From a virus, in the IMG/VR virus record IMGVR_UViG_3300028840_008186, positions 28,222 through 92,221 of that record: a DNA stretch of 64,000 nt; one strand, written 5' to 3'. Below are positions 1 to 64,000 of the stretch, piece after piece; positions within the stretch are counted from its first letter, which is position 1; each line of letters starts with the position of its first letter. The notes under the pieces were generated by a model. That model was not told the origin of the DNA, searched no databases, and was given only the letters and a program-made list of their open reading frames with translations. The position numbers and the translations under genes are program-made.

Positions 1-164
1 CAAAATACCTTTTTATCGTTGGACAGCGGGTAGGACCATCCAAGTTCCATCATAGACTGGAGGGCTGCAAAATCCAGCCCTCCAGCATCTAATTCGGAAG
101 CCAAGGAACTAAGCGCCTTTTCAAGCAAAAGCGCATGATCCCTAGCTGTTGAAATAGTGGACAT
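1..164 (-). CDS. Hypothetical protein, 3' end beyond window
   Basis: The reading frame is open from an ATG at 164 to the window edge, giving 54 visible residues beginning MSTISTARDHALLLEKAL. The visible part looks helical and alternates hydrophobic and charged residues. It lies 12 bases downstream of the next structural gene on the same strand and is probably co-transcribed with the head genes. The SD is weak (GGGG about 7 nt upstream). It could be a head-tail connector or completion protein by position only; no family was recognised. Confidence 0.55.
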   Translation of the reverse strand, partial: MSTISTARDHALLLEKALSSLASELDAGGLDFAALQSMMELGWSYPLSNDKKVF

Positions 165-176
165 TACAGACCCCTA

Positions 177-446
177 TTACTTCTTTCGTCGGCGACTCGG
201 CTTGGGCTCTTCCGTTTCCGTGTCCAGCTCGCTCCCCTGATCGAGAGTCGTGGTATCTTTCGGGGGAGAAGTCGCTTTTTTGGGTTTGGGATCCGGCGAG
301 AGCACAGTGATCGTAGGCTTGCCCCGATCTATCTCATCATAGATCTTGGGGTGAAATTCCTTCTCCGCATCACTGTGAACTCCCGGATTCATATACACGC
401 CGCGTCCTAGTTTCAACCTTGCATTGACTCTAATTTCCATATCCAT
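177..446 (-). CDS. Small head-region protein with basic tail
   Basis: An 89-residue protein directly downstream of the major capsid gene, with an AAGGAGG SD. The N-terminal 50 residues are mixed polar. Residues 50-89 are rich in Pro, Lys, Thr and Glu and end in a basic RRRKK, so the tail is likely disordered. Position suggests a minor head or head-completion protein, but no family was recognised. Confidence 0.7.
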   Translation of the reverse strand: MDMEIRVNARLKLGRGVYMNPGVHSDAEKEFHPKIYDEIDRGKPTITVLSPDPKPKKATSPPKDTTTLDQGSELDTETEEPKPSRRRKK

Positions 447-469
447 TCCTCCTTGGACTGAACTATGGC

Positions 470-1702
470 TTATTCAGCCACGGTCATGGTGTAAATAGCG
501 TCCGGATGGTACAATACCGGAAGGCCCTTATTTTGGACTCGAGTCCAAATGCCTTCCGGATCCCATTCGTCCTTCGTATCGGCGTACATGCCCCAGTGGC
601 GCTCGTTGCCAAACGGAGATTCCATGAATTCAGCGATCTTCTCGCCTTCCATAGTATCCGCGAACATGACGAACTTGGTATCCGGGACGAACTTTTTCCG
701 CATCACTAACCGGTCCTGTGTAGCTACATAGGAACTGGATGTGGCGCTGGAAAGAGTAATGGTATTGGTAGAAAGCGCGATCGAACTAATCGTCACATCT
801 TCCCACGTAAACGGTTCGCTCATGTCATAGATGCGGGCGCTCTCACCGGCCTCGAAATCCGTTGCGTCTTCAACTACCACTGTGGCAGAAGTAGAACAAT
901 CAGAAGTCAGCCAGCTGGAGACTTCGTGCATCTCATCATACACATAGAGCGTACCAGCTCCCAAAAGCGTGCCGATAACCCGGGCCGGATCTCTGAACAT
1001 ATCGCCTTCGCCGAACGCGCTCTTTTTGAGCAGGTTCTGAAGATCGTCATTGAACAAGAGAGCCCGAAGAATCTGCGTATTGCAGATGAAATAGTTCGGG
1101 TCGGTTCCGGTATTGTCCCGGAAGGTCACCTTGGCATCAAAAATATCCGCAATCGGCGTGGCTGAAGAACCCGCACCGGAAGAGGCACGATCCCAAAGGT
1201 CAGTAGTTGTAAGGGTTTCTTGGTGGACGCTCGGTAGGCCGTAATCAACGGTGAATTTCACGCCGCCAATAGCCTGATAGGTAAACGACCCATCGAAAAG
1301 CATCTTGGCCAGCATCCATTCTCGTCTGCGATCACAGCGAACCTTCAACCGATTCAATTTCCGAGCCAATTGCCGCTCGGCTGTGTAATAGGTTGCCTCA
1401 GTCAAAGGCGCTCGAAGGTTATTGAGCATAACTTCGTCGATGAAGGTTTTCTCCTTCCAGTAGGCTGCTCGCGCAGAACCTTCGGAGTAAATTCCCTCAT
1501 CTCCCATCACTGGAGCCGGAGAACCGGGAGCGACAAACGGGGTCAGTCCCACAGTCCCCATCTCCAGGATCCATCTGATAGTGTCAGAAGCGTACTGCTG
1601 ACTCGGGAACAGGTTTGTAAAAAACAAGTTCCTAGCAGATGGCAATTTCTCAATTACCTTATTGAGAACTTCCAACTGTAGTGGTTCAGGAACTCCTTTC
1701 AT
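470..1702 (-). CDS. Major capsid protein, gpE-like
   Basis: A 410-residue structural protein that probably forms the icosahedral shell. The N-terminal region (LPSARNLFFTNLFPS, then a long basic helix region at about 105-135) and the C-terminal region resemble lambda gpE-type capsid proteins of the HK97 fold. Residues about 265-330 (TVVVEDATDFEAG, then STNTITLSS) look like an inserted beta-rich domain of the kind seen in exposed capsid insertions. It follows protease-scaffold and decoration genes, the usual order in gpE-type phages, and has a strong GGAGGT SD. Family assignment is from overall pattern and gene order, not from a database match. Confidence 0.8.
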   Translation of the reverse strand: MKGVPEPLQLEVLNKVIEKLPSARNLFFTNLFPSQQYASDTIRWILEMGTVGLTPFVAPGSPAPVMGDEGIYSEGSARAAYWKEKTFIDEVMLNNLRAPLTEATYYTAERQLARKLNRLKVRCDRRREWMLAKMLFDGSFTYQAIGGVKFTVDYGLPSVHQETLTTTDLWDRASSGAGSSATPIADIFDAKVTFRDNTGTDPNYFICNTQILRALLFNDDLQNLLKKSAFGEGDMFRDPARVIGTLLGAGTLYVYDEMHEVSSWLTSDCSTSATVVVEDATDFEAGESARIYDMSEPFTWEDVTISSIALSTNTITLSSATSSSYVATQDRLVMRKKFVPDTKFVMFADTMEGEKIAEFMESPFGNERHWGMYADTKDEWDPEGIWTRVQNKGLPVLYHPDAIYTMTVAE

Positions 1703-1741
1703 GTTTTTACCTCCTTAAAGTTGGTGTTCGATCTCCAACGA

Positions 1742-2509
1742 TTACGTCAAAATGTAGAATTGACCATCTTCCGTAAGGCCGAGATCGGTTTCAGCTTGTG
1801 TATCGCAGTTCACCAAAGAATCCGAATAAAGGATAGCATTGGAGATCACCACCGAGCCAAGCGCACCGCCCTGATCTTCAAAACCGGTGTCGATAGTCTG
1901 ATCCAAAATGAATTCCGCTTTGTTCTGTGCCTTGGCCAGTTCCTCACCCGAAGAATCGGTGGAGCTGCCGGCATCTTGGCGCAGAAAGATTCGGGCCTTA
2001 TTGCCCGGAGTAAAATTACCAGACACCGAAGCCCCTACGGTTAGCGTAGCCTGATAATCGTAAGTGGTCCGATCGATGGCCGTGATATAACAACTCTCAG
2101 GAGAGTCGCTATTATCCTCGAGGATACATTCATCCCCGACCTTAAACATCCAAGACCTCTCAAGATCCACATACACCGTGGTCCCGCCATTGGGATCTGC
2201 CAACACTGGACAGCAGCCCGGGGTGTCTGCGTGATCGATCGAGGACGGGTCCGAAGTGACCGGCATATAAGGAATAAGAACGCCCTGCGCCTCATCCCCA
2301 TTGGGATCGGCCTGGTTACGGATCTTAGCCATAACCTGCCCAGCTTCGAGAATGCCAAATCCGCCCCGAATCGTCTTGGGTAGGATCAAAGCAATATCTC
2401 GCTGAGAATAGAACAAGCGCTTCTCGGTATACCGAGTAGTGCCTGTTAGCGACTGCTGAGGAATGGCCCCAGACAGCCCTGCAGTAGTTTTATTCGGTCC
2501 AACTGGCAT
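1742..2509 (-). CDS. Putative head decoration protein
   Basis: A 255-residue beta- and Gly/Ser/Asp-rich protein between the scaffold-protease and capsid genes, the position of lambda gpD-type capsid-stabilising proteins. Residues about 110-175 (VYVDLERSWMFKVGDECIL, then a run of short strands) resemble the inserted beta domain of the neighbouring capsid protein. It has a GGAGGT SD. Its role would be to cement the expanded capsid from outside. The assignment rests on order and composition; a minor capsid protein is the alternative. Confidence 0.55.
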   Translation of the reverse strand: MPVGPNKTTAGLSGAIPQQSLTGTTRYTEKRLFYSQRDIALILPKTIRGGFGILEAGQVMAKIRNQADPNGDEAQGVLIPYMPVTSDPSSIDHADTPGCCPVLADPNGGTTVYVDLERSWMFKVGDECILEDNSDSPESCYITAIDRTTYDYQATLTVGASVSGNFTPGNKARIFLRQDAGSSTDSSGEELAKAQNKAEFILDQTIDTGFEDQGGALGSVVISNAILYSDSLVNCDTQAETDLGLTEDGQFYILT

Positions 2510-2541
2510 GATATACCTCCGTTAGTTAAATGTTTCTCGGA

Positions 2542-3075
2542 TTAGCTCTGGTCTTTGTTATCGCCGGTGACGTAACCGACCATACGATCCGAAAGTTTCT
2601 CTGCCTTACTTTCCTTGTCGCCGGAGTTGCCCTCGCCAGTGCTCATACCTTGAACCGGCTGACCCTTGAAAGTATCAGCCAAGTCAGTTTCCCAGCTCTT
2701 GATCTCATTCTTAACGGCTTCCCTGAACTTTTCCTCATTCAGAGCGCCTTCCTCGACGAAATCATCGTGCCGGACCTGAGCTTTCACCCTCTTGTAAAGA
2801 CGGGATGGGATATAGCTATCATTCAACGCCTCATCAAAAAGAGACGAGGCATGAGCAGCCAAATCCTTCTCGGTACGGATGGCTTCAGACTTCTCCAGTT
2901 TTGCGATGCGGTCTGCATTCGCCTTGTCGGACTCGGAAAGTTGCTCATTGGCTTCTTGCAAAACAGCCAATTTCCGATCCTTGTCGGCCAGCTCAGTCTG
3001 CACCGCAGCTTTGGCACCCTCTTCAAGCTGGGCGACCAACTCTGGATACTTCTCTCTGAGTTCATCAATTGTCAT
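2542..3075 (-). CDS. Nested in-frame scaffold protein (internal start)
   Basis: Within the protease-scaffold gene, codon 280 is an ATG preceded by AAGGAGGT five bases upstream, as strong as any SD in the window. Initiation here would yield a 177-residue protein that is only the coiled-coil scaffold, separate from the protease. Lambda Nu3, nested in C, and other phages use this arrangement to make scaffold in excess of protease. Seen directly: the ATG and the SD. Inferred: use in vivo. Confidence 0.6.
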   Translation of the reverse strand: MTIDELREKYPELVAQLEEGAKAAVQTELADKDRKLAVLQEANEQLSESDKANADRIAKLEKSEAIRTEKDLAAHASSLFDEALNDSYIPSRLYKRVKAQVRHDDFVEEGALNEEKFREAVKNEIKSWETDLADTFKGQPVQGMSTGEGNSGDKESKAEKLSDRMVGYVTGDNKDQS

Positions 3076-3912
3076 TTCCTTACCTCCTTGACCAGTGTTG
3101 TCATCTCCCTCAGATGATCCTTCATTCAATTCCACATTGGATTGTGATGCATTACTTTTATCATAATGCTTCAGAATTTCAAGGTCAAGCTCTTTCTCCT
3201 CGGTATCATTGAAAACCGAGACGCTGGTATGTTTATCAGCTCCGAAAGTACAGACTGAAGCTTCCCTTACTAAGCCTTTTCTGAAGATAGTAGCGGGGCC
3301 TTTCATCTTGAATCCGTTCACTTCCCCTTTTTCACCTTCGCCAATCTCTTCAATTACAGTGGGACGAACTGAAATGGAAGCCTCGTATGGAAATCCGTCT
3401 TTTGCATTCTGGTAGAATTCCTCCGCGTCTTTGTTAGTGAGAAGTTCAATGTCCTCCACTTCAATCGCGTTGTTCTCTACATTGGGCTTAATCTTGGAGA
3501 AGCCTATCTTGCGTTCTCCAAGATGCTCTTCCAAAATCGGGAAAGACCCTTTGTTGAATTCCATACCAGCTACATCGATAGCCAAGTCACCCCACATCCA
3601 ATGCCCTTTAATAGGCTTGCCGCTATAAGCAACCATAGAGAATTTCTTTTTGTCATCCTCGGTCGCTTCTGAAAAAGTAAACTGCCCCGGCTCTTTAAAA
3701 AAAAGAGCATTCCTGGGGATCTTGCGCGTCTCCTTCATACGCCCCTCCGTGAATTTTGAGTTAGCAACCCTTATTGCTTTTCCTTCACAATCCTTGCCGC
3801 CTTCCTTCTTACACTTCCTCAAAACCTCATTAGCGATCTTCGCCCATTTCTTGGCTTGCTCTTTGGAGAGCCCCTTCTTATGCTTTTTCGCATCTTCAGC
3901 TTTCCAGGGCAT
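2542..3912 (-). CDS. Prohead protease fused to scaffold
   Basis: A 456-residue head maturation protein. Residues 1-55 form a basic Lys/Trp-rich helical extension. Residues about 85-235 form an S78-type (HK97-like) protease: His130 in EEHLGER and Ser179 in YEASISVR are likely catalytic, and their spacing of 49 residues equals that of HK97 protease. From about 280 to the end it is Glu/Lys-rich coiled coil typical of an internal scaffold, expected to be cleaved out during maturation. Its ATG overlaps the portal stop (TAATG), implying translational coupling. An internal start at Met280 could make scaffold alone (see 2542-3075). Confidence 0.85.
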   Translation of the reverse strand: MPWKAEDAKKHKKGLSKEQAKKWAKIANEVLRKCKKEGGKDCEGKAIRVANSKFTEGRMKETRKIPRNALFFKEPGQFTFSEATEDDKKKFSMVAYSGKPIKGHWMWGDLAIDVAGMEFNKGSFPILEEHLGERKIGFSKIKPNVENNAIEVEDIELLTNKDAEEFYQNAKDGFPYEASISVRPTVIEEIGEGEKGEVNGFKMKGPATIFRKGLVREASVCTFGADKHTSVSVFNDTEEKELDLEILKHYDKSNASQSNVELNEGSSEGDDNTGQGGKEMTIDELREKYPELVAQLEEGAKAAVQTELADKDRKLAVLQEANEQLSESDKANADRIAKLEKSEAIRTEKDLAAHASSLFDEALNDSYIPSRLYKRVKAQVRHDDFVEEGALNEEKFREAVKNEIKSWETDLADTFKGQPVQGMSTGEGNSGDKESKAEKLSDRMVGYVTGDNKDQS

Positions 3913-5564
3913 TATTCAGACTCCGACTTGGGCGCTTTCTTTTCTTCACCCTTATTCTGCTCTTCGATCTCCTGCGCCTTTTCTTGATCAAGAGTCATCT
4001 TATCTTTGGGGTAGAGGTACTGCTCTAAAGCATGAAGCTTCCTTAAGCTTGGGTAATTATGAAAGCCCAAGCGCTCCGCTACCGCCTCCCTGGGAATTCC
4101 CAGAGTATCTACCAAGGAACCATGCTTAACCCCTAACATTGCCTTCGCGTGGGACTCAATGTCTTCTAATCTGGAAACCGGGAGCGATACGGATACCAAT
4201 TTATAAGCTGGTTTTTGAACCTTCTTAATAACAGGTTTAAGACCATCTTCCCCTTCCGGATCGCCTTCATATCCAATTACGTCATCAACTCTACGATTTT
4301 CCTTGAAGTTAGTTGCAGCTGATTTCAATTTCAGAATCGGACGCCAAAAGTTGTATCTCAGAAAGGTCTTGAAGTACGACAATTCATCATTGATTCGATC
4401 GCCCTGCGGTCCTTGAGCAGCCTTAACTGAAGCGTAGGTACTCTTATAATCTCCTAGCATCATATCCTGGGGCTTGTTCAGGCCGGAGGAAACCATCTGC
4501 ATAATATCGGTATCCTGATCGGAGATCGATGGTAAGCTAGGATTCTGAACCTCTAGCTTCATACCAGGAGGAAGTACTAAAGTGCCCCCAGGTTCCTTGG
4601 GCTGCAGAATACCGGTGGAACTTCGTTGGTCCTCTGTCAAAGCCAGCCAGGAACGGAACGCCCGAACGTCCTCCATTGTGATAACCCATAGATAGGCACC
4701 GCTCGATTTCTTGTGATCAATCTCGTATTTCTTCAACTCCTCATAATAGTTCAGCCATTCAATGGTAGTCCGAATATGAGAGACGTTTCGACGGGTTAGC
4801 ATGCTGCGGTCCCACCGCACTATAAACCGATAGTACCCGCCAATCTTTTCCAACTTCTTATTATTGGACTTGCTTTTCTTGAGCTTGTCGGATTTATATG
4901 CTGAGTGTTGTTTGACTGCGTTTTCCAGTTCCGGAAAGTACGCAATGTTTATAGAGGGAACCAAAAGCTTTTCCGAACTCAACAACTTATCCGTCTTCTC
5001 AAATTGCACATTGTAAAACAACGGCAGGGTTTGTTTTACCGGATGGAAAATAATACCGGAGCCCTTGTCCGCTCCTACCAACGAATCCGGTGATATGAAA
5101 TCGACTTCTACAAACCCATCGTTGTGAATCGTGAGCATCAAGAAGAGTTCCCCTTCTATCTCTGCCCTGCCCACGAACTTGGGAAAGTTCTCACACAAAG
5201 CATTCCTGGGATCTTCCATCGTCTCATCAATGGCTTCTTGTATATCCGGGACTTCTGAATAGAAACCAAACCCCCAACCAGCCATCCGGCCCATAATATC
5301 CCGGACGTGAGAACCGATCTGTGGATTCTTCTCGAACTTGTTCCAACATTGCTTGCGGAGGTTCCGGAGATCGTACTCCCCTTCATTGTAAGAGGTGGAA
5401 ACAGGGAATCCATCGGAGTCGGTCTTTTTCACTGTTGCAGAAGCATGACTGAATAACGGGAATGAAAACTGAATCTGCCGGAGGGTATCATCCGGCAGCT
5501 TCATAAGACTATGCGCTACATCATCATTCCCCAAAGCAGCTAAAGGGTATTTAGTGCGAGGCAT
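3912..5564 (-). CDS. Portal protein
   Basis: A 550-residue protein between the large terminase and prohead protease genes, the expected portal location. It has the long alpha/beta architecture of portals, with a lysine-rich linker (about 225-245), a PQDMMLGDYKSTYAS segment near 400 typical of the portal core, and a charged C-terminal tail rich in Glu and Lys. It would form the dodecameric ring through which DNA is packaged. Its start overlaps the terminase 3' end by 14 bases and its stop overlaps the protease start. Confidence 0.85.
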   Translation of the reverse strand: MPRTKYPLAALGNDDVAHSLMKLPDDTLRQIQFSFPLFSHASATVKKTDSDGFPVSTSYNEGEYDLRNLRKQCWNKFEKNPQIGSHVRDIMGRMAGWGFGFYSEVPDIQEAIDETMEDPRNALCENFPKFVGRAEIEGELFLMLTIHNDGFVEVDFISPDSLVGADKGSGIIFHPVKQTLPLFYNVQFEKTDKLLSSEKLLVPSINIAYFPELENAVKQHSAYKSDKLKKSKSNNKKLEKIGGYYRFIVRWDRSMLTRRNVSHIRTTIEWLNYYEELKKYEIDHKKSSGAYLWVITMEDVRAFRSWLALTEDQRSSTGILQPKEPGGTLVLPPGMKLEVQNPSLPSISDQDTDIMQMVSSGLNKPQDMMLGDYKSTYASVKAAQGPQGDRINDELSYFKTFLRYNFWRPILKLKSAATNFKENRRVDDVIGYEGDPEGEDGLKPVIKKVQKPAYKLVSVSLPVSRLEDIESHAKAMLGVKHGSLVDTLGIPREAVAERLGFHNYPSLRKLHALEQYLYPKDKMTLDQEKAQEIEEQNKGEEKKAPKSESE

Positions 5565-7443
5565 GGTTTACTCCGTATTTCCCGTGAAGGTTACGTTTGT
5601 TGGAGAAGAAGGTCCCAAAATCAGCGGAACCTTTCCTTTCCCGGAAATGCCCAACTCCAAGGTTCCGTCCTCCATATATACACCACCCCAATGAAAACAC
5701 GGAGTCATCCTGAACTCCGTCCTTTTCGTCCTTCTCTGGGGTGCCATACCATTTCTTTTGGGAATCATAATCGAATATCTTCAGCTCCTCGTCCAATATG
5801 TCTTCGTTCTTGGAGCCGGGAACGCCTACTAAAGGTGCCTTAAATCGCCCCTCTGCAGAGACGACATAGAGTTCGGTGAAGCACTTTTTCTGCTTCTCAT
5901 AACTTGGGAACGTCGCCTCGAATTCAATTTCAAGCTCCTCGCACCAGGGAGCGAGGTCCCAGCATCCCCATCGCTCGGCGCAGAGCGTATCGATTCCATC
6001 GAATTCCGCGTAGGCATCCCGAAGGACAGATTTGATGCCTTCGAGCGTCGATCCCTCGACGTGATCGAGCGCAAGGAGGAAGTAGATGTAGTTGGGTACA
6101 TTCTTTTCATGATCGTAGATAACTCCTTTGTTCTTGCTGTCTCTCAGTCCCTTAGCGACTACTGTGACGATCGTCCGCGCCATTCCTTCGGCAGCCATCG
6201 GATCTGCGCGGTCAATCCCCGCAAGTATCGCCCAGTCCGTATTGTAGATTTTACTGAGCTTTACCAAATCCTCGTTTTCGGCCATCATAGGGATGCCGTT
6301 ACGTTGGAGATGGTAAACCTCATCTACAGGAACCAGTCTTTTCTCTATTGTATTGATCTGTTCCAAGAAAGTCAATCTGTTTTTGTTTTTAGTACGCCGA
6401 CTTCGCCTTTTTGCTTGTTTATTATAGGTTCCGGAACGCTGTCTTTCCTTATTTAAAAGCGTTTGCCTCTCTTCGCAGACCTCTCTTACCAATAGCGGAT
6501 CGCACCCTATCTTCCCATCAATCCCTATATAGCGGAGCGAATCTACAATGGGTTCCGGGAACAGCTTGCCCGCAGCTGCATCCCATGTGTTCTTGAAGTA
6601 CTGATTGTATTCTGGAGTTGGAAACCGGTAGGAGTACGACTTCAATTGCTCTTGGGTCATCAACGGATGCCAAAAATCAGTAAAGTGGGCCTCTGGGGAA
6701 TTCCGATAATTGAAATACAGCGTTCTATCAGACCCTGCCAAGTGAGCTTTGTACAGCTGGTACAGAATGTGGTCCTTCTTAGACACGGTCGAGTCAATAA
6801 CTCCCAATGCATTGGGAATGTTCCGCGTCGATCCGTCCAGCTGTACAAAGAACTTGGGATTCGTCATGTCAAAGATTTCTGAAAAAGAGTACCCGGTAAT
6901 GTTGGACACAATACCAGAAAACGAGGAGATAGCGCGGATGGTAGAAATGATACCGTTGTCCTCCGCGCTTCTGAGATTGACTTGCTTCTCCTGAATATTC
7001 TTGTGCCCTATCACCTGGAGTAGCTCCGGGGAATTCCGGATTGTATCGGTTATAATATCATAGTGGACAAACTTTACCTGGTCGCGGGAGTTGGCCCCGA
7101 GAACGATCTGCTGGTTGGGGAAGCAAAAGAACTTCCACATCTGTATCAGACATACTAGAAAAGACTTGCCCTCGCCCCGCATCCAGCACAAAACGATAAG
7201 CCGGTGCTTGAACTTACCATTGCGCATCTCCAGGGCCTCATGCAGTATATCTTTCTCAGCTTGCCAGAACTCCGCCCAACTCCTCCCGGTGTCCGGATCC
7301 TTCTCCGTAGGCAGATCCCCCATCAACCGCCATTCTGAGTGGTGGGTCCCGGGAATGGGGATCTTAACGCGGACGTTTTCCTCCGCCCATAACGTCATGC
7401 CCTCGCCGCCGTTTTGGTACTGATCTAATTTGCCAAAGTCCAT
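5551..7443 (-). CDS. terL: Terminase large subunit
   Basis: A 630-residue packaging ATPase-nuclease. The Walker A is CWMRGEGKSF (about 86-95), with Walker B-like hydrophobic-acidic SFSEIFDM and the coupling region after it. The RNase H-fold nuclease is marked by AGIDRADP (first acidic residue) and DTLCAERWGCWD. A Lys/Arg-rich insertion (about 335-350, with KQAKRRSRRTKNK) sits between the two domains. It has a GGAG SD before ATG at 7443, directly followed by the portal gene. The small subunit was not recognised with certainty; candidates are the proteins at 7457-9010. Confidence 0.88.
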   Translation of the reverse strand: MDFGKLDQYQNGGEGMTLWAEENVRVKIPIPGTHHSEWRLMGDLPTEKDPDTGRSWAEFWQAEKDILHEALEMRNGKFKHRLIVLCWMRGEGKSFLVCLIQMWKFFCFPNQQIVLGANSRDQVKFVHYDIITDTIRNSPELLQVIGHKNIQEKQVNLRSAEDNGIISTIRAISSFSGIVSNITGYSFSEIFDMTNPKFFVQLDGSTRNIPNALGVIDSTVSKKDHILYQLYKAHLAGSDRTLYFNYRNSPEAHFTDFWHPLMTQEQLKSYSYRFPTPEYNQYFKNTWDAAAGKLFPEPIVDSLRYIGIDGKIGCDPLLVREVCEERQTLLNKERQRSGTYNKQAKRRSRRTKNKNRLTFLEQINTIEKRLVPVDEVYHLQRNGIPMMAENEDLVKLSKIYNTDWAILAGIDRADPMAAEGMARTIVTVVAKGLRDSKNKGVIYDHEKNVPNYIYFLLALDHVEGSTLEGIKSVLRDAYAEFDGIDTLCAERWGCWDLAPWCEELEIEFEATFPSYEKQKKCFTELYVVSAEGRFKAPLVGVPGSKNEDILDEELKIFDYDSQKKWYGTPEKDEKDGVQDDSVFSLGWCIYGGRNLGVGHFRERKGSADFGTFFSNKRNLHGKYGVNHASH

Positions 7444-7456
7444 ATCAGTGCTCCAT

Positions 7457-7816
7457 CTATATTGTAGTAGAATCGCAGTTGTAGTAGTAGTAGGCAGATG
7501 GATTCGAATAGGGGTAGGCGCAAGTCCGCCACCGCATCCGCATCCTCACAACAGGCTGGGGCCGTTGAATAATCTTCATCTTTTTAACCTCACCCCAAAC
7601 TGCATTGATCTCCTTCGCCTTCTCAGGATCTCCCCCGTGATCAGGGTGGTGGCGTGTGATTGCTTTCTTGTACGCCGCTTTGAGGATCCTTTTGAGTTCT
7701 TCCAAGGTCTGCACCGCCTCTGCGTAACCCATTCCAGAGCGAATAGGCGGCAGGGAAGCTGGATCGCACTCTAAAATACCACATACATCCATCATAGTAT
7801 ACTGCTTATTTTGCAT
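7457..7816 (-). CDS. J-domain protein
   Basis: A 119-residue protein. The start was chosen at the ATG at 7816, which has GGGAGGAG upstream and overlaps the previous stop (TAATG). An upstream in-frame ATG lacks this. Residues about 40-80 form a J domain: a helix with EELKRILKAAYKK, the diagnostic HPD in RHHPDHGGD, then an EINAVWGEVK helix. J domains stimulate Hsp70 (DnaK) ATPase. The C-terminal tail is short and Tyr-rich. It lies just upstream of terL, so it may recruit host DnaK to packaging or head assembly; that role is inferred. Confidence 0.8.
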   Translation of the reverse strand: MQNKQYTMMDVCGILECDPASLPPIRSGMGYAEAVQTLEELKRILKAAYKKAITRHHPDHGGDPEKAKEINAVWGEVKKMKIIQRPQPVVRMRMRWRTCAYPYSNPSAYYYYNCDSTTI

Positions 7817-8043
7817 TACTCCTCCCTGGTTGCAGCCCAATCCCATGCCCCCTTCTCTGTAAGTGAAGGGGGTCCCAGGTATCTACACCGGGGGCACCGC
7901 GCCCGGTATTCTGGATTTCCCAGATTCTTACGCGAGCGGCACTCCAATCTTTGCCCGCAGTGCGGACATAGTACCAATCTCTCCGAAGTCGAGTGGTCCT
8001 CCGACTTCCTTTCTTTCAATGTCTTCGGCTTCATACCGGACAT
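7816..8043 (-). CDS. Zinc-ribbon protein overlapping the cupin gene
   Basis: A 75-residue protein with CPHCGQ near residue 26 and CPRC near residue 50, a two-knuckle zinc ribbon. The start ATG at 8043 has GAGGTG five bases upstream. It overlaps the 3' end of the upstream cupin gene by 116 bases in another frame, and the first CxxC lies inside the overlap. The stop overlaps the J-domain start. The function is unknown; zinc ribbons of this size often bind nucleic acid or protein partners. Confidence 0.65.
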   Translation of the reverse strand: MSGMKPKTLKERKSEDHSTSERLVLCPHCGQRLECRSRKNLGNPEYRARCPRCRYLGPPSLTEKGAWDWAATREE

Positions 8044-8341
8044 ACATCACCTCAATTATCAATGCATTGTTCGTGCGGGTCTGAAACTCATGCCATTCCC
8101 CTGGTTTGGTCTGGAACACCTGCCCGCGCCTTACCGTGGTAATCCCATCCTCCGTCTTTATGAACAGTTCACCTTCCAAGACATAAAACAAGTTGTACTT
8201 GGCCTGGTGCCGATGCCACGAACACCTTTGCATAGGCTCAAGCCGCAGAACTGAAACCTCACACAAATCGTTGCAAAAGATATTCTCCTTCTCACCCCAT
8301 GTCTTGCGTGTTCTTTCCATAAGACTGCATCTCCTTTCCAA
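7928..8341 (-). CDS. Cupin-domain protein
   Basis: A 137-residue single-domain cupin. Motif 1 is seen as SWHRHQAKYNLFYVLEGEL (metal-binding His, His and Glu). Motif 2 is in PGEWHEFQTRTNNALIIEV. It resembles the sugar-isomerase-type cupins (phosphomannose isomerase or lyxose isomerase-like). Its role in a phage head operon is unclear; it might act in sugar-nucleotide metabolism or be a small structural protein. It overlaps the zinc-ribbon gene by 116 bases. Confidence 0.75.
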   Translation of the reverse strand: MERRCSLMERTRKTWGEKENIFCNDLCEVSVLRLEPMQRCSWHRHQAKYNLFYVLEGELFIKTEDGITTVRRGQVFQTKPGEWHEFQTRTNNALIIEVMYVRYEAEDIERKEVGGPLDFGEIGTMSALRAKIGVPLA

Positions 8342-8344
8342 TTT

Positions 8345-9010
8345 TTAAAACTTTGCACCTGTACCCTCTTTCATGTCCTTGCCTTTGGTCCGTTTGGGAG
8401 TCTGGGGTTTGCCCATCAACGCTTCCAGGTACTCTTCTTGTACTGTGGGTGGCTTGGGTATACACTTTTTGCCCCCTTTACGCCGCTGTGCAATCCGACC
8501 CCAGTGCCTGTCTATGGAATCGCAGGTTTTCCTGAACTCCCTATACACTGGGTGCACACGGCTGGAATCTTCAGGATCCCGGGACCATCCGTCCAACCGC
8601 AACATCTCCATCTTATGCCTCCAAAGATTATTATACAAAGGCACAAGGTTGAAACCGATAACCACAACCTTATCCCAATCTGGTCCTGAAACCTCCATAA
8701 GCTGCAATGCAGAAGTAATTACAGCTCGCAAATAGTACTTTTGCAAAAGACACCATTTCCATCTGATTCCTGAAATGGGCATAGCCTTCTTTTCACTATT
8801 GCGAGCGTAGGTGCAAGGACGTAAGGGACATTCTATCTCCCGGCATTCCTCTAGGTGATCCCAAAACACCAAGTTATACCCTTCAGGATCCCCTGTAGGC
8901 CACTTGCCTCTGTGAATGGTATCCCGTCCCATCTTGTCTATAAGCTGTGGGGGAAGCTTGAACTTTCGGAATGCTTTGGAATTAGTTGGCGATGTGAGTG
9001 TAACTCCCAT
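8345..9010 (-). CDS. Hypothetical protein, first gene of head operon
   Basis: A 221-residue protein with an AAAGGAGGAGGGG SD, first on the leftward transcript. It holds a Cys cluster (CREIECPLRPC at about 55-66), a Trp-rich centre and a basic C-terminal tail. Position two to three genes upstream of terL makes it a candidate small terminase subunit, but no HTH was recognised and this is only positional. Confidence 0.65.
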   Translation of the reverse strand: MGVTLTSPTNSKAFRKFKLPPQLIDKMGRDTIHRGKWPTGDPEGYNLVFWDHLEECREIECPLRPCTYARNSEKKAMPISGIRWKWCLLQKYYLRAVITSALQLMEVSGPDWDKVVVIGFNLVPLYNNLWRHKMEMLRLDGWSRDPEDSSRVHPVYREFRKTCDSIDRHWGRIAQRRKGGKKCIPKPPTVQEEYLEALMGKPQTPKRTKGKDMKEGTGAKF

Positions 9011-9364
9011 ACCCCTCCTCCTTTCAGTTGTAAACGGTTGGGCTGTACTTCTTGAAGAAGCTGCATCCCTTAAATTGTAGCTAAAACCCTCGGAAGAGTA
9101 AACCTACTTCCTTTTGTGGTTCGAGTCTGCAGAACAGTATGTACCTGGGAAGGTGTAAGACTCTACTAGGACTATGTACATACCTGTGGGGTCAATACTC
9201 TGTGTGCACAGAATTTTGCGGTGGGTACCCCTGGCCTAGAGTAAGAAGGCGGAAAAACTCTTTAGAGAAGGGGGGTCGGATTCTAAGGCTAAAACCTCCC
9301 GGACGGTACCGCCTCCCGGACGGGTAAAACCTAAAACCTAGTACTTAAGAAGGGAGAGAGAAAA
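9011..9364. promoter_or_regulatory. Divergent control region
   Basis: A 354-base gap between leftward head genes and rightward genes. It contains a CTTTTGTGGTTCGAGT motif (9111-9126; 15 of 16 bases recur at 10236-10251) and two GTATGTAC/ATGTACATACCTG-like segments near 9139-9184. At about 9215-9245 there is a diverged copy of the promoter-like element found at 10666, 12576 and 17205. CTCCCGGACGG is repeated at 9296 and 9313. No convincing gene is present; a 62-codon frame at 9139-9327 has no SD. Confidence 0.5.
9215..9245 (+). promoter_or_regulatory. Diverged fourth copy of GGGTACCC promoter element
   Basis: Shares GGGTACCC, a following TGG, and TAG-GTAAG with the copy at 10666-10693 but with a one-base length difference in the middle. 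It lies about 120 bases before the 182-residue gene, the same relative place as the other copies have to their genes. It is a weaker match, so confidence is lower. Confidence 0.35.
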
Positions 9365-9913
9365 ATGAGTAAAGGTAAAAGCGAGAAGGTAGAGAAGGTA
9401 GCGAAGGTCGGAGCGGGTAACGAAGCTTTAATCGAAGAGGCTAAAAGCCTAGGAGTTAAGGTAGACGCCCTACTTAGGGCGGGATTACTCGAAGAGGCGC
9501 GCGAGAAAATCGAGAGGGAAAAGACTCTAGCGAAGGCTAAGGAAGCCGCCCTAATCGTCGGTCGGTCGGCGAATCGATTCGCCCTATTTTATCGAAAGAT
9601 AGGGGAGTCGCTAAAGGCGGGGCGTCTCCCGTCGGGAGTAGAGGATCGCGAGTATACCTTCGGTATACTCGGGCTTTACCCGAAAGAGGGACGCGGGGGA
9701 GGAGTAAGTGACTGGGCTAATAAGGGCGCTTCTAAAGGAAACGCGCTATTCGCCGAAATCGTCCGGACCGGAAACGCCGAGGCCTTTCTAAAGGCCTACG
9801 ATAAGGTCCGGACGGGCGAAGCGACCGAAGGGGTAAAAACCGGGATCGATTACCTAAAGGGATTCGCCCCCGAGATCCGTAAAGCCCTAGGATTCGCCCC
9901 CGAGAGTAAATAA
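9365..9913 (+). CDS. Paralogous small protein encoded in CA-free DNA
   Basis: A 182-residue basic helical protein with a GGGAGAG SD. Residues 39-60 (AGLLEEAREKIE) and 110-120 (GRGGGVSDWANK) match segments of the protein at 12710-13144 (AGLLDEAANKID; GEGGGSSDWGHK), so the two are paralogues. The coding sequence has no CA dinucleotide, and TG only in the start ATG, the Trp codon and one codon junction. Accordingly the protein has no His, Gln or Cys and no internal Met, unlike its paralogue. Codon choice (many CTA, TCG, CGA, GCC) is unlike its neighbours. Function is unknown. Confidence 0.8.
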   Translation: MSKGKSEKVEKVAKVGAGNEALIEEAKSLGVKVDALLRAGLLEEAREKIEREKTLAKAKEAALIVGRSANRFALFYRKIGESLKAGRLPSGVEDREYTFGILGLYPKEGRGGGVSDWANKGASKGNALFAEIVRTGNAEAFLKAYDKVRTGEATEGVKTGIDYLKGFAPEIRKALGFAPESK

Positions 9914-9925
9914 TAAACCTTAACC

Positions 9926-9948
9926 GGGAGGGGCGCTTCGCCCCTCCC
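9926..9948 (+). terminator. Intercistronic hairpin
   Basis: A perfect 10-bp stem (GGGAGGGGCG with CGCCCCTCCC) and CTT loop lie directly after the 182-codon gene. No U-run follows, so this may be an mRNA-stabilising or attenuating hairpin rather than a full terminator. Confidence 0.5.
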
Positions 9949-9971
9949 CTACTACGAAGGAGGTCTGGAAA

Positions 9972-10130
9972 ATGGAATTAGTAGAACTTTTTGAAAGGTA
10001 CGAATTTCCTAAGGACGAATGCTTCGGATTAGCCGACGACGAATTGGAGAACTATTACCTTCGGACCGAACGGGAAAATACCGGTCTGAAGATAGTGGAG
10101 CTCGATTATCCTAACGTAACCTGGGCTTAG
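9972..10130 (+). CDS. Small acidic hypothetical protein
   Basis: A 52-residue acidic protein (MELVELFERYEF start) with AAGGAGG seven bases before the ATG. It is downstream of the 182-codon gene, after a hairpin, and before another hairpin, so the two genes form one unit. The whole gene also lacks CA, though TG is present. No family was recognised. Confidence 0.6.
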   Translation: MELVELFERYEFPKDECFGLADDELENYYLRTERENTGLKIVELDYPNVTWA

Positions 10131-10140
10131 AACCTGAAAA

Positions 10141-10163
10141 GACCCCTCCCGTAGGGAGGGGTC
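10141..10163. terminator. Strong hairpin ending the CA-free unit
   Basis: A perfect 10-bp stem, GACCCCTCCC with GGGAGGGGTC, around a GTA loop. On the minus strand the stem is followed by TTTTC; on the plus strand by ATTTCCCC. It probably acts as a (possibly bidirectional) terminator. The first CA after position 9210 is at its 3' end (10163). Confidence 0.55.
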
Positions 10164-10183
10164 ATTTCCCCAGCCACCCAGGC

Positions 10184-10399
10184 CCACTTTTCTGTCCAGC
10201 TCACGGATATTTCTGGGAACAAATCGGTAGACTCACTTTTGTGGTTTGAGTGATGGCGGATACGCAAATCCTGAACTGTTCGCTGCAGTCCACTTTTCTG
10301 GTCTGAATAAAACAACTCTATTCCACTTTTCTGAACCCTGCTTGCCTCACTCACTAAAGTGGGTGCTGAGGAACACTTTTTCTTAGGAACACTTTCTTG
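10184..10399. repeat. Iterated CACTTTTCTG motifs
   Basis: CCACTTTTCTG occurs exactly at 10184-10194, 10290-10300 and 10323-10333. Variants lie at 10233 (TCACTTTTGTGG), 10372 (AACACTTTTTCTT) and 10388 (AACACTTTCTTG), all in the same orientation, in 216 non-coding bases. Such iteration suggests binding sites for a phage regulator or replication initiator; spacing is irregular. Confidence 0.6.
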
Positions 10400-10665
10400 A
10401 ACTGGGTGTGCTGCAAGGTTGATGGCATGACGCAGAAGCCCTGAGCAATGGGTTCTGAAACTTGGTTGATGGCTGGCAAAATCAACACGCGCATACCCAT
10501 AACGCAGGAACACCAATACACTTACCCACCTACATACCCCACCTTAGCCCCAGTGCTTTCCTAGTCTACACACTTTCCAGAGTACCACCACTCTTCAGCC
10601 TAATAGCAATTAGGTACTCATACATACACTCCCCTAATTTATTCCGTACCACTACGAATATTTCC

Positions 10666-10693
10666 CTTTATGGGGTACCCGGTGGTTAGGGTA
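10666..10693 (+). promoter_or_regulatory. Promoter-like element, copy 1
   Basis: The 28 bases from CTTTATGGGG to AGGGTA are identical to 12576-12603 and 24 of 28 match 17205-17232. Each copy sits before a block of plus-strand genes. Here the position equivalent to the -10 hexamers of the other copies reads TAAGCT. It could be a promoter for a phage sigma-like factor or an operator. Confidence 0.6.
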
Positions 10694-10709
10694 AGCTAGG
10701 CGTTACCTA

Positions 10710-10729
10710 TCGGCTCCTAGGGGAGCCGA
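10710..10729 (+). other. 5' leader hairpin
   Basis: TCGGCTCC-TAGG-GGAGCCGA gives a perfect 8-bp stem 16 bases after promoter element copy 1 and 25 bases before the first SD of the leader. It probably caps or stabilises the transcript 5' end. Confidence 0.45.
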
Positions 10730-10810
10730 CTAGCGCACTTTAATCTAATTCAGAAAGGAGGTGAATATTCGGTTTTGAATAAATCTCTAACTCAAAAGGA
10801 GGAAAGAACA

Positions 10811-11326
10811 ATGAGTAATGAATTTCGTAAAATTGTATCCCGTATACTGACGGAGGATCCATGGGATCCGAACGTGAACGATGCGGACCTAGAGGTATCA
10901 GCGATCGATGATAAATTTCGCCGGTTCAGTGTATATAACCCCCGGAAGCACTACCTCATATTACACACGGGTGACGACGTAATAGTGGGATGTGAGAACG
11001 GGAATAACGAAGCTTTCAAGCTCGACGTTCCACTGGACGGAATTTATCTCGACCGGGATATATTCATTCAGGCTGAGAAGACCATTGTGGAAGGTCGGCT
11101 CGTGATGTGTAAGCACTGCGAGGGTCCTTGTGACCTAGCGGAAACCGTATTAACCCGGTATCAGTCCGACACTGGAACTGAAAGATGTGGTAACTGTAGG
11201 TTTGTATACTGGGAGGACGGGGACGAGTACGCGGGATATCATTGTGGGTGTCCCTACGGAATCCGGTATGAAAAACCCGTAGCGAGTAACGACCACTGCG
11301 GGTTGTGGATGAAGATAGTAGGTTAG
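10811..11326 (+). CDS. Cys-rich hypothetical protein
   Basis: A 171-residue protein. The ATG at 10811 was chosen because AGGAGG lies 8 bases upstream; a TTG at 10775, after an earlier AAAGGAGGTGA, is an in-frame alternative. The N-terminal half is beta-like. The C-terminal half has eight Cys and two His (CKHCEGPC, CGNC, CGCPYG), suggesting bound zinc. It is first in the block behind promoter element copy 1. Function is unknown. Confidence 0.75.
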   Translation: MSNEFRKIVSRILTEDPWDPNVNDADLEVSAIDDKFRRFSVYNPRKHYLILHTGDDVIVGCENGNNEAFKLDVPLDGIYLDRDIFIQAEKTIVEGRLVMCKHCEGPCDLAETVLTRYQSDTGTERCGNCRFVYWEDGDEYAGYHCGCPYGIRYEKPVASNDHCGLWMKIVG

Positions 11327-11333
11327 ATCACTG

Positions 11334-11355
11334 GGGGAGGCCGGGAGGCCTCCCC
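11334..11355 (+). other. Intercistronic hairpin
   Basis: GGGGAGGCC with GGCCTCCCC, a 9-bp stem around GGGA, fills the gap between the genes at 10811 and 11376 and lies just before the latter's AAAGGAGGTGA. It may protect or process the polycistronic mRNA. Confidence 0.45.
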
Positions 11356-11375
11356 TCTTCAAAGGAGGTGAATTT

Positions 11376-11609
11376 ATGGAGGTCAACGGGACACTCACAG
11401 AAGTTCGATTCGGCCACGGCGACGGCGTGAAGCTGTGGGTCTGGGACCGGAAGATCATCGGTTGTAACGCAGCCAAAACTATAGATGGTAGTCGTTACTG
11501 CTTTTTGTGCGATTACCACTGCGAGGCTATGCTTGAAGATGTGACGAAAGTCGCTGAAGATCACAAGACCTGGATCAAGTCAGTTGGGATCCTGAAAGAT
11601 TGGAGGTAG
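11376..11609 (+). CDS. Small protein with paired Cys
   Basis: A 77-residue protein with an AAAGGAGGTGA SD. It has a beta-rich start (GTLTEVRFGHGDGVKLWVWD) and CFLCDYHC near residue 45, a possible half zinc site. No family was recognised. Part of the small-gene block. Confidence 0.7.
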   Translation: MEVNGTLTEVRFGHGDGVKLWVWDRKIIGCNAAKTIDGSRYCFLCDYHCEAMLEDVTKVAEDHKTWIKSVGILKDWR

Positions 11610-11612
11610 GAT

Positions 11613-11798
11613 ATGGAATTACCTACATTGAAGGCAACATTGATGAATCGGGATGGTTTGAGTTCAGAAGAAGTCGATGATATGATCGCCGACGCTCGTG
11701 AGGAGTTGATGGAGCGGATTGAAAATGGTGAATATTGCGATGATTTCTGTGAAGAGATGTTTGGACTTGAACCGGATTACATTATGGACCTGATATAA
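11613..11798 (+). CDS. Small acidic helical protein
   Basis: A 61-residue, strongly acidic and helical protein (EEVDDMIADAREELMERIE) three bases after the previous gene, with a GGAGG SD inside that gene's 3' end. It resembles many small phage proteins of unknown role. Confidence 0.65.
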   Translation: MELPTLKATLMNRDGLSSEEVDDMIADAREELMERIENGEYCDDFCEEMFGLEPDYIMDLI

Positions 11799-11817
11799 GA
11801 AAGGAGAGTCTGAAGAA

Positions 11818-12078
11818 ATGAAAGAGAAAGATTTCAAATTTGAAGAAACAATCGAGCACGAAGGCACATCGGCTGAAGCGGCAATGCTCCATATCGCACA
11901 AAAACACCCGGAGAAGGCACTCAATATCCTATTCCATGTTCTGGACGGGGCGTTGGCTGGACTGCCTAGCGACCAGAAAGACTGGAGGAGCAATATTGAA
12001 TATTCGCAGGTGCTCTTGATCCTGCGAAGTCTGGATGCAACCAGTAGGCTCATCGCTGAGTATATGACCGCTGATTAG
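11818..12078 (+). CDS. Hypothetical helical protein
   Basis: An 86-residue helical protein with an AAAGGAG SD. Residues 19-50 (SAEAAMLHIAQKHPEKALNI) look like paired amphipathic helices. No recognised family. A hairpin follows at 12091-12116. Confidence 0.65.
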   Translation: MKEKDFKFEETIEHEGTSAEAAMLHIAQKHPEKALNILFHVLDGALAGLPSDQKDWRSNIEYSQVLLILRSLDATSRLIAEYMTAD

Positions 12079-12090
12079 GATAACCCTGAA

Positions 12091-12116
12091 GCCCTCCGGT
12101 TGAAAGACCGGAGGGC
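12091..12116 (+). other. Intercistronic hairpin
   Basis: GCCCTCCGGT with ACCGGAGGGC, a perfect 10-bp stem around TGAAAG. A near-identical stem (CCCTCCGGC/GCCGGAGGG) recurs at 17649-17671, also between genes and before an SD. No U-run. Confidence 0.5.
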
Positions 12117-12140
12117 CATAAACAAAGGAGGTCTGAAGAA

Positions 12141-12524
12141 ATGAAAGATACAGGATTGTTGTTGGAGCGGATGCGGGAACAAGATCTCGTGCACTTGCTC
12201 GAGGACAAGATCGAGATGCTGGGATTTACCCGAGAATGGGTTGCAAACCCAGCTGATCCCACGCAGGTCACACGCACCGAGGCCAAGGTATATATGCCGT
12301 ACGGCATAGCCAACGACACAGGAGAGCCAGAGGAGATCCGGGTTACAATGACTCGGGATTGGGCCACAACGATTGCCATCGGATGCGACACTGGCAGGTG
12401 TGACCTCATATGGGTCCCGCAAGATGAAACATGGAGCGAGATATGGCATGTTGGCGGAGGGCAAGGGCTAGACATCTTGCACGCCATACTTACAGATGGT
12501 GATTTTCCTCCATTGGAAGATTAA
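12141..12524 (+). CDS. Hypothetical protein
   Basis: A 127-residue protein with an AAAGGAGG SD. Contains alternating beta segments (VTRTEAKVYMPYG; IRVTMTRDWATTIAIG) after a short N-terminal helix. No family was recognised. It is the last gene before promoter element copy 2. Confidence 0.7.
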   Translation: MKDTGLLLERMREQDLVHLLEDKIEMLGFTREWVANPADPTQVTRTEAKVYMPYGIANDTGEPEEIRVTMTRDWATTIAIGCDTGRCDLIWVPQDETWSEIWHVGGGQGLDILHAILTDGDFPPLED

Positions 12525-12575
12525 ACCAAAACCGGGATATGATGCCGGAAAAATCGTAGTGAGGCCAAGAAAACT

Positions 12576-12607
12576 CTTTATGGGGTACCCGGTGGTTAGG
12601 GTATAAT
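12576..12607 (+). promoter_or_regulatory. Promoter-like element, copy 2, with TATAAT
   Basis: Identical over 28 bases to copy 1, and ends in a perfect TATAAT (12602-12607). No TTGACA lies at the usual distance; the conserved CTTTATGGGGTACCCGG would occupy the -35 zone. This suggests an activator- or alternative-sigma-dependent promoter for the genes from 12659. Confidence 0.65.
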
Positions 12608-12709
12608 ATACCTAAATCGTTAGAAAACGACCGGCTCAAGGAGAAAGGAGGTGAGATAGTGAAGGGAGCCAACAACAAACTCAATCCAAACGGAAAGGAG
12701 AATGAGAAG

Positions 12710-13144
12710 ATGGGAAAGAAAAAGATAGTCAGGAATGCAGGACAACACAAGGTTGAAGATCTCCGCGCCCAAGCAGCCGAAGCTGGTGTGGATATCTCCA
12801 AGCTGGTAGAGGCGGGATTGCTCGATGAGGCTGCGAACAAGATCGATCAGAGCGAAAAGCTCAAAGCAGCCGAAGCCAAGAAGACCGGCAAAGCCATTCC
12901 CAAAAACCGCTGGGAACGGTTGTGGACCAAGATCGATAGGGAGATCAAGGATCTCGGCGTTGAGGATTGCGAGATTCTGATGGCGATGAAATATCTCACC
13001 CTGAAAGAGGGTGAGGGCGGCGGTTCCAGCGATTGGGGCCACAAAGCGGGGCTGAAAGCTGCCCTGCTCGCATATAGGCACGCCCCTGAATGCCTGTCCA
13101 AGGCGCACAAAGCGAAGATCAAGGAGATGATCAAAGACGCTTAG
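12710..13144 (+). CDS. Paralogue of the 9365 protein
   Basis: A 144-residue protein starting at an ATG with AAAGGAG. An in-frame GTG at 12659, 5 bases after AAAGGAGGTGA, would add 17 residues. Shares the AGLLDEA helix and the GEGGGSSDW motif with the protein at 9365-9913, but its DNA has ordinary CA/TG content and it contains His, Gln and Cys. Likely a small helical nucleic-acid- or host-protein-binding factor; function unknown. Confidence 0.75.
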   Translation: MGKKKIVRNAGQHKVEDLRAQAAEAGVDISKLVEAGLLDEAANKIDQSEKLKAAEAKKTGKAIPKNRWERLWTKIDREIKDLGVEDCEILMAMKYLTLKEGEGGGSSDWGHKAGLKAALLAYRHAPECLSKAHKAKIKEMIKDA

Positions 13145-13191
13145 TCATCGCTCCGACCAGCAAGCTGCGATCGGTTTGTTGGTCGGCTCGG

Positions 13192-13218
13192 TTGACTAAC
13201 CGTGGACAATAATATGAT
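13192..13218 (+). promoter_or_regulatory. Possible sigma-70-like promoter
   Basis: TTGACT and TATGAT are separated by 15 bases in the 133-base gap before the gene at 13278. The spacer is shorter than the usual 17, so this is tentative. Imperfect hairpins flank it (CCGACCA at 13153 with TGGTCGG at 13180; CGCCCC at 13227 with GGGGCG at 13242). Confidence 0.3.
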
Positions 13219-13277
13219 AACAGGAACGCCCCCGCCTTTGAGGGGCGGAGCTGTGTCAACAGAAAGGAGGTGAATAG

Positions 13278-13577
13278 ATGAAATACTTCAAAGTACAACT
13301 CAAAAAGGGCGGTGTGCTCGTTTCAACCGAGGATATCCGCAGTGGGGTTGTGAAGGTGAGGGGCTGTTACGATGATGTTGTTGGTCCCTTTGAAGAACTG
13401 CGTTTCTGCATAACCTGTGAATACGCACTACCGGAACACTCCAATCGTTGCGGCGGCTTGAAAGATGAGACGATTGAAGCCGAGGACATTGAGGACTTGT
13501 TTGTAAAAGCCAAAGGCGAGCCTGAATCCATCGCAGCACAGAGGAGGTCAGTATATGGTAGTACCGGAAGTGCGTAG
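13278..13577 (+). CDS. Hypothetical protein with Cys pair
   Basis: A 99-residue protein, AAAGGAGGTGA SD. It has a beta-rich N terminus and a Cys pair (CITC) with a further Cys at about residue 59. The C terminus overlaps the next gene by 23 bases. Unknown function. Confidence 0.7.
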   Translation: MKYFKVQLKKGGVLVSTEDIRSGVVKVRGCYDDVVGPFEELRFCITCEYALPEHSNRCGGLKDETIEAEDIEDLFVKAKGEPESIAAQRRSVYGSTGSA

Positions 13578-13749
13578 CGATTGGTGCCCGGATTGCGGCG
13601 CAGGGAAAGACAAACTCCAAGCGTGGCGATCATGGGACGAGCATGGGAAAGCAACACGGATATGTACCGTTTGCTTGGGAAGGAAGATGGAGGAAATAAA
13701 AAATGATATATCTGCAAGGCACCGAGCAAGTGCAGAACGCATCTCATAG
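13555..13749 (+). CDS. Small zinc-binding protein
   Basis: A 64-residue protein with CPDCGAG and CTVCLGR, a treble-clef or zinc-ribbon spacing, and an SD (GAGGAGGT) inside the preceding gene. Similar in style to other small zinc proteins in this region. Function unknown. Confidence 0.7.
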   Translation: MVVPEVRSDWCPDCGAGKDKLQAWRSWDEHGKATRICTVCLGRKMEEIKNDISARHRASAERIS

Positions 13750-13945
13750 AATAAATGAGGCTTCTATGAGGATGAAGGAGACTGCGCACAGAATAGAGAG
13801 CGCCGCCGTGGGTATGGATGCAGCGCTGGATCGGTTCTTCTACAGGATGGATGAGCTGGTAAATACGCTCGTTCAAGAGATGAAATCGATCCAGGAAGCA
13901 AAGCATGAACGAGCGCAGGAATATTTCGATGATGGGACCTGTTGA
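13703..13945 (+). CDS. Coiled-coil protein
   Basis: An 80-residue, almost wholly helical protein with heptad-like spacing of hydrophobics (INEASMRMKETAHRIESAA). The ATG follows GGAGGAAATAAAAA and overlaps the preceding gene by 47 bases. Probably an oligomeric accessory factor; unknown function. Confidence 0.6.
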   Translation: MIYLQGTEQVQNASHRINEASMRMKETAHRIESAAVGMDAALDRFFYRMDELVNTLVQEMKSIQEAKHERAQEYFDDGTC

Positions 13946-14111
13946 TCCTAGGACAACGATATGCCTGATCGCGCTCCTCTTGATTCCGGTAGCCGCCGAA
14001 GCTCCAGAATGGTATCGGATCAAGAAGAGTTCCATTCGCAAAGCGCAGCCCATTCTGGTCTCGAGCGTTGAGACTATATACCGTGGACCGGATGGGGAGA
14101 TATTCAAATGA
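13905..14111 (+). CDS. Small membrane-anchored or exported protein
   Basis: A 68-residue protein with a hydrophobic segment (TTICLIALLLIPVAAEA) after a short basic start, consistent with a signal anchor or signal peptide, then a basic tail. Alternative ATGs lie at 13929 and 13932. The stop overlaps the next ATG (ATGA). Confidence 0.55.
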   Translation: MNERRNISMMGPVDPRTTICLIALLLIPVAAEAPEWYRIKKSSIRKAQPILVSSVETIYRGPDGEIFK

Positions 14112-14242
14112 TTACGTTCTGGCCCTTGAGGTGGTTAAATAAGCTTTTCCTCGCACGTTCCTGTTATGGAGGAAAGCGACACCCTTGGGCCGGATCGATC
14201 TTGAGAGGAGGTAAGCTGATATGTCAGGAGATTGCATATTGA
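14108..14242 (+). CDS. Small basic Trp-rich protein
   Basis: A 44-residue frame starting at an ATG that overlaps the previous stop (ATGA) and running to TGA at 14242. It begins MITFWPLRWLNKLF and is basic and aromatic. No independent SD, so translation would depend on coupling. Existence is moderately supported. Confidence 0.4.
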   Translation: MITFWPLRWLNKLFLARSCYGGKRHPWAGSILRGGKLICQEIAY

Positions 14243-14295
14243 ACAGCCTGATACTAGGGGCGCTGTGTTGGGTTATAATACTTGCTCTGATATAA
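14221..14295 (+). CDS. 24-residue hydrophobic micropeptide
   Basis: ATG at 14221 is preceded by GAGAGGAGGT at good spacing and encodes 24 residues, almost all hydrophobic from residue 6 (ILNSLILGALCWVIILALI), then TAA. This is one transmembrane helix. Candidates: a holin-like, signalling or host-membrane-targeted peptide; function not assignable. Confidence 0.5.
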   Translation: MSGDCILNSLILGALCWVIILALI

Positions 14296-14309
14296 GGAGG
14301 TGAAAGAGG

Positions 14310-14606
14310 ATGCGGTATATCATAGAGATCGACAGTCAAACATTGCCCCCTGAAGATAGCGACTTCCATAGGACAGATCTTGTTATAATGATGAGAGACG
14401 CCCTTCAGGATTTCCTACGAGTCAGGGAGCACCCCACGGAGTATGTCCGAACGAGATATGCTGACCACGACTACAGGTTTAGGGAAATGAAGCTGAGAGA
14501 CGTGGAACGGCGAAACCGAGTGGCCAAATATCTACTCCGTCATGGTAAGGTTGACGTAGATATCCGGAAGCTCGTGCCGGATGATTTGGAAAGGAGAGAG
14601 CAATGA
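14310..14606 (+). CDS. Hypothetical basic protein
   Basis: A 98-residue protein with a TAAGGAGGTGA SD. It is rich in Arg, Asp and His, with an N-terminal strand (RYIIEIDSQ) and a helical remainder. The stop overlaps the next ATG. No family was recognised. Confidence 0.7.
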   Translation: MRYIIEIDSQTLPPEDSDFHRTDLVIMMRDALQDFLRVREHPTEYVRTRYADHDYRFREMKLRDVERRNRVAKYLLRHGKVDVDIRKLVPDDLERREQ

Positions 14607-14953
14607 TACAGAAACCGCAGTGGGAGATTGATCATGGCATAACAGCTGATCGATTTGAAGACCACCATGGTTATTATCTTCAAAAGGCGAAGCTGTTCGG
14701 CATAGGGTGGCCTCGTACTGAAGAGCGGTTTATGAACCGCACGAGGGAGCATTGGGCGGAGCTATATGACCAGGACGAGCATCTCAACAACGCTCGGTTA
14801 AGTGAGTTCGACCGGTACCACTTCTGGGATCTAGCAATCGCTCGACGGTTGCGAGTCCCTATCAGCAAAGCATGCTCAGTATGTATGAGAAAAGCAGTTA
14901 TCAAAGAGGAGGTGCTAAAATGGCGAAGGAGATATCTGGAGAAAGGAGCGTGA
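14603..14953 (+). CDS. Hypothetical protein with CSVC motif
   Basis: A 116-residue protein, GGAGAG SD, coupled to the previous gene by a 4-base overlap. Rich in aromatic residues, Arg and Glu, with a single CSVC near residue 91. Unknown function. Confidence 0.68.
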   Translation: MIQKPQWEIDHGITADRFEDHHGYYLQKAKLFGIGWPRTEERFMNRTREHWAELYDQDEHLNNARLSEFDRYHFWDLAIARRLRVPISKACSVCMRKAVIKEEVLKWRRRYLEKGA

Positions 14954-14956
14954 GCT

Positions 14957-15595
14957 ATGTGTAGAAAATTGATTAGACAACGGCCTGTTCGCGTCGCTAA
15001 ACGCAATCAGCCGGTGTGGAAAACCATGGATAAGATCCTTCCCAATACCTACATGAGCCCGTATATCTGCGTGGAAGAAGAGAAGATGGCCCTGGGATCG
15101 CGGAGGCTATCAGGCTTCACGGCTGAGGGCGGCGGTTATATGGCGTACCGCGATAAAAAAAGATGTTACGGCCATAGGGGCACCTACCATAGGCGGTATT
15201 TCATTCCCAAAGGCGCGCGGTATTGCATTGGTACATGTCCGCAAAAAGGAGTGAAGGGGGCTGTACGAGCGGAGTTCCTAGTGAGAGGAGAGGAATTGGA
15301 TGCCTTTGATATCCATAAAGCCAGGATCGAGCGTATTCACTATGCCCTCGATCACCCGGACTACGATGAAGACGCTGATATAATAGCCGAGATCTTGTTG
15401 GAAATAGAAACCTTGAATGCTGAAGTAGATTACTTGATGAGCGAGACTCGCAGAGGACTCGGTGATGAAGTGGACTGGAAAACACGAATGCACACGGATC
15501 ATCTAAAACTACGGGCGGGAGACTTGGCGGACTTCATAAAAGAATTAGCCTGGGAAATCCAGCACGCAGAGAAGGAGGTGAAGACTATTGGCTGA
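14957..15595 (+). CDS. Hypothetical protein, N-terminal basic, C-terminal helical
   Basis: A 212-residue protein with a GAAAGGAG SD. Residues 1-100 are basic with Cys, Tyr and Gly (CYGHRGTYHRRYF, CIGTCPQKG). Residues 105-212 are acidic and helical. The two-part composition suggests a nucleic-acid-binding head and an oligomerising tail. No family was recognised. It overlaps the next gene by 8 bases. Confidence 0.7.
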   Translation: MCRKLIRQRPVRVAKRNQPVWKTMDKILPNTYMSPYICVEEEKMALGSRRLSGFTAEGGGYMAYRDKKRCYGHRGTYHRRYFIPKGARYCIGTCPQKGVKGAVRAEFLVRGEELDAFDIHKARIERIHYALDHPDYDEDADIIAEILLEIETLNAEVDYLMSETRRGLGDEVDWKTRMHTDHLKLRAGDLADFIKELAWEIQHAEKEVKTIG

Positions 15596-15860
15596 TATCA
15601 CTAATTTCCAATGCCCGCGCTGCGGCGGCGAGCGCATTGAGATGGTCGAGCAATGCATGCTAGGCTCTGTCCTCGGAGCCATAGACGAAGAAGGACACTG
15701 CGAAATCCTCAGCTCCGGCGAGGTATGGGACGGTGAAACAGAGCGGTTCCAATGCGTCAAATGCGGCAAGGTCATACATACAGAGGACGGAACCGTAATT
15801 CAATCAATAATCGAACTCGCAGAACATGCGAGGAAAAGGGGGTGGTTGGAAGATGAGTAG
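15588..15860 (+). CDS. Zinc-ribbon protein
   Basis: A 90-residue protein with CPRCGG near residue 9 and CVKCGK near residue 57, a classic zinc ribbon. Initiation is at TTG with AAGGAGGTGA nine bases upstream. It may bind DNA, RNA or host RNA polymerase; unproven. Confidence 0.75.
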   Translation: MADITNFQCPRCGGERIEMVEQCMLGSVLGAIDEEGHCEILSSGEVWDGETERFQCVKCGKVIHTEDGTVIQSIIELAEHARKRGWLEDE

Positions 15861-16140
15861 AATAAACCAGTTGATAGCAGATATGGAAGCTGCCTTAGTC
15901 AATGATATGGTATCGAACCGTACATTGAAGGTCTGGGACGAGCTGAAGCCCAAAATCGTCAACCCTGACAAATTGGCCGATTGGATGAGGATGAAAGGAT
16001 TCACCAAGGATTCTCTTATCAACGATATCATGGACGAATGGACAAACGACTTGATGGAGGGCCTGGAAGAGATATATGGCCTGGAATCGTCGGTGTCATT
16101 TATCCTGAAAGGAGGTGAAGAGGATGAATATGGGAGTTAG
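15853..16140 (+). CDS. Hypothetical helical protein
   Basis: A 95-residue protein. The ATG at 15853 overlaps the previous gene's end, with GGGGGTGG upstream; an ATG at 15826 lacks an SD. It is helical and acidic at the C terminus. Unknown. Confidence 0.65.
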   Translation: MSRINQLIADMEAALVNDMVSNRTLKVWDELKPKIVNPDKLADWMRMKGFTKDSLINDIMDEWTNDLMEGLEEIYGLESSVSFILKGGEEDEYGS

Positions 16141-16423
16141 TCTGAAGGACAGACGACCACTGTCTCCGATGGAGGCAGCTGTCCAGAAGGCCCAGGAATA
16201 TTTCGGCGACCTTATGGCGATGTACGCCGAGCAAGAGGGCGTGGATCCTGAATCGTTGAGCTCAGGAGCGTGGGAGCCCTCAAATAAAGAGGCCAAAATG
16301 GTATTTATGGAATCCCTTTATGCAATTCAGTACAAGGGAGACTATGAAGAAGCATGGGAATGGGCAGTTAACAATGACTTAGCTTTCATGTACTACAGAG
16401 AGGAGGAACACGATGAGCCGTAG
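16124..16423 (+). CDS. Hypothetical acidic protein
   Basis: A 99-residue protein. ATG 16124 is 8 bases after AAAGGAGG. It is helical and aromatic at the C terminus (YEEAWEWAVNNDLAFMYYREEE). It overlaps both neighbours slightly. Unknown. Confidence 0.68.
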   Translation: MNMGVSLKDRRPLSPMEAAVQKAQEYFGDLMAMYAEQEGVDPESLSSGAWEPSNKEAKMVFMESLYAIQYKGDYEEAWEWAVNNDLAFMYYREEEHDEP

Positions 16424-16841
16424 AATGAAATGCTTTCATGTGAATGAGAAAAAGAACTACGCAACCAAAACCAGGGGAGAAGATGGGGTATATCGCTATC
16501 CTGCTTGGTTACATGGGCATATGCTTACGAACAAAGCTATGCGGGATAATGATAGATTCGCTACCTTGTTCGCCCCGGACGGAACCCGAGCCAACCAGAT
16601 CAATCACTCTTCATTCAAGCAATTGAACGAGATGGGAGTAGTGGAACACGTATATCTCCCTGAACTGAGCGATGAGTGGTGGAGAGTAGCCGAATACGGA
16701 CTGGCCCGATGCGATACGATGGAGTTGATTCGACTTAAGAACACACTGAGGCAAAATCCAAACTTCAAAAACATATTCAATCCGAAAGAGCAACACAAAT
16801 GCCCGATGTGCGGGCAGAAATACGCGAGGGGGTGCTGCTAA
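16413..16841 (+). CDS. Hypothetical protein with C-terminal zinc knuckle
   Basis: A 142-residue protein with an AGAGGAGG SD. Residues 45-105 look like a winged-helix-sized alpha/beta domain (FKQLNEMGVVEHVYLPEL). It ends with HKCPMCGQKYARGCC, a CxxC with further Cys, probably zinc-bound. Potential DNA-binding protein; unproven. Confidence 0.7.
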   Translation: MSRRMKCFHVNEKKNYATKTRGEDGVYRYPAWLHGHMLTNKAMRDNDRFATLFAPDGTRANQINHSSFKQLNEMGVVEHVYLPELSDEWWRVAEYGLARCDTMELIRLKNTLRQNPNFKNIFNPKEQHKCPMCGQKYARGCC

Positions 16842-17170
16842 TGTCAGACTACATTAATCACGAAGGAATGTACGCAGATCTCCAAGACGTCATCCAAAAA
16901 CTTGAATCAGTACGGGGCCTGATGCCCTGGGGAAAGGAGAAATTGGATTCTCCAATTACAACTCTGAAAACCATAGAAGCTGAACTGATAGATCACATGT
17001 CAGTTGGACGGTGCTACGGTTGTAATGAACCTCTTTTGCCTGGGGAAGTCAAGGGCTTCGGTGACGCAATACTCAGAGTAGATGGGGGAGCTGATTTCGA
17101 GCGCCTTGATTTCTTTATGTGCATGGAGTGTGCGCGCCGAGTAGTCGCTATGATAGAAAAAGTTAGTTGA
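16841..17170 (+). CDS. Small protein with two Cys pairs
   Basis: A 109-residue protein; ATG 16841 overlaps the previous stop (TAATG), GGGGGTG upstream. A helical N terminus is followed by CYGC near residue 58 and CMEC near residue 95, a split zinc-finger spacing. Last gene before promoter element copy 3. Confidence 0.7.
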   Translation: MSDYINHEGMYADLQDVIQKLESVRGLMPWGKEKLDSPITTLKTIEAELIDHMSVGRCYGCNEPLLPGEVKGFGDAILRVDGGADFERLDFFMCMECARRVVAMIEKVS

Positions 17171-17204
17171 GGCGCTAAAAGTTCGATCTGAATCCAAAAT
17201 AACC

Positions 17205-17236
17205 CTTTATGTAGTACCCGGTGTTTCGGGTATACT
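17205..17236 (+). promoter_or_regulatory. Promoter-like element, copy 3, with TATACT
   Basis: Matches copies 1 and 2 at 24 of 28 bases and ends in TATACT (17231-17236) where copy 2 has TATAAT. It precedes a leader with AAAGGAGGTGA (17282-17292), a pyrimidine-rich stretch, and a second SD before the ATG at 17354. Confidence 0.6.
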
Positions 17237-17353
17237 TCGCGTATATCGTAACCGAAGGGGCGGAGCTGTGATCCTACCTTGAAAGGAGGTGATAGCCGAT
17301 ATCCGATTATTCCAACTGCAATCTTTTCAATCTTTTCAGAAGGAGGACAAATC

Positions 17354-17626
17354 ATGAGTAAAGCAACGAAAGCCAAAGGTAAGAAAACTGAGGAAACCCA
17401 AAAAGATCCCCAACAAGTCTACCGGGAAGCTGCGGATGATTTCGCTAAGTCTTCCGCCAAAGCCATGAAATCCTTGTGTACTACGTTCGGAGACACGCAA
17501 GACACGTTCACCAAAGAGCTGAAATCTATCTGCGGCTCCGAGCAAATCAAAATGGTACACGAATACCTCAAGAAAACCGTCAACGCCATCGCTGCTAAGA
17601 AAAGCAATCTCAAATCGGTAAAGTAA
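17354..17626 (+). CDS. Small basic helical protein
   Basis: A 90-residue, Lys/Ala-rich helical protein; ATG 17354 follows AAGGAGGACAAATC. First gene of the third promoter block. The N terminus (SKATKAKGKKTEE) is highly basic and may be unstructured. Perhaps nucleic-acid-associated; unknown. Confidence 0.7.
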   Translation: MSKATKAKGKKTEETQKDPQQVYREAADDFAKSSAKAMKSLCTTFGDTQDTFTKELKSICGSEQIKMVHEYLKKTVNAIAAKKSNLKSVK

Positions 17627-17648
17627 TTTAGCATTGCTTCGGTTCATG

Positions 17649-17671
17649 CCCTCCGGCTCTTGGCCGGAGGG
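17649..17671 (+). other. Intercistronic hairpin
   Basis: CCCTCCGGC with GCCGGAGGG around TCTTG, nearly the same stem as at 12091-12116. It is located just upstream of GGAGGTG of the next gene. Confidence 0.45.
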
Positions 17672-17690
17672 TATATGCGGAGGTGATACT

Positions 17691-18035
17691 ATGAACAGGT
17701 GCGAAGAATGTAATGCAAAACAAAGGTGTTTCAAGTGCGGTAAGAGAATATGCGCTCCTCTTAATCACGACGATCCAATCGAATCGACCAATGTAGGGGG
17801 CGCGCATGAGCTTGAGAACAGAACATATTGTTCCTATCTGTTCTTGACTATGCTCCCAAACAAAGACGTAGTGCGTTGTATATCCGAACCGCACTACGTG
17901 AACGAGGGAGGGCACTTTTGCCAAGCTTGCGGTCCCTGCCTGGGGAAATCGTCGAAGCAAGAACAAAAGCCCAGGAGGACCAAAAACAGAAAGCCTACGG
18001 AGCCAAAAAAGAAGCGGCGTGGGCTTTTATTTTGA
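17691..18035 (+). CDS. Cys-rich zinc-binding protein with basic tail
   Basis: A 114-residue protein; ATG 17691 after GGAGGTGATACT. It has at least nine Cys in pairs (CEEC, CFKCGK, CQACGPC), likely binding two zincs, then a Lys/Arg/Pro-rich tail (KPRRTKNRKPTEPKKKRR). This looks like a nucleic-acid-binding protein; function unknown. Confidence 0.7.
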   Translation: MNRCEECNAKQRCFKCGKRICAPLNHDDPIESTNVGGAHELENRTYCSYLFLTMLPNKDVVRCISEPHYVNEGGHFCQACGPCLGKSSKQEQKPRRTKNRKPTEPKKKRRGLLF

Positions 18036-18049
18036 AAGGAGGTGAGAAT

Positions 18050-18220
18050 ATGACGACCGAGTGGCGGGTTTACCGCAATGGTAAGGAGATTGACCGCGTG
18101 TTCTTCGATGACGATTGTGATCGCGAATACGTGCGAGATGCTCTGATCAACCATGACAACTACCCCGCAGACATTGAGATTCTGCGGACACAACGGCGCA
18201 AGGAGGCAGGAAATGGCTAG
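18050..18220 (+). CDS. Small hypothetical protein
   Basis: A 56-residue beta-alpha-beta-sized protein (WRVYRNGKEIDRVFF) with AAAGGAGGTGAGAAT before ATG 18050. It overlaps the next gene by 8 bases. Unknown. Confidence 0.68.
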   Translation: MTTEWRVYRNGKEIDRVFFDDDCDREYVRDALINHDNYPADIEILRTQRRKEAGNG

Positions 18221-18461
18221 ATTCTTTGGAGAGATAACTGGTACCAAAGGCGCGAAGGAGAACAAGACTCACACCAGTGCCGGAACAAACTACGTGAGGG
18301 CTCATGTTCGAGGGTGGAAGGTGGGCGTAGAGGTGATCGTAAGACCGCACCTGGACAACGAAGATATGGACATGGTCGAGGTTTGGCTGACCGGCGGATC
18401 GAAGAACTCCAGCCGGAAGAAAAAGATCGGCATGTTCAGCGAGGAGGATATCAAGATATGA
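18213..18461 (+). CDS. Small basic hypothetical protein
   Basis: An 82-residue protein; ATG 18213 after AAGGAGGCAGGA. Predicted mostly beta (VRAHVRGWKVGVEVIVR) with a basic Lys/Arg stretch (SRKKKIG) near the end. The stop overlaps the next ATG. Unknown. Confidence 0.65.
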   Translation: MARFFGEITGTKGAKENKTHTSAGTNYVRAHVRGWKVGVEVIVRPHLDNEDMDMVEVWLTGGSKNSSRKKKIGMFSEEDIKI

Positions 18462-19066
18462 AAAAGACTAAGCAAGTGCCCATCTACGAGTTCGATGAGC
18501 TTGAAAAAGCGGCGCAGGACCAAGCAATATGCGACCACATCGAGTTTGTGATTGAAACAGATGATGGAGAAACATCTACATTCTACGATGACTGTATCAA
18601 GGAGATGGAGGACTTAAGAACGCCTTGGTTTCTCGGCCAGTGTATATTCGATAAGCATTGGTTTGCGATCGCGGAGTTACTTCAGGACAACGATTACTAC
18701 TTCTACCAGGATGGCAGAGCAGTACCTTCGGAGCTGTGCCCCGATGATGATTCTTGCGAGGCCAATTATCACAGCTATCGGCTGAGAAACGGGATCAGTC
18801 TCACAAGTAAGCCGGATTATGATATGCTCCCGGCAGGGTGCATGATAGGATTGAGAAGCTATTTGGAAGAGGGGATAGCGCCAGGGCACTTTCTGTACAG
18901 CGTTCTCTGCAACGATCTGGTAGGAGCGTTCCAATATGCCGACAAGACCAACCGAAGGCGGATGGCGGACATAATCTCCTTCTTATGGAACCATATACCC
19001 ATGAGTGCTTGGGGGACACCGGAAAAAGTAGACACATGGCTGAAGAGCTTTTCCTGGACGTACTAG
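18458..19066 (+). CDS. Phage protein of the ELxxxAQxxAI type
   Basis: A 202-residue protein; ATG 18458 after GAGGAGGATATCAAG. It begins with VPIYEFDELEKAAQDQAI, a pattern common at the start of uncharacterised phage proteins. The rest is acidic and aromatic, with repeated short helices. No catalytic motif was recognised. Confidence 0.7.
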   Translation: MKKTKQVPIYEFDELEKAAQDQAICDHIEFVIETDDGETSTFYDDCIKEMEDLRTPWFLGQCIFDKHWFAIAELLQDNDYYFYQDGRAVPSELCPDDDSCEANYHSYRLRNGISLTSKPDYDMLPAGCMIGLRSYLEEGIAPGHFLYSVLCNDLVGAFQYADKTNRRRMADIISFLWNHIPMSAWGTPEKVDTWLKSFSWTY

Positions 19067-19079
19067 GAAGGAGGAAGAA

Positions 19080-19715
19080 ATGAGAGCAATCAATATGCCG
19101 GAGTATCCAGGCGAAGCAGGAGTCTCAACAATTCTCAACGAGGAAAACCGCATAGTATTCGCCTGGATACGACACAATGAGAGCCCGGAGAATCCGTTGG
19201 AGGATTGGGATTGTATAGGATCGATTCACAGTCTAGGACATAGGCTGATATCCTATGACCCCGATACAATCGAGGAAAACAGGGACAACCCGGACGCGAT
19301 CCCGTTGAGCTATTTTGAGCACGGCCTATGTATGTGGGGCGTAGCCGGAACAATGGACGGCATGCCCGACTTCCGATGGGACGGGGTGGACTTTGCTGGG
19401 ATATGGCTCCCGGATGAATGCATCCTGGACGAAGCAAAAGGGATGGTGGGAGACTTCAGGCGTTCGTTTATGAAGAAACGCGCCGACCATGCTTGCCGCG
19501 CGTACACGCATTGGTGCAACGGCGATATATGGTGCGTCGAGTTGAGGGTCTACCAATTGGATTGGTACGACGATGACACGCCTATCCAATCTCTCCAGTA
19601 CTACGAGGACTCTCCAGACGAAGTGCTCCTGTTCGAAGACGTATGCTGCGGCTTCTACGGGTGGGAGGAAGCAGAGATAAACTTGAAGGACAGCTGGGAA
19701 TCATACGCGCGATAG
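19080..19715 (+). CDS. Hypothetical acidic protein
   Basis: A 211-residue acidic protein rich in Trp, Tyr and Asp, with a GAAGGAGGAAG SD. No motif was recognised. It is the largest member of a run of Asp/Trp-rich genes. A 75-base gap with an imperfect stem follows. Confidence 0.7.
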   Translation: MRAINMPEYPGEAGVSTILNEENRIVFAWIRHNESPENPLEDWDCIGSIHSLGHRLISYDPDTIEENRDNPDAIPLSYFEHGLCMWGVAGTMDGMPDFRWDGVDFAGIWLPDECILDEAKGMVGDFRRSFMKKRADHACRAYTHWCNGDIWCVELRVYQLDWYDDDTPIQSLQYYEDSPDEVLLFEDVCCGFYGWEEAEINLKDSWESYAR

Positions 19716-19789
19716 ATCCTTGACCCTGCTCATCGAGCGATCGGTGGGCAGGACTGAGGGATTTATCCCCAGAAAGGAGGTGAGAGAAT

Positions 19790-20194
19790 ATGAGCAGATC
19801 CTATATCAAGAAGGAAGTAGCAGAGATTCTTGGAGTTGAGCGGCACACGATCCAATATTACACCGACCGGGGCCTTATCAACCCGGATGTTCATGCTCCC
19901 AAAGGACGAGGCAAGTGGCGAAGATATAGCAAATACAATATCTTCGAGGCAGCGTTGCTTCGCCGATTAAATGAGGCAAGAGTCACTTTGGAAGACGGAA
20001 AGTTTGTATTAGGACGACTGAGGGCCGGGTGCGCCAACGAGTCCCTAATGAACTTATGCTATTGGAAGTCACCATGGATGTTAGTACTACATGGGCACGG
20101 AGTCGGCTTGGTAGCTGAGATTACCATGAGCCGACAATTACACATGCGCGGCGTCAGCTGCTTAGTAATAAAATTGGGCGGTTTGAAGTTTTGA
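19790..20194 (+). CDS. MerR-like transcription regulator
   Basis: A 134-residue protein. The N-terminal 75 residues form a MerR-type winged helix-turn-helix: YIKKEVAEILGVERHTIQYYTDRGLI, then a wing ending in RRYSKYNIFEAALLRRL. The C-terminal 60 residues lack the long MerR dimerisation coil and are hydrophobic. It likely binds DNA and controls phage genes. SD is AAAGGAGGTGAGAGAAT, identical through the ATG region to that of the next gene. Confidence 0.75.
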   Translation: MSRSYIKKEVAEILGVERHTIQYYTDRGLINPDVHAPKGRGKWRRYSKYNIFEAALLRRLNEARVTLEDGKFVLGRLRAGCANESLMNLCYWKSPWMLVLHGHGVGLVAEITMSRQLHMRGVSCLVIKLGGLKF

Positions 20195-20210
20195 AAGGAG
20201 GTGAGAGAAT

Positions 20211-20495
20211 ATGAGCAGAGACAAGCGGATAAGGTATGGGATCGATGAAGAAACAGGGATCATCGTTTCGCAGAATCTCCAGACCGGAGAGATCTGCTGG
20301 CCGACAATAGACTTCAGCGCGATGATCCCGGATGATGGCTTCGCTTTCAAGTGGAGCATGGGCGAACCGTTGAAGCCTTTAGACTTAGCCGGATTTGAAG
20401 TCCATTGGACTCGCAAGATCCCAACGAAGTACAAAAACATTCACAGGGAGTATTGGGGAATGAAACCCCTGCCTATTCCCAGAAAGGAGGCTTAA
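20211..20495 (+). CDS. Hypothetical protein
   Basis: A 94-residue mostly beta protein (YGIDEETGIIVSQNLQTGE). About 26 bases covering its SD and start (GAAAGGAGGTGAGAGAATATGAGCAG) duplicate those of the MerR-like gene, a sign of local duplication. Shares the RYGIDxETGI theme with the next protein (NIDLETGIRYG). Unknown function. Confidence 0.7.
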   Translation: MSRDKRIRYGIDEETGIIVSQNLQTGEICWPTIDFSAMIPDDGFAFKWSMGEPLKPLDLAGFEVHWTRKIPTKYKNIHREYWGMKPLPIPRKEA

Positions 20496-20496
20496 G

Positions 20497-21033
20497 ATGG
20501 GAGAGACTGAGTATGCGGGAATCAACTATGCCCCCGGCAGGATCACTAATATCGATCTTGAAACAGGGATTCGATATGGCGTGATTCCTTTCCAGGAACT
20601 AGGACAGGTCTGGTTCGATGAGAGCGAACCTTATTATGAAGAGCCCTGCTGTCCTGAATGCGGCTTCCCTATTTCAGATCGAGAAGAGGGCACTGTATGT
20701 CCGCAATGCAAACACGAAGTAGAGGATGGGGAATTCGACTTTGAAGAACCAACCTCTTTCTTCATCGACAACGAGGAGATCAGCGCGGAGCAACCCAATG
20801 ACAATACTGATATATGGGTACTGAAAAGTAAGTATTTCACATACGCTCAGTTCTGCTCGCCCTGCGCCCCGGGAGCATGTTATCTGATGAGTTGGCTGGC
20901 AGAGGATGCCCGAACGGACGGCAATAAAGCCTATTGTTTCGGGCACGATTGGTTTGAGGACGGGAAAGCTCCATATCCGGTCTTCGATGTCGAAACAGGA
21001 GAGGAGGTGAAACCGAATGACGATACCGAGTGA
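20497..21033 (+). CDS. Zinc-ribbon protein
   Basis: A 178-residue acidic protein with an AAAGGAGG SD. CPECGF and CPQCKH (about residues 51-70) form a zinc ribbon. CSPCAPGAC (about 128-136) is a second Cys cluster. It overlaps the next gene by 17 bases. Function unknown. Confidence 0.72.
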   Translation: MGETEYAGINYAPGRITNIDLETGIRYGVIPFQELGQVWFDESEPYYEEPCCPECGFPISDREEGTVCPQCKHEVEDGEFDFEEPTSFFIDNEEISAEQPNDNTDIWVLKSKYFTYAQFCSPCAPGACYLMSWLAEDARTDGNKAYCFGHDWFEDGKAPYPVFDVETGEEVKPNDDTE

Positions 21034-21289
21034 TGGATTCATGGACGGAGGCGAACCTTATACAGAAGAGGAGATGGAACTTATGGAGAGAGAAGAAGCA
21101 AGAAAGCCAACTGTAGTACTAGACGATGGGAATGCGCTGGCGGTTATAGGCCGATGCGCCAAGGCGCTCCACCGAGCTGGCTATAGCAAGGAGGAGGTAG
21201 ACAAGTTCCGAGAGGAGGCTCTCTCAGGAGACTACGACAACGTACTACAAACCGCTATGAAATGGTGTAACGTGGAAATGAGCGATTAG
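21017..21289 (+). CDS. Hypothetical acidic helical protein
   Basis: A 90-residue protein with AGAGGAGGTGAAAC upstream inside the previous gene. Glu-rich helices (EEEMELMEREEA; YSKEEVDKFREEA). Unknown. Confidence 0.68.
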   Translation: MTIPSDGFMDGGEPYTEEEMELMEREEARKPTVVLDDGNALAVIGRCAKALHRAGYSKEEVDKFREEALSGDYDNVLQTAMKWCNVEMSD

Positions 21290-21298
21290 GAGGTGAAA

Positions 21299-21508
21299 AT
21301 GGAATATCCAAAATCCAAACCAAAACTCTACGAGTGCTGTAGGTGCGGCCATCAACAGATGATCGCAACGAACCACTACGGCCAGTGCTGGAGCACTAAG
21401 GGGTGGAACGAGTGCCCCAAGTGCCCTCCCTGGGCTAAAAAAGCTAAATATGGCGGCCAGACTGTGTGGTTCTGTGTGGAGGATCCGCCGGAGGAGGTGA
21501 GCGAATGA
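21299..21508 (+). CDS. Zinc-ribbon protein
   Basis: A 69-residue protein. ATG 21299 follows TAGGAGGTGAAA. CCRCGH near residue 13 and CPKCPPW near residue 40 give two knuckles. Its 3' end carries the GGAGGTGAG used by the next gene. Unknown function. Confidence 0.7.
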   Translation: MEYPKSKPKLYECCRCGHQQMIATNHYGQCWSTKGWNECPKCPPWAKKAKYGGQTVWFCVEDPPEEVSE

Positions 21509-21807
21509 AAGTCAGGGTTCATTGGATCGTGTCGGGCGAAATAGAGATGGCCGACGATATCGAAGCGATGGGGCTGAAGAAGCTCGAAGACATCCTCGAC
21601 TATGTACCGGAAGTCTGGGCGGTGAAGAAAGAGATCGCCAGGACCTTCACTTCAGAAGTCGAATTGCTAGAAGTATTAGACACTAACGGGGTTCCCAGGA
21701 TCACCTTCGACTTCTCCCCAGCTGCAATACAACTCTATGAAGGGAGGAAACCGAATGATAAGTCGAGAAGAACAATGCGAAAGAGCGATCCGCACTCTAT
21801 TGGATAG
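21505..21807 (+). CDS. Hypothetical protein
   Basis: A 100-residue protein; ATG 21505 overlaps the previous stop (ATGA) after GGAGGAGGTGAGCGA. An N-terminal strand (KVRVHWIVSGEIEM) and charged helices. Its C terminus overlaps the next gene by 53 bases. Unknown. Confidence 0.65.
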   Translation: MKVRVHWIVSGEIEMADDIEAMGLKKLEDILDYVPEVWAVKKEIARTFTSEVELLEVLDTNGVPRITFDFSPAAIQLYEGRKPNDKSRRTMRKSDPHSIG

Positions 21808-22432
21808 AGCGGATTCCGCTCATACTGAGTGGGAGCTGGATGTATATCCGAGCTGTTCCGAGCCCGGATATGACGATGTTCCGGTTCTTACCGCGAACTG
21901 GAACAACGTACCGTCAAAGCTATTTGACTGGCTGGAGCGGAAGTTCGACTTATGCAACGATGATAGGCTATTGTTCCTCGGATGGTGCGACGAATGGATA
22001 AGATGCTCACACTGCAGGAGCGCTGTACGAGAATCACCGGACAGCTACGGCTGGCTGCCGTCCTACGTGTGGGTATCAGATTGCGAGATCCTATGCCTGC
22101 ATTGTTGCGATAGCGAAGACTTCCAAGAGGAGGTCATCGAATGGTATGCCAACAATCCTCGTATGGCGCTGGGACCGGAATGGGATAATATCTTGGAGGA
22201 CCGGGGCTTTGAATGCGCTACTGAGGACGATCGTGCGTGCCCTCGGTACGAAACCGGCCTCCACCCAGGGCAAGACGATGATCCCAAAGAGGTCTTCGCC
22301 CAGCTGAAGAAACGGTTTGAGAAGGTATGGGATCGAACCCAAATCATCTTCATCATGAAATCCAAAGGGCAGTTCGATCTTGACTGGGGCGTATATTACC
22401 GAGTACTTGAAGAGGAGGAAGGCAATGATTAA
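21755..22432 (+). CDS. Hypothetical Cys/Trp-rich acidic protein
   Basis: A 225-residue protein; ATG 21755 after GGGAGGAAACCGA. Contains CSHC (about 89-92) and CLHCC (about 119-123), which could form a zinc site, in an acidic background. No known family. Confidence 0.7.
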   Translation: MISREEQCERAIRTLLDRADSAHTEWELDVYPSCSEPGYDDVPVLTANWNNVPSKLFDWLERKFDLCNDDRLLFLGWCDEWIRCSHCRSAVRESPDSYGWLPSYVWVSDCEILCLHCCDSEDFQEEVIEWYANNPRMALGPEWDNILEDRGFECATEDDRACPRYETGLHPGQDDDPKEVFAQLKKRFEKVWDRTQIIFIMKSKGQFDLDWGVYYRVLEEEEGND

Positions 22433-22940
22433 AGGCGGCACTGAAATCAGTCAGAAGTACGGAGAGGCTTGGGAATCATTGAATCCAGGCGAACGGTGCT
22501 CCTTCGAAGACTTCGCAGAACTAGCGGAGCTGGATATCAATGACAAGAAAACCAAAACTCGCTTGTACTCCTTTTTTGCACGACTCCGCAAGCACGGCAG
22601 AGTGAAAAAGGAAGGCCATGAGTTTGTCAAGCTCGAAAGCAGCAAAACCATATACAAAACCCAAACTAAAAAGGACGTGGAGAAATACCAATTCACTATG
22701 TTCGAGCTGGGCGAAGCGGTGATGGAATTTATTAAAAACCTCAAATTGGAGATTTCGGCTCTGAAACGGCAGAGTGACGAGTACGAAAGAGAACTTTCGG
22801 AGCAATCATCGGAACTGCATCAGCTCCAAGGAGAATTGAGCGCAGCCAAGAGCAAGATCCACGAGCTGAATAATCGTCAATTCAACGGCAAGAAAGCTTC
22901 ACTGCATGATCTACAAGAGTCTTTGAGAGGAGGTGTATAA
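22425..22940 (+). CDS. Winged-helix protein with coiled coil
   Basis: A 171-residue protein; ATG 22425 after GAGGAGGAAGGCA. Residues 15-70 look like a winged helix (FEDFAELAELD, then TRLYSFFARLRKHGRVKKEGHEFVKLE). Residues 95-160 form a Leu/Glu/Ser-rich coiled coil. Probably a dimeric DNA-binding regulator or partition-like factor. Confidence 0.65.
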   Translation: MIKGGTEISQKYGEAWESLNPGERCSFEDFAELAELDINDKKTKTRLYSFFARLRKHGRVKKEGHEFVKLESSKTIYKTQTKKDVEKYQFTMFELGEAVMEFIKNLKLEISALKRQSDEYERELSEQSSELHQLQGELSAAKSKIHELNNRQFNGKKASLHDLQESLRGGV

Positions 22941-22946
22941 ACAGAA

Positions 22947-23168
22947 ATGGCATTGACAGTAGACGGTATGACCTTTCATTTAACCAAACACGCTGTAAAA
23001 CGGTATGCCCAACGTATTGGCCCCTATGAAAATGAGGAGGAGATTATCAGGAATTGCCTCAACGGGCTTCCAGATCACGAACCGGTCTGGGAGCCCCACC
23101 GGTTCAAAAAGGGCTTGGTACTGAAGTCGGTTGTACCTAACAACAAAGCACGCAAACTCTACTATTGA
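22947..23168 (+). CDS. Small basic protein, possibly DUF4258-like
   Basis: A 73-residue protein. The HAVKRYAQRIG segment near residue 16, followed by short strands, resembles DUF4258-type small proteins, but the match is by eye. SD is GAGGAGGTGT. Unknown function. Confidence 0.6.
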   Translation: MALTVDGMTFHLTKHAVKRYAQRIGPYENEEEIIRNCLNGLPDHEPVWEPHRFKKGLVLKSVVPNNKARKLYY

Positions 23169-23180
23169 GAGGAGGATATC

Positions 23181-23480
23181 ATGGAAGAAACCAAAGACAT
23201 CTGCCGGTACTCGGCAAGCAAAAGAGTCAAATTAACTACCAGAATCATTGCTATCGATGAGTACGAAGCTGAAACCATAGCGGACAGTCTGGACAGCGGC
23301 GATTGGGAGGAGGAGGAAGAGATTGACGGCCCCATGGTGTTTGATCAGGAAACGATTGCTGCTGTTACCATCGCATGGGACGAGCAATCGCTGGACCGTC
23401 GCCATGAAATATCCGAGCATACCTGGAAAGAGATCGTGGGTCTTATTTGCAAGGAATTTAACATAGTAATAGACTACTAA
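23181..23480 (+). CDS. Hypothetical acidic protein
   Basis: A 99-residue protein with a GAGAGGAGG SD. Contains a Glu/Asp run (DWEEEEEIDG) and a C-terminal helix. Unknown. Confidence 0.65.
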   Translation: MEETKDICRYSASKRVKLTTRIIAIDEYEAETIADSLDSGDWEEEEEIDGPMVFDQETIAAVTIAWDEQSLDRRHEISEHTWKEIVGLICKEFNIVIDY

Positions 23481-23492
23481 GGAGGTGAAATT

Positions 23493-23834
23493 ATGACAAA
23501 GAAAGACCAAGAGAGATTGATCAATTTGAAGATCAAAAAGAAGCGCCTTGAGGAGCAAATCAAGGGACTCGAGGCCGTTGCAATGAACGAGGAATACGAT
23601 GAAATCGTAGGCGCCAACGGGAAAGTACAGCTCCAGGCCCGAAAGAATTACAAGATCCCTTCCAATGTGCCCATAATTGATTACATGGGACAAAACGCCT
23701 TCAACGAGAGGGCCAAAATATCCGCCTCCGAAATCACCAAGGCTATTGGGGAGGAAGGATTTGACGAACTATTGATCGAAGGCGCAGTGCTTAAAGGGAA
23801 AGACACCCGGTATTATAAACTCACCGAATTCTAA
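23493..23834 (+). CDS. Hypothetical protein, N-terminal coiled coil
   Basis: A 113-residue protein with a TAAGGAGGTGAAA SD. Residues 1-35 form a Lys/Glu/Leu coiled coil. Residues 75-113 (ISASEITKAIGEEGFDELLIEG) look like a small helical DNA- or protein-binding domain. Last gene before the structured element at 23841. Confidence 0.65.
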   Translation: MTKKDQERLINLKIKKKRLEEQIKGLEAVAMNEEYDEIVGANGKVQLQARKNYKIPSNVPIIDYMGQNAFNERAKISASEITKAIGEEGFDELLIEGAVLKGKDTRYYKLTEF

Positions 23835-23840
23835 TAGTGA

Positions 23841-23955
23841 GCCACGGATGGTAAGGGGTTGTTATCTTTTATAATAAAAATAGTAGACATAGGCCACGGA
23901 TTTCGATATGCTACGCGGGCTGCTTTACTAAGAGGTTCAACCCCTTACCATTTTA
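23841..23955 (+). ncRNA. Structured non-coding element with long-range stem
   Basis: ATGGTAAGGGGTTG (23848-23861) and CAACCCCTTACCAT (23938-23951) are perfect 14-bp inverted repeats enclosing 76 bases. The sequence GCCACGGAT occurs just before the first arm and again inside (23893-23901). TATAAT lies within (23869-23874). It ends just before the SD of the sigma-like gene. It may be a small RNA, cis-acting leader or terminator-like structure; the strand is inferred from context. Confidence 0.5.
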
Positions 23956-23973
23956 GGAAAGGAGGATCAATGC

Positions 23974-24441
23974 ATGGTAGAAGACTATCAATGGCTGGTG
24001 GAAAAATATTCCAGCAAATTTGCAGCAGTTTCTAACCTAAGCCAAACCGAATTGAAGCAACAAGGCTTCCTCATACTCCTGGAGGCCGCAGCTTCCTGGG
24101 ATCCCGCAAAAGGATCTCTTCCTTCCAGACTCAAGTACAGACTAGCCACCGGACTTCATAATTATACCAAGAAGTATTACACACAGCAAACAAACCAAAT
24201 CTCCTACGAAGACATAAGCCCAACGGATGAATATAATCCGGAACGGCTGTGCATCTTCAAAGAGGCGTACAGCGCCTTGTCCCAAAACGCTAAGTTGGCC
24301 ATGCTGCTGCTGATGGAGGAAGTGGACACATCCGTCCCTCCCTTACAAGTGCGAGGTCTTTTGGTCGAAGCGTTACACAACTATATGGGAAAAGGCAAAG
24401 CGTGGCACACCTTGAAAGAACTGAAAGCATTAGCACAATAG
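23974..24441 (+). CDS. Sigma-70-like factor (region 2 only)
   Basis: A 155-residue protein with a GGAAAGGAGG SD. Residues 21-70 (LSQTELKQQGFLILLEAAASWDPAKGSL, ending in LHNYTKKYY) match the pattern of sigma regions 2.1-2.2, which bind the beta' clamp. The C-terminal half is helical but I do not see a clear region 4 HTH. It could redirect host RNA polymerase to the CTTTATGGGGTACCCGG elements or be an anti-sigma-like decoy; both are inference. Confidence 0.55.
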   Translation: MVEDYQWLVEKYSSKFAAVSNLSQTELKQQGFLILLEAAASWDPAKGSLPSRLKYRLATGLHNYTKKYYTQQTNQISYEDISPTDEYNPERLCIFKEAYSALSQNAKLAMLLLMEEVDTSVPPLQVRGLLVEALHNYMGKGKAWHTLKELKALAQ

Positions 24442-24451
24442 GAGGAGCAAA

Positions 24452-26395
24452 TTGAACTCATCTGAAATAAAGCAGCGGATAAAGGATGACGATCTATTTG
24501 CTATCGGTGCCCTGCTCCGACTTCATCAATTCCAAACTCCCGACGAGCAGTTGCAGAAAACAACAGCTTATGACAACGGTATAGGATTCAACGCTTTTGA
24601 CGCTGGGATATTGAGCGATATAGCTGAATTCTATTTGAGGAGAGGCCGTCTGTCTCCTAAACAATTGAAGCTTATCAAGCCTAAACTGTATAAGTACAGC
24701 GACCAATTGGCATCAGTCGGCGGCGCGGAACCGGTGAAAGAATTTAACAAAGAAGAGGAGCAGAAAAGCAAACGCACTACCAAGAAGAAATACGTGGTAG
24801 AAATGGACGAGGAATTGAAGATCATATTCCCCTACGATCCCGACATAGTGGCCAGAATCCGCACTATACCCGGACGGCGCTATGTAAAAGAGGAGAGGTC
24901 TTGGATTGTTCCAAAAACTGTTAGCGCCATAACCGTGCTGGTAGAGGAGTGCTTCGATATCTCCGACGAATTGAACGAATGGTGGGAGTCCTACAAGAAT
25001 GTGAAGGAACTGGACCCCAACTCGATCGAGATTGAAGGATTCAAGACCGAGCTTTATCCATTTCAGAAACAAGGCGTTGCGTTCATTGAGTCCCGCGAGG
25101 GAAAGGCACTGATAGCAGATGACATGGGCCTTGGGAAAACCATACAGGCGCTGGCGTGGTTGCATATTCATACAGAAATCAGACCAGCGTTGATAGTGGT
25201 CCCAGCTTCCGTTAAGTTGAACTGGCGGAAAGAGGCCCTGCGATTTATGGACCCTGAACCGGGCATTTCTATACTGCAAGGAAAGACCCCGGACCCCTAT
25301 GACGTAGGGGATGATATTGTTATTATTAACTATGACATCGTGCACGACTGGCGCGACGTGCTATTGGAAAAGCCTTTCAAAGCACTGATCCTCGACGAAG
25401 CCCACCGTACCAAAAACCCCAAGGCGTTACGATCGGCTGCAGTCATGCGGCTTGCCCGAAAGATCGACAATGTAATAGCCTTGACGGGCACCCCTATCTT
25501 GAACCGACCTATCGAAATCTTCAACTGCCTCAAAATGCTCCGACCGGCTATGTTCAAATCCCAATGGGCGTTCGCAAAAAGATATTGCGATCTTCGCCAT
25601 AATGGGTTTGGATGGGAGATGAATGGAGCGACTAACAAAGAAGAACTCCATAAAATCCTAGCCGAGGAAGTAATGATCCGGCGGATGAAGACTGAGGTAC
25701 TGACCGAGCTCCCGGACAAGCAACGCATACCGATGCCGGTAGAGATCGACAATACCAAAGAATATCGCAGAGCTGAAATGAACTTCATCGCGTACCTTCA
25801 AGACATCGATCCAAAGAAAGCATCTTCAGCCGCTAGAGCGCAAGTGTTAGCCGAGATAGAAGGCCTGAAACAACTGGCGCTCGCTGGGAAGATTAAAGAA
25901 TGCATTAAGTGGATCGATGACTTTCTGGAAGATAGTGAGGAGAAGCTAGTGATATTCGCGGTCCACCACAGTGCTGTAGACCGACTGATGGAAGCCTACG
26001 GGCACAAAGCTGTGAAAATAGACGGACGGATCGCGCAAAGTAAACGCCAAGATATCGTTGATAAGTTCCAAGAAGACCCCGACACCCGGCTATTCGTCGG
26101 GAATATTCAGGCGGCTGGTGAGGGTATTACTCTGACCTCCGCCTCGAATTGCGTATTCATCGAACTGCCCTGGACGCCAGGAGCCCTGGAACAAGCATCC
26201 GACCGTATTCATAGAATAGGCCAAGAAGCCGACAGTGTGAATATATACTACCTGATCGCGGAAGGCACAATTGAAGAACGAATGATGCGAGTATTGGATG
26301 CTAAACGAAGGGTAATTCAAGAGGTTGTAGACGGCCTGTCTCAGGACGATCAAGAATCAACCCTAGCTGCCTTGCTGGAGGAATATCGTGGATAA
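24452..26395 (+). CDS. SNF2-family helicase with HARP-like N terminus
   Basis: A 647-residue superfamily 2 ATPase, TTG start with GGAGGAG upstream. Residues about 115-180 (IIFPYDPDIVARIRTIPGRR and a following W-V-P) resemble the HARP domain of annealing helicases. ATPase motifs: ADDMGLGKTIQ (Walker A), LDEAH, ALTGTP. The C-terminal lobe has GEGITLTSA and SDRIHRIGQ (motif VI). It likely remodels replication forks or reanneals DNA during phage replication or recombination. Confidence 0.88.
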   Translation: MNSSEIKQRIKDDDLFAIGALLRLHQFQTPDEQLQKTTAYDNGIGFNAFDAGILSDIAEFYLRRGRLSPKQLKLIKPKLYKYSDQLASVGGAEPVKEFNKEEEQKSKRTTKKKYVVEMDEELKIIFPYDPDIVARIRTIPGRRYVKEERSWIVPKTVSAITVLVEECFDISDELNEWWESYKNVKELDPNSIEIEGFKTELYPFQKQGVAFIESREGKALIADDMGLGKTIQALAWLHIHTEIRPALIVVPASVKLNWRKEALRFMDPEPGISILQGKTPDPYDVGDDIVIINYDIVHDWRDVLLEKPFKALILDEAHRTKNPKALRSAAVMRLARKIDNVIALTGTPILNRPIEIFNCLKMLRPAMFKSQWAFAKRYCDLRHNGFGWEMNGATNKEELHKILAEEVMIRRMKTEVLTELPDKQRIPMPVEIDNTKEYRRAEMNFIAYLQDIDPKKASSAARAQVLAEIEGLKQLALAGKIKECIKWIDDFLEDSEEKLVIFAVHHSAVDRLMEAYGHKAVKIDGRIAQSKRQDIVDKFQEDPDTRLFVGNIQAAGEGITLTSASNCVFIELPWTPGALEQASDRIHRIGQEADSVNIYYLIAEGTIEERMMRVLDAKRRVIQEVVDGLSQDDQESTLAALLEEYRG

Positions 26396-26681
26396 AAAAC
26401 GAGCTGTCCAACTCCGGCGATCCGGAGACGTGTTCAAGATGAGATTCGACGGTGTGAAATCCGGGCATAAGTTGGCCCGGATTAAGCACCTGGATGCAAA
26501 AACCCTGAAGGCCCGGGTAGAATACCCAGAAGGTCCCTTCAATTCAGAATACCCTTGGATCCGCTACCCTCTGCATATGATAGAAGAAGTTGAAGAACGA
26601 ATTCCACTTTATTCCACTTCTAACGACATGCCTAGTAGACGAACCAGGGTAAATGGAAAAAAGCCAAGACGCACAAAATGA
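26388..26681 (+). CDS. Small basic protein
   Basis: A 97-residue protein with a GTG start, overlapping the helicase stop and preceded by GGAGGAATATC. The N terminus is beta-like and basic; the C-terminal tail (RRTRVNGKKPRRTK) is strongly basic, suggesting DNA or RNA binding. Overlaps the next gene by 29 bases. Confidence 0.6.
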   Translation: MDKKRAVQLRRSGDVFKMRFDGVKSGHKLARIKHLDAKTLKARVEYPEGPFNSEYPWIRYPLHMIEEVEERIPLYSTSNDMPSRRTRVNGKKPRRTK

Positions 26682-27312
26682 AGTGGGTTCTGTGGCCATT
26701 AAAAGGAGAGGAGACAAGCCATTGCCGGCAAAGATAGATTGGAATGGATTAGCAGAGTACATGAATTACAGTTCTGTGAAGGAAATGCTTGAATCGGAGA
26801 TAGCCAAGGAAGCCCACGCCAAATTCGTAGGACACAATGTGACAAGTTTCGCGAAAAAGTTGGGCGTGAGCACGGTCAGCTTGGCCAAGAAGATGAAAGA
26901 AGTGGGAGTGGAAGCGCCACCGAAAGGAATGAAATATTACTTCTTTCCTGAACGGTTCGGATATTCTAGCGAGAAGGCAATGTTTCAATGTTGGCGATTC
27001 GATGAAGGAAAGTCACCAGAGGAAATCCAAGATCTTTTGAAAGAAAAGATTACGGAGCTCCCAGTTCGCCGACAGAATGTTATAAAACGATTGAAAGAAT
27101 ACAAGTGCTTTAACGGGATTGAGCGGCAATACATTTATCACAAGGACGGAACGTGGAGCTGGAGAAAACTATGCCCTATATGCGGAGGGGCGACGGTTCG
27201 CAAACCAAACAATGAACGCGGGTACGCCGGATCTTGGTGTACCCGATGCGACTGGGAAACACCGCAGAACAGAAAGGAAGATATTTATGTTCCAAGCCCG
27301 GAGGTTCTATGA
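26653..27312 (+). CDS. HTH and zinc-finger DNA-binding protein
   Basis: A 219-residue protein. Residues about 55-85 (VTSFAKKLGVSTVSLAKKMKEVGV) form a helix-turn-helix. The C-terminal CPICGG and CTRCDW (about residues 175-200) form a zinc ribbon. It sits directly upstream of primase, so it may act as an origin-binding or primosome factor; unproven. The SD is weak. Confidence 0.65.
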   Translation: MEKSQDAQNEVGSVAIKRRGDKPLPAKIDWNGLAEYMNYSSVKEMLESEIAKEAHAKFVGHNVTSFAKKLGVSTVSLAKKMKEVGVEAPPKGMKYYFFPERFGYSSEKAMFQCWRFDEGKSPEEIQDLLKEKITELPVRRQNVIKRLKEYKCFNGIERQYIYHKDGTWSWRKLCPICGGATVRKPNNERGYAGSWCTRCDWETPQNRKEDIYVPSPEVL

Positions 27313-28195
27313 AGACTATGGAATTGACTACAGCGATGGAACGATTAGTCATAAGCACACTCGAAGAGGTTGGATTAACCGCCCGTGTCCGTTCTGTACG
27401 GGCAATCCCGGACTCCACCTCGGATATAACGAAAGCAATGGATATTACGTTTGTTATCGATGTGGAGGCCATTCCGCAGCTAAAGTGGTTCGGGCTCTCC
27501 GAGGCAGCAGCTGGACGGAAGCTAAGAGACTCGTTTCTGCATATGGCGGCGAGGAAGCTTACAAAACGAAGAGAGCGCGTGAAGCAAAAGAGAAAGAGAT
27601 TGAAGTGGTACTACCGAAAGGCAGTGGTCCGCTTATTGAACAACACCGCGTCTACCTTGTTGCGAGATACTTTGACCCTGAAGCCCTGGAGGACATATGG
27701 GGCTTGCTCGGAACGAACCACCTGGGACCATACAAGTGGCGAATCATCGCCCCTATCTTGTTTGGGGGAAAACTCGTGTCTTACCAAGGCCGAGATATCA
27801 CGGGGCGGTCTGATAAGAAATACAAAGCATGCGCGAGAGATAGCGAACAAATACATCACAAACAGGTTCTCTACGGATATGACTTAGCCGATCGAGATGT
27901 CCTGGTTGTGGAAGGAGTAACGGACGTATGGCGAATGGGTCCTGGGTCGGTAGCTACGTTTGGAATAAAATATACACCGGCCCAGGTCAAATTGTTGAGC
28001 CAATTCCGGCGAGTGTTTGTATGGTTCGATGAAGAAGATCCCGAGGCTGAAGAGAAAAACCTACAGCTGGCCTCAGAACTGACGGCACTTGGAGTCGATT
28101 CTGAGGTTATCCGAGCTGGGATCGAAGGAGATCCTGGAGACTTGAATCAAAAGGATGCAGACTACGTTATGCGAGAACTGTTGATAAGAAGGTGA
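27287..28195 (+). CDS. DNA primase (CHC2 zinc finger and TOPRIM)
   Basis: A 302-residue DnaG-type primase. ATG 27287 was chosen for its AAAGGAAG SD; an upstream TTG in frame is inside the previous gene. The zinc finger CPFCTG, then YVCYRCGG (residues about 30-60), recognises template. The TOPRIM fold follows: VLVVEGVTD (catalytic Glu) and VWFDEEDPEAE (metal-binding acidic residues). It lacks the DnaB-interaction domain of full-length DnaG, as in other phage primases. Makes RNA primers with the helicase at 29224. Confidence 0.85.
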   Translation: MFQARRFYEDYGIDYSDGTISHKHTRRGWINRPCPFCTGNPGLHLGYNESNGYYVCYRCGGHSAAKVVRALRGSSWTEAKRLVSAYGGEEAYKTKRAREAKEKEIEVVLPKGSGPLIEQHRVYLVARYFDPEALEDIWGLLGTNHLGPYKWRIIAPILFGGKLVSYQGRDITGRSDKKYKACARDSEQIHHKQVLYGYDLADRDVLVVEGVTDVWRMGPGSVATFGIKYTPAQVKLLSQFRRVFVWFDEEDPEAEEKNLQLASELTALGVDSEVIRAGIEGDPGDLNQKDADYVMRELLIRR

Positions 28196-28228
28196 CTAAC
28201 ATACCAGGATGGATAGAGTTTCAAAGAA

Positions 28229-28350
28229 GGGGTGCCGTTATATATAACTTGTTATATATAACTACGCGCGTAGTTCTTATTACGCGCGCCCGAGCGCCTC
28301 AGCGCGTGCAGGATACCCTTATCCCACCCCTAAAGGGGTGGGGGGTATCC
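28229..28350. repeat. Palindrome cluster
   Basis: Contains GTTATATATAAC twice (28237-28248, 28251-28262), AACTACGCGCGTAGTT (28260-28275, 16-bp perfect palindrome) and a partner TACGCGCG (28281-28288) that pairs with CGCGCGTA. It ends with a large stem, GGATACCC (28311-28318) with GGGTATCC (28343-28350), enclosing CCCACCCCT/AGGGGTGGG. Non-coding, within the replication gene run. Candidate origin, telomere-like or recombination site, or terminator. Confidence 0.6.
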
Positions 28351-28393
28351 TCACCCCTTTGGGTTGCAAGAGTAGGTTTTGAAGGAGGTTTTT

Positions 28394-29212
28394 ATGAGAA
28401 CTAAATTCCCAGGAAAAAGAAAAACTATGGGAACAAAAATCAAAGATAAGAAACCTCCCAAAAAGGTTTCTCCCAAGAAAAAGATTAGACAAGAAGGATA
28501 TGAAATACTTGTAAAAAATCTTACCATTCATTCCATGATATCTCTATGGATCAATACAGAAGGATTAACCGGCCATACTAAGCGAGTGCAAGAAAGATGC
28601 GCTTATTTCCTGTCTGCTTTAGCAGAAGGGAAATTAGTCCCTGCTCTTCAAAGATATTATGGCAAAGCTAAGGTAAACCTTCCACCTGAACAATTAGAGA
28701 TAGTTTCCAAACGAATAGGCATTACCAGAGTGGACCGAATGGTATTAGATTACATCGAGTATTATCTTGATCCCACTTTACTTACCAAGTACATGACACC
28801 CAGTTTAATACAAGCTATCTACCATGAATACTACCAAAGTTCACCGCTGATTTATTACACGCAGATCGCTATTCCCAGATCCATATTCCCAGATCCAATT
28901 GACTCTGCGAGAGATGTTGATATCAAATTAGGAGCCCATACATTTATCAAAGATTATTATTGGATAAATGGAAAGAAAGATAATTATCAAACGCGCAAGC
29001 AAGTAGCAGCACTGGCCAAAACTCTTATTCAAATATTCCGCAGCTCGGATACTACTATGGCTTCAGGAATTACAGATCCAGTTGATATGATGGAGGAGTA
29101 TGCGTTCTGGTTAAACCAAAGCGGAGCCAAAGCTTCGCCGCTTGGATTAGGCCCCACCAGTGGATGGTGGAAATCTTTCAGAGACGAAGTTCTACATCTT
29201 GCAGATGAGTAA
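28394..29212 (+). CDS. Hypothetical protein beside palindrome cluster
   Basis: A 277-residue protein with a GAAGGAGG SD. The first 35 residues are extremely basic (KFPGKRKTMGTKIKDKKPPKK), then helical. No family was recognised. Its place between primase and replicative helicase, directly after the palindromes, makes a DNA-binding replication role plausible. Its DNA is more AT-rich than that of its neighbours. Confidence 0.7.
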   Translation: MRTKFPGKRKTMGTKIKDKKPPKKVSPKKKIRQEGYEILVKNLTIHSMISLWINTEGLTGHTKRVQERCAYFLSALAEGKLVPALQRYYGKAKVNLPPEQLEIVSKRIGITRVDRMVLDYIEYYLDPTLLTKYMTPSLIQAIYHEYYQSSPLIYYTQIAIPRSIFPDPIDSARDVDIKLGAHTFIKDYYWINGKKDNYQTRKQVAALAKTLIQIFRSSDTTMASGITDPVDMMEEYAFWLNQSGAKASPLGLGPTSGWWKSFRDEVLHLADE

Positions 29213-29223
29213 GGAGGTGAGAA

Positions 29224-30819
29224 TTGAAGATAGAGAGAACCAAACCGCAGGACGCCCAATCTGAACGCTATATTGTGACTGCGATGATTATGTCCGGGCG
29301 GTGTTGCAAAGCATTCAAAGATATGGACTGCAAAGAGTATCTCCAAACTAGCTTTGCAAAAACTATAGCCGATTGGTGCTTACAGTATTACGACAGATAC
29401 GAGACGGCACCGGCGTACCAAATAAAAGCTATCTTTGAAGAGGAATCGGATTTCCTTGAACAAGACATAGCGGATATGACGGAGAAGTTTTTGGAAAGCT
29501 TGAGTGAGGAATTTGAAAGGACGGAGCATTTCAATTCCCAGTACTGGATTGACTATGGCGAGAAGTATTTCAAAGCCCGTAGTTACAAGAAGCTTGCCAA
29601 GGAGATAGCCAGAGCTGCAGATCAAAACGATGTGAAGAGAGCCGATGAGCTATACTCTGATTTTAACCGCGTTGAAGTTGCGCAATTAGATGGGGTAAAT
29701 GTTTTCGATCAAAAGGAAATTACAGAACTTCAAATCAGAAGTGAGGAATCTGATACGCGAAAGTTATTCAAGATGCCAGGGGCGTTGGGCGAAATGATAG
29801 GATGGGTTGAAAGAGAAACATTCTTTGCGTTCCTCGCCAGGGAGAAAGCAGGTAAATCTTATGTACTGGAAGAGTTCGGATTCAGGGCTTATCGGGAGGG
29901 GTGTAAGGTTGCTTACTTCGACATGGGAGATATGTCCAAGGACCAAAGTGATTACCGATATTTATCTTACGTCACAGGAAAGCCGTACAACGACCGATAT
30001 GCTGGCCCTACCTGGATCCCCATTTTGGATTGCTTGTGGAATCAAGACGGTCGTTGCACCGATGGTTGCTCGGCTGATATTGTAAAACAAGATGACAAAG
30101 GCAAAAGGTATTTTGCTTGCGGACCTTGGGATGAGGAAGGAGAAGATCATGAAACATGTATTGAATGCAAAAAAGAAAAACCGAGGAAGTTCAGGGGATC
30201 GGTATGGTGGAAGAAGGTAAATTTATCAGTTTGGGCCTGGACAGAGGCTCGAAGGAGAGCAAAGTGGTTTGAAACAAAGTTCCGCCGGGGAGTTTTTGAA
30301 CGATGCAATTGGCCAATGGGAACTCGTAGAATCAGCGACGTGGAGTCCTGGATTGTGCAAAACCGAGAACGTAACGGATGGGTTCCTGACGTTGTTATCG
30401 TAGACTACCCTGATATTGCGCTGCCTGAGGATGCAAGAATGGAGTTCCGGCACAGGGAGAACGAGAAGTGGATGAGGCTCAGAAGTATTTCTCAAAAGTT
30501 CCACTGCTCGGTCATCACTGTTACTCAGAGTGACGCAGCCGGATACAAAAAGAAAAACCTCGACCTGTCCAATTTCAATGAGGATAAACGAAAATATGGA
30601 CATGTTACTCACTTCTATGCAATCAATAAAACGCTGGAGGAGCAAGAGCTAGGGCTTATGAGGATAGCGGCTTTGATACTGCGCGAGGACGAAATGAGCA
30701 CTGTGAATAATGTAACAGTCCTACAAGCTTTGCGCAAAGGCAGACCTTACACAGCAAGTTTTTTTGGAAGTACGCCGAAATTACCCGTAGTTCAAGACAA
30801 GGTCCAAGTATATATATAG
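29224..30819 (+). CDS. Replicative DnaB-like helicase with Cys insertion
   Basis: A 531-residue protein, TTG start after AAGGAGGTGAGAA. The N-terminal ~170 residues are helical. The RecA-fold core has AREKAGKS (Walker A, about 200-207), VVIVDYPD (Walker B) and ITVTQSD. Between these, about residues 255-320, is a Cys-rich insert (CLWNQDGRCTDGC, CGPW, CIECKK) that looks like a zinc domain, unusual for DnaB. Expected to unwind the fork with the primase. Confidence 0.8.
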   Translation: MKIERTKPQDAQSERYIVTAMIMSGRCCKAFKDMDCKEYLQTSFAKTIADWCLQYYDRYETAPAYQIKAIFEEESDFLEQDIADMTEKFLESLSEEFERTEHFNSQYWIDYGEKYFKARSYKKLAKEIARAADQNDVKRADELYSDFNRVEVAQLDGVNVFDQKEITELQIRSEESDTRKLFKMPGALGEMIGWVERETFFAFLAREKAGKSYVLEEFGFRAYREGCKVAYFDMGDMSKDQSDYRYLSYVTGKPYNDRYAGPTWIPILDCLWNQDGRCTDGCSADIVKQDDKGKRYFACGPWDEEGEDHETCIECKKEKPRKFRGSVWWKKVNLSVWAWTEARRRAKWFETKFRRGVFERCNWPMGTRRISDVESWIVQNRERNGWVPDVVIVDYPDIALPEDARMEFRHRENEKWMRLRSISQKFHCSVITVTQSDAAGYKKKNLDLSNFNEDKRKYGHVTHFYAINKTLEEQELGLMRIAALILREDEMSTVNNVTVLQALRKGRPYTASFFGSTPKLPVVQDKVQVYI

Positions 30820-30876
30820 GCAAAGGGCGGAGATGTTCCGCCGATTATTAACAACTTCCAACAAGAGGAGGACATT

Positions 30877-31530
30877 ATGGAAAAGAAAGATCTCAAGAAA
30901 CTGGCTAAGGAAATGAACAAGGTTATGGGACTGGACCCGGCGATCGATCTCAAATTGGACGCCGAAAAACTCGAGGACTATATCAAGAAAAGCCTAGATG
31001 AGGTGTATGATACTGATATCGAACCGGAGAACGAAGGGGATGATTGTTTTTCCGACGCAGCGGTGAAGACGCTGGCTGAATTGGGGCACGAATACGCTCA
31101 GAAGTACCTCGAAAAGCAAGATGAAGGCGAAGAGGAGCCTGAGCCTGAGCCTGAAGAGAAGAAACCCTCCAGGCGCTCGAGCAGCAAGGGCAAGAAGAAG
31201 GAAGAGCCCAAGAAGGAAGAGAAACCTTCACGTAGCAAGGGCAGCAAGAAAGAGGAGCCGAAACAGTCCAAGAAATCTGACAAAGAGCCTACGACACGAA
31301 AGATGACGCGGCTCGATTCTATTGTTCAGGGCATCGCCAACGCTCACAAACAAAAGAAGAATTGGGAGTTGGATGAAATCACCAAAATTACCAATGAACT
31401 CTACTCCTCCAACGGCGGCAAAGAAAACCACCGTGAGGCGAAGTTCTTTGTGAATATCGCTATCCAATGTATGGCAGGCATTGGAGTAGTAGAATTCAAC
31501 AAAGAAAAAGAACATGTGAAGTTCGCCTAA
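30877..31530 (+). CDS. Lys/Glu-rich linker protein
   Basis: A 217-residue protein with an AGAGGAGGAC SD. Helical residues 1-85, a low-complexity EPEPEPEEKKPSRRSSSKG-type linker (about 85-145), then a folded C-terminal domain (about 145-217). Structure suggests two interaction domains on a flexible tether, possibly a helicase loader or SSB-binding factor; unproven. Confidence 0.65.
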   Translation: MEKKDLKKLAKEMNKVMGLDPAIDLKLDAEKLEDYIKKSLDEVYDTDIEPENEGDDCFSDAAVKTLAELGHEYAQKYLEKQDEGEEEPEPEPEEKKPSRRSSSKGKKKEEPKKEEKPSRSKGSKKEEPKQSKKSDKEPTTRKMTRLDSIVQGIANAHKQKKNWELDEITKITNELYSSNGGKENHREAKFFVNIAIQCMAGIGVVEFNKEKEHVKFA

Positions 31531-31976
31531 TGGGACGTTGGAAAAGTATACCTGGATACCCTGGCTATTGGGCTTCGGCCCAAGGTCAGGTTCTAGGTAA
31601 AAAGGGCGGAGTTCTCAAGCCGAAGCTTAAGAAATATGCATATGTTGATTTGTATAGGAACAACAAGAGGGCGCGTAGGCCCATCCACCAATTGGTACTG
31701 GAGGTTTTCGGACCTCCTAGGCCTTCTCCTAACCACTTCCCGAATCACAAAGATGGTAACAAATTGAATAATAGTATTTCTAATCTTGAATGGCTCACTC
31801 CTAAAGAGAATATGAGACACGCTGTGAAAACTGGTCTGTTCGTTATCCCATCCGGTCCCAAGAATCATTGGCATGGAAAGGCTCAGTCCGCTTCTCATAT
31901 TCTAAAAAGATCAGAAGCCATGAGAGGTAAGAAAAACCATCAGTATAAACATGGGAGGTATTCTGCTTATGAGTAA
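31530..31976 (+). CDS. HNH homing endonuclease (NUMOD4)
   Basis: A 148-residue protein; ATG 31530 overlaps the previous stop (TAATG). A NUMOD4-type start (WKSIPGYPGYWASAQGQV) is followed by an HNH nuclease: RRPIHQLV, NHFPNHKDGNKLNNSISNLEW. This is the layout of phage homing endonucleases, here free-standing at a gene junction. It is a selfish mobile gene that cuts alleles lacking it. Confidence 0.85.
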   Translation: MGRWKSIPGYPGYWASAQGQVLGKKGGVLKPKLKKYAYVDLYRNNKRARRPIHQLVLEVFGPPRPSPNHFPNHKDGNKLNNSISNLEWLTPKENMRHAVKTGLFVIPSGPKNHWHGKAQSASHILKRSEAMRGKKNHQYKHGRYSAYE

Positions 31977-33048
31977 GCATGGTTTATCAGTGCGTGGTGA
32001 TTGTTTATACTGCCCGCTTCCCCTCTCCATAGACCCATACAACAACTGCCTCGTAGACTGCCACCATTGTTATATGAGGCGGTTGAATCATGTATGGGGC
32101 AAAGAACTCAAGCCGTTGGATCCAGAAGCTTTGAGAAAGAAGCTCACCAACGGCTTGAAAAACAAGAATCCCAAATCCTCGATGGCCAACTGTCTCGCCA
32201 GAAAGAAAACTATACGGATTGGCAACAAGGCTGATGGCTTCCAACCGATCGAGGACGATCTGCATATCACGGCCCAAGTGATACAGATCTTGGAAGAACT
32301 GGAGTGGAGTTATGTTATCCAAACAAGATTCCTATCAAGAGTCTGGGAATTTGGCTCCGACTATCGAGACGCCCTCTCTCCAAGAAACGCCGTTATTCTT
32401 CCGATTATTAGTCCTGGCCTTGAGATGGACTGGGAGATCCTCGAGAGAAGAAGAACGGATCCGCCAAGGGTTAGACTGCGGATCCTCAAAGAGTTTCGAG
32501 AGCGCGGATTCCACGGCGGCGTCAATGGAGAGCCTTTCATTCCTGGGTATCATACGGTGCAGGATTTCGAGGACACGCTCAAAACGCTCAGGGACTATGG
32601 GATCGACCGGTACAACACATACAACTTACACTTGAATGATTACGTTCTGAAACGACTAAACGATATCAATTTGGATATCGAGAAGATTTGGACCATGAAT
32701 CAGGACAAGAATTGGAAGCCGATCCAACAGCAGCTTTGCGATCTTGCGAAAAAACATAATATCATACTGGGCTGTCCCGACTTTGTAAACACCGGACCTG
32801 ACTGGAAGGAGGAGGCTAATACTTGTTGCGGCATAGACGTTCCGAATCCAAGCCGATTTAATACCCATTACTTCAAGAAGACTATGCAGGCCGGAGTCAA
32901 GGCCCCTAACGCTGTACTAACGCAGCATTGGGAGGGTATCGGGGAGTTTGAGGAGGCCTTGAAGATAGTCCAAGGGAAACGATCCGATATGTATACAATG
33001 GCTGATGCTGGATTGGTTAAGAAGCCCAAGAAAGGATTGATAGTATAA
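31969..33048 (+). CDS. Radical SAM protein 1
   Basis: A 359-residue protein. ATG 31969 follows GGGAGG and overlaps the endonuclease 3' end. The NNCLVDCHHCYMRR segment (about 28-41) gives CxxxCxxC, the [4Fe-4S] ligands of radical SAM enzymes. The order resembles the SplB (spore photoproduct lyase-like) branch. A further Cys pair (NTCCG) lies near residue 285. Substrate unknown. Its neighbours are DNA-modification-type genes, so a nucleobase substrate is plausible. Confidence 0.75.
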   Translation: MSKHGLSVRGDCLYCPLPLSIDPYNNCLVDCHHCYMRRLNHVWGKELKPLDPEALRKKLTNGLKNKNPKSSMANCLARKKTIRIGNKADGFQPIEDDLHITAQVIQILEELEWSYVIQTRFLSRVWEFGSDYRDALSPRNAVILPIISPGLEMDWEILERRRTDPPRVRLRILKEFRERGFHGGVNGEPFIPGYHTVQDFEDTLKTLRDYGIDRYNTYNLHLNDYVLKRLNDINLDIEKIWTMNQDKNWKPIQQQLCDLAKKHNIILGCPDFVNTGPDWKEEANTCCGIDVPNPSRFNTHYFKKTMQAGVKAPNAVLTQHWEGIGEFEEALKIVQGKRSDMYTMADAGLVKKPKKGLIV

Positions 33049-33218
33049 TGGAAACGTATTGGGAACAAGTACAGCAGTTGCATGATCAATTAACCCACGT
33101 TGCTATTTCTTGCTTAGGCAAGGATCCCTTCGATCGGGACAAAGCCAAGTTTACTATAGCGGTCCTCGATGGACCAATGGAAGGAGAAATTGTCACTGTT
33201 GAAATGAGGATAGTATGA
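33048..33218 (+). CDS. Small hypothetical protein
   Basis: A 56-residue frame from the ATG in TATAATGG, overlapping the radical-SAM stop, to TGA overlapping the methyltransferase ATG (ATGA). The tight coupling on both sides supports it. A helical start and a C-terminal hairpin-like TIAVLDGPMEGEIVTVEM. Unknown. Confidence 0.55.
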   Translation: METYWEQVQQLHDQLTHVAISCLGKDPFDRDKAKFTIAVLDGPMEGEIVTVEMRIV

Positions 33219-33922
33219 AAACAAATACGATATTAGCTGGAGACGCTCAGATGATGAGCGAGGATTACATACCTGACGGTTCGATTGACTTTGTTTTGAC
33301 GTCTCCTCCGTATGATGGTGCGAACACTCCGAAGGGCGCTGCTCCGAACTTATACCAGTACGGCTTTGAGTTGAGTCGGGTGTTGAAAGATGGGGGTGTT
33401 TGCGTCTTGGTCATACAGGACATAGTCCACAACGGCATCAAGCGCGGCCACTCCATTCGAATCCCGTCCTATTGGATAGATCACACCAAGCTAAATCTTT
33501 GGGACGATTATATCTATTGGCGCGGAGGGCAGGAGGGGTATTGGTGGAAGAATCGGATCCGCAAAGACCACGACTATATGTGGATCTTCGTCAACAATGC
33601 GAACAAACCTAAAACCTTCAACAAGATCCGCTACTCCAATCAGGGCTCTATCTTTGATTACCGAACCGAGAAGCGGAAGACCAATTTGAGGCGTCACAAA
33701 AAAGAGAAAGGCAAGCTATACCCGGTTGCGTTTCCTTTCCAGTTGGCTGAGGATATGATCCGGATCTTCACCAAAAAGGATGACTTGGTACTAGATCCTT
33801 TTTGCGGGTACGGAACGACTCTCGCCGCAGCGAAGGTTTTGAATAGACGGTACTTGGGAATAGAACTGTTGGAGCACGTAGCATCGATCGCTACCAAGCA
33901 CCTGGAGGCTGGATTACTATGA
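33215..33922 (+). CDS. DNA methyltransferase, beta class
   Basis: A 235-residue N4-cytosine or N6-adenine DNA methyltransferase. The catalytic motif IV, TSPPYDGA (about 28-35), precedes the AdoMet-binding motif I, DPFCGYGTTLAA (about 193-204), which is the beta-class order. SPPY is more often N4-cytosine. No cognate restriction gene is nearby, so it is likely a solitary phage enzyme, for protection from host restriction or marking DNA. ATG overlaps the preceding stop. Confidence 0.85.
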   Translation: MKTNTILAGDAQMMSEDYIPDGSIDFVLTSPPYDGANTPKGAAPNLYQYGFELSRVLKDGGVCVLVIQDIVHNGIKRGHSIRIPSYWIDHTKLNLWDDYIYWRGGQEGYWWKNRIRKDHDYMWIFVNNANKPKTFNKIRYSNQGSIFDYRTEKRKTNLRRHKKEKGKLYPVAFPFQLAEDMIRIFTKKDDLVLDPFCGYGTTLAAAKVLNRRYLGIELLEHVASIATKHLEAGLL

Positions 33923-34740
33923 GTTTAGGACTGAGAAAAACTCCTCGGCTCTTGGACCAATGGAAATCCCTCGCCAATATAATAAACAATCCTGTTGAGT
34001 ATTGGGATTTCCCTACCACAATGCTCGCCTTTGCTAAATCTTTGAAGAACTCTCAGCTTTTGCTTATGGAAGGCGGCGTTGTGTTCAGGATAAGGGGAAA
34101 GCAAGCGACATTGATCAATTGGTTCGGGGAAGAGGAGGATATGCGAGCAGCGGTATTTGCTCTTCAATCTCAAGATATCAAAGTGAAAAGCCTTAATTGG
34201 GAGAAGACTATGTTCTTCCCGGACAAGGGAGCGAAGGTCAAAGAATTCATTGTCTATGGCTTATATGACTTTGATCTTTCTACACAATGCCACTCGAGCA
34301 AGACCCGTGAAACTTTGAGGAGGAAGCACCGCCAGGGCAAGAAACGGTACACCGTAGGACATAAGCTGCCAGCTAGAGAGAAGATGGATGAACTATTTGC
34401 TAAATGGGCTGAGGAAGCCAGCAAGCGTCATTTTATGGTTGTTAAAGGACATTACCAAGCCTATATCGATCTACTTTACAAAGGCTTTGCTAGCTGTATT
34501 TGCTTTTGGGAAGGCGAGGAACTGATAGGCATATGCGGTTACGAGGTTTTCGGCAGCTGTGCGCAAATAACTTTGATGAAGAATCGAAAGGCGCACAGTT
34601 GTTTCCCAGTTTACTTTTGGGTTGCGTCTGTAGAGACTATATCCCGGCACTATAACAAAGTATTTTGCGGATCAACCGCCGAGGGGCTCAAGCAACAGTT
34701 AGGTTTCCTGCCTTATGATACCTATAAGTTGAAGCTTTAG
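33919..34740 (+). CDS. GNAT/FemAB-like acyltransferase 1
   Basis: A 273-residue protein overlapping the methyltransferase stop. The pattern is that of DUF2156/FemAB-like GNATs: a basic segment (TRETLRRKHRQGKKRY, about 128-143), then a strand with ICFWEGEELIGICGYEVF, and a C-terminal CGSTAEGLKQQLGF loop. The same scheme occurs in the protein at 40224. Such enzymes transfer acyl or aminoacyl groups, in some families from charged tRNA. The acceptor is unknown. Confidence 0.55.
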   Translation: MSLGLRKTPRLLDQWKSLANIINNPVEYWDFPTTMLAFAKSLKNSQLLLMEGGVVFRIRGKQATLINWFGEEEDMRAAVFALQSQDIKVKSLNWEKTMFFPDKGAKVKEFIVYGLYDFDLSTQCHSSKTRETLRRKHRQGKKRYTVGHKLPAREKMDELFAKWAEEASKRHFMVVKGHYQAYIDLLYKGFASCICFWEGEELIGICGYEVFGSCAQITLMKNRKAHSCFPVYFWVASVETISRHYNKVFCGSTAEGLKQQLGFLPYDTYKLKL

Positions 34741-34742
34741 TA

Positions 34743-34829
34743 TTTTTATCCTTAAAAATAAATATTTCCTTTATTAAAAACCATTTTATAGCCCTAGTTC
34801 AAGTCGGATTAGGGCTATATTTATGGGCG
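34743..34829 (+). repeat. 87-bp intergenic repeat, copy 1
   Basis: Matches 48677-48763 over 87 bases without gaps, differing at about five positions, four of them in the hairpin loop and inner stem. Contains TATAGCCCTAG paired with TTAGGGCTATA around a short loop, downstream of an AT-rich TTATTAAAAACC segment. It occupies almost the whole gap between two genes and ends just before the next SD. Candidate terminator plus promoter or RNA-processing element. Confidence 0.75.
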
Positions 34830-34843
34830 GAAGGAGGGCCGGG

Positions 34844-35686
34844 ATGACGATTCGATTGATACCAAATACTCCAGTGGAGGAGTATACCGTTAAAGGGCAA
34901 ACGGTTTTAGTCAAAAGGGAAGATCGCGCTACACCTTATCCCGGTCCTCCATTTTCTAAAGTACGGGGGTTGGTGCCCTACCTATGGGATTTAAAAGAGT
35001 TGGGATTCACAACCATAGGCTACGTGGAAACCTCTGTCTCTATGGCCGGATGGGGAGTCGCGTGGGCGTGCTATCACCTCGGCCTCGAGTGCATTTTATG
35101 GGACCCTCAATACGAGAAGACGCCACCGCTGCTTCGCTACCATCGGAAACAATGGAAGAAGTTCAACCCTAAGATTCTACCGATTAAGGCAGGGATGGCA
35201 GCGGTAAACTATAATATAGCAGCTAAAGAGGTTCGCAAGACACCGGATTGTTTCTTGCTTCCGCTCGGATTGCCTCTCCCTTATACCGTAATGGAAACTG
35301 CTAAGATCGCCCGGGAGACGTGGAATAGCAATGTATTTCGTACCGTAGTAACATCGGTCGGTAGTGGTACAATATGTGCGGGACTCTTGAAAGGACTCCC
35401 TGGAGATGTTAAGATATTCGGAGTAATGACCAGAACCGGTTCATCAAAACACAAAGCAAAAACGATCCATAAAAAAGCACACATCCCTATCGGCGGTTTT
35501 TTAGGGAACAAAAACCTGAGTGTAGTAGATCCGGGATGGAGATATGCTGACCGAAGCTCTTGGCCGTGTCCTTTCCCATGCCACCCTTGGTATGATCGGA
35601 AGGCGTGGCAATGGTTAGACCAATGGATGGGGATGCAGCAAATGGATGGGCCAGTAATGTTTTGGAATATCGGGAGGGTGCGATGA
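34844..35686 (+). CDS. PLP-dependent fold-type II enzyme
   Basis: A 280-residue protein; ATG 34844 after GGAGGGCCGG. The N terminus has VKREDRA, then FSKVRG, matching the tryptophan-synthase-beta/cysteine-synthase superfamily, in which the Lys of SKVRG binds PLP. VTSVGSGTICAGL (about 170-182) is a phosphate-binding Gly/Ser loop. It catalyses beta- or gamma-elimination/replacement or deamination on an amino-acid-like substrate. Shorter than metabolic members (~320-400). Within a DNA-modification-like block it could act on a base adduct; inference. Confidence 0.7.
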   Translation: MTIRLIPNTPVEEYTVKGQTVLVKREDRATPYPGPPFSKVRGLVPYLWDLKELGFTTIGYVETSVSMAGWGVAWACYHLGLECILWDPQYEKTPPLLRYHRKQWKKFNPKILPIKAGMAAVNYNIAAKEVRKTPDCFLLPLGLPLPYTVMETAKIARETWNSNVFRTVVTSVGSGTICAGLLKGLPGDVKIFGVMTRTGSSKHKAKTIHKKAHIPIGGFLGNKNLSVVDPGWRYADRSSWPCPFPCHPWYDRKAWQWLDQWMGMQQMDGPVMFWNIGRVR

Positions 35687-35901
35687 ACCGCATAAGTACA
35701 GACAACTACCCGTTACTGAAAGCGTTCGCTGATGCGTTGAAGCTGACTATTTTAGAAGAGATCGACGTTGAAGGGAAGTGCAAGATATTGCAAGGCGAGT
35801 GCAAGTGCCCAAAGTGCCAAATCGCAAATATGCCTACAGAAGATTTGATCAACGATTCGGTGGACCGGTACGGGAAATCTTTCAATTGGAGGAAATTGTA
35901 A
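35683..35901 (+). CDS. Small protein with CKCPKC motif
   Basis: A 72-residue protein; ATG 35683 overlaps the PLP enzyme stop, GGGAGGGTG upstream. CKCPKC near residue 46 is a possible metal site. The stop overlaps the dCMP deaminase start (TAATG). Unknown function. Confidence 0.65.
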   Translation: MNRISTDNYPLLKAFADALKLTILEEIDVEGKCKILQGECKCPKCQIANMPTEDLINDSVDRYGKSFNWRKL

Positions 35902-36383
35902 TGCACGTAATTGAGACTGAGCGTAGGCCACGATGGAACGACCATTGGATGAAGGTCGCGCGGGTAATCTCCGAGCGATCCACCTGCTTGCGGCGTCAGA
36001 TCGGAGCGGTACTGGTACGGGATAAGAGAATCATTGCCTCAGGGTACAATGGAGTCCCGACCAAGATCGATCACTGTTTAGATCTCGGTTGCCGAAAAGA
36101 CGCGGCTGGTGCGGAAAGTGGTAAGGGACTCGAGGTCTGTCCAGGATTGCACGCAGAACAAAATTGTTTGATTCAATGCGCGAGATATGGTATAGTAGCG
36201 GAAGGCGCTACGTTGTATTGTACTCTATCTCCTTGTATCCTTTGTGCTAAGGAGGTTATCAACGCTGGCATCCACATGGTGGTCTATGACGCCGCAGATA
36301 AATATCCCGATAAGCTCGGGCTGGAGATGCTAAGTCAATCCGAAGTCGCTTTGATGGCGTGGGAGTGCGACAATGCGCAATAA
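35901..36383 (+). CDS. dCMP deaminase
   Basis: A 160-residue zinc deaminase converting dCMP to dUMP. Zinc and catalytic residues are visible in LHAEQN (His, Glu) and SPCILC (two Cys). CLRRQIGAVLVRDKRIIASGYNG is typical of the family. T4-type phages use it to feed thymidylate or modified-pyrimidine synthesis; here a TS homologue lies 6 kb downstream. The start overlaps the previous stop. Confidence 0.88.
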   Translation: MHVIETERRPRWNDHWMKVARVISERSTCLRRQIGAVLVRDKRIIASGYNGVPTKIDHCLDLGCRKDAAGAESGKGLEVCPGLHAEQNCLIQCARYGIVAEGATLYCTLSPCILCAKEVINAGIHMVVYDAADKYPDKLGLEMLSQSEVALMAWECDNAQ

Positions 36384-36837
36384 AGAAGTTATTACAGAGG
36401 CCAGGAAGCGCGGCTTTGTCACAGGGTCTAAAGTGTTCGGAGGCTACGACCGGGAGCTGTCTGATATAGACATAATGGTTCCTTACGACTTCCACTATAA
36501 GTTCGACGACATGCTCCGGATATGCGAAGGGGCGCGCTATTTGCCCCATAGCTATAGGGATGCAACTACCACCAGTATTTATATCCCACTCAACAATAAA
36601 GACTACAATATCATAATCGCTATGGACGCGGCGACGTTCAGAATTTGGCGTGAGGCAACAAAGATTCTTATTGCTGCGGTGAACGCCAGCGATAGTTTAA
36701 AGGAGGTGGTGTATTTCGATAAGCAAACAAGAGTAGATATGTTCAAGACTTTCCGATGGACGCTCGGGGATCTAAGCTTGCGGCTGAAAGCGCCTGAGCC
36801 GGTAGATCAACCATCGGAAGACGACATTCCATTTTAG
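36373..36837 (+). CDS. Nucleotidyltransferase-like protein
   Basis: A 154-residue protein. GSKVFGGYDRELSDIDIMV (about 18-36) matches the polymerase-beta-type nucleotidyltransferase core (G-S, then D-x-D metal ligands). Catalyses NMP transfer in related families. Substrate is unknown; candidates include a small molecule or a protein. It overlaps the deaminase by 11 bases. Confidence 0.65.
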   Translation: MRNKEVITEARKRGFVTGSKVFGGYDRELSDIDIMVPYDFHYKFDDMLRICEGARYLPHSYRDATTTSIYIPLNNKDYNIIIAMDAATFRIWREATKILIAAVNASDSLKEVVYFDKQTRVDMFKTFRWTLGDLSLRLKAPEPVDQPSEDDIPF

Positions 36838-36848
36838 AGGAGGAGCGT

Positions 36849-37367
36849 ATGAATATTAAAGGCTCAGTACGAGGCGAAAAACTGTTCGAGTTTTTTGAGG
36901 GACTTAGAAGTGATGGAAAAGTATTGGGACCAGCGGTTTGGGAATGGTGGCATTTAAAAGTCAGCAAGCCCTATGATAAAGGAACCGTTCTGTCTTATAT
37001 AGATGAATTGGGAACCGGCGTTCCTGTCCTGGGCGGAGTTAGTAATGCCGAATTCAACACCAAGCTCTGTAAGATACTAAAACCGGGAAGCAACATTCAA
37101 GCCCTTTATGAGTATAAGAATCGTCTACTAACCAAGGGGTTTGGCATTGCTCAAGAACAAGGAATCAAAAACTTCCGGGAGGAAGAAACTAGAAACCACC
37201 TAACTGCTATGAGCAACCATTACGATGGTATCGAGGAGATATGGGGACGCGATGCGAGAATCTATCGGGATAGTAAAGATGGACTATTCAAGGCCGATAT
37301 CAAAATGGATCGTGCAGGGGGCTGGGAGAAAACAATGACCTTTGTTCAGAAGAATTGGGGCAGGTAA
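36849..37367 (+). CDS. Hypothetical protein
   Basis: A 172-residue helical protein with a GAGGAGGAG SD, between a nucleotidyltransferase-like and a radical-SAM gene. No motif was recognised. Co-location suggests a role in the same pathway. Confidence 0.65.
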   Translation: MNIKGSVRGEKLFEFFEGLRSDGKVLGPAVWEWWHLKVSKPYDKGTVLSYIDELGTGVPVLGGVSNAEFNTKLCKILKPGSNIQALYEYKNRLLTKGFGIAQEQGIKNFREEETRNHLTAMSNHYDGIEEIWGRDARIYRDSKDGLFKADIKMDRAGGWEKTMTFVQKNWGR

Positions 37368-37368
37368 T

Positions 37369-38772
37369 ATGAATTACTACGAATTGAGAGCGGAAGTTGC
37401 GAAGCTTGTGCCAAGAATGATCAATCTTGCCGGAGTGAAGGGGAAGATCGAATTGGTGAAGGAGAAAGGGCGCAAGACCAACTATAAAGAGTTCAGCCTG
37501 GACGTACAGGGCTTCCAGGATAAGCGTCGGCTCCTGAATCTGGAAGAGGTGTCCAGCTTCTTAGAAATCTCGCTCAGAGCAGTGGCGTGCCCGATGCCTT
37601 TCAATATGGATGTGTGGGACGGCATAATCTGCCCCTACAATTGTGCGTATTGTTACGCTAACAACTTCCGCGCCTCGTTGTATACTTCTTTCTTCGATAA
37701 CAGCAAATCGATGGGCCTTCGGCATTGTAACCCGAAGTACTACAAGAAGGAAATGGACAATCTTTTCAAGCTCAGAGGCAAGGATCCCCATAGCGTAAAA
37801 GGTGATATCCAAAAGGCCATCGCTAAACAGATCCCTCTCCGTATGGGCATTCGGTTCGAGGACTTTCTGAAACCGGAGAAGAAAAAGGGCGTCAGTCTCG
37901 AGATGATGAGGTATCTCGCGGACAACGATTATCCTTTAATGATTAACACCAAGTCGGACCTGCTCGGGGAGGACGCCTATCTTAAAGCGTTGAGCGACAA
38001 CGAAGCAGGTACTGCTGTACATATAACCATGATATCCAACGACCGGGAGTTCACTCGTAAGATCGAGCCCGGAGCGCCCACCTTCGAGGCTCGCGTGGAA
38101 TCCGCAAAGCGCCTAACCGCTGCAGGCGTCAGGGTCGTTGCTCGGATCGAGCCCTACCTTGTCTTTTTAAATGACGATCCGGATGCGGTACGGGAATATA
38201 TGGATAAGTGTTGGGAGGCTGGTATTCGCCATATCACCTTCGACACCTACTCCTACTCCGCAAAAAACCCGGGAATCCGCAAAGCCTTTTTGAAGGCCGG
38301 ATATGATTTTGATCGCCTCTTCCTCCTCGGATGCGATAGTCAAGGCCTGGGCTCGATCCTTCTCGATAAGTTTATGGACCTGTTCCGGGAGTACGGCTTC
38401 AAGTGCTCCACTTTCGATCTTGGTTGTGTTCCCGGGAACAACCAGATGGTCTGTTGCGAGGTCGGCGATCTATTCCAAGGCAGCGGTTGGAATTATGGCT
38501 GCGTTGTATCCGCTATCCGGTTTATCAAAAACAAGGACAGACCGGTTGGATGGGTTGAATTTGAAGAGTACGTCAACAAGAACGGGGGATTTCTCAGCGA
38601 GTCCCTGCGCTACGCTATGCACCAACTGTGGAATTGGGACGGTAATCTTTCCTACCGCGTCCAGTGGGGGCAAGGTATCGAGCCGATTGGAACGGACAGA
38701 GCCGGAATCGTATGGGAGTACCGGCAACACGAGGACTTCCGGGAGCAATTGCTGAAGGAGTTGTTATCGTGA
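37369..38772 (+). CDS. Radical SAM protein 2
   Basis: A 467-residue protein; ATG 37369 after GGGGCAGGTAAT. IICPYNCAYCYAN (about 85-97) carries CxxxCxxC. The remainder has a TIM-barrel pattern with GIRFEDFL, VVARIEPYL, ITFDTYSY, and extra Cys near residues 352, 361 and 370 that may bind a second cluster. Resembles the SplB-like branch, as does the protein at 31969. Substrate unknown; a nucleic-acid lesion or modified base is a reasonable guess. Confidence 0.75.
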   Translation: MNYYELRAEVAKLVPRMINLAGVKGKIELVKEKGRKTNYKEFSLDVQGFQDKRRLLNLEEVSSFLEISLRAVACPMPFNMDVWDGIICPYNCAYCYANNFRASLYTSFFDNSKSMGLRHCNPKYYKKEMDNLFKLRGKDPHSVKGDIQKAIAKQIPLRMGIRFEDFLKPEKKKGVSLEMMRYLADNDYPLMINTKSDLLGEDAYLKALSDNEAGTAVHITMISNDREFTRKIEPGAPTFEARVESAKRLTAAGVRVVARIEPYLVFLNDDPDAVREYMDKCWEAGIRHITFDTYSYSAKNPGIRKAFLKAGYDFDRLFLLGCDSQGLGSILLDKFMDLFREYGFKCSTFDLGCVPGNNQMVCCEVGDLFQGSGWNYGCVVSAIRFIKNKDRPVGWVEFEEYVNKNGGFLSESLRYAMHQLWNWDGNLSYRVQWGQGIEPIGTDRAGIVWEYRQHEDFREQLLKELLS

Positions 38773-38981
38773 GAACCAAAGGCCTAAAAAACGTCACCGT
38801 TCGTATAGGACGCACTTACAATTTAGGCAATTACGAATCGGTGCGGATCGACGTGGGATGCGAACTCGAGGCGCAAAAAAACGATTCCAATGAAGATATC
38901 GTTGAACGCGCCAGCGAGTTTTGTGAGGACGCATTACTCAAACTTGAGAAGACCTGCGGGGTAGACTACTATGGCGATTAA
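38769..38981 (+). CDS. Small acidic protein
   Basis: A 70-residue protein with a GTG start overlapping the radical-SAM stop (GTGA). Beta-rich start (LKNVTVRIGRTYNLG) and helical end. Overlaps the next gene by 11 bases. Unknown. Confidence 0.55.
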   Translation: MRTKGLKNVTVRIGRTYNLGNYESVRIDVGCELEAQKNDSNEDIVERASEFCEDALLKLEKTCGVDYYGD

Positions 38982-39129
38982 GGAATACACAGTGATGAGT
39001 AATAATGAGGAGTATCGTTGCTCGGTGTGCGGCGATGCCGAAATGCTCGTTGTTGATGAGGAGGGAGAGTTTATATGCACCGAATGTCTTTTTGAACGAG
39101 AATGCGAAGTGGACGAAGGAGATTGGTAA
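38971..39129 (+). CDS. Small zinc-ribbon protein
   Basis: A 52-residue protein with CSVCGD near residue 18 and CTECLF near residue 37: a minimal zinc ribbon. Starts inside the preceding gene. Similar small zinc proteins are common in this phage. Confidence 0.6.
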   Translation: MAIKEYTVMSNNEEYRCSVCGDAEMLVVDEEGEFICTECLFERECEVDEGDW

Positions 39130-39130
39130 A

Positions 39131-39289
39131 ATGGCAAAAGGACTTAATATGTTTTGTAACAAACAAACTTGGGCGAACGACGAATACAGAAACGCATACG
39201 ACGAAGTTGAGTGGCCGGAGCATCCAAAGGATTGCAATTGCGCTCGTTGCTTCACAGAGAGGATGGATCGAAGTGAAAAAGAAACCTGA
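39131..39289 (+). CDS. Small Cys-containing protein
   Basis: A 52-residue protein starting one base after the previous stop. CNCARC near residue 39 plus an earlier Cys. GAAGGAGA upstream is a plausible SD. Unknown. Confidence 0.55.
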   Translation: MAKGLNMFCNKQTWANDEYRNAYDEVEWPEHPKDCNCARCFTERMDRSEKET

Positions 39290-39458
39290 ACCCTACTATG
39301 TTCCGGCTCAAGGATTTGACGATGCGCAACTTGGAAGAATCCTTGAGCGGCTCAGTCAGCAACTAGATTATCTCATAAAGGCGGTGGAGGCGAATGAAAG
39401 TATCAAAGAAGATCGAGACGCTGTTTGCCCATGCAGTAGCCCTCGAACAATCGGGTAG
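39273..39458 (+). CDS. Small hypothetical protein
   Basis: A 61-residue frame with a GTG start and weak SD. The central helix LGRILERLSQQLDYLIKAVEAN is coiled-coil-like. Ends in CPCSS. It overlaps both neighbours, by 17 and 65 bases, which lowers confidence. Confidence 0.4.
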   Translation: MKKKPEPYYVPAQGFDDAQLGRILERLSQQLDYLIKAVEANESIKEDRDAVCPCSSPRTIG

Positions 39459-40227
39459 ACTGCGCAATACTGTTTATTGCATTGAGGACGAGATCTATAT
39501 CTTGAACCCAGACAATACCGTACTGCTCCAGATAAACGTAGGGGAGCAAGTATTTGATGAGCCTGTATCGTTCCGGGCCAACGACTACGAGAGCAATAAG
39601 TTCTATGTAGAGGACGGTAAAATTGTCTTCGAGACAAGGGCTGAGGGCTTTGTCCGAAAGAAGCGGTGCGGCGTCCCGGAAGCCAATCCAGAGGACGTAA
39701 GGGACATGTTCAATGAATTCGAGCGCGCTCCGCGCAGTGCTCCTACTGTAAAGCTTCATAAAGGAGTCCTGAAGGTGTTGGACGATAACCTCTCTCATAT
39801 TGAGTTCTCTGGCGATGAGAACGGGCTGCAGATCATCCAGCGTAACATTTACGATGGATCGACAGTAGATATAACGCGGGAAGCGCCCAAGGGCTTGATG
39901 GAAGTGACGAAGGATATCTTCCCAACGGAGTTCGGGCCGATCGGTATGCGAACAAATGATTTCTTTGCTTTGTTCGTGTTTTTTGATACAATAGAATTCT
40001 CATTTACGGAATGGGGGTACTGTACGATCCTGGCAAGCAAAGCAGGAATAGTGATGCAAGGATTGGTCAGCTGGTGCCTCTACGATGAAATGGGAATAGT
40101 AGACGCCATTATAGAGGGGGTGAGAAAGAATGGGCGGAAAAAGTCGGAAGAGCGGGTCGGTGAGCAAGAAGCTAGTGGACCGCCTCGTAGAACAAAACAA
40201 AAAGGACAAAGCCGGAGGACAAAGTGA
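39394..40227 (+). CDS. Hypothetical protein, possible clamp-like fold
   Basis: A 277-residue protein with a GGTGGAGG SD. The pattern of short strands (TVYCIEDEIYILNPDNTVLLQINV; KFYVEDGKIVFET) resembles sliding-clamp domains, and a true clamp follows one gene later, but no diagnostic motif was seen. The C-terminal 35 residues are disordered and basic, ending SRRTK, whose codons double as the SD of the next gene. Confidence 0.55.
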   Translation: MKVSKKIETLFAHAVALEQSGRLRNTVYCIEDEIYILNPDNTVLLQINVGEQVFDEPVSFRANDYESNKFYVEDGKIVFETRAEGFVRKKRCGVPEANPEDVRDMFNEFERAPRSAPTVKLHKGVLKVLDDNLSHIEFSGDENGLQIIQRNIYDGSTVDITREAPKGLMEVTKDIFPTEFGPIGMRTNDFFALFVFFDTIEFSFTEWGYCTILASKAGIVMQGLVSWCLYDEMGIVDAIIEGVRKNGRKKSEERVGEQEASGPPRRTKQKGQSRRTK

Positions 40228-41030
40228 TAAACCATCCAGTGGATCCAAAGGCTTACGAATATTTAAGGACTCTGAGCAATCGTGGTCGTAGGCCTAATTT
40301 CTGGACATCGGCTGAGTATTTCAATCGCGCAGGATGGAGGGATAACTCATTTGACGGATGGGTTTGGATCGAGGACGAATCCGGCAAGTGTATGCTCCCT
40401 CCTTTAATCCAGCGAGGAGCGACGCCCCAAACTCAATTTCCAATGGGCATCGATTATGTATGGAGCGACTTTCCAAATTGGGGACAGCCGGATTGGAATA
40501 AGTGGTTCCTAGATTTTGAATACCTCTACCGTCCCAAGTCCTTCCATAAGATGGAGGGCAAGCGGTGGATGAAGTTCCGTAAGAACATCCGCAAGTGGCC
40601 GCGTAGTTTGCCTGATAAGATTGAGCCTGAATATACCTTCGCCACTCCCATCAAATCGAATGTTGAAGAGTTGTTTGTCGAGTGGATGGGTACGTTCGGG
40701 GAGGGCCTGTCTTTTTACGATCCTGATGTTATGGCTGATTACGTCTTCCACCCACCTCATCACCAAGCCGCGTACTTATATGCGGGTGGAAAGCTGATGG
40801 GGATGAATATATGGGACTCCAACCATATGTTCATCAACTACCGGTACGCTATACATCGGGAGGAGCCCTTTCTAAATGAGTACTTGCGGTATTGTTTCTA
40901 TATGGACAAGTGGGAGTCCTTGACTATTGTGAATGACGGAGGTTGTTGCGGAAGCAAAGGTTTAAAACAATTCAAAGATACCCTCAATCCCTGGAGAATA
41001 AGGGAGGTGTACACATGGGAGGCAAAATGA
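40224..41030 (+). CDS. GNAT/FemAB-like acyltransferase 2
   Basis: A 268-residue protein with a GTG start after GGAGGACAAA. Like the protein at 33919 it has a basic KFRKNIRKWPRS segment mid-protein, then YLYAGGKLMGMNIW and a C-terminal GCCGSKGLKQFKDTLNP loop, the DUF2156-like GNAT scheme. Probably transfers an acyl or aminoacyl group. Two distant paralogues in one block suggest successive transfers in one pathway; inference. Confidence 0.55.
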   Translation: MINHPVDPKAYEYLRTLSNRGRRPNFWTSAEYFNRAGWRDNSFDGWVWIEDESGKCMLPPLIQRGATPQTQFPMGIDYVWSDFPNWGQPDWNKWFLDFEYLYRPKSFHKMEGKRWMKFRKNIRKWPRSLPDKIEPEYTFATPIKSNVEELFVEWMGTFGEGLSFYDPDVMADYVFHPPHHQAAYLYAGGKLMGMNIWDSNHMFINYRYAIHREEPFLNEYLRYCFYMDKWESLTIVNDGGCCGSKGLKQFKDTLNPWRIREVYTWEAK

Positions 41031-42043
41031 AAAGAGCAGATCTGTTGGAAGCCCTGGAGCGAGTAGCCCCGGGATTAGCTCAGAAAGAAAGCATTGAACA
41101 AGGCGATTGTTATGTGTTCCTCGGAGATCGAGTCGTGACCTTCAATGATGAAGTAGCGGTTTCGTTCCCTATTGATATCGGTTTCGAAGGAGCCGTCAAC
41201 GCCAAGAAACTATATGAACTTGTGAAGCGGATGAAAACCAAAGAAATCACTCTAACCCCCAGCAAAGAGGAGCTGAAAATCAAGGGCGGCAAGGGCAAGG
41301 GTGGTATCCGGCTCCAGGAAAGTATTGCCCTCCCTATCGATGAGTTCAAAGGGGAGAAGGAGTGGGTGCCCTGTCCCCACGGCTTTCCTAAAGCCCTCCG
41401 GTTCGTTTTGTTCACCGTGAGCCAAGAGGAGCATCTGGGAGTTTGTACTGGAGTTCACGTGAGCGATACCTTCATGGAATCGACTGATAACTTCCGCGTG
41501 ACCCGAAAGTATTATGAAGACCTGGAAATGCCTTTCGAGGACTTTGTGCTTCCCTCCGGATCTGCCAAGCACCTAACCAACTACGACTTAGGCGAGATCT
41601 ACGTTGACGGTTCGTGGGCGCACTTCCGAGCGTTAGACAATACTGAGATCTCCGCTCGAATCTACAACGAAGAATATCCGAACTTGGACCGGTTCATCGA
41701 TACAAAGGGCGGCGCTTGTATAGCTTTGCCTGATAACTTTCTGGAACTGGTAGCCAGAGCGGGGGTCTTCTCCGAGATGGACGAATCTCAGCCCTTGGAA
41801 AAGGTAAAGGTATCCCTCACCGATGACAAGATAACCGTTCGAGGCCGGAACGAACAAGGGTGGTTTGAAGAAGCGGCATCGACGGAGTACGATGGAGCGG
41901 ATATTGACTTTATCTCTTCCCCAAAGCATTTGGCCGAAATGTACGCGGTGACCCCCAATCTGCGGATCATTGATGATAGGATCGTCTTCGAGAAGGAAGA
42001 TGATTTTGTTTATATCACGGCCATGATTCAAGAAGACGACTAA
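41015..42043 (+). CDS. dnaN: DNA polymerase sliding clamp
   Basis: A 342-residue three-domain-sized beta-clamp-like processivity factor. ATG 41015 follows GGGAGGTG; an ATG at 41027 is possible. Repeated clamp-like strands occur (VVTFNDEVAVSFPID; KVKVSLTDDKITVRGRN; DFVYITAMI at the C terminus, where DnaN ends in similar hydrophobics). Size and location near clamp loader and polymerase genes support it. It tethers polymerase to DNA. Confidence 0.7.
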   Translation: MGGKMKRADLLEALERVAPGLAQKESIEQGDCYVFLGDRVVTFNDEVAVSFPIDIGFEGAVNAKKLYELVKRMKTKEITLTPSKEELKIKGGKGKGGIRLQESIALPIDEFKGEKEWVPCPHGFPKALRFVLFTVSQEEHLGVCTGVHVSDTFMESTDNFRVTRKYYEDLEMPFEDFVLPSGSAKHLTNYDLGEIYVDGSWAHFRALDNTEISARIYNEEYPNLDRFIDTKGGACIALPDNFLELVARAGVFSEMDESQPLEKVKVSLTDDKITVRGRNEQGWFEEAASTEYDGADIDFISSPKHLAEMYAVTPNLRIIDDRIVFEKEDDFVYITAMIQEDD

Positions 42044-42049
42044 CCAAAA

Positions 42050-42125
42050 GCGGTGGTGGTGTAACTGGTAGCATACTTGGCCCCCAGCTAAGAGGTGTCG
42101 GTTCGAGTCCGATCCTGCCGCTCCA
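42050..42125 (+). tRNA. tRNA-Gly(CCC)-like gene
   Basis: 76 bases with cloverleaf potential: acceptor GCGGTGG with CTGCCGC (two wobbles), T discriminator and encoded CCA as in bacterial tRNA-Gly. T arm GTCGG-TTCGAGT-CCGAT; anticodon stem CTTGG with CTAAG and loop CCCCCAG, giving anticodon CCC. Odd points: C instead of U at position 33, a four-base variable loop, and one unpaired C between T stem and acceptor. Lies between the clamp and TS-like genes. Confidence 0.7.
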
Positions 42126-42142
42126 ATCCGAAAGGAAAGGCA

Positions 42143-42865
42143 ATGGAATTGAAACCTGTATATTTGGAAGCAAGGGACATACCGGATGCTTGGTTCCGGT
42201 TGATATACGCCCTGGTAGACGGGGCTGGATTTTCCTATGGCATAGACCAAGGCTCTTTTCAAAACGAGTTCAAGCGCCTTGAATTCGATTGGGTTACTGT
42301 TTACATCAAATTCCCCCATGGAGAGTGCCGACCAGTATTAAATCCTGCTTTGGGTCTGTCCGACCCAATCCCGCCAGATTTCGATATTGGATCCTACGCA
42401 GCGGACTACATCTTGACCGGAAACAAAAAGCCAGACGAGGCCTATACTTACGGACAGCGCCTGTCTAATTACAACTTAAACGCGGGCTCCTTCGACCAGA
42501 TCCTATATTGGGTTGATAAGTTGAAGAAGGCCCCGCGTACCAACCAGGCTATTATGACCATAGCCGTTCCAGAGGACGGACTGCTCGAGGACCCTCCTTG
42601 TCTGCGTCATATTGATATGAGAATACGGGAGGGCGTTCTGATCTTCTATCCGTACTTTCGATCCTGGGACCTGTGGAGTGGCTTCCCGGCGAACCTCGGG
42701 GGTATTTCGATCCTCCAGCAGTTCATGGCGGAGGAGATCGGGGTAGAAGCGGGGCCTATGATTTGCTCCAGTAAGGGCTTGCATTTGTATTCATATGTAT
42801 GGGAATTCTCAGCACAGATCCGAGGCCGGAACGTAGGTGAGTTCTTGAAAGAGGTGGCTGCATGA
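42143..42865 (+). CDS. Thymidylate synthase homologue (TS or dUMP hydroxymethylase)
   Basis: A 240-residue protein; ATG 42143 after GAAAGGAAAGG. The TS core is visible: YGQR (103-106), catalytic Cys153 in DPPCLRHID, RSWD (173-176, phosphate-binding Arg) and GFPANL with Asn184, the residue selecting dUMP over dCMP. It resembles the short archaeal-type ThyA. In phages such homologues either make dTMP or, as in SPO1, hydroxymethyl-dUMP. Sequence alone does not decide, but dCMP deaminase and nucleotide-pool hydrolases are present. Confidence 0.8.
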   Translation: MELKPVYLEARDIPDAWFRLIYALVDGAGFSYGIDQGSFQNEFKRLEFDWVTVYIKFPHGECRPVLNPALGLSDPIPPDFDIGSYAADYILTGNKKPDEAYTYGQRLSNYNLNAGSFDQILYWVDKLKKAPRTNQAIMTIAVPEDGLLEDPPCLRHIDMRIREGVLIFYPYFRSWDLWSGFPANLGGISILQQFMAEEIGVEAGPMICSSKGLHLYSYVWEFSAQIRGRNVGEFLKEVAA

Positions 42866-44091
42866 AAGGATTCTTTAGTACGTCAGAGATAAGAAAACCA
42901 AAGAAGACTATTACCAGTCCTCAATGCGGCAGGTGCGGCCTACATAAAGAATGCCGATCGCCAAAGATGGAGGTGGGTGGTAAAAAGGAAATCCCCATCT
43001 ACTGGTTTGCTGAGGCCCCGGGAGCCCTCGAGGATAAACGGGGCACTCAACTTTGCGGCAAGGCCGGGAAGTACCTCCGGCGGATGGTCGAACGGATTGC
43101 CGATATTGATATTGAGGATTGCTTTAAGGACAACGCCGTTCGATGCCGACCGCCAGAGAATCGAGATCCCAAGGATCATGAGATCGAATGCTGCCGCCCG
43201 AACGCAATTAAATCGATCAAAGAAGCCCAGCCCCATATCATAATACCGATGGGTACTTATGCGAACCTAAGCTTATTGAAGCATACTTTCAAGAAGGACA
43301 TCGGTACTGTTTCCAAATGGCAAGGGGCGACGATCCCAGACTATACTTTCAATGCTTGGATATGTCCTACCTTTCATCCATCTTACATCATGAGGGAAAC
43401 CACTCCTGCATCGGCCAAAGTCATAATGGAACGCGATATTGCTAGGGCCGCAAGGTTATTAGAGGTCCCTTTACCGGAGTGGCGAGATGATGAGAAATGC
43501 GTAGAGATATTGAAGCATCCGGATGAGATCCGAGCGTATATCAAGGAACTGATCCGATCTAAACATACCTACCCTTTTGCCGCGTTCGATTACGAAACCA
43601 CTGGTTTAAAACCTCATAGGAAAGGGCATGATATCAAGTGCGTCTCTATTTGTACTGAGGCCTACCGATCGGTAGCGTTTCCTATGCTGGATGAGATACG
43701 CCCCGTCTTCAAGAAGTTCCTACGAGATCCGGACATTTGGAAAGTAGCGCAAAACCTTAAGTTTGAGGAAGCCTGGTCGCGGGTCATATTAGGACAGGAG
43801 GTAGCCGGATGGTTATTTGATACTATGGTAGGTTCTCATATACTTGACCACCGAGAGAATATTACTTCTCTCAAACACCAAGTCTACCGTCGATACGGAG
43901 TAGCAGATTACGACTCCCACCTCAATTCCTTATTGAAAGGGACGAAACCGGGAGCCAATGCTTTCAACCAGATTGAAAAGATAGCGATCCGCGACCTATT
44001 GATTTATTGCGGACTGGACGCGCTTTACGAATACAGATTAGCCCTAGACGAAATGGAGGAACTCAGACCAAAATGGATAGAGCGACGATAG
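42862..44091 (+). CDS. UDG-like domain fused to PolA-type 3'-5' exonuclease
   Basis: A 409-residue protein. Residues about 18-195 resemble a family 4 uracil-DNA glycosylase: CGRCGLHKEC (Fe-S Cys), APGALEDKRGTQLCGKAGKYL, and PTFHPSY. Residues about 230-400 are a DEDD exonuclease: FDYETTG (ExoI), AQNLKFEEAW (ExoII), YCGLDALYEY (ExoIII). It is the N-terminal part of a split family A polymerase; the polymerase follows with a 19-base overlap. Possibly recognises uracil or a modified base during proofreading; inference. Confidence 0.8.
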   Translation: MKGFFSTSEIRKPKKTITSPQCGRCGLHKECRSPKMEVGGKKEIPIYWFAEAPGALEDKRGTQLCGKAGKYLRRMVERIADIDIEDCFKDNAVRCRPPENRDPKDHEIECCRPNAIKSIKEAQPHIIIPMGTYANLSLLKHTFKKDIGTVSKWQGATIPDYTFNAWICPTFHPSYIMRETTPASAKVIMERDIARAARLLEVPLPEWRDDEKCVEILKHPDEIRAYIKELIRSKHTYPFAAFDYETTGLKPHRKGHDIKCVSICTEAYRSVAFPMLDEIRPVFKKFLRDPDIWKVAQNLKFEEAWSRVILGQEVAGWLFDTMVGSHILDHRENITSLKHQVYRRYGVADYDSHLNSLLKGTKPGANAFNQIEKIAIRDLLIYCGLDALYEYRLALDEMEELRPKWIERR

Positions 44092-45473
44092 AAGCCAATT
44101 ATTGTACGCCGCTAATGGTTGAGCCGACTACCCAATATGCGTACCGGTTCTTCCATGAAGGTATTTTAGCCCTGGCTGACGTGGAGCAAAACGGCATACG
44201 CATAGATGTGCCTAAGGCCAAGGAAGCTTACAAACAAGCTGGCAAAGACATAGATCGCCTTATGGATAAATTGGGAGACCATGAGGCTATGAAAGAGTGG
44301 AAGAAACAATACAAAAACAATGTCAATTTTGACTCCGATACCCAATTAAAAAAGGTACTGAAGAAGTTCGTCGGAGAGGACGTACCGAAGGCCGACGCGG
44401 AGACACTGAAGAAACTTGATTATGATAAGAAGTTCATATTAGACTTCATTCAAATCAGAAAGAAAAAGAAGCTCAGAAATACTTACCTCAACAGTATACT
44501 CCGTGAGACAGTAGATGGATGGCTCCATCCGTTCTTTCATCTACATATAGCGCGATCCTTTCGTTCTTCCTCTTCCGATCCCAACTTCCAGAACATGCCT
44601 AGCCGTGACTACGCAATGATGCAGATCGTGCGCTCGGTTATTCTAGGATGGCCTGGCCACCACTTGGTCGAGTTGGATTATTCAGGCGTTGAAGTCTCGA
44701 CCAGCTGTTGGTACCACCAAGACCCTGTGATGTTAGAATACCAAGCGGATCCAATCGCCAACGATATGCATGGCGATATGGGCGTTCAGTTATATAAACT
44801 GGATACGCTGGATAAACATGATAGTCTTGAGAAACACATCAGAAAGTGTGCTAAGAATTCCTTCGTGTTTCCTCAATTCTATGGAGATTATTATGTAAAA
44901 TGCGCGCAGAACCTTTGGGGGGATATCAATAAGTATGATCTCCATCTTCGGGATAATACGCCTCTCAAGCGGCACTTGTCCTCGAAGGGTATCAAAAACT
45001 ATAAGCAGTTCGAAAAGCACGTGCAGGAGGTCGAGAAGGATTTTTGGGGTAGGCGCTTTAAGGTATACCAAGAATGGAAAGACGCAACTTGGGAGAAATA
45101 TCTCAAGAATGGTTACGTTCAGTACCTAAACGGGTTTGTAGCCTCCGGTATGCTACGATATAATCAAGCAACCAACCTCCCCATTCAAGGCCTCGCGTTC
45201 CACGCGCTGCTTTGGAGCTTGATTAGAATAAACAATAAACTCAAGGCTGAGGGATGGGAGTCCCGGATCGTTGGACAAATACATGATTCGATTATCGCTA
45301 CGGTAGCTCCCCACGAACTACAAGACTTCCTCGGTATGGCTAACAAGGTTATGACCCGCGACCTGCCGAAGGAATGGTCTTTTATTAACACGCCTCTGGA
45401 AATAGAGGCGGATTGCGCGGAGGTTGATGCGCCATGGAGTACGAAGGAAGAAATCGCCCTGCCCTCTGTATAG
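44073..45473 (+). CDS. polA: DNA polymerase I, polymerase domain
   Basis: A 466-residue family A polymerase domain encoded separately from its exonuclease. Motif A is VELDYSGVE (normally DYSQIE), motif B is in KCAKNSFVFPQFYGDYY, and motif C is GQIHDSII (usually HDE). The catalytic Asp residues in A and C are retained; the Gln-to-Gly and Glu-to-Ser changes are unusual. ATG 44073 overlaps the exonuclease gene. It works with the clamp and clamp loader. Confidence 0.88.
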   Translation: MDRATIEANYCTPLMVEPTTQYAYRFFHEGILALADVEQNGIRIDVPKAKEAYKQAGKDIDRLMDKLGDHEAMKEWKKQYKNNVNFDSDTQLKKVLKKFVGEDVPKADAETLKKLDYDKKFILDFIQIRKKKKLRNTYLNSILRETVDGWLHPFFHLHIARSFRSSSSDPNFQNMPSRDYAMMQIVRSVILGWPGHHLVELDYSGVEVSTSCWYHQDPVMLEYQADPIANDMHGDMGVQLYKLDTLDKHDSLEKHIRKCAKNSFVFPQFYGDYYVKCAQNLWGDINKYDLHLRDNTPLKRHLSSKGIKNYKQFEKHVQEVEKDFWGRRFKVYQEWKDATWEKYLKNGYVQYLNGFVASGMLRYNQATNLPIQGLAFHALLWSLIRINNKLKAEGWESRIVGQIHDSIIATVAPHELQDFLGMANKVMTRDLPKEWSFINTPLEIEADCAEVDAPWSTKEEIALPSV

Positions 45474-45724
45474 GAGGGCCATTGGACGGGCAGTGGAGAG
45501 CTGAACAAAGTGAGTTCTTAGAGGTCCCAATATGGAAAGAGCTTCCGTTTGTAAAATTGGATCCGCCCCCAGGAGCGATAATAGATGAGGCTACTCCGGC
45601 AGTGGAAATCGTTCATTACAAGCGTTACCATTTCGGTCCTTACGCAGATGTATTTGTAGCCACCGATTTGAAATTCGATGAAGCAATGGATCGATTGCTA
45701 AAATACTATCGGCCCATAAAATAA
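45434..45724 (+). CDS. Conserved phage protein (GGPLDGQ type)
   Basis: A 96-residue protein starting inside the polymerase 3' end. LCIGGPLDGQW near residue 11 is a motif common in short uncharacterised phage and prophage proteins; the remaining strands are aromatic. Unknown function. Confidence 0.65.
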   Translation: MEYEGRNRPALCIGGPLDGQWRAEQSEFLEVPIWKELPFVKLDPPPGAIIDEATPAVEIVHYKRYHFGPYADVFVATDLKFDEAMDRLLKYYRPIK

Positions 45725-45755
45725 GGAGGCGCAGAATGGAAGGAGAAGACGAATA

Positions 45756-46076
45756 ATGGGATTTATAAGAGAACATGTAGTCAAACGATTGACCCGCAGC
45801 TCCAAGTGGCCAAAGGTCCGTAAGGAATATATCAAGAACCATCCGGAGTGCGAAGCTTGTGGCCGGACAGACGGGCTGGAGGTCCATCATGTTAGACCCT
45901 TTCACACACATCCCGAATTGGAGCTGGAGGAATGCAACCTCATGACTCTTTGCGATAAGGGAATGAAATGCCATTTTACCTTCGGTCATTTAGGGCATTG
46001 GAAGTGCTGGAACCCATTGGTAGAGAGCCACGCAGCAGCGTTCATAGCGCGGGTCAAAAAGAGGAGGTGTTCCTAA
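45756..46076 (+). CDS. HNH endonuclease
   Basis: A 106-residue HNH nuclease: CEACG zinc ligands (about 31-35), EVHHVRPFH with the catalytic His, LEECNLMTLC, then a final KCHFTFGH. The start overlaps a seven-codon minicistron (45736-45756) that carries the SD. Could be a packaging-associated or homing nuclease; it is not near the terminase. Confidence 0.8.
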   Translation: MGFIREHVVKRLTRSSKWPKVRKEYIKNHPECEACGRTDGLEVHHVRPFHTHPELELEECNLMTLCDKGMKCHFTFGHLGHWKCWNPLVESHAAAFIARVKKRRCS

Positions 46077-46171
46077 TGAAAAACGCAATGATCACAATAG
46101 GTCTTTTGGCGTTCAGTGGCTTTATAGCAGTATCGGCAGTGTACGGTATAGTCAGATTCTTTATGGAGTAA
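46076..46171 (+). CDS. 31-residue membrane peptide
   Basis: ATG overlaps the HNH stop (TAATG). Encodes MKNAM then a hydrophobic helix (ITIGLLAFSGFIAVSAVYGIV) and a short charged tail: one transmembrane segment. GAGGAGGTG lies upstream. Function unknown. Confidence 0.5.
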   Translation: MKNAMITIGLLAFSGFIAVSAVYGIVRFFME

Positions 46172-46181
46172 AGGAGGAGTA

Positions 46182-47114
46182 ATGAGTTTATATAACACTT
46201 ACAGGCCTACTAGCTTAGAGGAAATACAGGGAAATACTAGCGCCAAGCGGTCCCTTTCCAGTATAATAGAACGTGGCGAGATACCGCACGCTGTGCTACT
46301 ACAGGGACCAAGGGGATGCGGCAAAACTACCTTGGCACGGATAATGGCGAAGGAACTGAAATGCGATACTATTGATCCAGCGCACTCCATGGACTTGCAA
46401 GAATTAGACATTGGGAGCTTCGGCGGCGTGGCTGAAGTAAAGTCTCTCAAGCGCAAGGTCTACCACAAGCCTATGAACGGTCCCGTCAGGGTCTGGATAT
46501 TAGATGAGGCGCACGGTTTGAAATCAGAACAGGCCCGGAACGCTATGCTCAAGGTCTTGGAAGAGCCGCCTTCATATGTCTATTTCTTTCTATGCACTAC
46601 CGATCCGCAGAAGCTCACCGCGACAATCAAGAGCCGGTGTACCCCTATCTCTGTAGGACCCCTCAATGAGAAACAAACTATCCGTTGGTTAAAGAAGATT
46701 TGCCAATTAGAGCAAACGAAAGTGCCTAATTCGGTGCTTCGAGAAGTATATAATGCTTCGCTAGGGCATCCGAGAGACGCGCTGTCCATACTGGAAACCA
46801 TTCTAGGATTGGATCCTGAGGACATGGAAGGCGCTGCCCTAGAAGAGGCATCCAAACGGAATGCTGGGATTGAACTGGCCCGGGCCATTTGGAAAGGCGA
46901 AGATTGGGAGGTGATAGCCTCAATCCTCAAAGGCATAGATGAAGAACCCGAAACAGTTCGACGTATTTGTATGGGATATTTCAATACAATCCTTCTGTCG
47001 GGGAATGAAGCGGCGGCGGTGGCTATGGAACCTTTTTATGAAAAGAACACCTTCGATTGCGGAAAGCCCGGGCTTACTATGATGGCTTTCGCCGCATACA
47101 AAGACCTTCAGTAG
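46182..47114 (+). CDS. Clamp loader ATPase (DnaX/RFC-like)
   Basis: A 310-residue AAA+ protein that opens the sliding clamp. YRPTSLEEIQG start, GPRGCGKTT (Walker A, about 42-50), VWILDEAH (Walker B), IKSRCT (sensor 1/SRC). It is close to the minimal clamp-loader length and has only one loader gene in the window, so it may form a homo-oligomer or need another subunit. SD AAAGGAGGAG. Confidence 0.85.
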   Translation: MSLYNTYRPTSLEEIQGNTSAKRSLSSIIERGEIPHAVLLQGPRGCGKTTLARIMAKELKCDTIDPAHSMDLQELDIGSFGGVAEVKSLKRKVYHKPMNGPVRVWILDEAHGLKSEQARNAMLKVLEEPPSYVYFFLCTTDPQKLTATIKSRCTPISVGPLNEKQTIRWLKKICQLEQTKVPNSVLREVYNASLGHPRDALSILETILGLDPEDMEGAALEEASKRNAGIELARAIWKGEDWEVIASILKGIDEEPETVRRICMGYFNTILLSGNEAAAVAMEPFYEKNTFDCGKPGLTMMAFAAYKDLQ

Positions 47115-47124
47115 GAGGTATCTA

Positions 47125-47649
47125 ATGGCTCAATCACTTTCGGAAGCAGAACTCAAGAAAACCGTAAACACTTTCAAAGAGACAGGATCCAAAAAGGAGG
47201 CGGCAAGAAAGCTGGGTATACGACCTAAAACCGTAACACAGCGTCTCACTACGGCATGCCGAAAAGGTTTAACTTCCATGTCCGAACTGAGACAAAAGCC
47301 GACTCAATCTTGCTCCCTCGGATCCTCCTCTGTTATGAATCGGGAGCAATTTATGACCAAATATGACATTAGGACCCGTCAAGAAGCCGCCATCAAAGAA
47401 GGCGTTAAGCGCCTTAAAGAAATGGCGAATGATCGACCGGAAGACGACCCCATCCTCGGCGACCAGGAATTCAAACAGGAGTGCTGTGGAGGAGTATTGT
47501 CCCAAGGATTTCGTTCCGTTGCGGAACAAAGGGAATTTCTGCAGTATCAATTCAAGGTCGGCGAGAAGGTATTTTGGACTACGCCGAGGACAAAGAAGTG
47601 GGCCTTGGCCAACGTGAGCAGAGCGAGGGATCTAAATGACGTCACGTAA
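47125..47649 (+). CDS. HTH DNA-binding protein
   Basis: A 174-residue protein with a TAGGAGG SD. Residues 17-40 (KETGSKKEAARKLGIRPKTVTQRL) are a helix-turn-helix. The C-terminal region is helical with a Cys pair (ECCGG). It overlaps the phosphoesterase gene by 14 bases; such HTH-phosphoesterase pairs occur in other phages. Probably regulatory or targeting the downstream enzyme to DNA. Confidence 0.65.
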   Translation: MAQSLSEAELKKTVNTFKETGSKKEAARKLGIRPKTVTQRLTTACRKGLTSMSELRQKPTQSCSLGSSSVMNREQFMTKYDIRTRQEAAIKEGVKRLKEMANDRPEDDPILGDQEFKQECCGGVLSQGFRSVAEQREFLQYQFKVGEKVFWTTPRTKKWALANVSRARDLNDVT

Positions 47650-48670
47650 TGAGTTCAAGCACGAACATGATCCCAATCCGAAAGAAACCGCTTTAAGGAA
47701 CTATGTTAAGAAGCTGGAGAAGGAGAACTCAGCTCTTAAGCGGCAGATCGGAACAGATGAATCGTTATTCGATTGTATCAAATGCGCTCTTCATTCATTC
47801 CCACCCCCAGAGAAAGTCAAGTATGACAAGCCTAAACTAGGCCATGACGAAACCCATGCGGTTCTCGTAACAACTGATCAACATGCAGAGGAAACCGTCT
47901 TGGCGGAGGAGATGGAAGGACTTGCTTCATACAACTGGGCTACTTTCTTGGATCGAATGGATGCTACCACAAGGAAGGCCTTAGAACTTGTGAACATAGC
48001 AAGACAGGCTGGTCCAGTGCGCTACCTGGACATTTTCAGTTTAGGAGATTGGTTCTGCGGTAAGATCCAACCTCAAGAAGGGGCCTATGCAGTGGAGATG
48101 CCTATGCCAGTAGCTGTGCCTTCTGTTGCAAAGGTATTCGCCAAGATGATCGTAGGACTATCTGCCCATTTCGAAAAGATCCGGGTACATTGCATATGCG
48201 GCAATCATGGCAGGGACGGGAAGAAGCCTGTATTCAAAATGACCGCCGACCGTAACTGGGACATGTCGGCGTACCTGATGGCCCAAGCTTTGACAGAGCA
48301 ATGCGAGAACGTCGAGTGGAATCTCCCACGATCGATTATGACCGTGGTAGATATTATGGGGTGGAATTGCCTGTTGACTCATAGCGGTGAAGTAAACATG
48401 AATAATCGCACTCCATACTACCCGATCGAATCGACTTTTGACATGGAGTACAAAGCCCGAGCCGGAACTGATAAAGAATTCAAATATGTATTTACCGGCC
48501 ACTGGCACCACCGCGCAGTGCTCGACGATTCTATCTTTCTGTGCCCTAGCATGATCGGCCCAAGTCAGTTTAGCAGGTTCAAACTGCACAAAAGAGCAGC
48601 CCCCGCGCAGCTACTTGGGTTCTTCTCTGAAAAGCTAGGCCTGATTGAGGAGCGGAAGATTATGCTATAA
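47636..48670 (+). CDS. Metallophosphoesterase
   Basis: A 344-residue calcineurin-like phosphoesterase. Metal-binding motifs in order: TTDQHAEE (D-x-H), SLGDWF (GD), CGNHGR (GNH), LLTHSGE (H) and TGHWHHR (GHxH). An N-terminal ~60-residue coiled coil precedes it. Substrate unknown: DNA ends, cyclic nucleotides or phosphoproteins are possible. Coupled to the HTH gene. Confidence 0.78.
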   Translation: MTSRNEFKHEHDPNPKETALRNYVKKLEKENSALKRQIGTDESLFDCIKCALHSFPPPEKVKYDKPKLGHDETHAVLVTTDQHAEETVLAEEMEGLASYNWATFLDRMDATTRKALELVNIARQAGPVRYLDIFSLGDWFCGKIQPQEGAYAVEMPMPVAVPSVAKVFAKMIVGLSAHFEKIRVHCICGNHGRDGKKPVFKMTADRNWDMSAYLMAQALTEQCENVEWNLPRSIMTVVDIMGWNCLLTHSGEVNMNNRTPYYPIESTFDMEYKARAGTDKEFKYVFTGHWHHRAVLDDSIFLCPSMIGPSQFSRFKLHKRAAPAQLLGFFSEKLGLIEERKIML

Positions 48671-48676
48671 GGGGTC

Positions 48677-48763
48677 TTTTTATCCTTAAAAATAAAGATT
48701 TCCTTTATTAAAAACCATTTTATAGCCCTAGTTCAAGACTGGCTAGGGCTATATTTATGGGCG
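48677..48763 (+). repeat. 87-bp intergenic repeat, copy 2
   Basis: Same element as at 34743-34829. Here the stem is TATAGCCCTAG with CTAGGGCTATA, a perfect 11 bp. In copy 1 one pair is changed to G.T, and another loop-proximal position changes to restore pairing, so structure is preserved. Again it fills the gap after a stop codon and ends just before an SD. Confidence 0.75.
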
Positions 48764-48777
48764 AAGGGGGAAAGTAA

Positions 48778-49320
48778 ATGGAAGGCCGCGAATTAAATTA
48801 CCATAAAGATATCAAGATCGATCCCGACGCGCTGGACGTGGAATGGTTAGATCAACCAGACCTCCTTTTGGATTACTCTCTGGCGCAAGATCAAGCTGGG
48901 AAAGAACGGGATGCGAAAAAGGTTGAGTTAGAGAAAGCAGAGCGGCACTTGAAAGAGGAAAAGGCCCGGATTGCTTTGGATATGAAGAAAAACCCGGAAG
49001 ACTACGATCTTCCTAAAACCAGCGACTCTACCATAGAAGATGCCGTCACTATAGATCCTGATTACAAAACAGCCAAGGATGCATACTTCAAAGCGCTGGA
49101 GGCCTTCAACGAAGCGAAGGATAACTTCAATCGGATATACTCCGCTACCAAGTCCATAGAAGGCAGAAAAGCCTCTCTCGAGAACCTAGTCAAGCTTCTC
49201 GGCCAGCGGTACTTCGCCGCTCCTAATGCGGAGAGGAACTTGAAAGACGAACACTACAAACGGACTGCCCAGACCAAGAAGATGGCGAGAGAAAAGATCA
49301 AAGCGCGGAGGACTAAATGA
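48778..49320 (+). CDS. Coiled-coil protein upstream of SSB
   Basis: A 180-residue, highly charged helical protein with a GAAGGGGG SD. Coiled coil at about 40-80 and 95-160. It lies in the recombination-replication run, before SSB and RecA. Recombination mediators such as UvsY are similar in size and helicity, but no sequence match is claimed. Ends ARRTK because these codons form the SD of the next gene. Confidence 0.65.
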   Translation: MEGRELNYHKDIKIDPDALDVEWLDQPDLLLDYSLAQDQAGKERDAKKVELEKAERHLKEEKARIALDMKKNPEDYDLPKTSDSTIEDAVTIDPDYKTAKDAYFKALEAFNEAKDNFNRIYSATKSIEGRKASLENLVKLLGQRYFAAPNAERNLKDEHYKRTAQTKKMAREKIKARRTK

Positions 49321-49511
49321 ATTGGTACCACTGGGCGCTACTAGCGGTGGCATTGTTATTCTTTATACCAGCTGTAGTGCATATGTGTATGTTTATGGGG
49401 GCCACCGGCTTTTACAAAGCCAAGTCCCAATACGTTAAGGACTTTTTAAAAGGAGGAGTGAGTCATGGGGAAGATGAGCGCAAGAACAAAGAAGAGAGCC
49501 CAAGAGAATAA
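49317..49511 (+). CDS. Small membrane protein
   Basis: A 64-residue protein; ATG overlaps the previous stop with GGAGGACTAA upstream. One or two transmembrane segments (WALLAVALLFFIPAVVHMCMFMG), then a charged tail. It overlaps the SSB gene by 47 bases. Unknown role. Confidence 0.6.
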   Translation: MNWYHWALLAVALLFFIPAVVHMCMFMGATGFYKAKSQYVKDFLKGGVSHGEDERKNKEESPRE

Positions 49512-50439
49512 AAACAAAGGGGCTGCCAACACATTCAAGCTGCCTGACGGCGCTGAAATGTACAAACCAAAAAAGGGAACGAAGTCTATCGATATCATAC
49601 CATACACGGTGACTATCGATAACCATCCCGACGCGGAGAAAGGCGAGCAATGGTGGGAACGCACTTACTTTGTACACTTCAATATTGGACCGGAAGAAAA
49701 GCCAAGGATCTGTCCAAAGACTTTCGGCAAGCCCTGTCCGATTTGCGAAGAGCGGAAAGATTTGATGCGAGAGGATGATGAAGCAAACCAAGACCTCATC
49801 GACGAACTCAAGCCCAAGGAGCGCGTACTGTACAATATCATCGATCTTTCCGATCAGGACAAGGGCGTTCAGCTCATGGATATGTCCTACTTCTTATTCG
49901 GAAAGCAGTTGGACGAAGAGATTCGCGAAGGCGATGACGAAGTAGCCGATTTCGCCGAGCTGAAAGGCGGCAAGACCCTCAAGGTCCGATGGGCTGAAAG
50001 ATCATTGGGAACGAACACATTCGTCGATGCTTCCCGTATCGACTTCAAAGATCGGAAAGACTACGATGACGACATCTTGGACGATTCGTTCGACTTGGAC
50101 AATATCCTGATCGTTCGGAGTTATGAAGAACTCCAGGCCGAACTTCACGGTACTGAAGCGCCGCCGGAGGAGTCCGATGGCAAAAAGGAAGACAAGAGCG
50201 ACGATGACGGCGACGATGACGGCGATGATGACGAAGAGGCCAAGAAAAAAGAAGAGATCAAGAAAGAGCGCGAACGCCGCCGAGCTGAGAAAGCTGCGAA
50301 GGCAGAGAAAGAAAAGGGCGACGATAAAGACAAATGCCCCCACGGCCACAAGTTCGGAGCAGACACCGATGATTACAACGAGTGCGATGACTGCGACCTC
50401 TGGGTAGAGTGCGACGACGCAAAAGAACAAAACAGCTAA
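49465..50439 (+). CDS. Single-stranded DNA-binding protein, gp32-like
   Basis: A 324-residue protein with an AAAGGAGGAG SD. A basic N terminus (ARTKKRAQENKNKG), an OB-fold-like core with a zinc site CPKTFGKPCPICEE (about 92-105) as in T4 gp32, an Asp/Lys low-complexity linker (about 228-290), and, unusually, a C-terminal zinc ribbon CPHGHKF/CDDCDLW before the acidic end. Coats ssDNA and recruits replication and recombination partners. Confidence 0.75.
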   Translation: MGKMSARTKKRAQENKNKGAANTFKLPDGAEMYKPKKGTKSIDIIPYTVTIDNHPDAEKGEQWWERTYFVHFNIGPEEKPRICPKTFGKPCPICEERKDLMREDDEANQDLIDELKPKERVLYNIIDLSDQDKGVQLMDMSYFLFGKQLDEEIREGDDEVADFAELKGGKTLKVRWAERSLGTNTFVDASRIDFKDRKDYDDDILDDSFDLDNILIVRSYEELQAELHGTEAPPEESDGKKEDKSDDDGDDDGDDDEEAKKKEEIKKERERRRAEKAAKAEKEKGDDKDKCPHGHKFGADTDDYNECDDCDLWVECDDAKEQNS

Positions 50440-50446
50440 ACCGGTT

Positions 50447-50533
50447 GCCCCCTCCTTAATACAATAGGAGGAAAGCCATTGTGGCCAATCCCGACTGAGC
50501 CTAAGACACAACAATTAGGGAGGGGGCTTTTTT
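50447..50533 (+). terminator. Rho-independent terminator with long loop
   Basis: GCCCCCTCCTTAAT (50447-50460) pairs with ATTAGGGAGGGGGC (50514-50527; one G.T pair), followed by TTTTTTC. The loop is 53 bases and itself contains AGGAGGAAAG, a GCCATTGTGGC mini-hairpin and start codons TTG/GTG. Placed between SSB and RecA genes; likely a partial terminator or attenuator tuning RecA against SSB. Confidence 0.65.
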
Positions 50534-50546
50534 CAAAGGAGAAAAT

Positions 50547-51680
50547 ATGGGTAGGACAACTAAAAAAACCAAGACCGAGAAGCTGGCAGAGCAAGTCGAT
50601 TCGTTCGAGCCCGAAGTCAATGACGACGATGACCGGGACGCAAAAGACCCCAACAACTTTATCCCTACCGGCTCTATTATGCTTAACCTCGGCCTATCTG
50701 ATATGTGGAACGGCGGTTGGATGAAAGGCCGAATGCACCAGCTAATCGGAGACTCTTCCACTGGGAAGACTCTCGTGGCTGTGACTACCCTGGCCTGTAT
50801 GACCCAAGAGAAGCGATTCGATAATTATCGTTTGATATTCGACGATATTGAAAGGGGATGCGGCTTCGACATAACTGATGTGTCTAAACGACTGGCTGAA
50901 CGGATAGAGCCCCCTAGAGAACCGACTGAAGAAGACGATGGGTATTCTGACAGCATCGAAGACTTCTGGGACAATATTACCAATGCAATCGAGGACGGTC
51001 GGCCCTTTGTTTACATAGTGGACTCTTGGGACTCATTGGACTCACTGGATGATAAGAAGAAATTAGCCCAACAGAAAAAAGACCGGGAGGAGGGCAAAGA
51101 AACCAAAGGCTCTTATGGAGGAGCCAAGCCCAAGAAAGCCTCCGAGTTGCTTCGAAACATCAAATCATCAATTAAGAAAACCGATTCTATTTTGATTATC
51201 ATATCTCAAACCCGAGAAAGCATGGATACCTTCTCCTTTGAGAAACGATATGTGGCGGGAGGCAAAGCCATTAGGTTTTACAGCTGGAGCCGAATGTGGC
51301 TAGTATGGGCTGGTAAGATTACCAGGGGCTCCGACAAAAAGAAGGTACAGATCGGCGGTCGGTCCCTCATCGATATAGACAAAAACCGGACCACCGGAAA
51401 GAAACGCAAAGTCCCTATGGCTATCTATGATGAGTTTGGATTAGACGATTTGGGACCAACGATCGATTTTATGGTGGAGTGGAGTGAGAAATGGAAGAAA
51501 TCTAAAGCCTCTATCAAGTGCCCTAAAACATTTCTGGACGGAGCCACCATGTCTAGGACCAAGCTCATTGAGACCATCGAAGCAAAGGGATTGGAAAAAG
51601 AACTGGCCAAGCACGCCCAAAAGGCATGGAACGAGCGGGAAGCGTCCTTGAAATTGAATAGGAAAAAGAGGTTTCACTAA
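50547..51680 (+). CDS. RecA/UvsX-like recombinase
   Basis: A 377-residue strand-exchange ATPase with a CAAAGGAG SD. GDSSTGKTLVA (Walker A, about 68-78), FVYIVDSWDSLDS (Walker B, about 153-165), ILIIISQTRES (motif near the DNA-binding loop). It is divergent from bacterial RecA and closer in layout to UvsX-type phage proteins. Works with SSB and the nucleases around it in recombination-dependent replication. Confidence 0.82.
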   Translation: MGRTTKKTKTEKLAEQVDSFEPEVNDDDDRDAKDPNNFIPTGSIMLNLGLSDMWNGGWMKGRMHQLIGDSSTGKTLVAVTTLACMTQEKRFDNYRLIFDDIERGCGFDITDVSKRLAERIEPPREPTEEDDGYSDSIEDFWDNITNAIEDGRPFVYIVDSWDSLDSLDDKKKLAQQKKDREEGKETKGSYGGAKPKKASELLRNIKSSIKKTDSILIIISQTRESMDTFSFEKRYVAGGKAIRFYSWSRMWLVWAGKITRGSDKKKVQIGGRSLIDIDKNRTTGKKRKVPMAIYDEFGLDDLGPTIDFMVEWSEKWKKSKASIKCPKTFLDGATMSRTKLIETIEAKGLEKELAKHAQKAWNEREASLKLNRKKRFH

Positions 51681-52543
51681 TGAAAATAGTAGTGTTGGAT
51701 TCTAACTACCTTTGTTACAGGGCGCTTCATACTACTGGAGGGCTTTCGTATAAAAACATCAAAACCGGCGTGATATATGGGTTCTTAAACCAACTTCTTA
51801 CTATCGCAGGGCAGACCCGTCCTGATTCAGTAGTATTCGCTTGGGACTCCCGGCAATCCAAACGCCGGGAGATCTGCCCTTCCTACAAAAACCGTAAACA
51901 TCGGAGCGATCCTGTAGAAGCAGAGGAGATGCGAGATGTATTCAAGCAATTCCGCACTCTCAGGAAGGAAGTAATTCCTAATATTGGCTTCGATGATATC
52001 TTCAAATTCCGGGGCCTCGAGGCTGATGATATCATAGCCCAGATGGTAATGGATGAACGGTACAAGGATCATGAGTTCACTGTAGTCACTGGCGATGACG
52101 ATCTTCTTCAGCTCCTCGACTACTGTCGGATCTACCACCCTATGAAATTGGAATGGAAGGACCGGGATTGGTTTATCAAGTCCTATGGCATCGTCCCGCA
52201 GAAATGGACTATGGTCAAGCAAATGGCCGGTTGTACATCAGACAACGTAAAAGGGATCTCCGGGGTAGGTGAGAAGAAAGCGATCCAGTACCTGACCGGG
52301 AAGATGAGCCCTAACTCCAAGATATACAGTCGTATTGAATCTAAGGAAAGTCAGTTTATTATCAATCGCAACAAAGAGTTGGTTTGCCTTCCTTTCAAAG
52401 GAACGCCCAAAGTAGACCTGAGCGAATCAGAGGTACGAGTCCATATGCGGAGACTGAGAAGGATCTGTAAGGAATTAGGAATACGAACGCTAATCAGTCC
52501 TGATAAGCATGATGAATGGGAAGCTTATCTAAACGGAGAATGA
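51680..52543 (+). CDS. 5'-3' exonuclease/flap nuclease
   Basis: A 287-residue FEN/T4 RNase H-like nuclease. VVLDSNYLCYRA (metal Asp), FAWDSRQSKRREICPSYKNRK, FRGLEADDIIAQM (acidic cluster), VVTGDDDLLQLL, and a helix-hairpin-helix (VKGISGVGEKKAIQYL). Removes RNA primers and flaps; it replaces the missing 5' nuclease domain of the split PolA. Start overlaps the RecA stop. Confidence 0.88.
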   Translation: MKIVVLDSNYLCYRALHTTGGLSYKNIKTGVIYGFLNQLLTIAGQTRPDSVVFAWDSRQSKRREICPSYKNRKHRSDPVEAEEMRDVFKQFRTLRKEVIPNIGFDDIFKFRGLEADDIIAQMVMDERYKDHEFTVVTGDDDLLQLLDYCRIYHPMKLEWKDRDWFIKSYGIVPQKWTMVKQMAGCTSDNVKGISGVGEKKAIQYLTGKMSPNSKIYSRIESKESQFIINRNKELVCLPFKGTPKVDLSESEVRVHMRRLRRICKELGIRTLISPDKHDEWEAYLNGE

Positions 52544-52544
52544 T

Positions 52545-52706
52545 ATGATAATGCCTTGGGGAAAATACAAAGGACAGGATCTTGAAAAGGTTCCGTCTGG
52601 GTATCTTCGGTGGTTGTCGCTTAATTGTGAGGATGACGAGATTGCCACCGCTGCTGATGAAGAATACAGGTGGCGCACCGATATGAATGCGCACTTCAGC
52701 GATTAG
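52545..52706 (+). CDS. DUF3820-like small protein
   Basis: A 53-residue protein. MPWGKYKGQDLEKVPSGYLRWL matches the pattern of DUF3820, also found at the C terminus of some exonucleases. Directly downstream of the 5'-3' exonuclease, so it may assist it. The SD (GGAGAA) is at the end of the exonuclease gene. Confidence 0.65.
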   Translation: MIMPWGKYKGQDLEKVPSGYLRWLSLNCEDDEIATAADEEYRWRTDMNAHFSD

Positions 52707-52721
52707 GAGGATAGGCCACCA

Positions 52722-52913
52722 ATGTGGGAGTTATATTATTATTTTTGGAAAGCATGGGCAAGGCGGAAGAAGTTTAAATGTATTGAATTCTATCTCTACC
52801 GTACCGCCATGTGGGTTCTGACCGCTAAAAAGCACTTCAATAGGAGAAATTATCCTATGATGCGACAAGCTGTTTGGTGCGCGTTTACTCCAAGCGGTTT
52901 ATGGAGATTATAA
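52722..52913 (+). CDS. Small basic aromatic protein
   Basis: A 63-residue protein with a TAGGAGGAT SD. Rich in Trp, Tyr, Phe, Lys and Arg throughout. Could be a peripheral membrane or nucleic-acid-binding peptide. No family was recognised. Confidence 0.6.
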   Translation: MWELYYYFWKAWARRKKFKCIEFYLYRTAMWVLTAKKHFNRRNYPMMRQAVWCAFTPSGLWRL

Positions 52914-52914
52914 A

Positions 52915-53505
52915 ATGGCTTCTAATAAAGGTCCAAACTTCGAGAGATTGATACCAAGGGAACTGTCCCTTTGGTGGAGCGGGGGGAAGAGAGATGACAT
53001 ATTCTGGAGAGTCAAAGGATCCGGCGGTCGGGCCAAGACCCGACTCCGGACCAAAAAAGTCACAACATACGGCCAACATGGGGATATCAAAGCTGAAGAC
53101 CCAATTGGAGCTCCTCTCCTTACAGTTATCACTCTTGAGCTCAAGAACGGATATGGCCAGTGGAGCTTTCTCGACGTTCTCGACCATCCTCCAATGCGCA
53201 AAGGACAAAAGCATAGGACACTTCAAACCTTCGAAAGCTTTATGAATCAGGTCCAAGAGGATGCGGATGCGGTAGGGACTCACCCTGTCCTTATATGTAA
53301 GAGGGACAAAAGGCGCAAGTTCATCGTATTGCCCCTCTTGCTTTTTGCCGAGATACAAACTGGATATGGCGAGTATCAAGGTTTCACTATTACTATCGAG
53401 CGCAATGAATTCATCAAACAACCTATGATTGCGGTAGACTACGACCGCTTCTTTGGCTGGTGTCTGCCGGAGTTCTTCTTGAATTACGAGAAACGTAAAA
53501 GGTGA
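52915..53505 (+). CDS. PD-(D/E)XK-like nuclease
   Basis: A 196-residue protein. GQHGDIKAEDP (about 54-64), then VITLELKNGYG (about 70-80), give D...E-x-K of the restriction-endonuclease fold. Location amid RecA, exonuclease and Mre11-Rad50 genes fits a Holliday-junction resolvase or end-processing nuclease. Family membership is inferred from the motif only. Confidence 0.6.
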   Translation: MASNKGPNFERLIPRELSLWWSGGKRDDIFWRVKGSGGRAKTRLRTKKVTTYGQHGDIKAEDPIGAPLLTVITLELKNGYGQWSFLDVLDHPPMRKGQKHRTLQTFESFMNQVQEDADAVGTHPVLICKRDKRRKFIVLPLLLFAEIQTGYGEYQGFTITIERNEFIKQPMIAVDYDRFFGWCLPEFFLNYEKRKR

Positions 53506-53509
53506 TAAA

Positions 53510-53818
53510 ATGACAGAAAGAAAGCCCATAGCCGCGTGGCAAAAAGAGACGCACAAGTGTGCAGTAAGCAAAGGATGGTATGATGAAGATCGAGAGGTTC
53601 CAGAGTTATTATGCCTTCTTCATTCGGAAATCTCTGAAGCACTGGAGGCGTACCGAAACAATCTGGGACACGCTGAGTTCGGAGAGGAGCTGGCCGATTT
53701 AGCTATCCGACTTTTGGACTGCTGCGAGTACTGGGGGATAGATCTCGAAGCTGAGATCGCTAAGAAACACCACTATAATTTGAACCGTCCCTACCGGCAC
53801 GGTAACAAAAAGTGCTGA
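53510..53818 (+). CDS. MazG-like nucleotide pyrophosphohydrolase
   Basis: A 102-residue single-domain all-alpha NTP pyrophosphatase. LLCLLHSEISEALEAYR, then FGEELADLAIRLLDCCEY (E-x2-E and E-x3-D metal sites), then KHHYNLNRPYRHGNKK are typical of the MazG family. Substrates could be dNTPs, modified dNTPs or (p)ppGpp. Phages use relatives to shape nucleotide pools, including MazZ of 2-aminoadenine phages; no PurZ is visible here. Confidence 0.8.
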   Translation: MTERKPIAAWQKETHKCAVSKGWYDEDREVPELLCLLHSEISEALEAYRNNLGHAEFGEELADLAIRLLDCCEYWGIDLEAEIAKKHHYNLNRPYRHGNKKC

Positions 53819-53880
53819 ATTACAATCGGGGGACGTAGTAGGATTGGATTTAAATTTGAGGTTCGAGCCGGGGTTTGCAG

Positions 53881-54957
53881 ATGATCAATACAATCGAAAT
53901 AGAGAACTTCCAAAATATTCGCCACGCATCGATGGATCTGGATCCGGGGATTAACATCTTCATTGGGGAGTCGGATCAAGGGAAGTCAGCTATTGTAAAG
54001 GGCCTGTATTGGCTTTTCTTCAACCGGCCTTCGGGCGATGCGTTCGTGCGAGATGTCTCGCCAAATAAAAAAGCCTCTCGCTGTAGTTGTTCTGTTACCC
54101 TGGACAACGGTACAAAAATCGAGAGATATAAAGAGAGGAGCGAAAATGCGTACCTTATCGGCCAGAAAAAGAAGAAGGCGCTGCGGTCGGACGTACCCGA
54201 GGAAGTACTGGAAGCCCTCCCACTCTCTGAGACTAACATCCAAGCCCAATTCACCCCGTTCTTCTTGCTCTCCCTCTCCCCAGGACAACGGGCCAAGCTT
54301 CTCAACTCCGCTGTGGGACTTGATCAAATCGATCGGAGCCTGGGCTGCGTAAACTCTTTACAACGCGCTGCTGTGAAGGAAAAGAACCGGCTGGAGCAAT
54401 CGGTGGAAGAAAAGAAAGAGGAGCTGAGTTCCTATGCCTGGGTAGACGAAGCAATAGAAGCAATAGATCGATTGTGCAAACTTTACGATCGGGATAGCCA
54501 GCTCGCGGAGGACCGCGATTTCTTAAGGCACGTCCTAGAGCGTATTCAAGAATTGAACGCCACCCTCGACATTGATATCAAACCTACACTAGACGCGGCG
54601 GATGATATTAGTATACTCTCCGATAAAGCGCAGGAGTTCAAGCAGCAAGAAAAAGACTATCATTACTTGAACGGTCGCGTAGATTTTTTAAGGATCCAGG
54701 AGGAAGAGCTGGAGAATGCTTTGGAAATATTAGAAGCCCAGGGAGATATCGAAAAATTAAATGAATATATCTCACGTTTCAAAAGATTGGAAACTGAATC
54801 CGACTATCTGACCAGTCTAACTGAGCGGATGGCTAGATCCGCAAAGCAATTGAAGCTCGCTCAAAGAGACAAAAAGAAGGCTGAGGAACGATATGATAAT
54901 CTAATGGAAGGGTATAAACAATGCCCATTGTGCGGAAGTCATTTAAATGAAAATTGA
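53881..54957 (+). CDS. Rad50/SbcC N-terminal half ending in zinc hook
   Basis: A 358-residue ABC-type ATPase half. TIEIENFQNI start, then INIFIGESDQGKSAI (Walker A, about 27-41), a Q-loop zone near AQFTPFF, and a coiled coil from about 165. The protein stops at CPLCGSHLNEN: a hook CxxC lies nine residues from the C terminus. The ATPase C-terminal half is a separate gene at 56406. ATG 53881 was chosen over an in-frame TTG six bases upstream. The hook could still dimerise via zinc. Confidence 0.8.
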   Translation: MINTIEIENFQNIRHASMDLDPGINIFIGESDQGKSAIVKGLYWLFFNRPSGDAFVRDVSPNKKASRCSCSVTLDNGTKIERYKERSENAYLIGQKKKKALRSDVPEEVLEALPLSETNIQAQFTPFFLLSLSPGQRAKLLNSAVGLDQIDRSLGCVNSLQRAAVKEKNRLEQSVEEKKEELSSYAWVDEAIEAIDRLCKLYDRDSQLAEDRDFLRHVLERIQELNATLDIDIKPTLDAADDISILSDKAQEFKQQEKDYHYLNGRVDFLRIQEEELENALEILEAQGDIEKLNEYISRFKRLETESDYLTSLTERMARSAKQLKLAQRDKKKAEERYDNLMEGYKQCPLCGSHLNEN

Positions 54958-55324
54958 AAGGTACGGAGTTCATAAAATAAGCGGGGAGACTTGCTTTCTG
55001 TTGGAGTTTTGGGGAGATCCCGGGATTGGCAAAAAGATCTTGGAAGCTTTTGATCGTATTATTGCTGAGTCTATTGTGCCGAAACCCGAAAAGCCTACGC
55101 CTAAATCAAATCGTAGAATACCAATTGAAGAACTTTGGGAATCCCTGATGAGGAATGATTGGACTGTGTCGCGGGTAGCTGCGGAATATGACCTCAGTCG
55201 GGGTACTATTTATAATCGAATGTCTGTTCAAGGCATAAGCCGAAACAAGGAGAAAGCCATTGCACGTTGGGGGCATGCCGGACCTTCATCTAAGAGGGAC
55301 CGCACCGGCGAGACGAACAGATAA
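54947..55324 (+). CDS. HTH protein within the Rad50-Mre11 operon
   Basis: A 125-residue protein overlapping the Rad50 N-half. C-terminal region: WTVSRVAAEYDLSRGTIYNRMSVQGI is a helix-turn-helix. The first 50 residues are beta-like. Its 3' end overlaps the Mre11-like gene by 65 bases. Could regulate the operon or guide the complex to DNA. Confidence 0.6.
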   Translation: MKIERYGVHKISGETCFLLEFWGDPGIGKKILEAFDRIIAESIVPKPEKPTPKSNRRIPIEELWESLMRNDWTVSRVAAEYDLSRGTIYNRMSVQGISRNKEKAIARWGHAGPSSKRDRTGETNR

Positions 55325-56162
55325 GTATTACGATACTCAATTTGAAAAGGCAGAGTTCTGCTTTGAGACTTTCGAAGACAGAGGCGTTGAAGTAGTTTGC
55401 TTTCCGGGAGATGTATTCAATAATTATGGCAGAGATCCCTATTATTTATTGGTAGACCTGCTGCAACTCCTGAGACGGTACAGCTTCGAAGTCGTAATGG
55501 TTTATGGGCAGCACGATCTCCGCTTCCATGATCTAACCGATCGCAATACTCCGGCCAGAGCCTTGACCTGTAATGAGCAGGTCACGCTTTTAGAATCCTC
55601 TCCCCATTCTATTGGCGATGCATTGTTTCACGGAGCCAGTTGGGGAGAGCCTATTCCGAAGTTCAAAAGAAAGGAGGCCTCCAATGTGTTGGTCTGTCAC
55701 AAGACTATCGGCAAGGCCTGGAAGGGTCAAACCGGCTATCTCCCGGCTAAAAGATTTCTCAAAGGGAATCCTTTTGATCTTATCATTTCCGGCGATAATC
55801 ATGCTAGTTTTCATACGGTGGATGGTTCTGGGCGTTGTCTTGTTAATAGCGGTTCTTTGTGTAGGATGGAAAAGGACCAGGCCGACCATAAACCGAATTG
55901 TTCGATCTTCAATACAAAATCTAAAGAACTTGAGATCATAAAAATTCCAGTTCAGCCCTTTGAAGAAATAATGGATTTGTCCTCGGAGCCTGAACCGAAG
56001 GCAGCCGAGTACAGTGAGAAATATCTGGCCTCTTTCGTAAAGGGGCTTGAAGAAAAGATGGGGAGCAGTAATAAATCCGCGTACCGGAACGCATTGGACT
56101 TGTTGTTCCCATCCATTAACCCTAGCGCGCAAAATATTATAAAGGAGTGTTGTAATGGTTGA
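55260..56162 (+). CDS. Mre11/SbcD-like nuclease
   Basis: A 300-residue metallophosphoesterase, TTG start with AAGGAGAAAG upstream. Motifs: GMPDLHLR (D-x-H), CFPGDVFNN (GD), YGQHDL (GNH variant with Gln), VCHKTIG (H), SGDNHASFH. The C-terminal helical part could cap or bind Rad50. Partner of the split Rad50 in this operon; acts in DNA end processing. Confidence 0.8.
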   Translation: MHVGGMPDLHLRGTAPARRTDKYYDTQFEKAEFCFETFEDRGVEVVCFPGDVFNNYGRDPYYLLVDLLQLLRRYSFEVVMVYGQHDLRFHDLTDRNTPARALTCNEQVTLLESSPHSIGDALFHGASWGEPIPKFKRKEASNVLVCHKTIGKAWKGQTGYLPAKRFLKGNPFDLIISGDNHASFHTVDGSGRCLVNSGSLCRMEKDQADHKPNCSIFNTKSKELEIIKIPVQPFEEIMDLSSEPEPKAAEYSEKYLASFVKGLEEKMGSSNKSAYRNALDLLFPSINPSAQNIIKECCNG

Positions 56163-56409
56163 CAATGCGTTGGAAGAACTTATGGAAGAAGCTGAAGGCC
56201 TTGTTCGCCGGATAGAGAAGGCCAAGATTGAAGAGGCGAAAGTACGCGGTAAAATTGAGGAAGCCAAGGAAGCAATGGTGGAACGGTTTGGCGTGGAAAA
56301 AACCAAAGATGCTAAGAAGAAGCTAGAGGAAATCGAGGAAGAAATGGACAAGGTCGGAGAGGAAATGAGAGCGCTCCGAGAAGGCATCAAGGATAAGTAC
56401 GGGATATGA
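56155..56409 (+). CDS. Coiled-coil protein between Mre11 and Rad50 C-half
   Basis: An 84-residue, entirely coiled-coil protein (Glu/Lys/Ala heptads), AAAGGAG SD, overlapping both neighbours by a few bases. It may provide or brace part of the missing ascending Rad50 coil; inferred from position. Confidence 0.7.
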   Translation: MVDNALEELMEEAEGLVRRIEKAKIEEAKVRGKIEEAKEAMVERFGVEKTKDAKKKLEEIEEEMDKVGEEMRALREGIKDKYGI

Positions 56410-57026
56410 ACGAAGCAGAGGATCTGACAAAGCTCCAAGAAACAATACACAAACGAGTAGCCACGCGAGATTACATCGCGCAGGACCTGAAGCGGCTGAA
56501 GCTCAAACTCCGCGCCCAGAAGCGTTACCTGGAAGACGTAGAAGAGGCGCGGGGGGTAATGCAGATGGCGGCGGAGATGGCGCAACGGCATTTGGAGTTC
56601 CATATTGCCAATCTAGTGTCCTCAGCATTGTACGCAGTATTTCCAGATCCGTACAAGTTCGTGGTTCGGTTCGTCTCCAGGCGAAACACTACCGAGTGCG
56701 ATATGTTCTTCGAGAAAAACGGGATTGAGATGGAGCCTGAGTTCGCCTCCGGGGGAGGTCCACTAGATGTCGCTTCCTTCGCCTCCCGAATAAGCCAATT
56801 GACCTTGGAAGAGGTTATGCCCTTAGTAATCCTGGATGAGCCTTTTAAAAACCTTAGCAAGAACCTGATAGAAAATGCGTGCGCTATGTTAAATGCTCTG
56901 AAAGAAAAGTTGGGGATTCAATTTATTATAGTAACGCATGTACCGGAACTGGTCAAGGCCGGTGATGCCGTCTTTCAGGTCCACAATGGAGAGGTGCGAT
57001 CATGGCAGGAATCCACGAAATCTTAG
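56406..57026 (+). CDS. Rad50/SbcC C-terminal half
   Basis: A 206-residue protein. Starts with a coiled coil (1-70), then ATPase C-lobe: EFASGGGPLDVASFASR (signature-like, about 117-133), LVILDEPFKNLS (Walker B, about 144-155), IIVTHVPEL (H-loop). It has no CxxC hook. With the protein at 53881 it reconstitutes a complete ABC ATPase. ATG overlaps the previous stop. Confidence 0.8.
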   Translation: MNEAEDLTKLQETIHKRVATRDYIAQDLKRLKLKLRAQKRYLEDVEEARGVMQMAAEMAQRHLEFHIANLVSSALYAVFPDPYKFVVRFVSRRNTTECDMFFEKNGIEMEPEFASGGGPLDVASFASRISQLTLEEVMPLVILDEPFKNLSKNLIENACAMLNALKEKLGIQFIIVTHVPELVKAGDAVFQVHNGEVRSWQESTKS

Positions 57027-57232
57027 CGCAGGACAATTTCTATGTAGACGAGACGCATCCGAGAAAATCCTGTACTTTATACAACGAGCATATCGTCTGC
57101 CATCCTGACGATCTTGATTTGGTAAGGGAAGGCTTGAGGGCGTTCTTTACCGCTCAAGATGTTCAGAAATGCACTGGCAAGAAGTTCTGGTTCCAACCGG
57201 CTGGAACAAAATCTAGGAGGACTAAAAAATGA
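57002..57232 (+). CDS. Small hypothetical protein
   Basis: A 76-residue protein with a GGAGAGG SD inside the Rad50 C-half gene. Two Cys-His combinations (CTLYNEHIVCH) could bind metal. Ends SRRTKK, whose codons contain the next gene's SD. Unknown. Confidence 0.6.
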   Translation: MAGIHEILAQDNFYVDETHPRKSCTLYNEHIVCHPDDLDLVREGLRAFFTAQDVQKCTGKKFWFQPAGTKSRRTKK

Positions 57233-57468
57233 GCTTGCCAGATCCTAATCGCATGCCCTGTATTAGCGTAGATCGGCCTTGTGATATCCATCGTATAGAA
57301 TGCGAAGTTAGAGGCTTAAAGGAAGTACCAGAAGCTGCCAAGTGCCGCTATTGGGAAACTGGATGCACTGAAGAATGCTGCCGTAGGGCAAATAGAAACC
57401 GCGAGGTATGCAACCTGGAGTATTGGGAGAATAGACGGTACGGGGAGAGTCTCTGGCCCATACCATAA
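57229..57468 (+). CDS. Cys-rich hypothetical protein
   Basis: A 79-residue protein with eight Cys (CISVDRPC, CTEECC), AGGAGGACTAAAA SD. Likely metal-binding or disulfide-rich. Unknown function. Confidence 0.65.
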   Translation: MSLPDPNRMPCISVDRPCDIHRIECEVRGLKEVPEAAKCRYWETGCTEECCRRANRNREVCNLEYWENRRYGESLWPIP

Positions 57469-57478
57469 GGAGGACTAA

Positions 57479-58081
57479 ATGATCGCTTTTGATTTAGATG
57501 GAGTTTTGGTTGATCTCATGCCCATCATAAAAGATGAGATTGAGAAAGCTGGGGACCAGATTCTCCCTGGAGACCAATATCATGTGACTACCTATAATGG
57601 TATGAGTAATAGGGACTTTTGGGAGTGCGTTGCTAAAGCATATAAGAGGCCCAAAGATATTTGCCCGCGTACCGGAGCGCAAGAATTGTTAGAGGTAGTT
57701 CACGAAACCACAAACCGTCCTATTGACATTGTGACAGCGCGGCCTTCTTGGTCAGCAACAGAAACCTACCTCTCGTTGGAAGAGATTTTCAAAGTACCAC
57801 TCCGCATTGTATTTGCAAAGGGCGGATCGAAAGAGAAGTGGCGCTATCTGAACGGTTATCATTTTTTCGTAGAGGACCGGCGCAGGACTGCTTGCGAATT
57901 AGGATCCCACCGAATAACTACGTTTTTATTGGACGCGCCCTACAACCAAATGGCCGATCCGCCACATGTAGTGCGGATATACAGCCTCAATCAGTTGACC
58001 TCGCTGATTATGGCAGAAGTGATAGACATCAAGGAAGGAGCGCTGGCTTATGAAAGACAGTGGATCGAGACAAGAGTTTGA
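57479..58081 (+). CDS. HAD-family nucleotidase-like phosphatase
   Basis: A 200-residue protein with a TAAGGAGGAC SD. FDLDGVLVDL (motif I, DxD, residues 3-12), DIVTARPSW (motif II Thr) and FVEDRR (motif IV) define a HAD phosphatase close in pattern to 5'(3')-deoxyribonucleotidases. May dephosphorylate dNMPs; in thymine-replacing phages such enzymes deplete dTMP. Overlaps the next gene by 32 bases. Confidence 0.75.
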   Translation: MIAFDLDGVLVDLMPIIKDEIEKAGDQILPGDQYHVTTYNGMSNRDFWECVAKAYKRPKDICPRTGAQELLEVVHETTNRPIDIVTARPSWSATETYLSLEEIFKVPLRIVFAKGGSKEKWRYLNGYHFFVEDRRRTACELGSHRITTFLLDAPYNQMADPPHVVRIYSLNQLTSLIMAEVIDIKEGALAYERQWIETRV

Positions 58082-58409
58082 AACAGGAGCGGTTCGGGAC
58101 ACGGCGGAGGGCAAACCGCGACCGGATTTAATATCACCCTACGCCAATCTCCGCGAAGGCCGATGGCTCCAAAAAGGCGCAGAGAAGTATGATGAACGCA
58201 ATTGGGAGAAAGGAATACCAATCTCCCGATGCATTGCTTCTCTGGAACGGCACTTATTAGCCTACAAGCAGGGCTTAACCGACGAAGATCATATGGCAGC
58301 GATCCGATGTAATGCGGGGTTCATTCTTCATTTCGAAGAGCTCATAGACCGGGGAATCATCCCACCTGAATTAGACGACATGCCGCACTATGAAGAGCCG
58401 CCGAACTAA
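58050..58409 (+). CDS. DUF5664-type dATP/dGTP diphosphohydrolase-like protein
   Basis: A 119-residue protein. The pattern FETGAVRDTAEGKPRPDLISP, GAEKYDERNWEKGIP, ERHLLAYKQG and DEDHMAAIRCNAGFILH matches the phage DUF5664 family, annotated as the N-terminal domain of dATP/dGTP diphosphohydrolase. Probably hydrolyses dNTPs and works with the MazG-like and HAD enzymes. AAGGAGCGC upstream. Confidence 0.75.
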   Translation: MKDSGSRQEFETGAVRDTAEGKPRPDLISPYANLREGRWLQKGAEKYDERNWEKGIPISRCIASLERHLLAYKQGLTDEDHMAAIRCNAGFILHFEELIDRGIIPPELDDMPHYEEPPN

Positions 58410-58602
58410 GAACGTCAAACGCTTTTGCCGCCGATGCGGCAAGTGTTGCAACCCCAACTACTTTTATTGCAAGTACTGCCACCCCATTGTATCCAATGAG
58501 TGTGGCGGCGAAGCAGAAGCCGTATTTCATGGAAATACTGTTAAAGAAAATCTACTCTCAGAATCTCCGTTACCGGAGGACCGCTTCAAGGAGGAACTCT
58601 AA
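58390..58602 (+). CDS. Zinc-ribbon protein
   Basis: A 70-residue protein with CRRCGKCC and CKYCHP in its first 35 residues, a zinc ribbon, then an acidic tail. The N terminus is basic (MKSRRTKNVKR). Starts inside the preceding gene. Unknown function. Confidence 0.65.
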   Translation: MKSRRTKNVKRFCRRCGKCCNPNYFYCKYCHPIVSNECGGEAEAVFHGNTVKENLLSESPLPEDRFKEEL

Positions 58603-58961
58603 TGGGACACAGAAAAGTGAAACTAGGTTTGCTGGAGAACGGGTCAATTATGATCGGGACGTTAACAAAAGGGGAACTGACCGATGCCTTCCGTTTGGTA
58701 GCGAAACCGTCTGAGAAACCAGGCGACTTTGCTATCGAGTTTATAAACCCGTTCGTTCCTTACAATGGGAAGATGAATTCAGCTCTGGACCGGATGGGAA
58801 CCCGGGCTTTTATTGCTTTTTCGTCTGCCAGTGAGAACATTGAGGCAAAATATTTAGAACTGGTGACTGGCGTAACCTTGCCGCAACGCAAAAATGCGCG
58901 GGGCGGCAAAATAGTCTCGGCCAATATTATTGACGGGGTCAATTTTAAAGATGGGAAGTAA
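58602..58961 (+). CDS. Hypothetical protein
   Basis: A 119-residue protein; ATG overlaps the previous stop (TAATG) after AAGGAGGAAC. Beta-rich start (KVKLGLLENGSIMIGTL). No family was recognised; neighbours are nucleotide hydrolases and a glycosyltransferase. Confidence 0.65.
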   Translation: MGHRKVKLGLLENGSIMIGTLTKGELTDAFRLVAKPSEKPGDFAIEFINPFVPYNGKMNSALDRMGTRAFIAFSSASENIEAKYLELVTGVTLPQRKNARGGKIVSANIIDGVNFKDGK

Positions 58962-59664
58962 ACCAACCATTACTGTAATCTCCTTTCTATGGGGAGGGTG
59001 GTATGGCCTGAAAAAAGAGTACCTGTCCGCTCTGGAAAAAGGCATCCGCTCCCATACCACTTTTCCCCTTAGATTTGTGTGCCTTTCTCCTGATGAAAAG
59101 GGACCTATCGGCTCCTGGGAATTCTTGCCTTTAAAAGCTCCTAGCGAAAAACAGAACCTAAAGAAGTTAGGATTATACAATCCCGCCAACGGATTCCACG
59201 GGAGGCTGTTCGTTGTAGACCTAGATGTTATAATCGTTGGATCGCTGGACGATCTCTTCTCCTTAGATGGAGAATTTTATGTCAAAGCGGAACATACCCC
59301 TTATTTAAGAGGGACTTTAGTGCCAGACGGCGACATATACCTTCAAAACGTAAATAAAGCCACCTGGGATAAAGTCTGGAATTTTATAAACAGAAATATT
59401 GGAGCAATACAAGCGAATACACGAGGCCGAGAGCGAAAGTTCTATCAACGATATGCTGAATTGTTCTGGAACGTGACTTTCCTTCAGGCAGTATGCCCAG
59501 GCCGGATCTTCTCCTACAAAAGGGACAAGATTTATAGAACAAAGGAGATACCGGAGGGGGCCAGCTTAATAAGCTTCCACGGGCGAAAGGCTAAACCGCA
59601 CTACCACAATTGGATAATGGAAAGGTATTGGTATGAAAATCACATTGATAACAGGGGCTCCTAG
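58951..59664 (+). CDS. Glycosyltransferase
   Basis: A 237-residue protein; ATG 58951 overlaps the previous gene. ITVISFLWGGWYGLKKEYLSAL start, then LFVVDLDVIIVGSLDDLF (about 85-102) with a DxD metal-nucleotide-sugar site, as in GT-A fold (GT8-like) enzymes. Acceptor unknown: DNA bases, phage structural protein or host envelope. Tightly followed by a sulfotransferase gene. Confidence 0.75.
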   Translation: MGSKPTITVISFLWGGWYGLKKEYLSALEKGIRSHTTFPLRFVCLSPDEKGPIGSWEFLPLKAPSEKQNLKKLGLYNPANGFHGRLFVVDLDVIIVGSLDDLFSLDGEFYVKAEHTPYLRGTLVPDGDIYLQNVNKATWDKVWNFINRNIGAIQANTRGRERKFYQRYAELFWNVTFLQAVCPGRIFSYKRDKIYRTKEIPEGASLISFHGRKAKPHYHNWIMERYWYENHIDNRGS

Positions 59665-60328
59665 ATCTGGAACCAGCATGATTGCTGGGATAATTGCTAA
59701 GTGCGGAGCTTTCGGCGGCAAGACCAGTCCACCCAATCCTAATAATCAAAAGGGCATGTTTGAAAACATGTATATTCGCAATCAGCTGGTCAAGCCCTTT
59801 TTGAAGAATCTAGGAGTGGACCCTTTGGGCCAGTTTCCTCTACCGAATCCGAGGCGCTTCATCCCCAAAAACAAATATGCCAAACCCATGCTACAAGGAA
59901 GGGAACTGCGGCGGCAAGTACTAACGACCTTCCACAATGAAGGGTGGGATCGGAAAGCTCCCTTGTATTATAAGGGACCCAAGATGTGCATCATGTGGCC
60001 CTTTTGGGTATTCTCTTTTCCAGAAGCTAAATGGCTATTGGTTCACCGGGATATTGATCAAATAGCAGCCTCTTGTAAACGGACTCCTTTTATGAAAGCC
60101 TATGAGAGCGCGCATGAGTGGAAATGGTTCGCTGAAAAATACAGGGAGTATATGGGCAAAATAAAAGAATACATACCGGAAGACAGATGGCGCGAAGTAT
60201 GGAGCAACAAAGTGATTGAAGACTATACTCTAATGAAACCTATGATCGATTGGCTCGGGCTCGAGTGGAAAGAAGATGAGGTGAGAGAATTCATCGATCC
60301 CGCTTTGTATAATCAAGGGCGTAGTTAA
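59633..60328 (+). CDS. Sulfotransferase-like protein
   Basis: A 231-residue P-loop protein. ITGAPRSGTSMIAGII (residues 5-20) is the 5'-phosphosulfate loop, and LLVHRDIDQIAAS (about 133-145) matches the 3'-phosphate motif of PAPS sulfotransferases. Overlaps the glycosyltransferase by 32 bases and, tail to tail, the endolysin gene by 38 bases. Likely sulfates the glycan or another small acceptor; substrate unknown. Confidence 0.75.
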   Translation: MKITLITGAPRSGTSMIAGIIAKCGAFGGKTSPPNPNNQKGMFENMYIRNQLVKPFLKNLGVDPLGQFPLPNPRRFIPKNKYAKPMLQGRELRRQVLTTFHNEGWDRKAPLYYKGPKMCIMWPFWVFSFPEAKWLLVHRDIDQIAASCKRTPFMKAYESAHEWKWFAEKYREYMGKIKEYIPEDRWREVWSNKVIEDYTLMKPMIDWLGLEWKEDEVREFIDPALYNQGRS

Positions 60329-60740
60329 ACCCAACATACTTTCCATCTATGTAGCCCCACCTATCGTGCTTCCCAGTGACCTGATAACGACCCCGGATAT
60401 CCAAATGAAATCCGGGGTTGTTCCATTGTGGATAGATCCCCAATCCAATAAAACCAGACAGCTGTAGTCTGTCCAATATTTGTAACATTTTGATTACCTG
60501 AGAATAGAAGGAGAGATCTTCCTCAATATGGAAGTCGGAGGCCTCCCCGGTATAGTGGTAGGAGGCCTCCGAATGGCCAGAGGTAGCGAACCCGGCATGG
60601 ATCTTGAAAGGATAGTTGTAAACGCGGCGAATGCTTTCTAAAGTGAACAGCTGAGCGCCGCTCATTTTGTCCGGATCACCCCAAGCTTCTCCCGGAGAGA
60701 AGTGCTTAATTAGTTCCCAGATCACTGTCCGGGACCTCAT
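60291..60740 (-). CDS. M15-type peptidase endolysin
   Basis: A 149-residue zinc D-Ala-D-Ala-type peptidase. HAGFATSGHSEASYHYTGEASDFHI (Gly-His and Asp-x-His zinc ligands) and GFHLDIRG (third His) mark the peptidase M15 fold. Cuts peptidoglycan stem peptides at lysis or entry. No signal peptide, so it needs a holin; the upstream gene encodes a membrane protein. Confidence 0.8.
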   Translation of the reverse strand: MRSRTVIWELIKHFSPGEAWGDPDKMSGAQLFTLESIRRVYNYPFKIHAGFATSGHSEASYHYTGEASDFHIEEDLSFYSQVIKMLQILDRLQLSGFIGLGIYPQWNNPGFHLDIRGRYQVTGKHDRWGYIDGKYVGFNYALDYTKRDR

Positions 60741-61062
60741 CAGGAAACGCGATGCTGCGGGAAGGAGGACTGTTCATTTTCATAAACTGACTTACATTTC
60801 CCATGAACTTTGATATATTCCTCATAAATGTTTCTATTTTTTCCAGCCTACGGCTTAAATCAGTTTGACATTCCCGGCGACAGGCTTCGCAGTGCTTGGT
60901 ATGATTTGTGACTGACTCTTTGAGGCTCTTAATTTGTTCGTCTTCGTATGCCAACATAGCAGAAGCTTTGCCCCATATGAAAGCAACACCTGCTACTGTA
61001 ATAATAAAATTGATCACGAGTGCGATCACGTACCAATTTACAGTGATCACATTTGGCTCCAT
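60706..61062 (-). CDS. Membrane-anchored coiled-coil protein (holin candidate)
   Basis: A 118-residue protein with one N-terminal transmembrane helix (WYVIALVINFIITVAGVAFIW, about 10-30) and a following coiled coil with three Cys (HCEACRREC). Overlaps the endolysin start by 35 bases. GGAGG SD. Position suggests a holin or lysis accessory (hemolysin XhlA-like layout). Confidence 0.6.
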   Translation of the reverse strand: MEPNVITVNWYVIALVINFIITVAGVAFIWGKASAMLAYEDEQIKSLKESVTNHTKHCEACRRECQTDLSRRLEKIETFMRNISKFMGNVSQFMKMNSPPSRSIAFPDEVPDSDLGTN

Positions 61063-61074
61063 AGGGGCCTCCTC

Positions 61075-61425
61075 TTAAGTTATGTTTCCAAGGTTCTCCA
61101 CATAAAACTTGACCTCTTTCTTCAAAGGCAAATCATTTCCATAGGTGGAATTGTAGGTGCCTGAGAAAGTGATCACCCTAGCCACATGGTACTCAGTTTC
61201 GCCCGACTGTATGGCGAGGTCATCGCCAGATAATACTACACATTCAGTAGTTGAAATTGGAGCGGCGGCATCTACAGCTTCTCTGCTATTGATGACGGTA
61301 CCACTCATATCAGTCAGGGTCCACGATAGGGTTTCAGGAGCAACAGCAGAACCAGCCTCATCAGTGAAGGATCCACAAATCACCCCCGTTCCCTTTTCTT
61401 TCAATACCGTAGTAGAGATTTCCAT
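61075..61425 (-). CDS. Tail-region hypothetical protein
   Basis: A 116-residue beta-rich protein (Ig-like in pattern: GTGVICGSFTDEAGSAVAPETLSW) between tail and lysis genes. Probably a virion surface protein. SD GAGAT is weak. Confidence 0.6.
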   Translation of the reverse strand: MEISTTVLKEKGTGVICGSFTDEAGSAVAPETLSWTLTDMSGTVINSREAVDAAAPISTTECVVLSGDDLAIQSGETEYHVARVITFSGTYNSTYGNDLPLKKEVKFYVENLGNIT

Positions 61426-61436
61426 AATCTCACCTA

Positions 61437-61961
61437 TTACGAGTTACTGGCGATGAACGTATACTGAACTTCCAACGTATCACCTTCGTCCAAACCGGTC
61501 TTGTCGCCGCCAGAAAACGCCCCACCACAAAGCAACACACCAGTGGAACCCGTATCTACGCTAGCAAGAAAAGCACCGCCAACGGTTTCGTCAGAGCCCC
61601 CGGAGGCAATGGTAAACTCGGCTTTGCTTGCGGAGTTGTCCATCTGAGGAGCTGCAGGGGAAGTCACATCAATCACTTCCAGAAACTCTTTTCGTGTGCC
61701 GTCATAGGTAGTAAACTCTGGCAGATCTGCAATCCCATCGGTCGCTGAAACTGAACCGCCCGAGTTCAATAAACCAATAAACCAGGGCGCGCTGTTGCTT
61801 TCCCCACTACTCTCAGTGCCGTAAAATATCCTTTGCAGGATATGAGAGAGGCCTTCATTCACAACCATGTTATCGAATTCTTCCCTCCACTTTACGTTGC
61901 CGTGTTTGTCTTTGCACGTCATTGTAAAGAACCCGCCAACCGCCAACTTCGTTGAATTCAT
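61437..61961 (-). CDS. Tail-region hypothetical protein
   Basis: A 174-residue beta-rich protein, AAGGAGG SD. Begins with strands (LAVGGFFTMTCKDKHG) and has Gly/Ser/Thr/Asp-rich loops. Resembles small tail or fibre-associated proteins in other phages. Unknown exact role. Confidence 0.65.
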   Translation of the reverse strand: MNSTKLAVGGFFTMTCKDKHGNVKWREEFDNMVVNEGLSHILQRIFYGTESSGESNSAPWFIGLLNSGGSVSATDGIADLPEFTTYDGTRKEFLEVIDVTSPAAPQMDNSASKAEFTIASGGSDETVGGAFLASVDTGSTGVLLCGGAFSGGDKTGLDEGDTLEVQYTFIASNS

Positions 61962-61977
61962 AGTACATTCCTCCTTT

Positions 61978-63381
61978 TTACTTGACTTCTACTGAAGCTC
62001 CAGCCTGTTTTATTTCCGCAGTAACCCCAACTTGTTTTACAGTTGCAGTCACATTGCTCTGAGATATAGTAACTGTCATTGTTACTTTCCCAACCGGGAC
62101 GCGGAATGTTTCCTGAGACCAATCATAAAACTCTACACCGTCTTCTACATATACAGAATAATCCGCGAGTCCCCAAGCAGTGTCTGATACTACTATATTA
62201 TCGATTATTGAAGCCCGAAAGACAAGAGAAAGTATCTCCCGTTCCTCACTAAACTCAACGTGATCGATCACACTAACAGTTTCTATATTTTTCCAAGCCC
62301 TGGCAATATCCTGAAATTGTACCCCATCTTCCACTAAAGCTAACAAACCAGTGATCACAACTTCGATAGGATCCTGGAAGTATGCTGTTTCTAGAATCTG
62401 CGCGATAGCTGCTTTGGAAGCTTGGGGGGTGTCCGAGAAGTAAACGGTTTCCGACATCAGCGCGGTAAGCAATGGCAGGTATACTGTATCATTGAAGTAA
62501 ACAGTATCTCTTACCTCCACACTTGCGACTAGACTGGGCTGAACGGTCGTGCTTATATAAACTGTTTCCTCATTCAAAGCTTGTTTTACAATATTATGAG
62601 GAGACAAACTATCACTCACATAGACTGTATCTGTTACTGAAACTATAGTAGAAGCAATCCTGCTCGATTCATCCGAGAAGCAGACAGTGTCTTCCACTGT
62701 CTCCAACCACTTGTTCCAGGCATACGTCCAGGACAGCCAGAACACTACCCGATCTCTGACCATCCCAACCAGCGCCCCCGATCGATCTTGAAGCGTGGTA
62801 AGGTATAGTATCTCTTCTATAGAACTCGTAGCATCTTTACGAGGATAAGGAATCGAATCAGACACAGCGAGAGCGTCTTCCATTTCTGAACTGGCTCTAA
62901 CTGCAGGCACTGGGTCTTGCGCAGTCACATAAACCGTATCAGAAATAGCGGCTGGAATCGTATAAGTCGCTAGTGCGTTCTCATTCAGGTACAGGTAGTC
63001 CTCTATTTCTAAATGAACAACTGTCCTGGGCTGAAGCGCCTCCGATAAATATAAAGTCTGAGCGATTGAGGCCCTAGCTACTCGCGCCGGATCGGGACGT
63101 AGATCATTGAAGTAAACTGAATCGGACAAGGAGCCCTGAACAAGCAGTCCTACCAAAGGATTTCCATCGCTGAAATAGACCGTTTCGCCAATGGAGGACC
63201 TACCTACTGCCCTGGGCGCTAGAACTGTTGAGAAGTACGCTGTTTCCACCCGAGATGGGTGCAAAGTACTAAAGCCATGTAATGCCTCGGACAAATACAA
63301 AGTATCTGTGATAACAACAGCTGCGGAACGGCATCTCACTAAAGTACACTGTTTCGGTAGCAGAGGGGCGTACTGTCGCAA
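61978..63381 (-). CDS. Repeat tail-fibre protein, downstream frame segment
   Basis: A frame carrying about twenty degenerate ~22-residue repeats of the form S/T-x-DTVYFSD plus a hydrophobic stretch, then a C-terminal Thr/Val-rich end. Its apparent start at 63381 has no SD. The real protein begins in another frame upstream (63269-64000): the repeats switch frame between 63326 and 63336. So this is the C-terminal part of one frameshifted gene. Likely a beta-solenoid or fibrous virion protein. Confidence 0.65.
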   Translation of the reverse strand: MRQYAPLLPKQCTLVRCRSAAVVITDTLYLSEALHGFSTLHPSRVETAYFSTVLAPRAVGRSSIGETVYFSDGNPLVGLLVQGSLSDSVYFNDLRPDPARVARASIAQTLYLSEALQPRTVVHLEIEDYLYLNENALATYTIPAAISDTVYVTAQDPVPAVRASSEMEDALAVSDSIPYPRKDATSSIEEILYLTTLQDRSGALVGMVRDRVVFWLSWTYAWNKWLETVEDTVCFSDESSRIASTIVSVTDTVYVSDSLSPHNIVKQALNEETVYISTTVQPSLVASVEVRDTVYFNDTVYLPLLTALMSETVYFSDTPQASKAAIAQILETAYFQDPIEVVITGLLALVEDGVQFQDIARAWKNIETVSVIDHVEFSEEREILSLVFRASIIDNIVVSDTAWGLADYSVYVEDGVEFYDWSQETFRVPVGKVTMTVTISQSNVTATVKQVGVTAEIKQAGASVEVK

Positions 63382-63500
63382 TTACTGCAGGAGTCCCATC
63401 GTCAAAATAAACAGTTTCAGAAACAGAAGGACGAACCGCAGCAATGACACTAGGACTCCCATCGTTGAAATAGACTGTTTCAGAAATCCTACCAGCTACG
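62040..63500 (-). repeat. Protein-level tandem repeats, ~22 residues each
   Basis: About 23 units, each with an (E/D)(T/S)(V/L)Y(F/L/V)(S/N)(D/E) strand followed by a Pro- or Gly-containing loop and a hydrophobic stretch. DNA of neighbouring units is diverged except for three near-identical units at 63337-63500. One unit (63310-63355) is short by about 14 bases. Confidence 0.7.
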
Positions 63501-64000
63501 ATCGGGATCTCTTCCCAACGATCAATCCTCCATACCACTTTATCCTCGTATGAGACTACAGTGACTCCATCCCCTGTAGGCCCATTTGTTATTCCAGTGT
63601 GGTATTGAATGGGAGTTCTGGGACTGGACAAAGAGCCCTCATCAATCTCCGATTCACCTGCTGTTTTCCATTCCCCAGCTGCAACATCTACACGATCATA
63701 CATATATTGAATTCTAGTGAAGGTATTCCAATCAAAAGGCTCCCACGCCCCAAAATGCCAATCTCCAGCTTCGTCGTCATCATAAAAACAACCCCTCCAA
63801 CGAAGCTGCCCTCCATTGTTCTCAATCTCTACATAAGCAACCTTATCACTATTGGCATCCTTTAGAATCATTGTTTCAAAGCTACTTCCATCGGGCAAGC
63901 CGCCTGTAGGAATCAATTGCCACTTGTGGCAATAACTCAAATTGGCAGCATTCTTCTCTTGATAAGTGTAATCATCTCCCTCGCCATTAGTATAGCCAAA
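63269..64000 (-). CDS. Tail-fibre N-terminal part, 5' end beyond window
   Basis: The frame is open from the window edge to TAA at 63269. Visible residues about 1-150 contain an SYCHKWQLIPTGGLPDGSSF segment and repeated beta patterns like a LamG/concanavalin-type domain. Three SETVYFxD repeats follow. After TETVYFSE at 63337 the frame leaves the repeat pattern and ends in unrelated residues, while the repeats continue in the frame of 61978-63381. Confidence 0.65.
   Translation of the reverse strand, partial: FGYTNGEGDDYTYQEKNAANLSYCHKWQLIPTGGLPDGSSFETMILKDANSDKVAYVEIENNGGQLRWRGCFYDDDEAGDWHFGAWEPFDWNTFTRIQYMYDRVDVAAGEWKTAGESEIDEGSLSSPRTPIQYHTGITNGPTGDGVTVVSYEDKVVWRIDRWEEIPIVAGRISETVYFNDGSPSVIAAVRPSVSETVYFDDGTPAVIATVRPSATETVYFSEMPFRSCCYHRYFVFVRGITWL

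Follow-up and report, generated by a model that had tools for sequence, protein, structure and literature searches.

A stretch of viral DNA of 64,000 nucleotides (the window; bases 28222-92221 of a virus record of 92,221 bases) was found to carry Rad50 as separate genes, the first of which ends at the zinc hook. The split is genuine, it is conserved, and purifying selection acts on it; the window very probably encodes a working Mre11-Rad50 complex in which Rad50 consists of three polypeptides. The three-piece protein is clearly a Rad50 by motifs, fold and partner; the one feature in which it fails is that of a single polypeptide. The family of split Rad50 proteins is large, present in phages, plasmids and bacterial chromosomes, and apparently undescribed.

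Five genes follow each other on the + strand of the window, each overlapping its neighbor. These are the Rad50 N-half (ATG at 53881, or an upstream TTG at 53875, to 54957), an HTH-like protein (54947-55324) with weak HTH matches only, an Mre11/SbcD-like nuclease (TTG start at 55260, to 56162), a coil subunit of 84 aa (56155-56409), which is a candidate for the return strand of the arm, and the Rad50 C-half of 206 aa (56406-57026). The coil stop and the C-half start share the bases ATGA. The HTH, Mre11-like and coil genes are placed between the two halves, as stated in an earlier note on this DNA. Upstream of the N-half, genes for a RecA-like protein (50547-51680), a 5'-3' exonuclease (51680-52543) and a PDDEXK nuclease (52915-53505) are located. 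In relatives, for example L041, L043 and L044, the HTH gene was not seen at the corresponding site; it is an insertion local to the window virus and probably outside the complex. No other Rad50 was detected in the 92-kb virus record by AAA_23 or phrog_77. Further downstream, at 58930-60328, two adjoining ORFs resemble, as judged by eye only, a glycosyltransferase-type and a sulfotransferase-type protein.

The N-half comprises the Rad50 N-lobe and the descending arm. Walker A, GESDQGKS (53965-53988, + strand), was identified in the lobe, with G31, G36 and K37 invariant in alignment A1. The final stretch of the protein is QCPLCGSHLNEN and its C-terminus reads GYKQCPLCGSHLNEN, including the zinc-hook motif CPLC (54922-54933, + strand), of which C350, P351 and C353 are invariant in the same alignment. 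Two features of Rad50/SbcC, an N-lobe with Walker A and a CxxC hook in the arm, are thus present. The N-half thus ends at the hook and in a gene of its own, as the earlier note had stated; the tail, described there as CPLCG plus six residues, is given here as seven residues (GSHLNEN) after CPLC. Pfam matches were obtained to AAA_15 (5.5e-13) and AAA_23 (4.2e-9), phrog_16465 matched at 3.4e-35, and the start of the NCBIfam Rad50 models aligned to the first approximately 100 residues. The AlphaFold model (pLDDT 67.3) was weaker than that of the C-half; Foldseek matches to it included the Rad50 N-segments 1ii8_A and 1f2u_A.

The C-half consists of the C-lobe preceded by an ascending helix, which is about 60 residues long. 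It contains, in the expected order, the ABC signature variant SGGG (56748-56759), Walker B, LVILDE (56823-56840), and the H-loop, TH (56934-56939), all on the + strand. Across 42 relatives, G116, G117 and G118 were nearly invariant and D144 and E145 fully so; T177 and H178 were invariant in alignment A3. All C-lobe features of Rad50/SbcC are therefore present, the signature in a variant form, and a CxxC motif is absent; the description of this protein as a separate 206-residue C-lobe lacking a hook was confirmed. The protein matched phrog_15167 (3.4e-23) and, under Pfam's cut-off, SMC_N (9.4e-5), and the end of the NCBIfam Rad50 models aligned to its last approximately 100 residues. Its AlphaFold model (pLDDT 93.4) showed a helix at residues 3-78 followed by the lobe, and Foldseek matches included the Rad50 C-segments 1ii8_B and 1f2u_B, with P. 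furiosus Rad50 among the matches. In the entries 1f2u and 1ii8 the N- and C-segments of Rad50 are separate chains that correspond to the two halves; thus, the lobes are able to join without a covalent link.

The Mre11-like protein of the window matched Metallophos (7e-7, Pfam) and phrog_100 (2.9e-4). Its motifs read DLH, GDVFN, GQHD, H and GDNH as compared to DxH, GDxxD, GNHD, H and GHxH. Among 79 aligned relatives, 14 have Q instead of N and 22 have D instead of the first H of GHxH; both changes are therefore common to a subgroup of viral relatives. An identical H-to-D change is known from Mimivirus R555 (PMC3175470). The changes in GQHD and GDNH might influence activity, and metal binding is possibly altered. 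Mre11 adjoins the Rad50 halves in nearly all loci. In five loci it is fused to the N-half (L063:5111-7429, L064:5570-7885, L168:5008-7821, L175:3942-6467, L176:3915-6323); these fusions have 771-937 aa, end at the hook in all cases but L064, and are each followed by a separate C-half gene.

The split was also sought in related phages and was found, for example in Bacillus phage vB_BboS-125 and Microcystis phage Mvi-JY20. Searches of viral contigs with single proteins of the window and of L064 returned identical copies only; the family was reached by a search with the C-half of vB_BboS-125, which revealed 27 IMG/VR loci, all of them split, and by alignment searches, which added many more. Iterated profile models were then used to annotate the 78 loci whose C-halves remained distinct once duplicates had been removed. 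Two gene orders dominated: N-coil-C-Mre11, with long arms and N-halves of mostly 450-540 aa, and N-Mre11-coil-C, the type of the window, with short arms and N-halves of mostly 304-415 aa. In vB_BboS-125, gp32 (471 aa) terminates ICPLCEQTHKGGGC and is followed by an AP2/HNH gene, a coil of 78 aa, a C-half of 211 aa and an Mre11-like gene (326 aa; L001:9256-10236, NC_048735.1), which lacks an annotation and occupies an interval between genes that have one. The deposited phage Mvi-JY20 belongs to the window's type, with every part annotated as hypothetical protein. In a tree of C-halves, the window, represented by its identical copy L004, fell into a clade of 17 viral sequences, all short-arm, with support of 100/98; chromosomal copies and other viral groups were placed outside it. 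Fusions of Mre11 to Rad50N, followed by coil and C-half, are encoded by plasmids of Paenibacillus polymyxa SC2 (841 aa) and Geobacillus subterraneus (802 aa). The split is no peculiarity of phages; plasmids and bacterial chromosomes carry it too.

In 104 of 106 distinct N-halves, a CxxC motif was followed by no more than 32 residues; as a control, CxxC occurred within the last 40 residues of 11 out of 326 other ORFs (250-600 aa) from the same loci. The two exceptions were L064, with 138 further residues beyond the hook, and L037, in which the ORF stops just before it. This latter N-half (L037:2342-3607), from a Lachnospiraceae MAG, ends with AAWEAAGGV, directly in front of the position at which its relatives have the hook cysteine; the stop is a point change or a sequencing error. 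All 102 distinct C-halves were encoded by ORFs of not more than 304 aa and lacked CxxC. Wherever both halves were found in a locus they formed separate ORFs with complementary Rad50 motifs, and a one-polypeptide Rad50 with a hook midway between the coil strands was not found in any locus, the hook being C-terminal. The dN/dS ratio of the pieces was 0.04-0.24 in the nine pairs for which it could be computed.

The distribution in bacterial chromosomes was analyzed in the class that includes Brevibacillus fulvus (Bacilli). Among 400 genomes of this class, a profile search revealed 67 matches; 49 were strong, with E values not above 2e-38, and the strong ones were all located in ORFs of 215-300 aa. 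In a single family, exactly one copy was present in each of 23 genomes. In a second class, that of a Lachnospiraceae genome, which we take to be Clostridia, 21 of 291 genomes carried one. A frequent chromosomal order in Bacillota genomes was recA-(recX)-Mre11-N-coil-C-rny, with rny encoding RNase Y. The recA-(recX)-Mre11-N-coil-C cluster was observed in the Bacilli loci L163, L165, L166 and L170 and in L184-L187, L189, L192, L193, L197 and L198 of the second class; the identification of RecA, RecX and RNase Y is based on Pfam in L163 and on reading by eye in the other loci.

In five genomes (G630, G686, G494, G588 and G520) the C-half stands alone, flanked by genes reading as folD and rny, and Mre11, N-half and coil form another cluster away from it. 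The two sites are located at 1.62 and 2.73 Mb of one 4.9-Mb contig in G630, 1.1 Mb apart, and at 1.64 and 1.97 Mb of one 3.6-Mb contig in G686, 0.33 Mb apart; frameshifting and local assembly error are therefore excluded in these two genomes. The different places of Mre11-N-coil and C-half imply that Rad50 would be assembled in trans.

Additionally, the carriers were searched for canonical SbcC. No match above the curated cut-off of TIGR00618, which is strict in that only 1 of 14 controls passed it, was obtained in the 23-genome family or in 15 mixed carriers; hence, the scarcity of long matches weighs more than the cut-off result. A clear canonical SbcC (921 aa), under the cut-off, was found in G635 as the sole case among the 15 carriers, and carrier genomes may therefore be misjudged as lacking Rad50. 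In some of the 23 family genomes, PF13558 detected ORFs of 657-1,415 aa.

The coil forms a family of its own, the long-arm type of which is phrog_18563. A coil gene of 75-100 aa was present in nearly all complete loci; it was not found beside L044 and L194. The coil of the window reached 25.7 bits with a short-arm coil model built without it, as compared to a maximum of 12.4 bits for 240 arm segments and 11.5 bits for 2,000 shuffles. In L064 no separate coil was found, and the N-half runs past the hook up to the C-half gene. This tail was tried as a coil homologue and rejected, because its 10.0 bits were not significant against arm controls of up to 11.2; its position alone was thus used as evidence. 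We lean towards the coil being the return strand of the arm, or a part of it. The earlier note had proposed the 84-residue coil for this role. The coil as a fixed partner stood up, and the tail of L064 in the coil's place and the coil gene beside the N-half in the five genomes with distant halves argue indirectly for its function as return strand; the arm lengths do not match. In the window, coil and C-half helix together have about 140 residues versus about 180 in the N-arm, and in long-arm relatives the N-arm reaches about 290 residues, about twice coil plus C-half helix. Simple end-to-end pairing therefore fails, and in the long-arm members a part of the arm must fold on itself or remain unpaired. 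A hook on a single coil strand could not be upheld as established.

On the basis of existing knowledge about Rad50 proteins, the complex may be envisaged as follows. The N-half would supply Walker A, the descending arm and CxxC at its extreme end, and the C-half the ascending helix, signature, Walker B and H-loop. N-lobe and C-lobe would associate non-covalently and in trans to give a single ABC head, and by analogy two heads may close on ATP and gate an Mre11 dimer for DNA-end binding and nuclease activity. The coil would pack against the arm, where it would most likely serve as the return strand that is missing between hook and C-half. The arms would extend, and two of them may, again by analogy, be joined by one zinc held by two terminal CxxC motifs. 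In the phage, the probable task of the complex is the processing of DNA ends during replication and recombination; its genes lie beside those for the RecA-like protein and the 5'-3' exonuclease. The association in trans, the ATPase and nuclease activities, the binding of zinc and the place of the coil are all predicted in this scheme.

The main competitor, to which we give roughly one chance in three, is also a three-piece Rad50. In this version the N-arm would fold back on itself into a helical rod, the coil would be a clamp or regulatory subunit, and the hook would not necessarily be at the apex of the arm. The length mismatch in long-arm members is consistent with such folding, as is the highly variable arm length among relatives versus a constant coil of 75-100 aa. 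The model of the window N-half points the same way with a helix break at residues 288-295 and a last helix at 295-348; however, this break lies in a part of low confidence (pLDDT below 50). Moreover, L064 runs past the hook where the coil would be, and the coil gene keeps beside the N-half in the five genomes, both of which argue against this version.

The lone C-half between folD and rny, far from Mre11-N-coil, could also indicate two separate machines, with N-half, Mre11 and coil working without the C-half and the C-half having another partner. However, the five genomes concerned retain both halves, each half lacks some motifs required for ATP hydrolysis, and the halves adjoin in nearly all other loci, so that we regard this explanation as very improbable. 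A single-chain Rad50 broken by sequencing error, frameshifting or gene decay would agree with the single chain being the rule elsewhere, but its probability is practically nil. All 3,152 bases from 53875 to 57026 are identical in another IMG/VR contig (L004), the identical split occurs under purifying selection in more than 100 distinct sequences, and the halves are separated by another gene or by up to 1.1 Mb; the second contig, the relatives and the intervening genes already refute it. Neither of the outcomes named in the earlier note as speaking against the split, halves joined on resequencing and relatives with a single Rad50 and the same intervening genes elsewhere, was found.

The Rad50 chain is interrupted both at the hook and ahead of the C-lobe, and this state has been kept across two bacterial classes and many viruses, which bears on the communication between hook and heads along the Rad50 arm. 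Its three parts can be expressed separately; hook, arm and heads could thus be mixed, labelled and mutated independently. Rather speculatively, and less likely than not, Rad50 may be an old heterotrimer with the hook on a free C-terminus, an arm closed by a removable coil and lobes joined non-covalently only, and in most tested carrier chromosomes this may be the cell's only MR complex of such type. If so, release of the coil could open the arm, and DNA could pass without unlocking hook or heads.

The usual Rad50 signature has the LSGG-E/Q form. Like Mre11-Rad50/SbcCD, the system described here has ABC lobes with Walker A, signature, Walker B and H-loop, a coiled arm, a CxxC hook and an Mre11-like partner; it differs in its three Rad50 polypeptides, its C-terminal hook, its extra coil subunit and a signature of SGGG or RGGG. 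Because Rad50 comes in three pieces, its genes are annotated as exonuclease, hypothetical protein and ATPase. In PHROGs, the long-arm N-half (phrog_16465, exonuclease), the coil (phrog_18563, unknown) and the C-half (phrog_15167, ATPase) are separate families and are not connected as one split Rad50. SbcCD was reported to be practically universal in jumbo phages, in passages that do not mention a split (PMC7824862). No description of a split Rad50 was found in the open-licence literature, the absence there being weak evidence. The archaeal HerA-NurA-Mre11-Rad50 cluster is resembled by L164:61-3038, where NurA, HerA-like, Mre11, N, coil and C genes stand in a row; in contrast to that cluster, L164 belongs to the class Bacilli and carries a split Rad50, and HerA and NurA are missing in most loci. 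Finally, Mre11/Rad50 fusions from Anaerostipes and Bacillus phage 0305phi8-36 were described in which one NTPase segment is missing, unexplained (Yoshida 2011, PMC3175470). The five fusions of Mre11 to the N-half described above are alike; unlike in those earlier cases, the missing lobe is located here, in a gene of its own after the coil gene. A separate C-lobe gene is thus a candidate explanation for the lobe missing in the Anaerostipes and 0305phi8-36 fusions.
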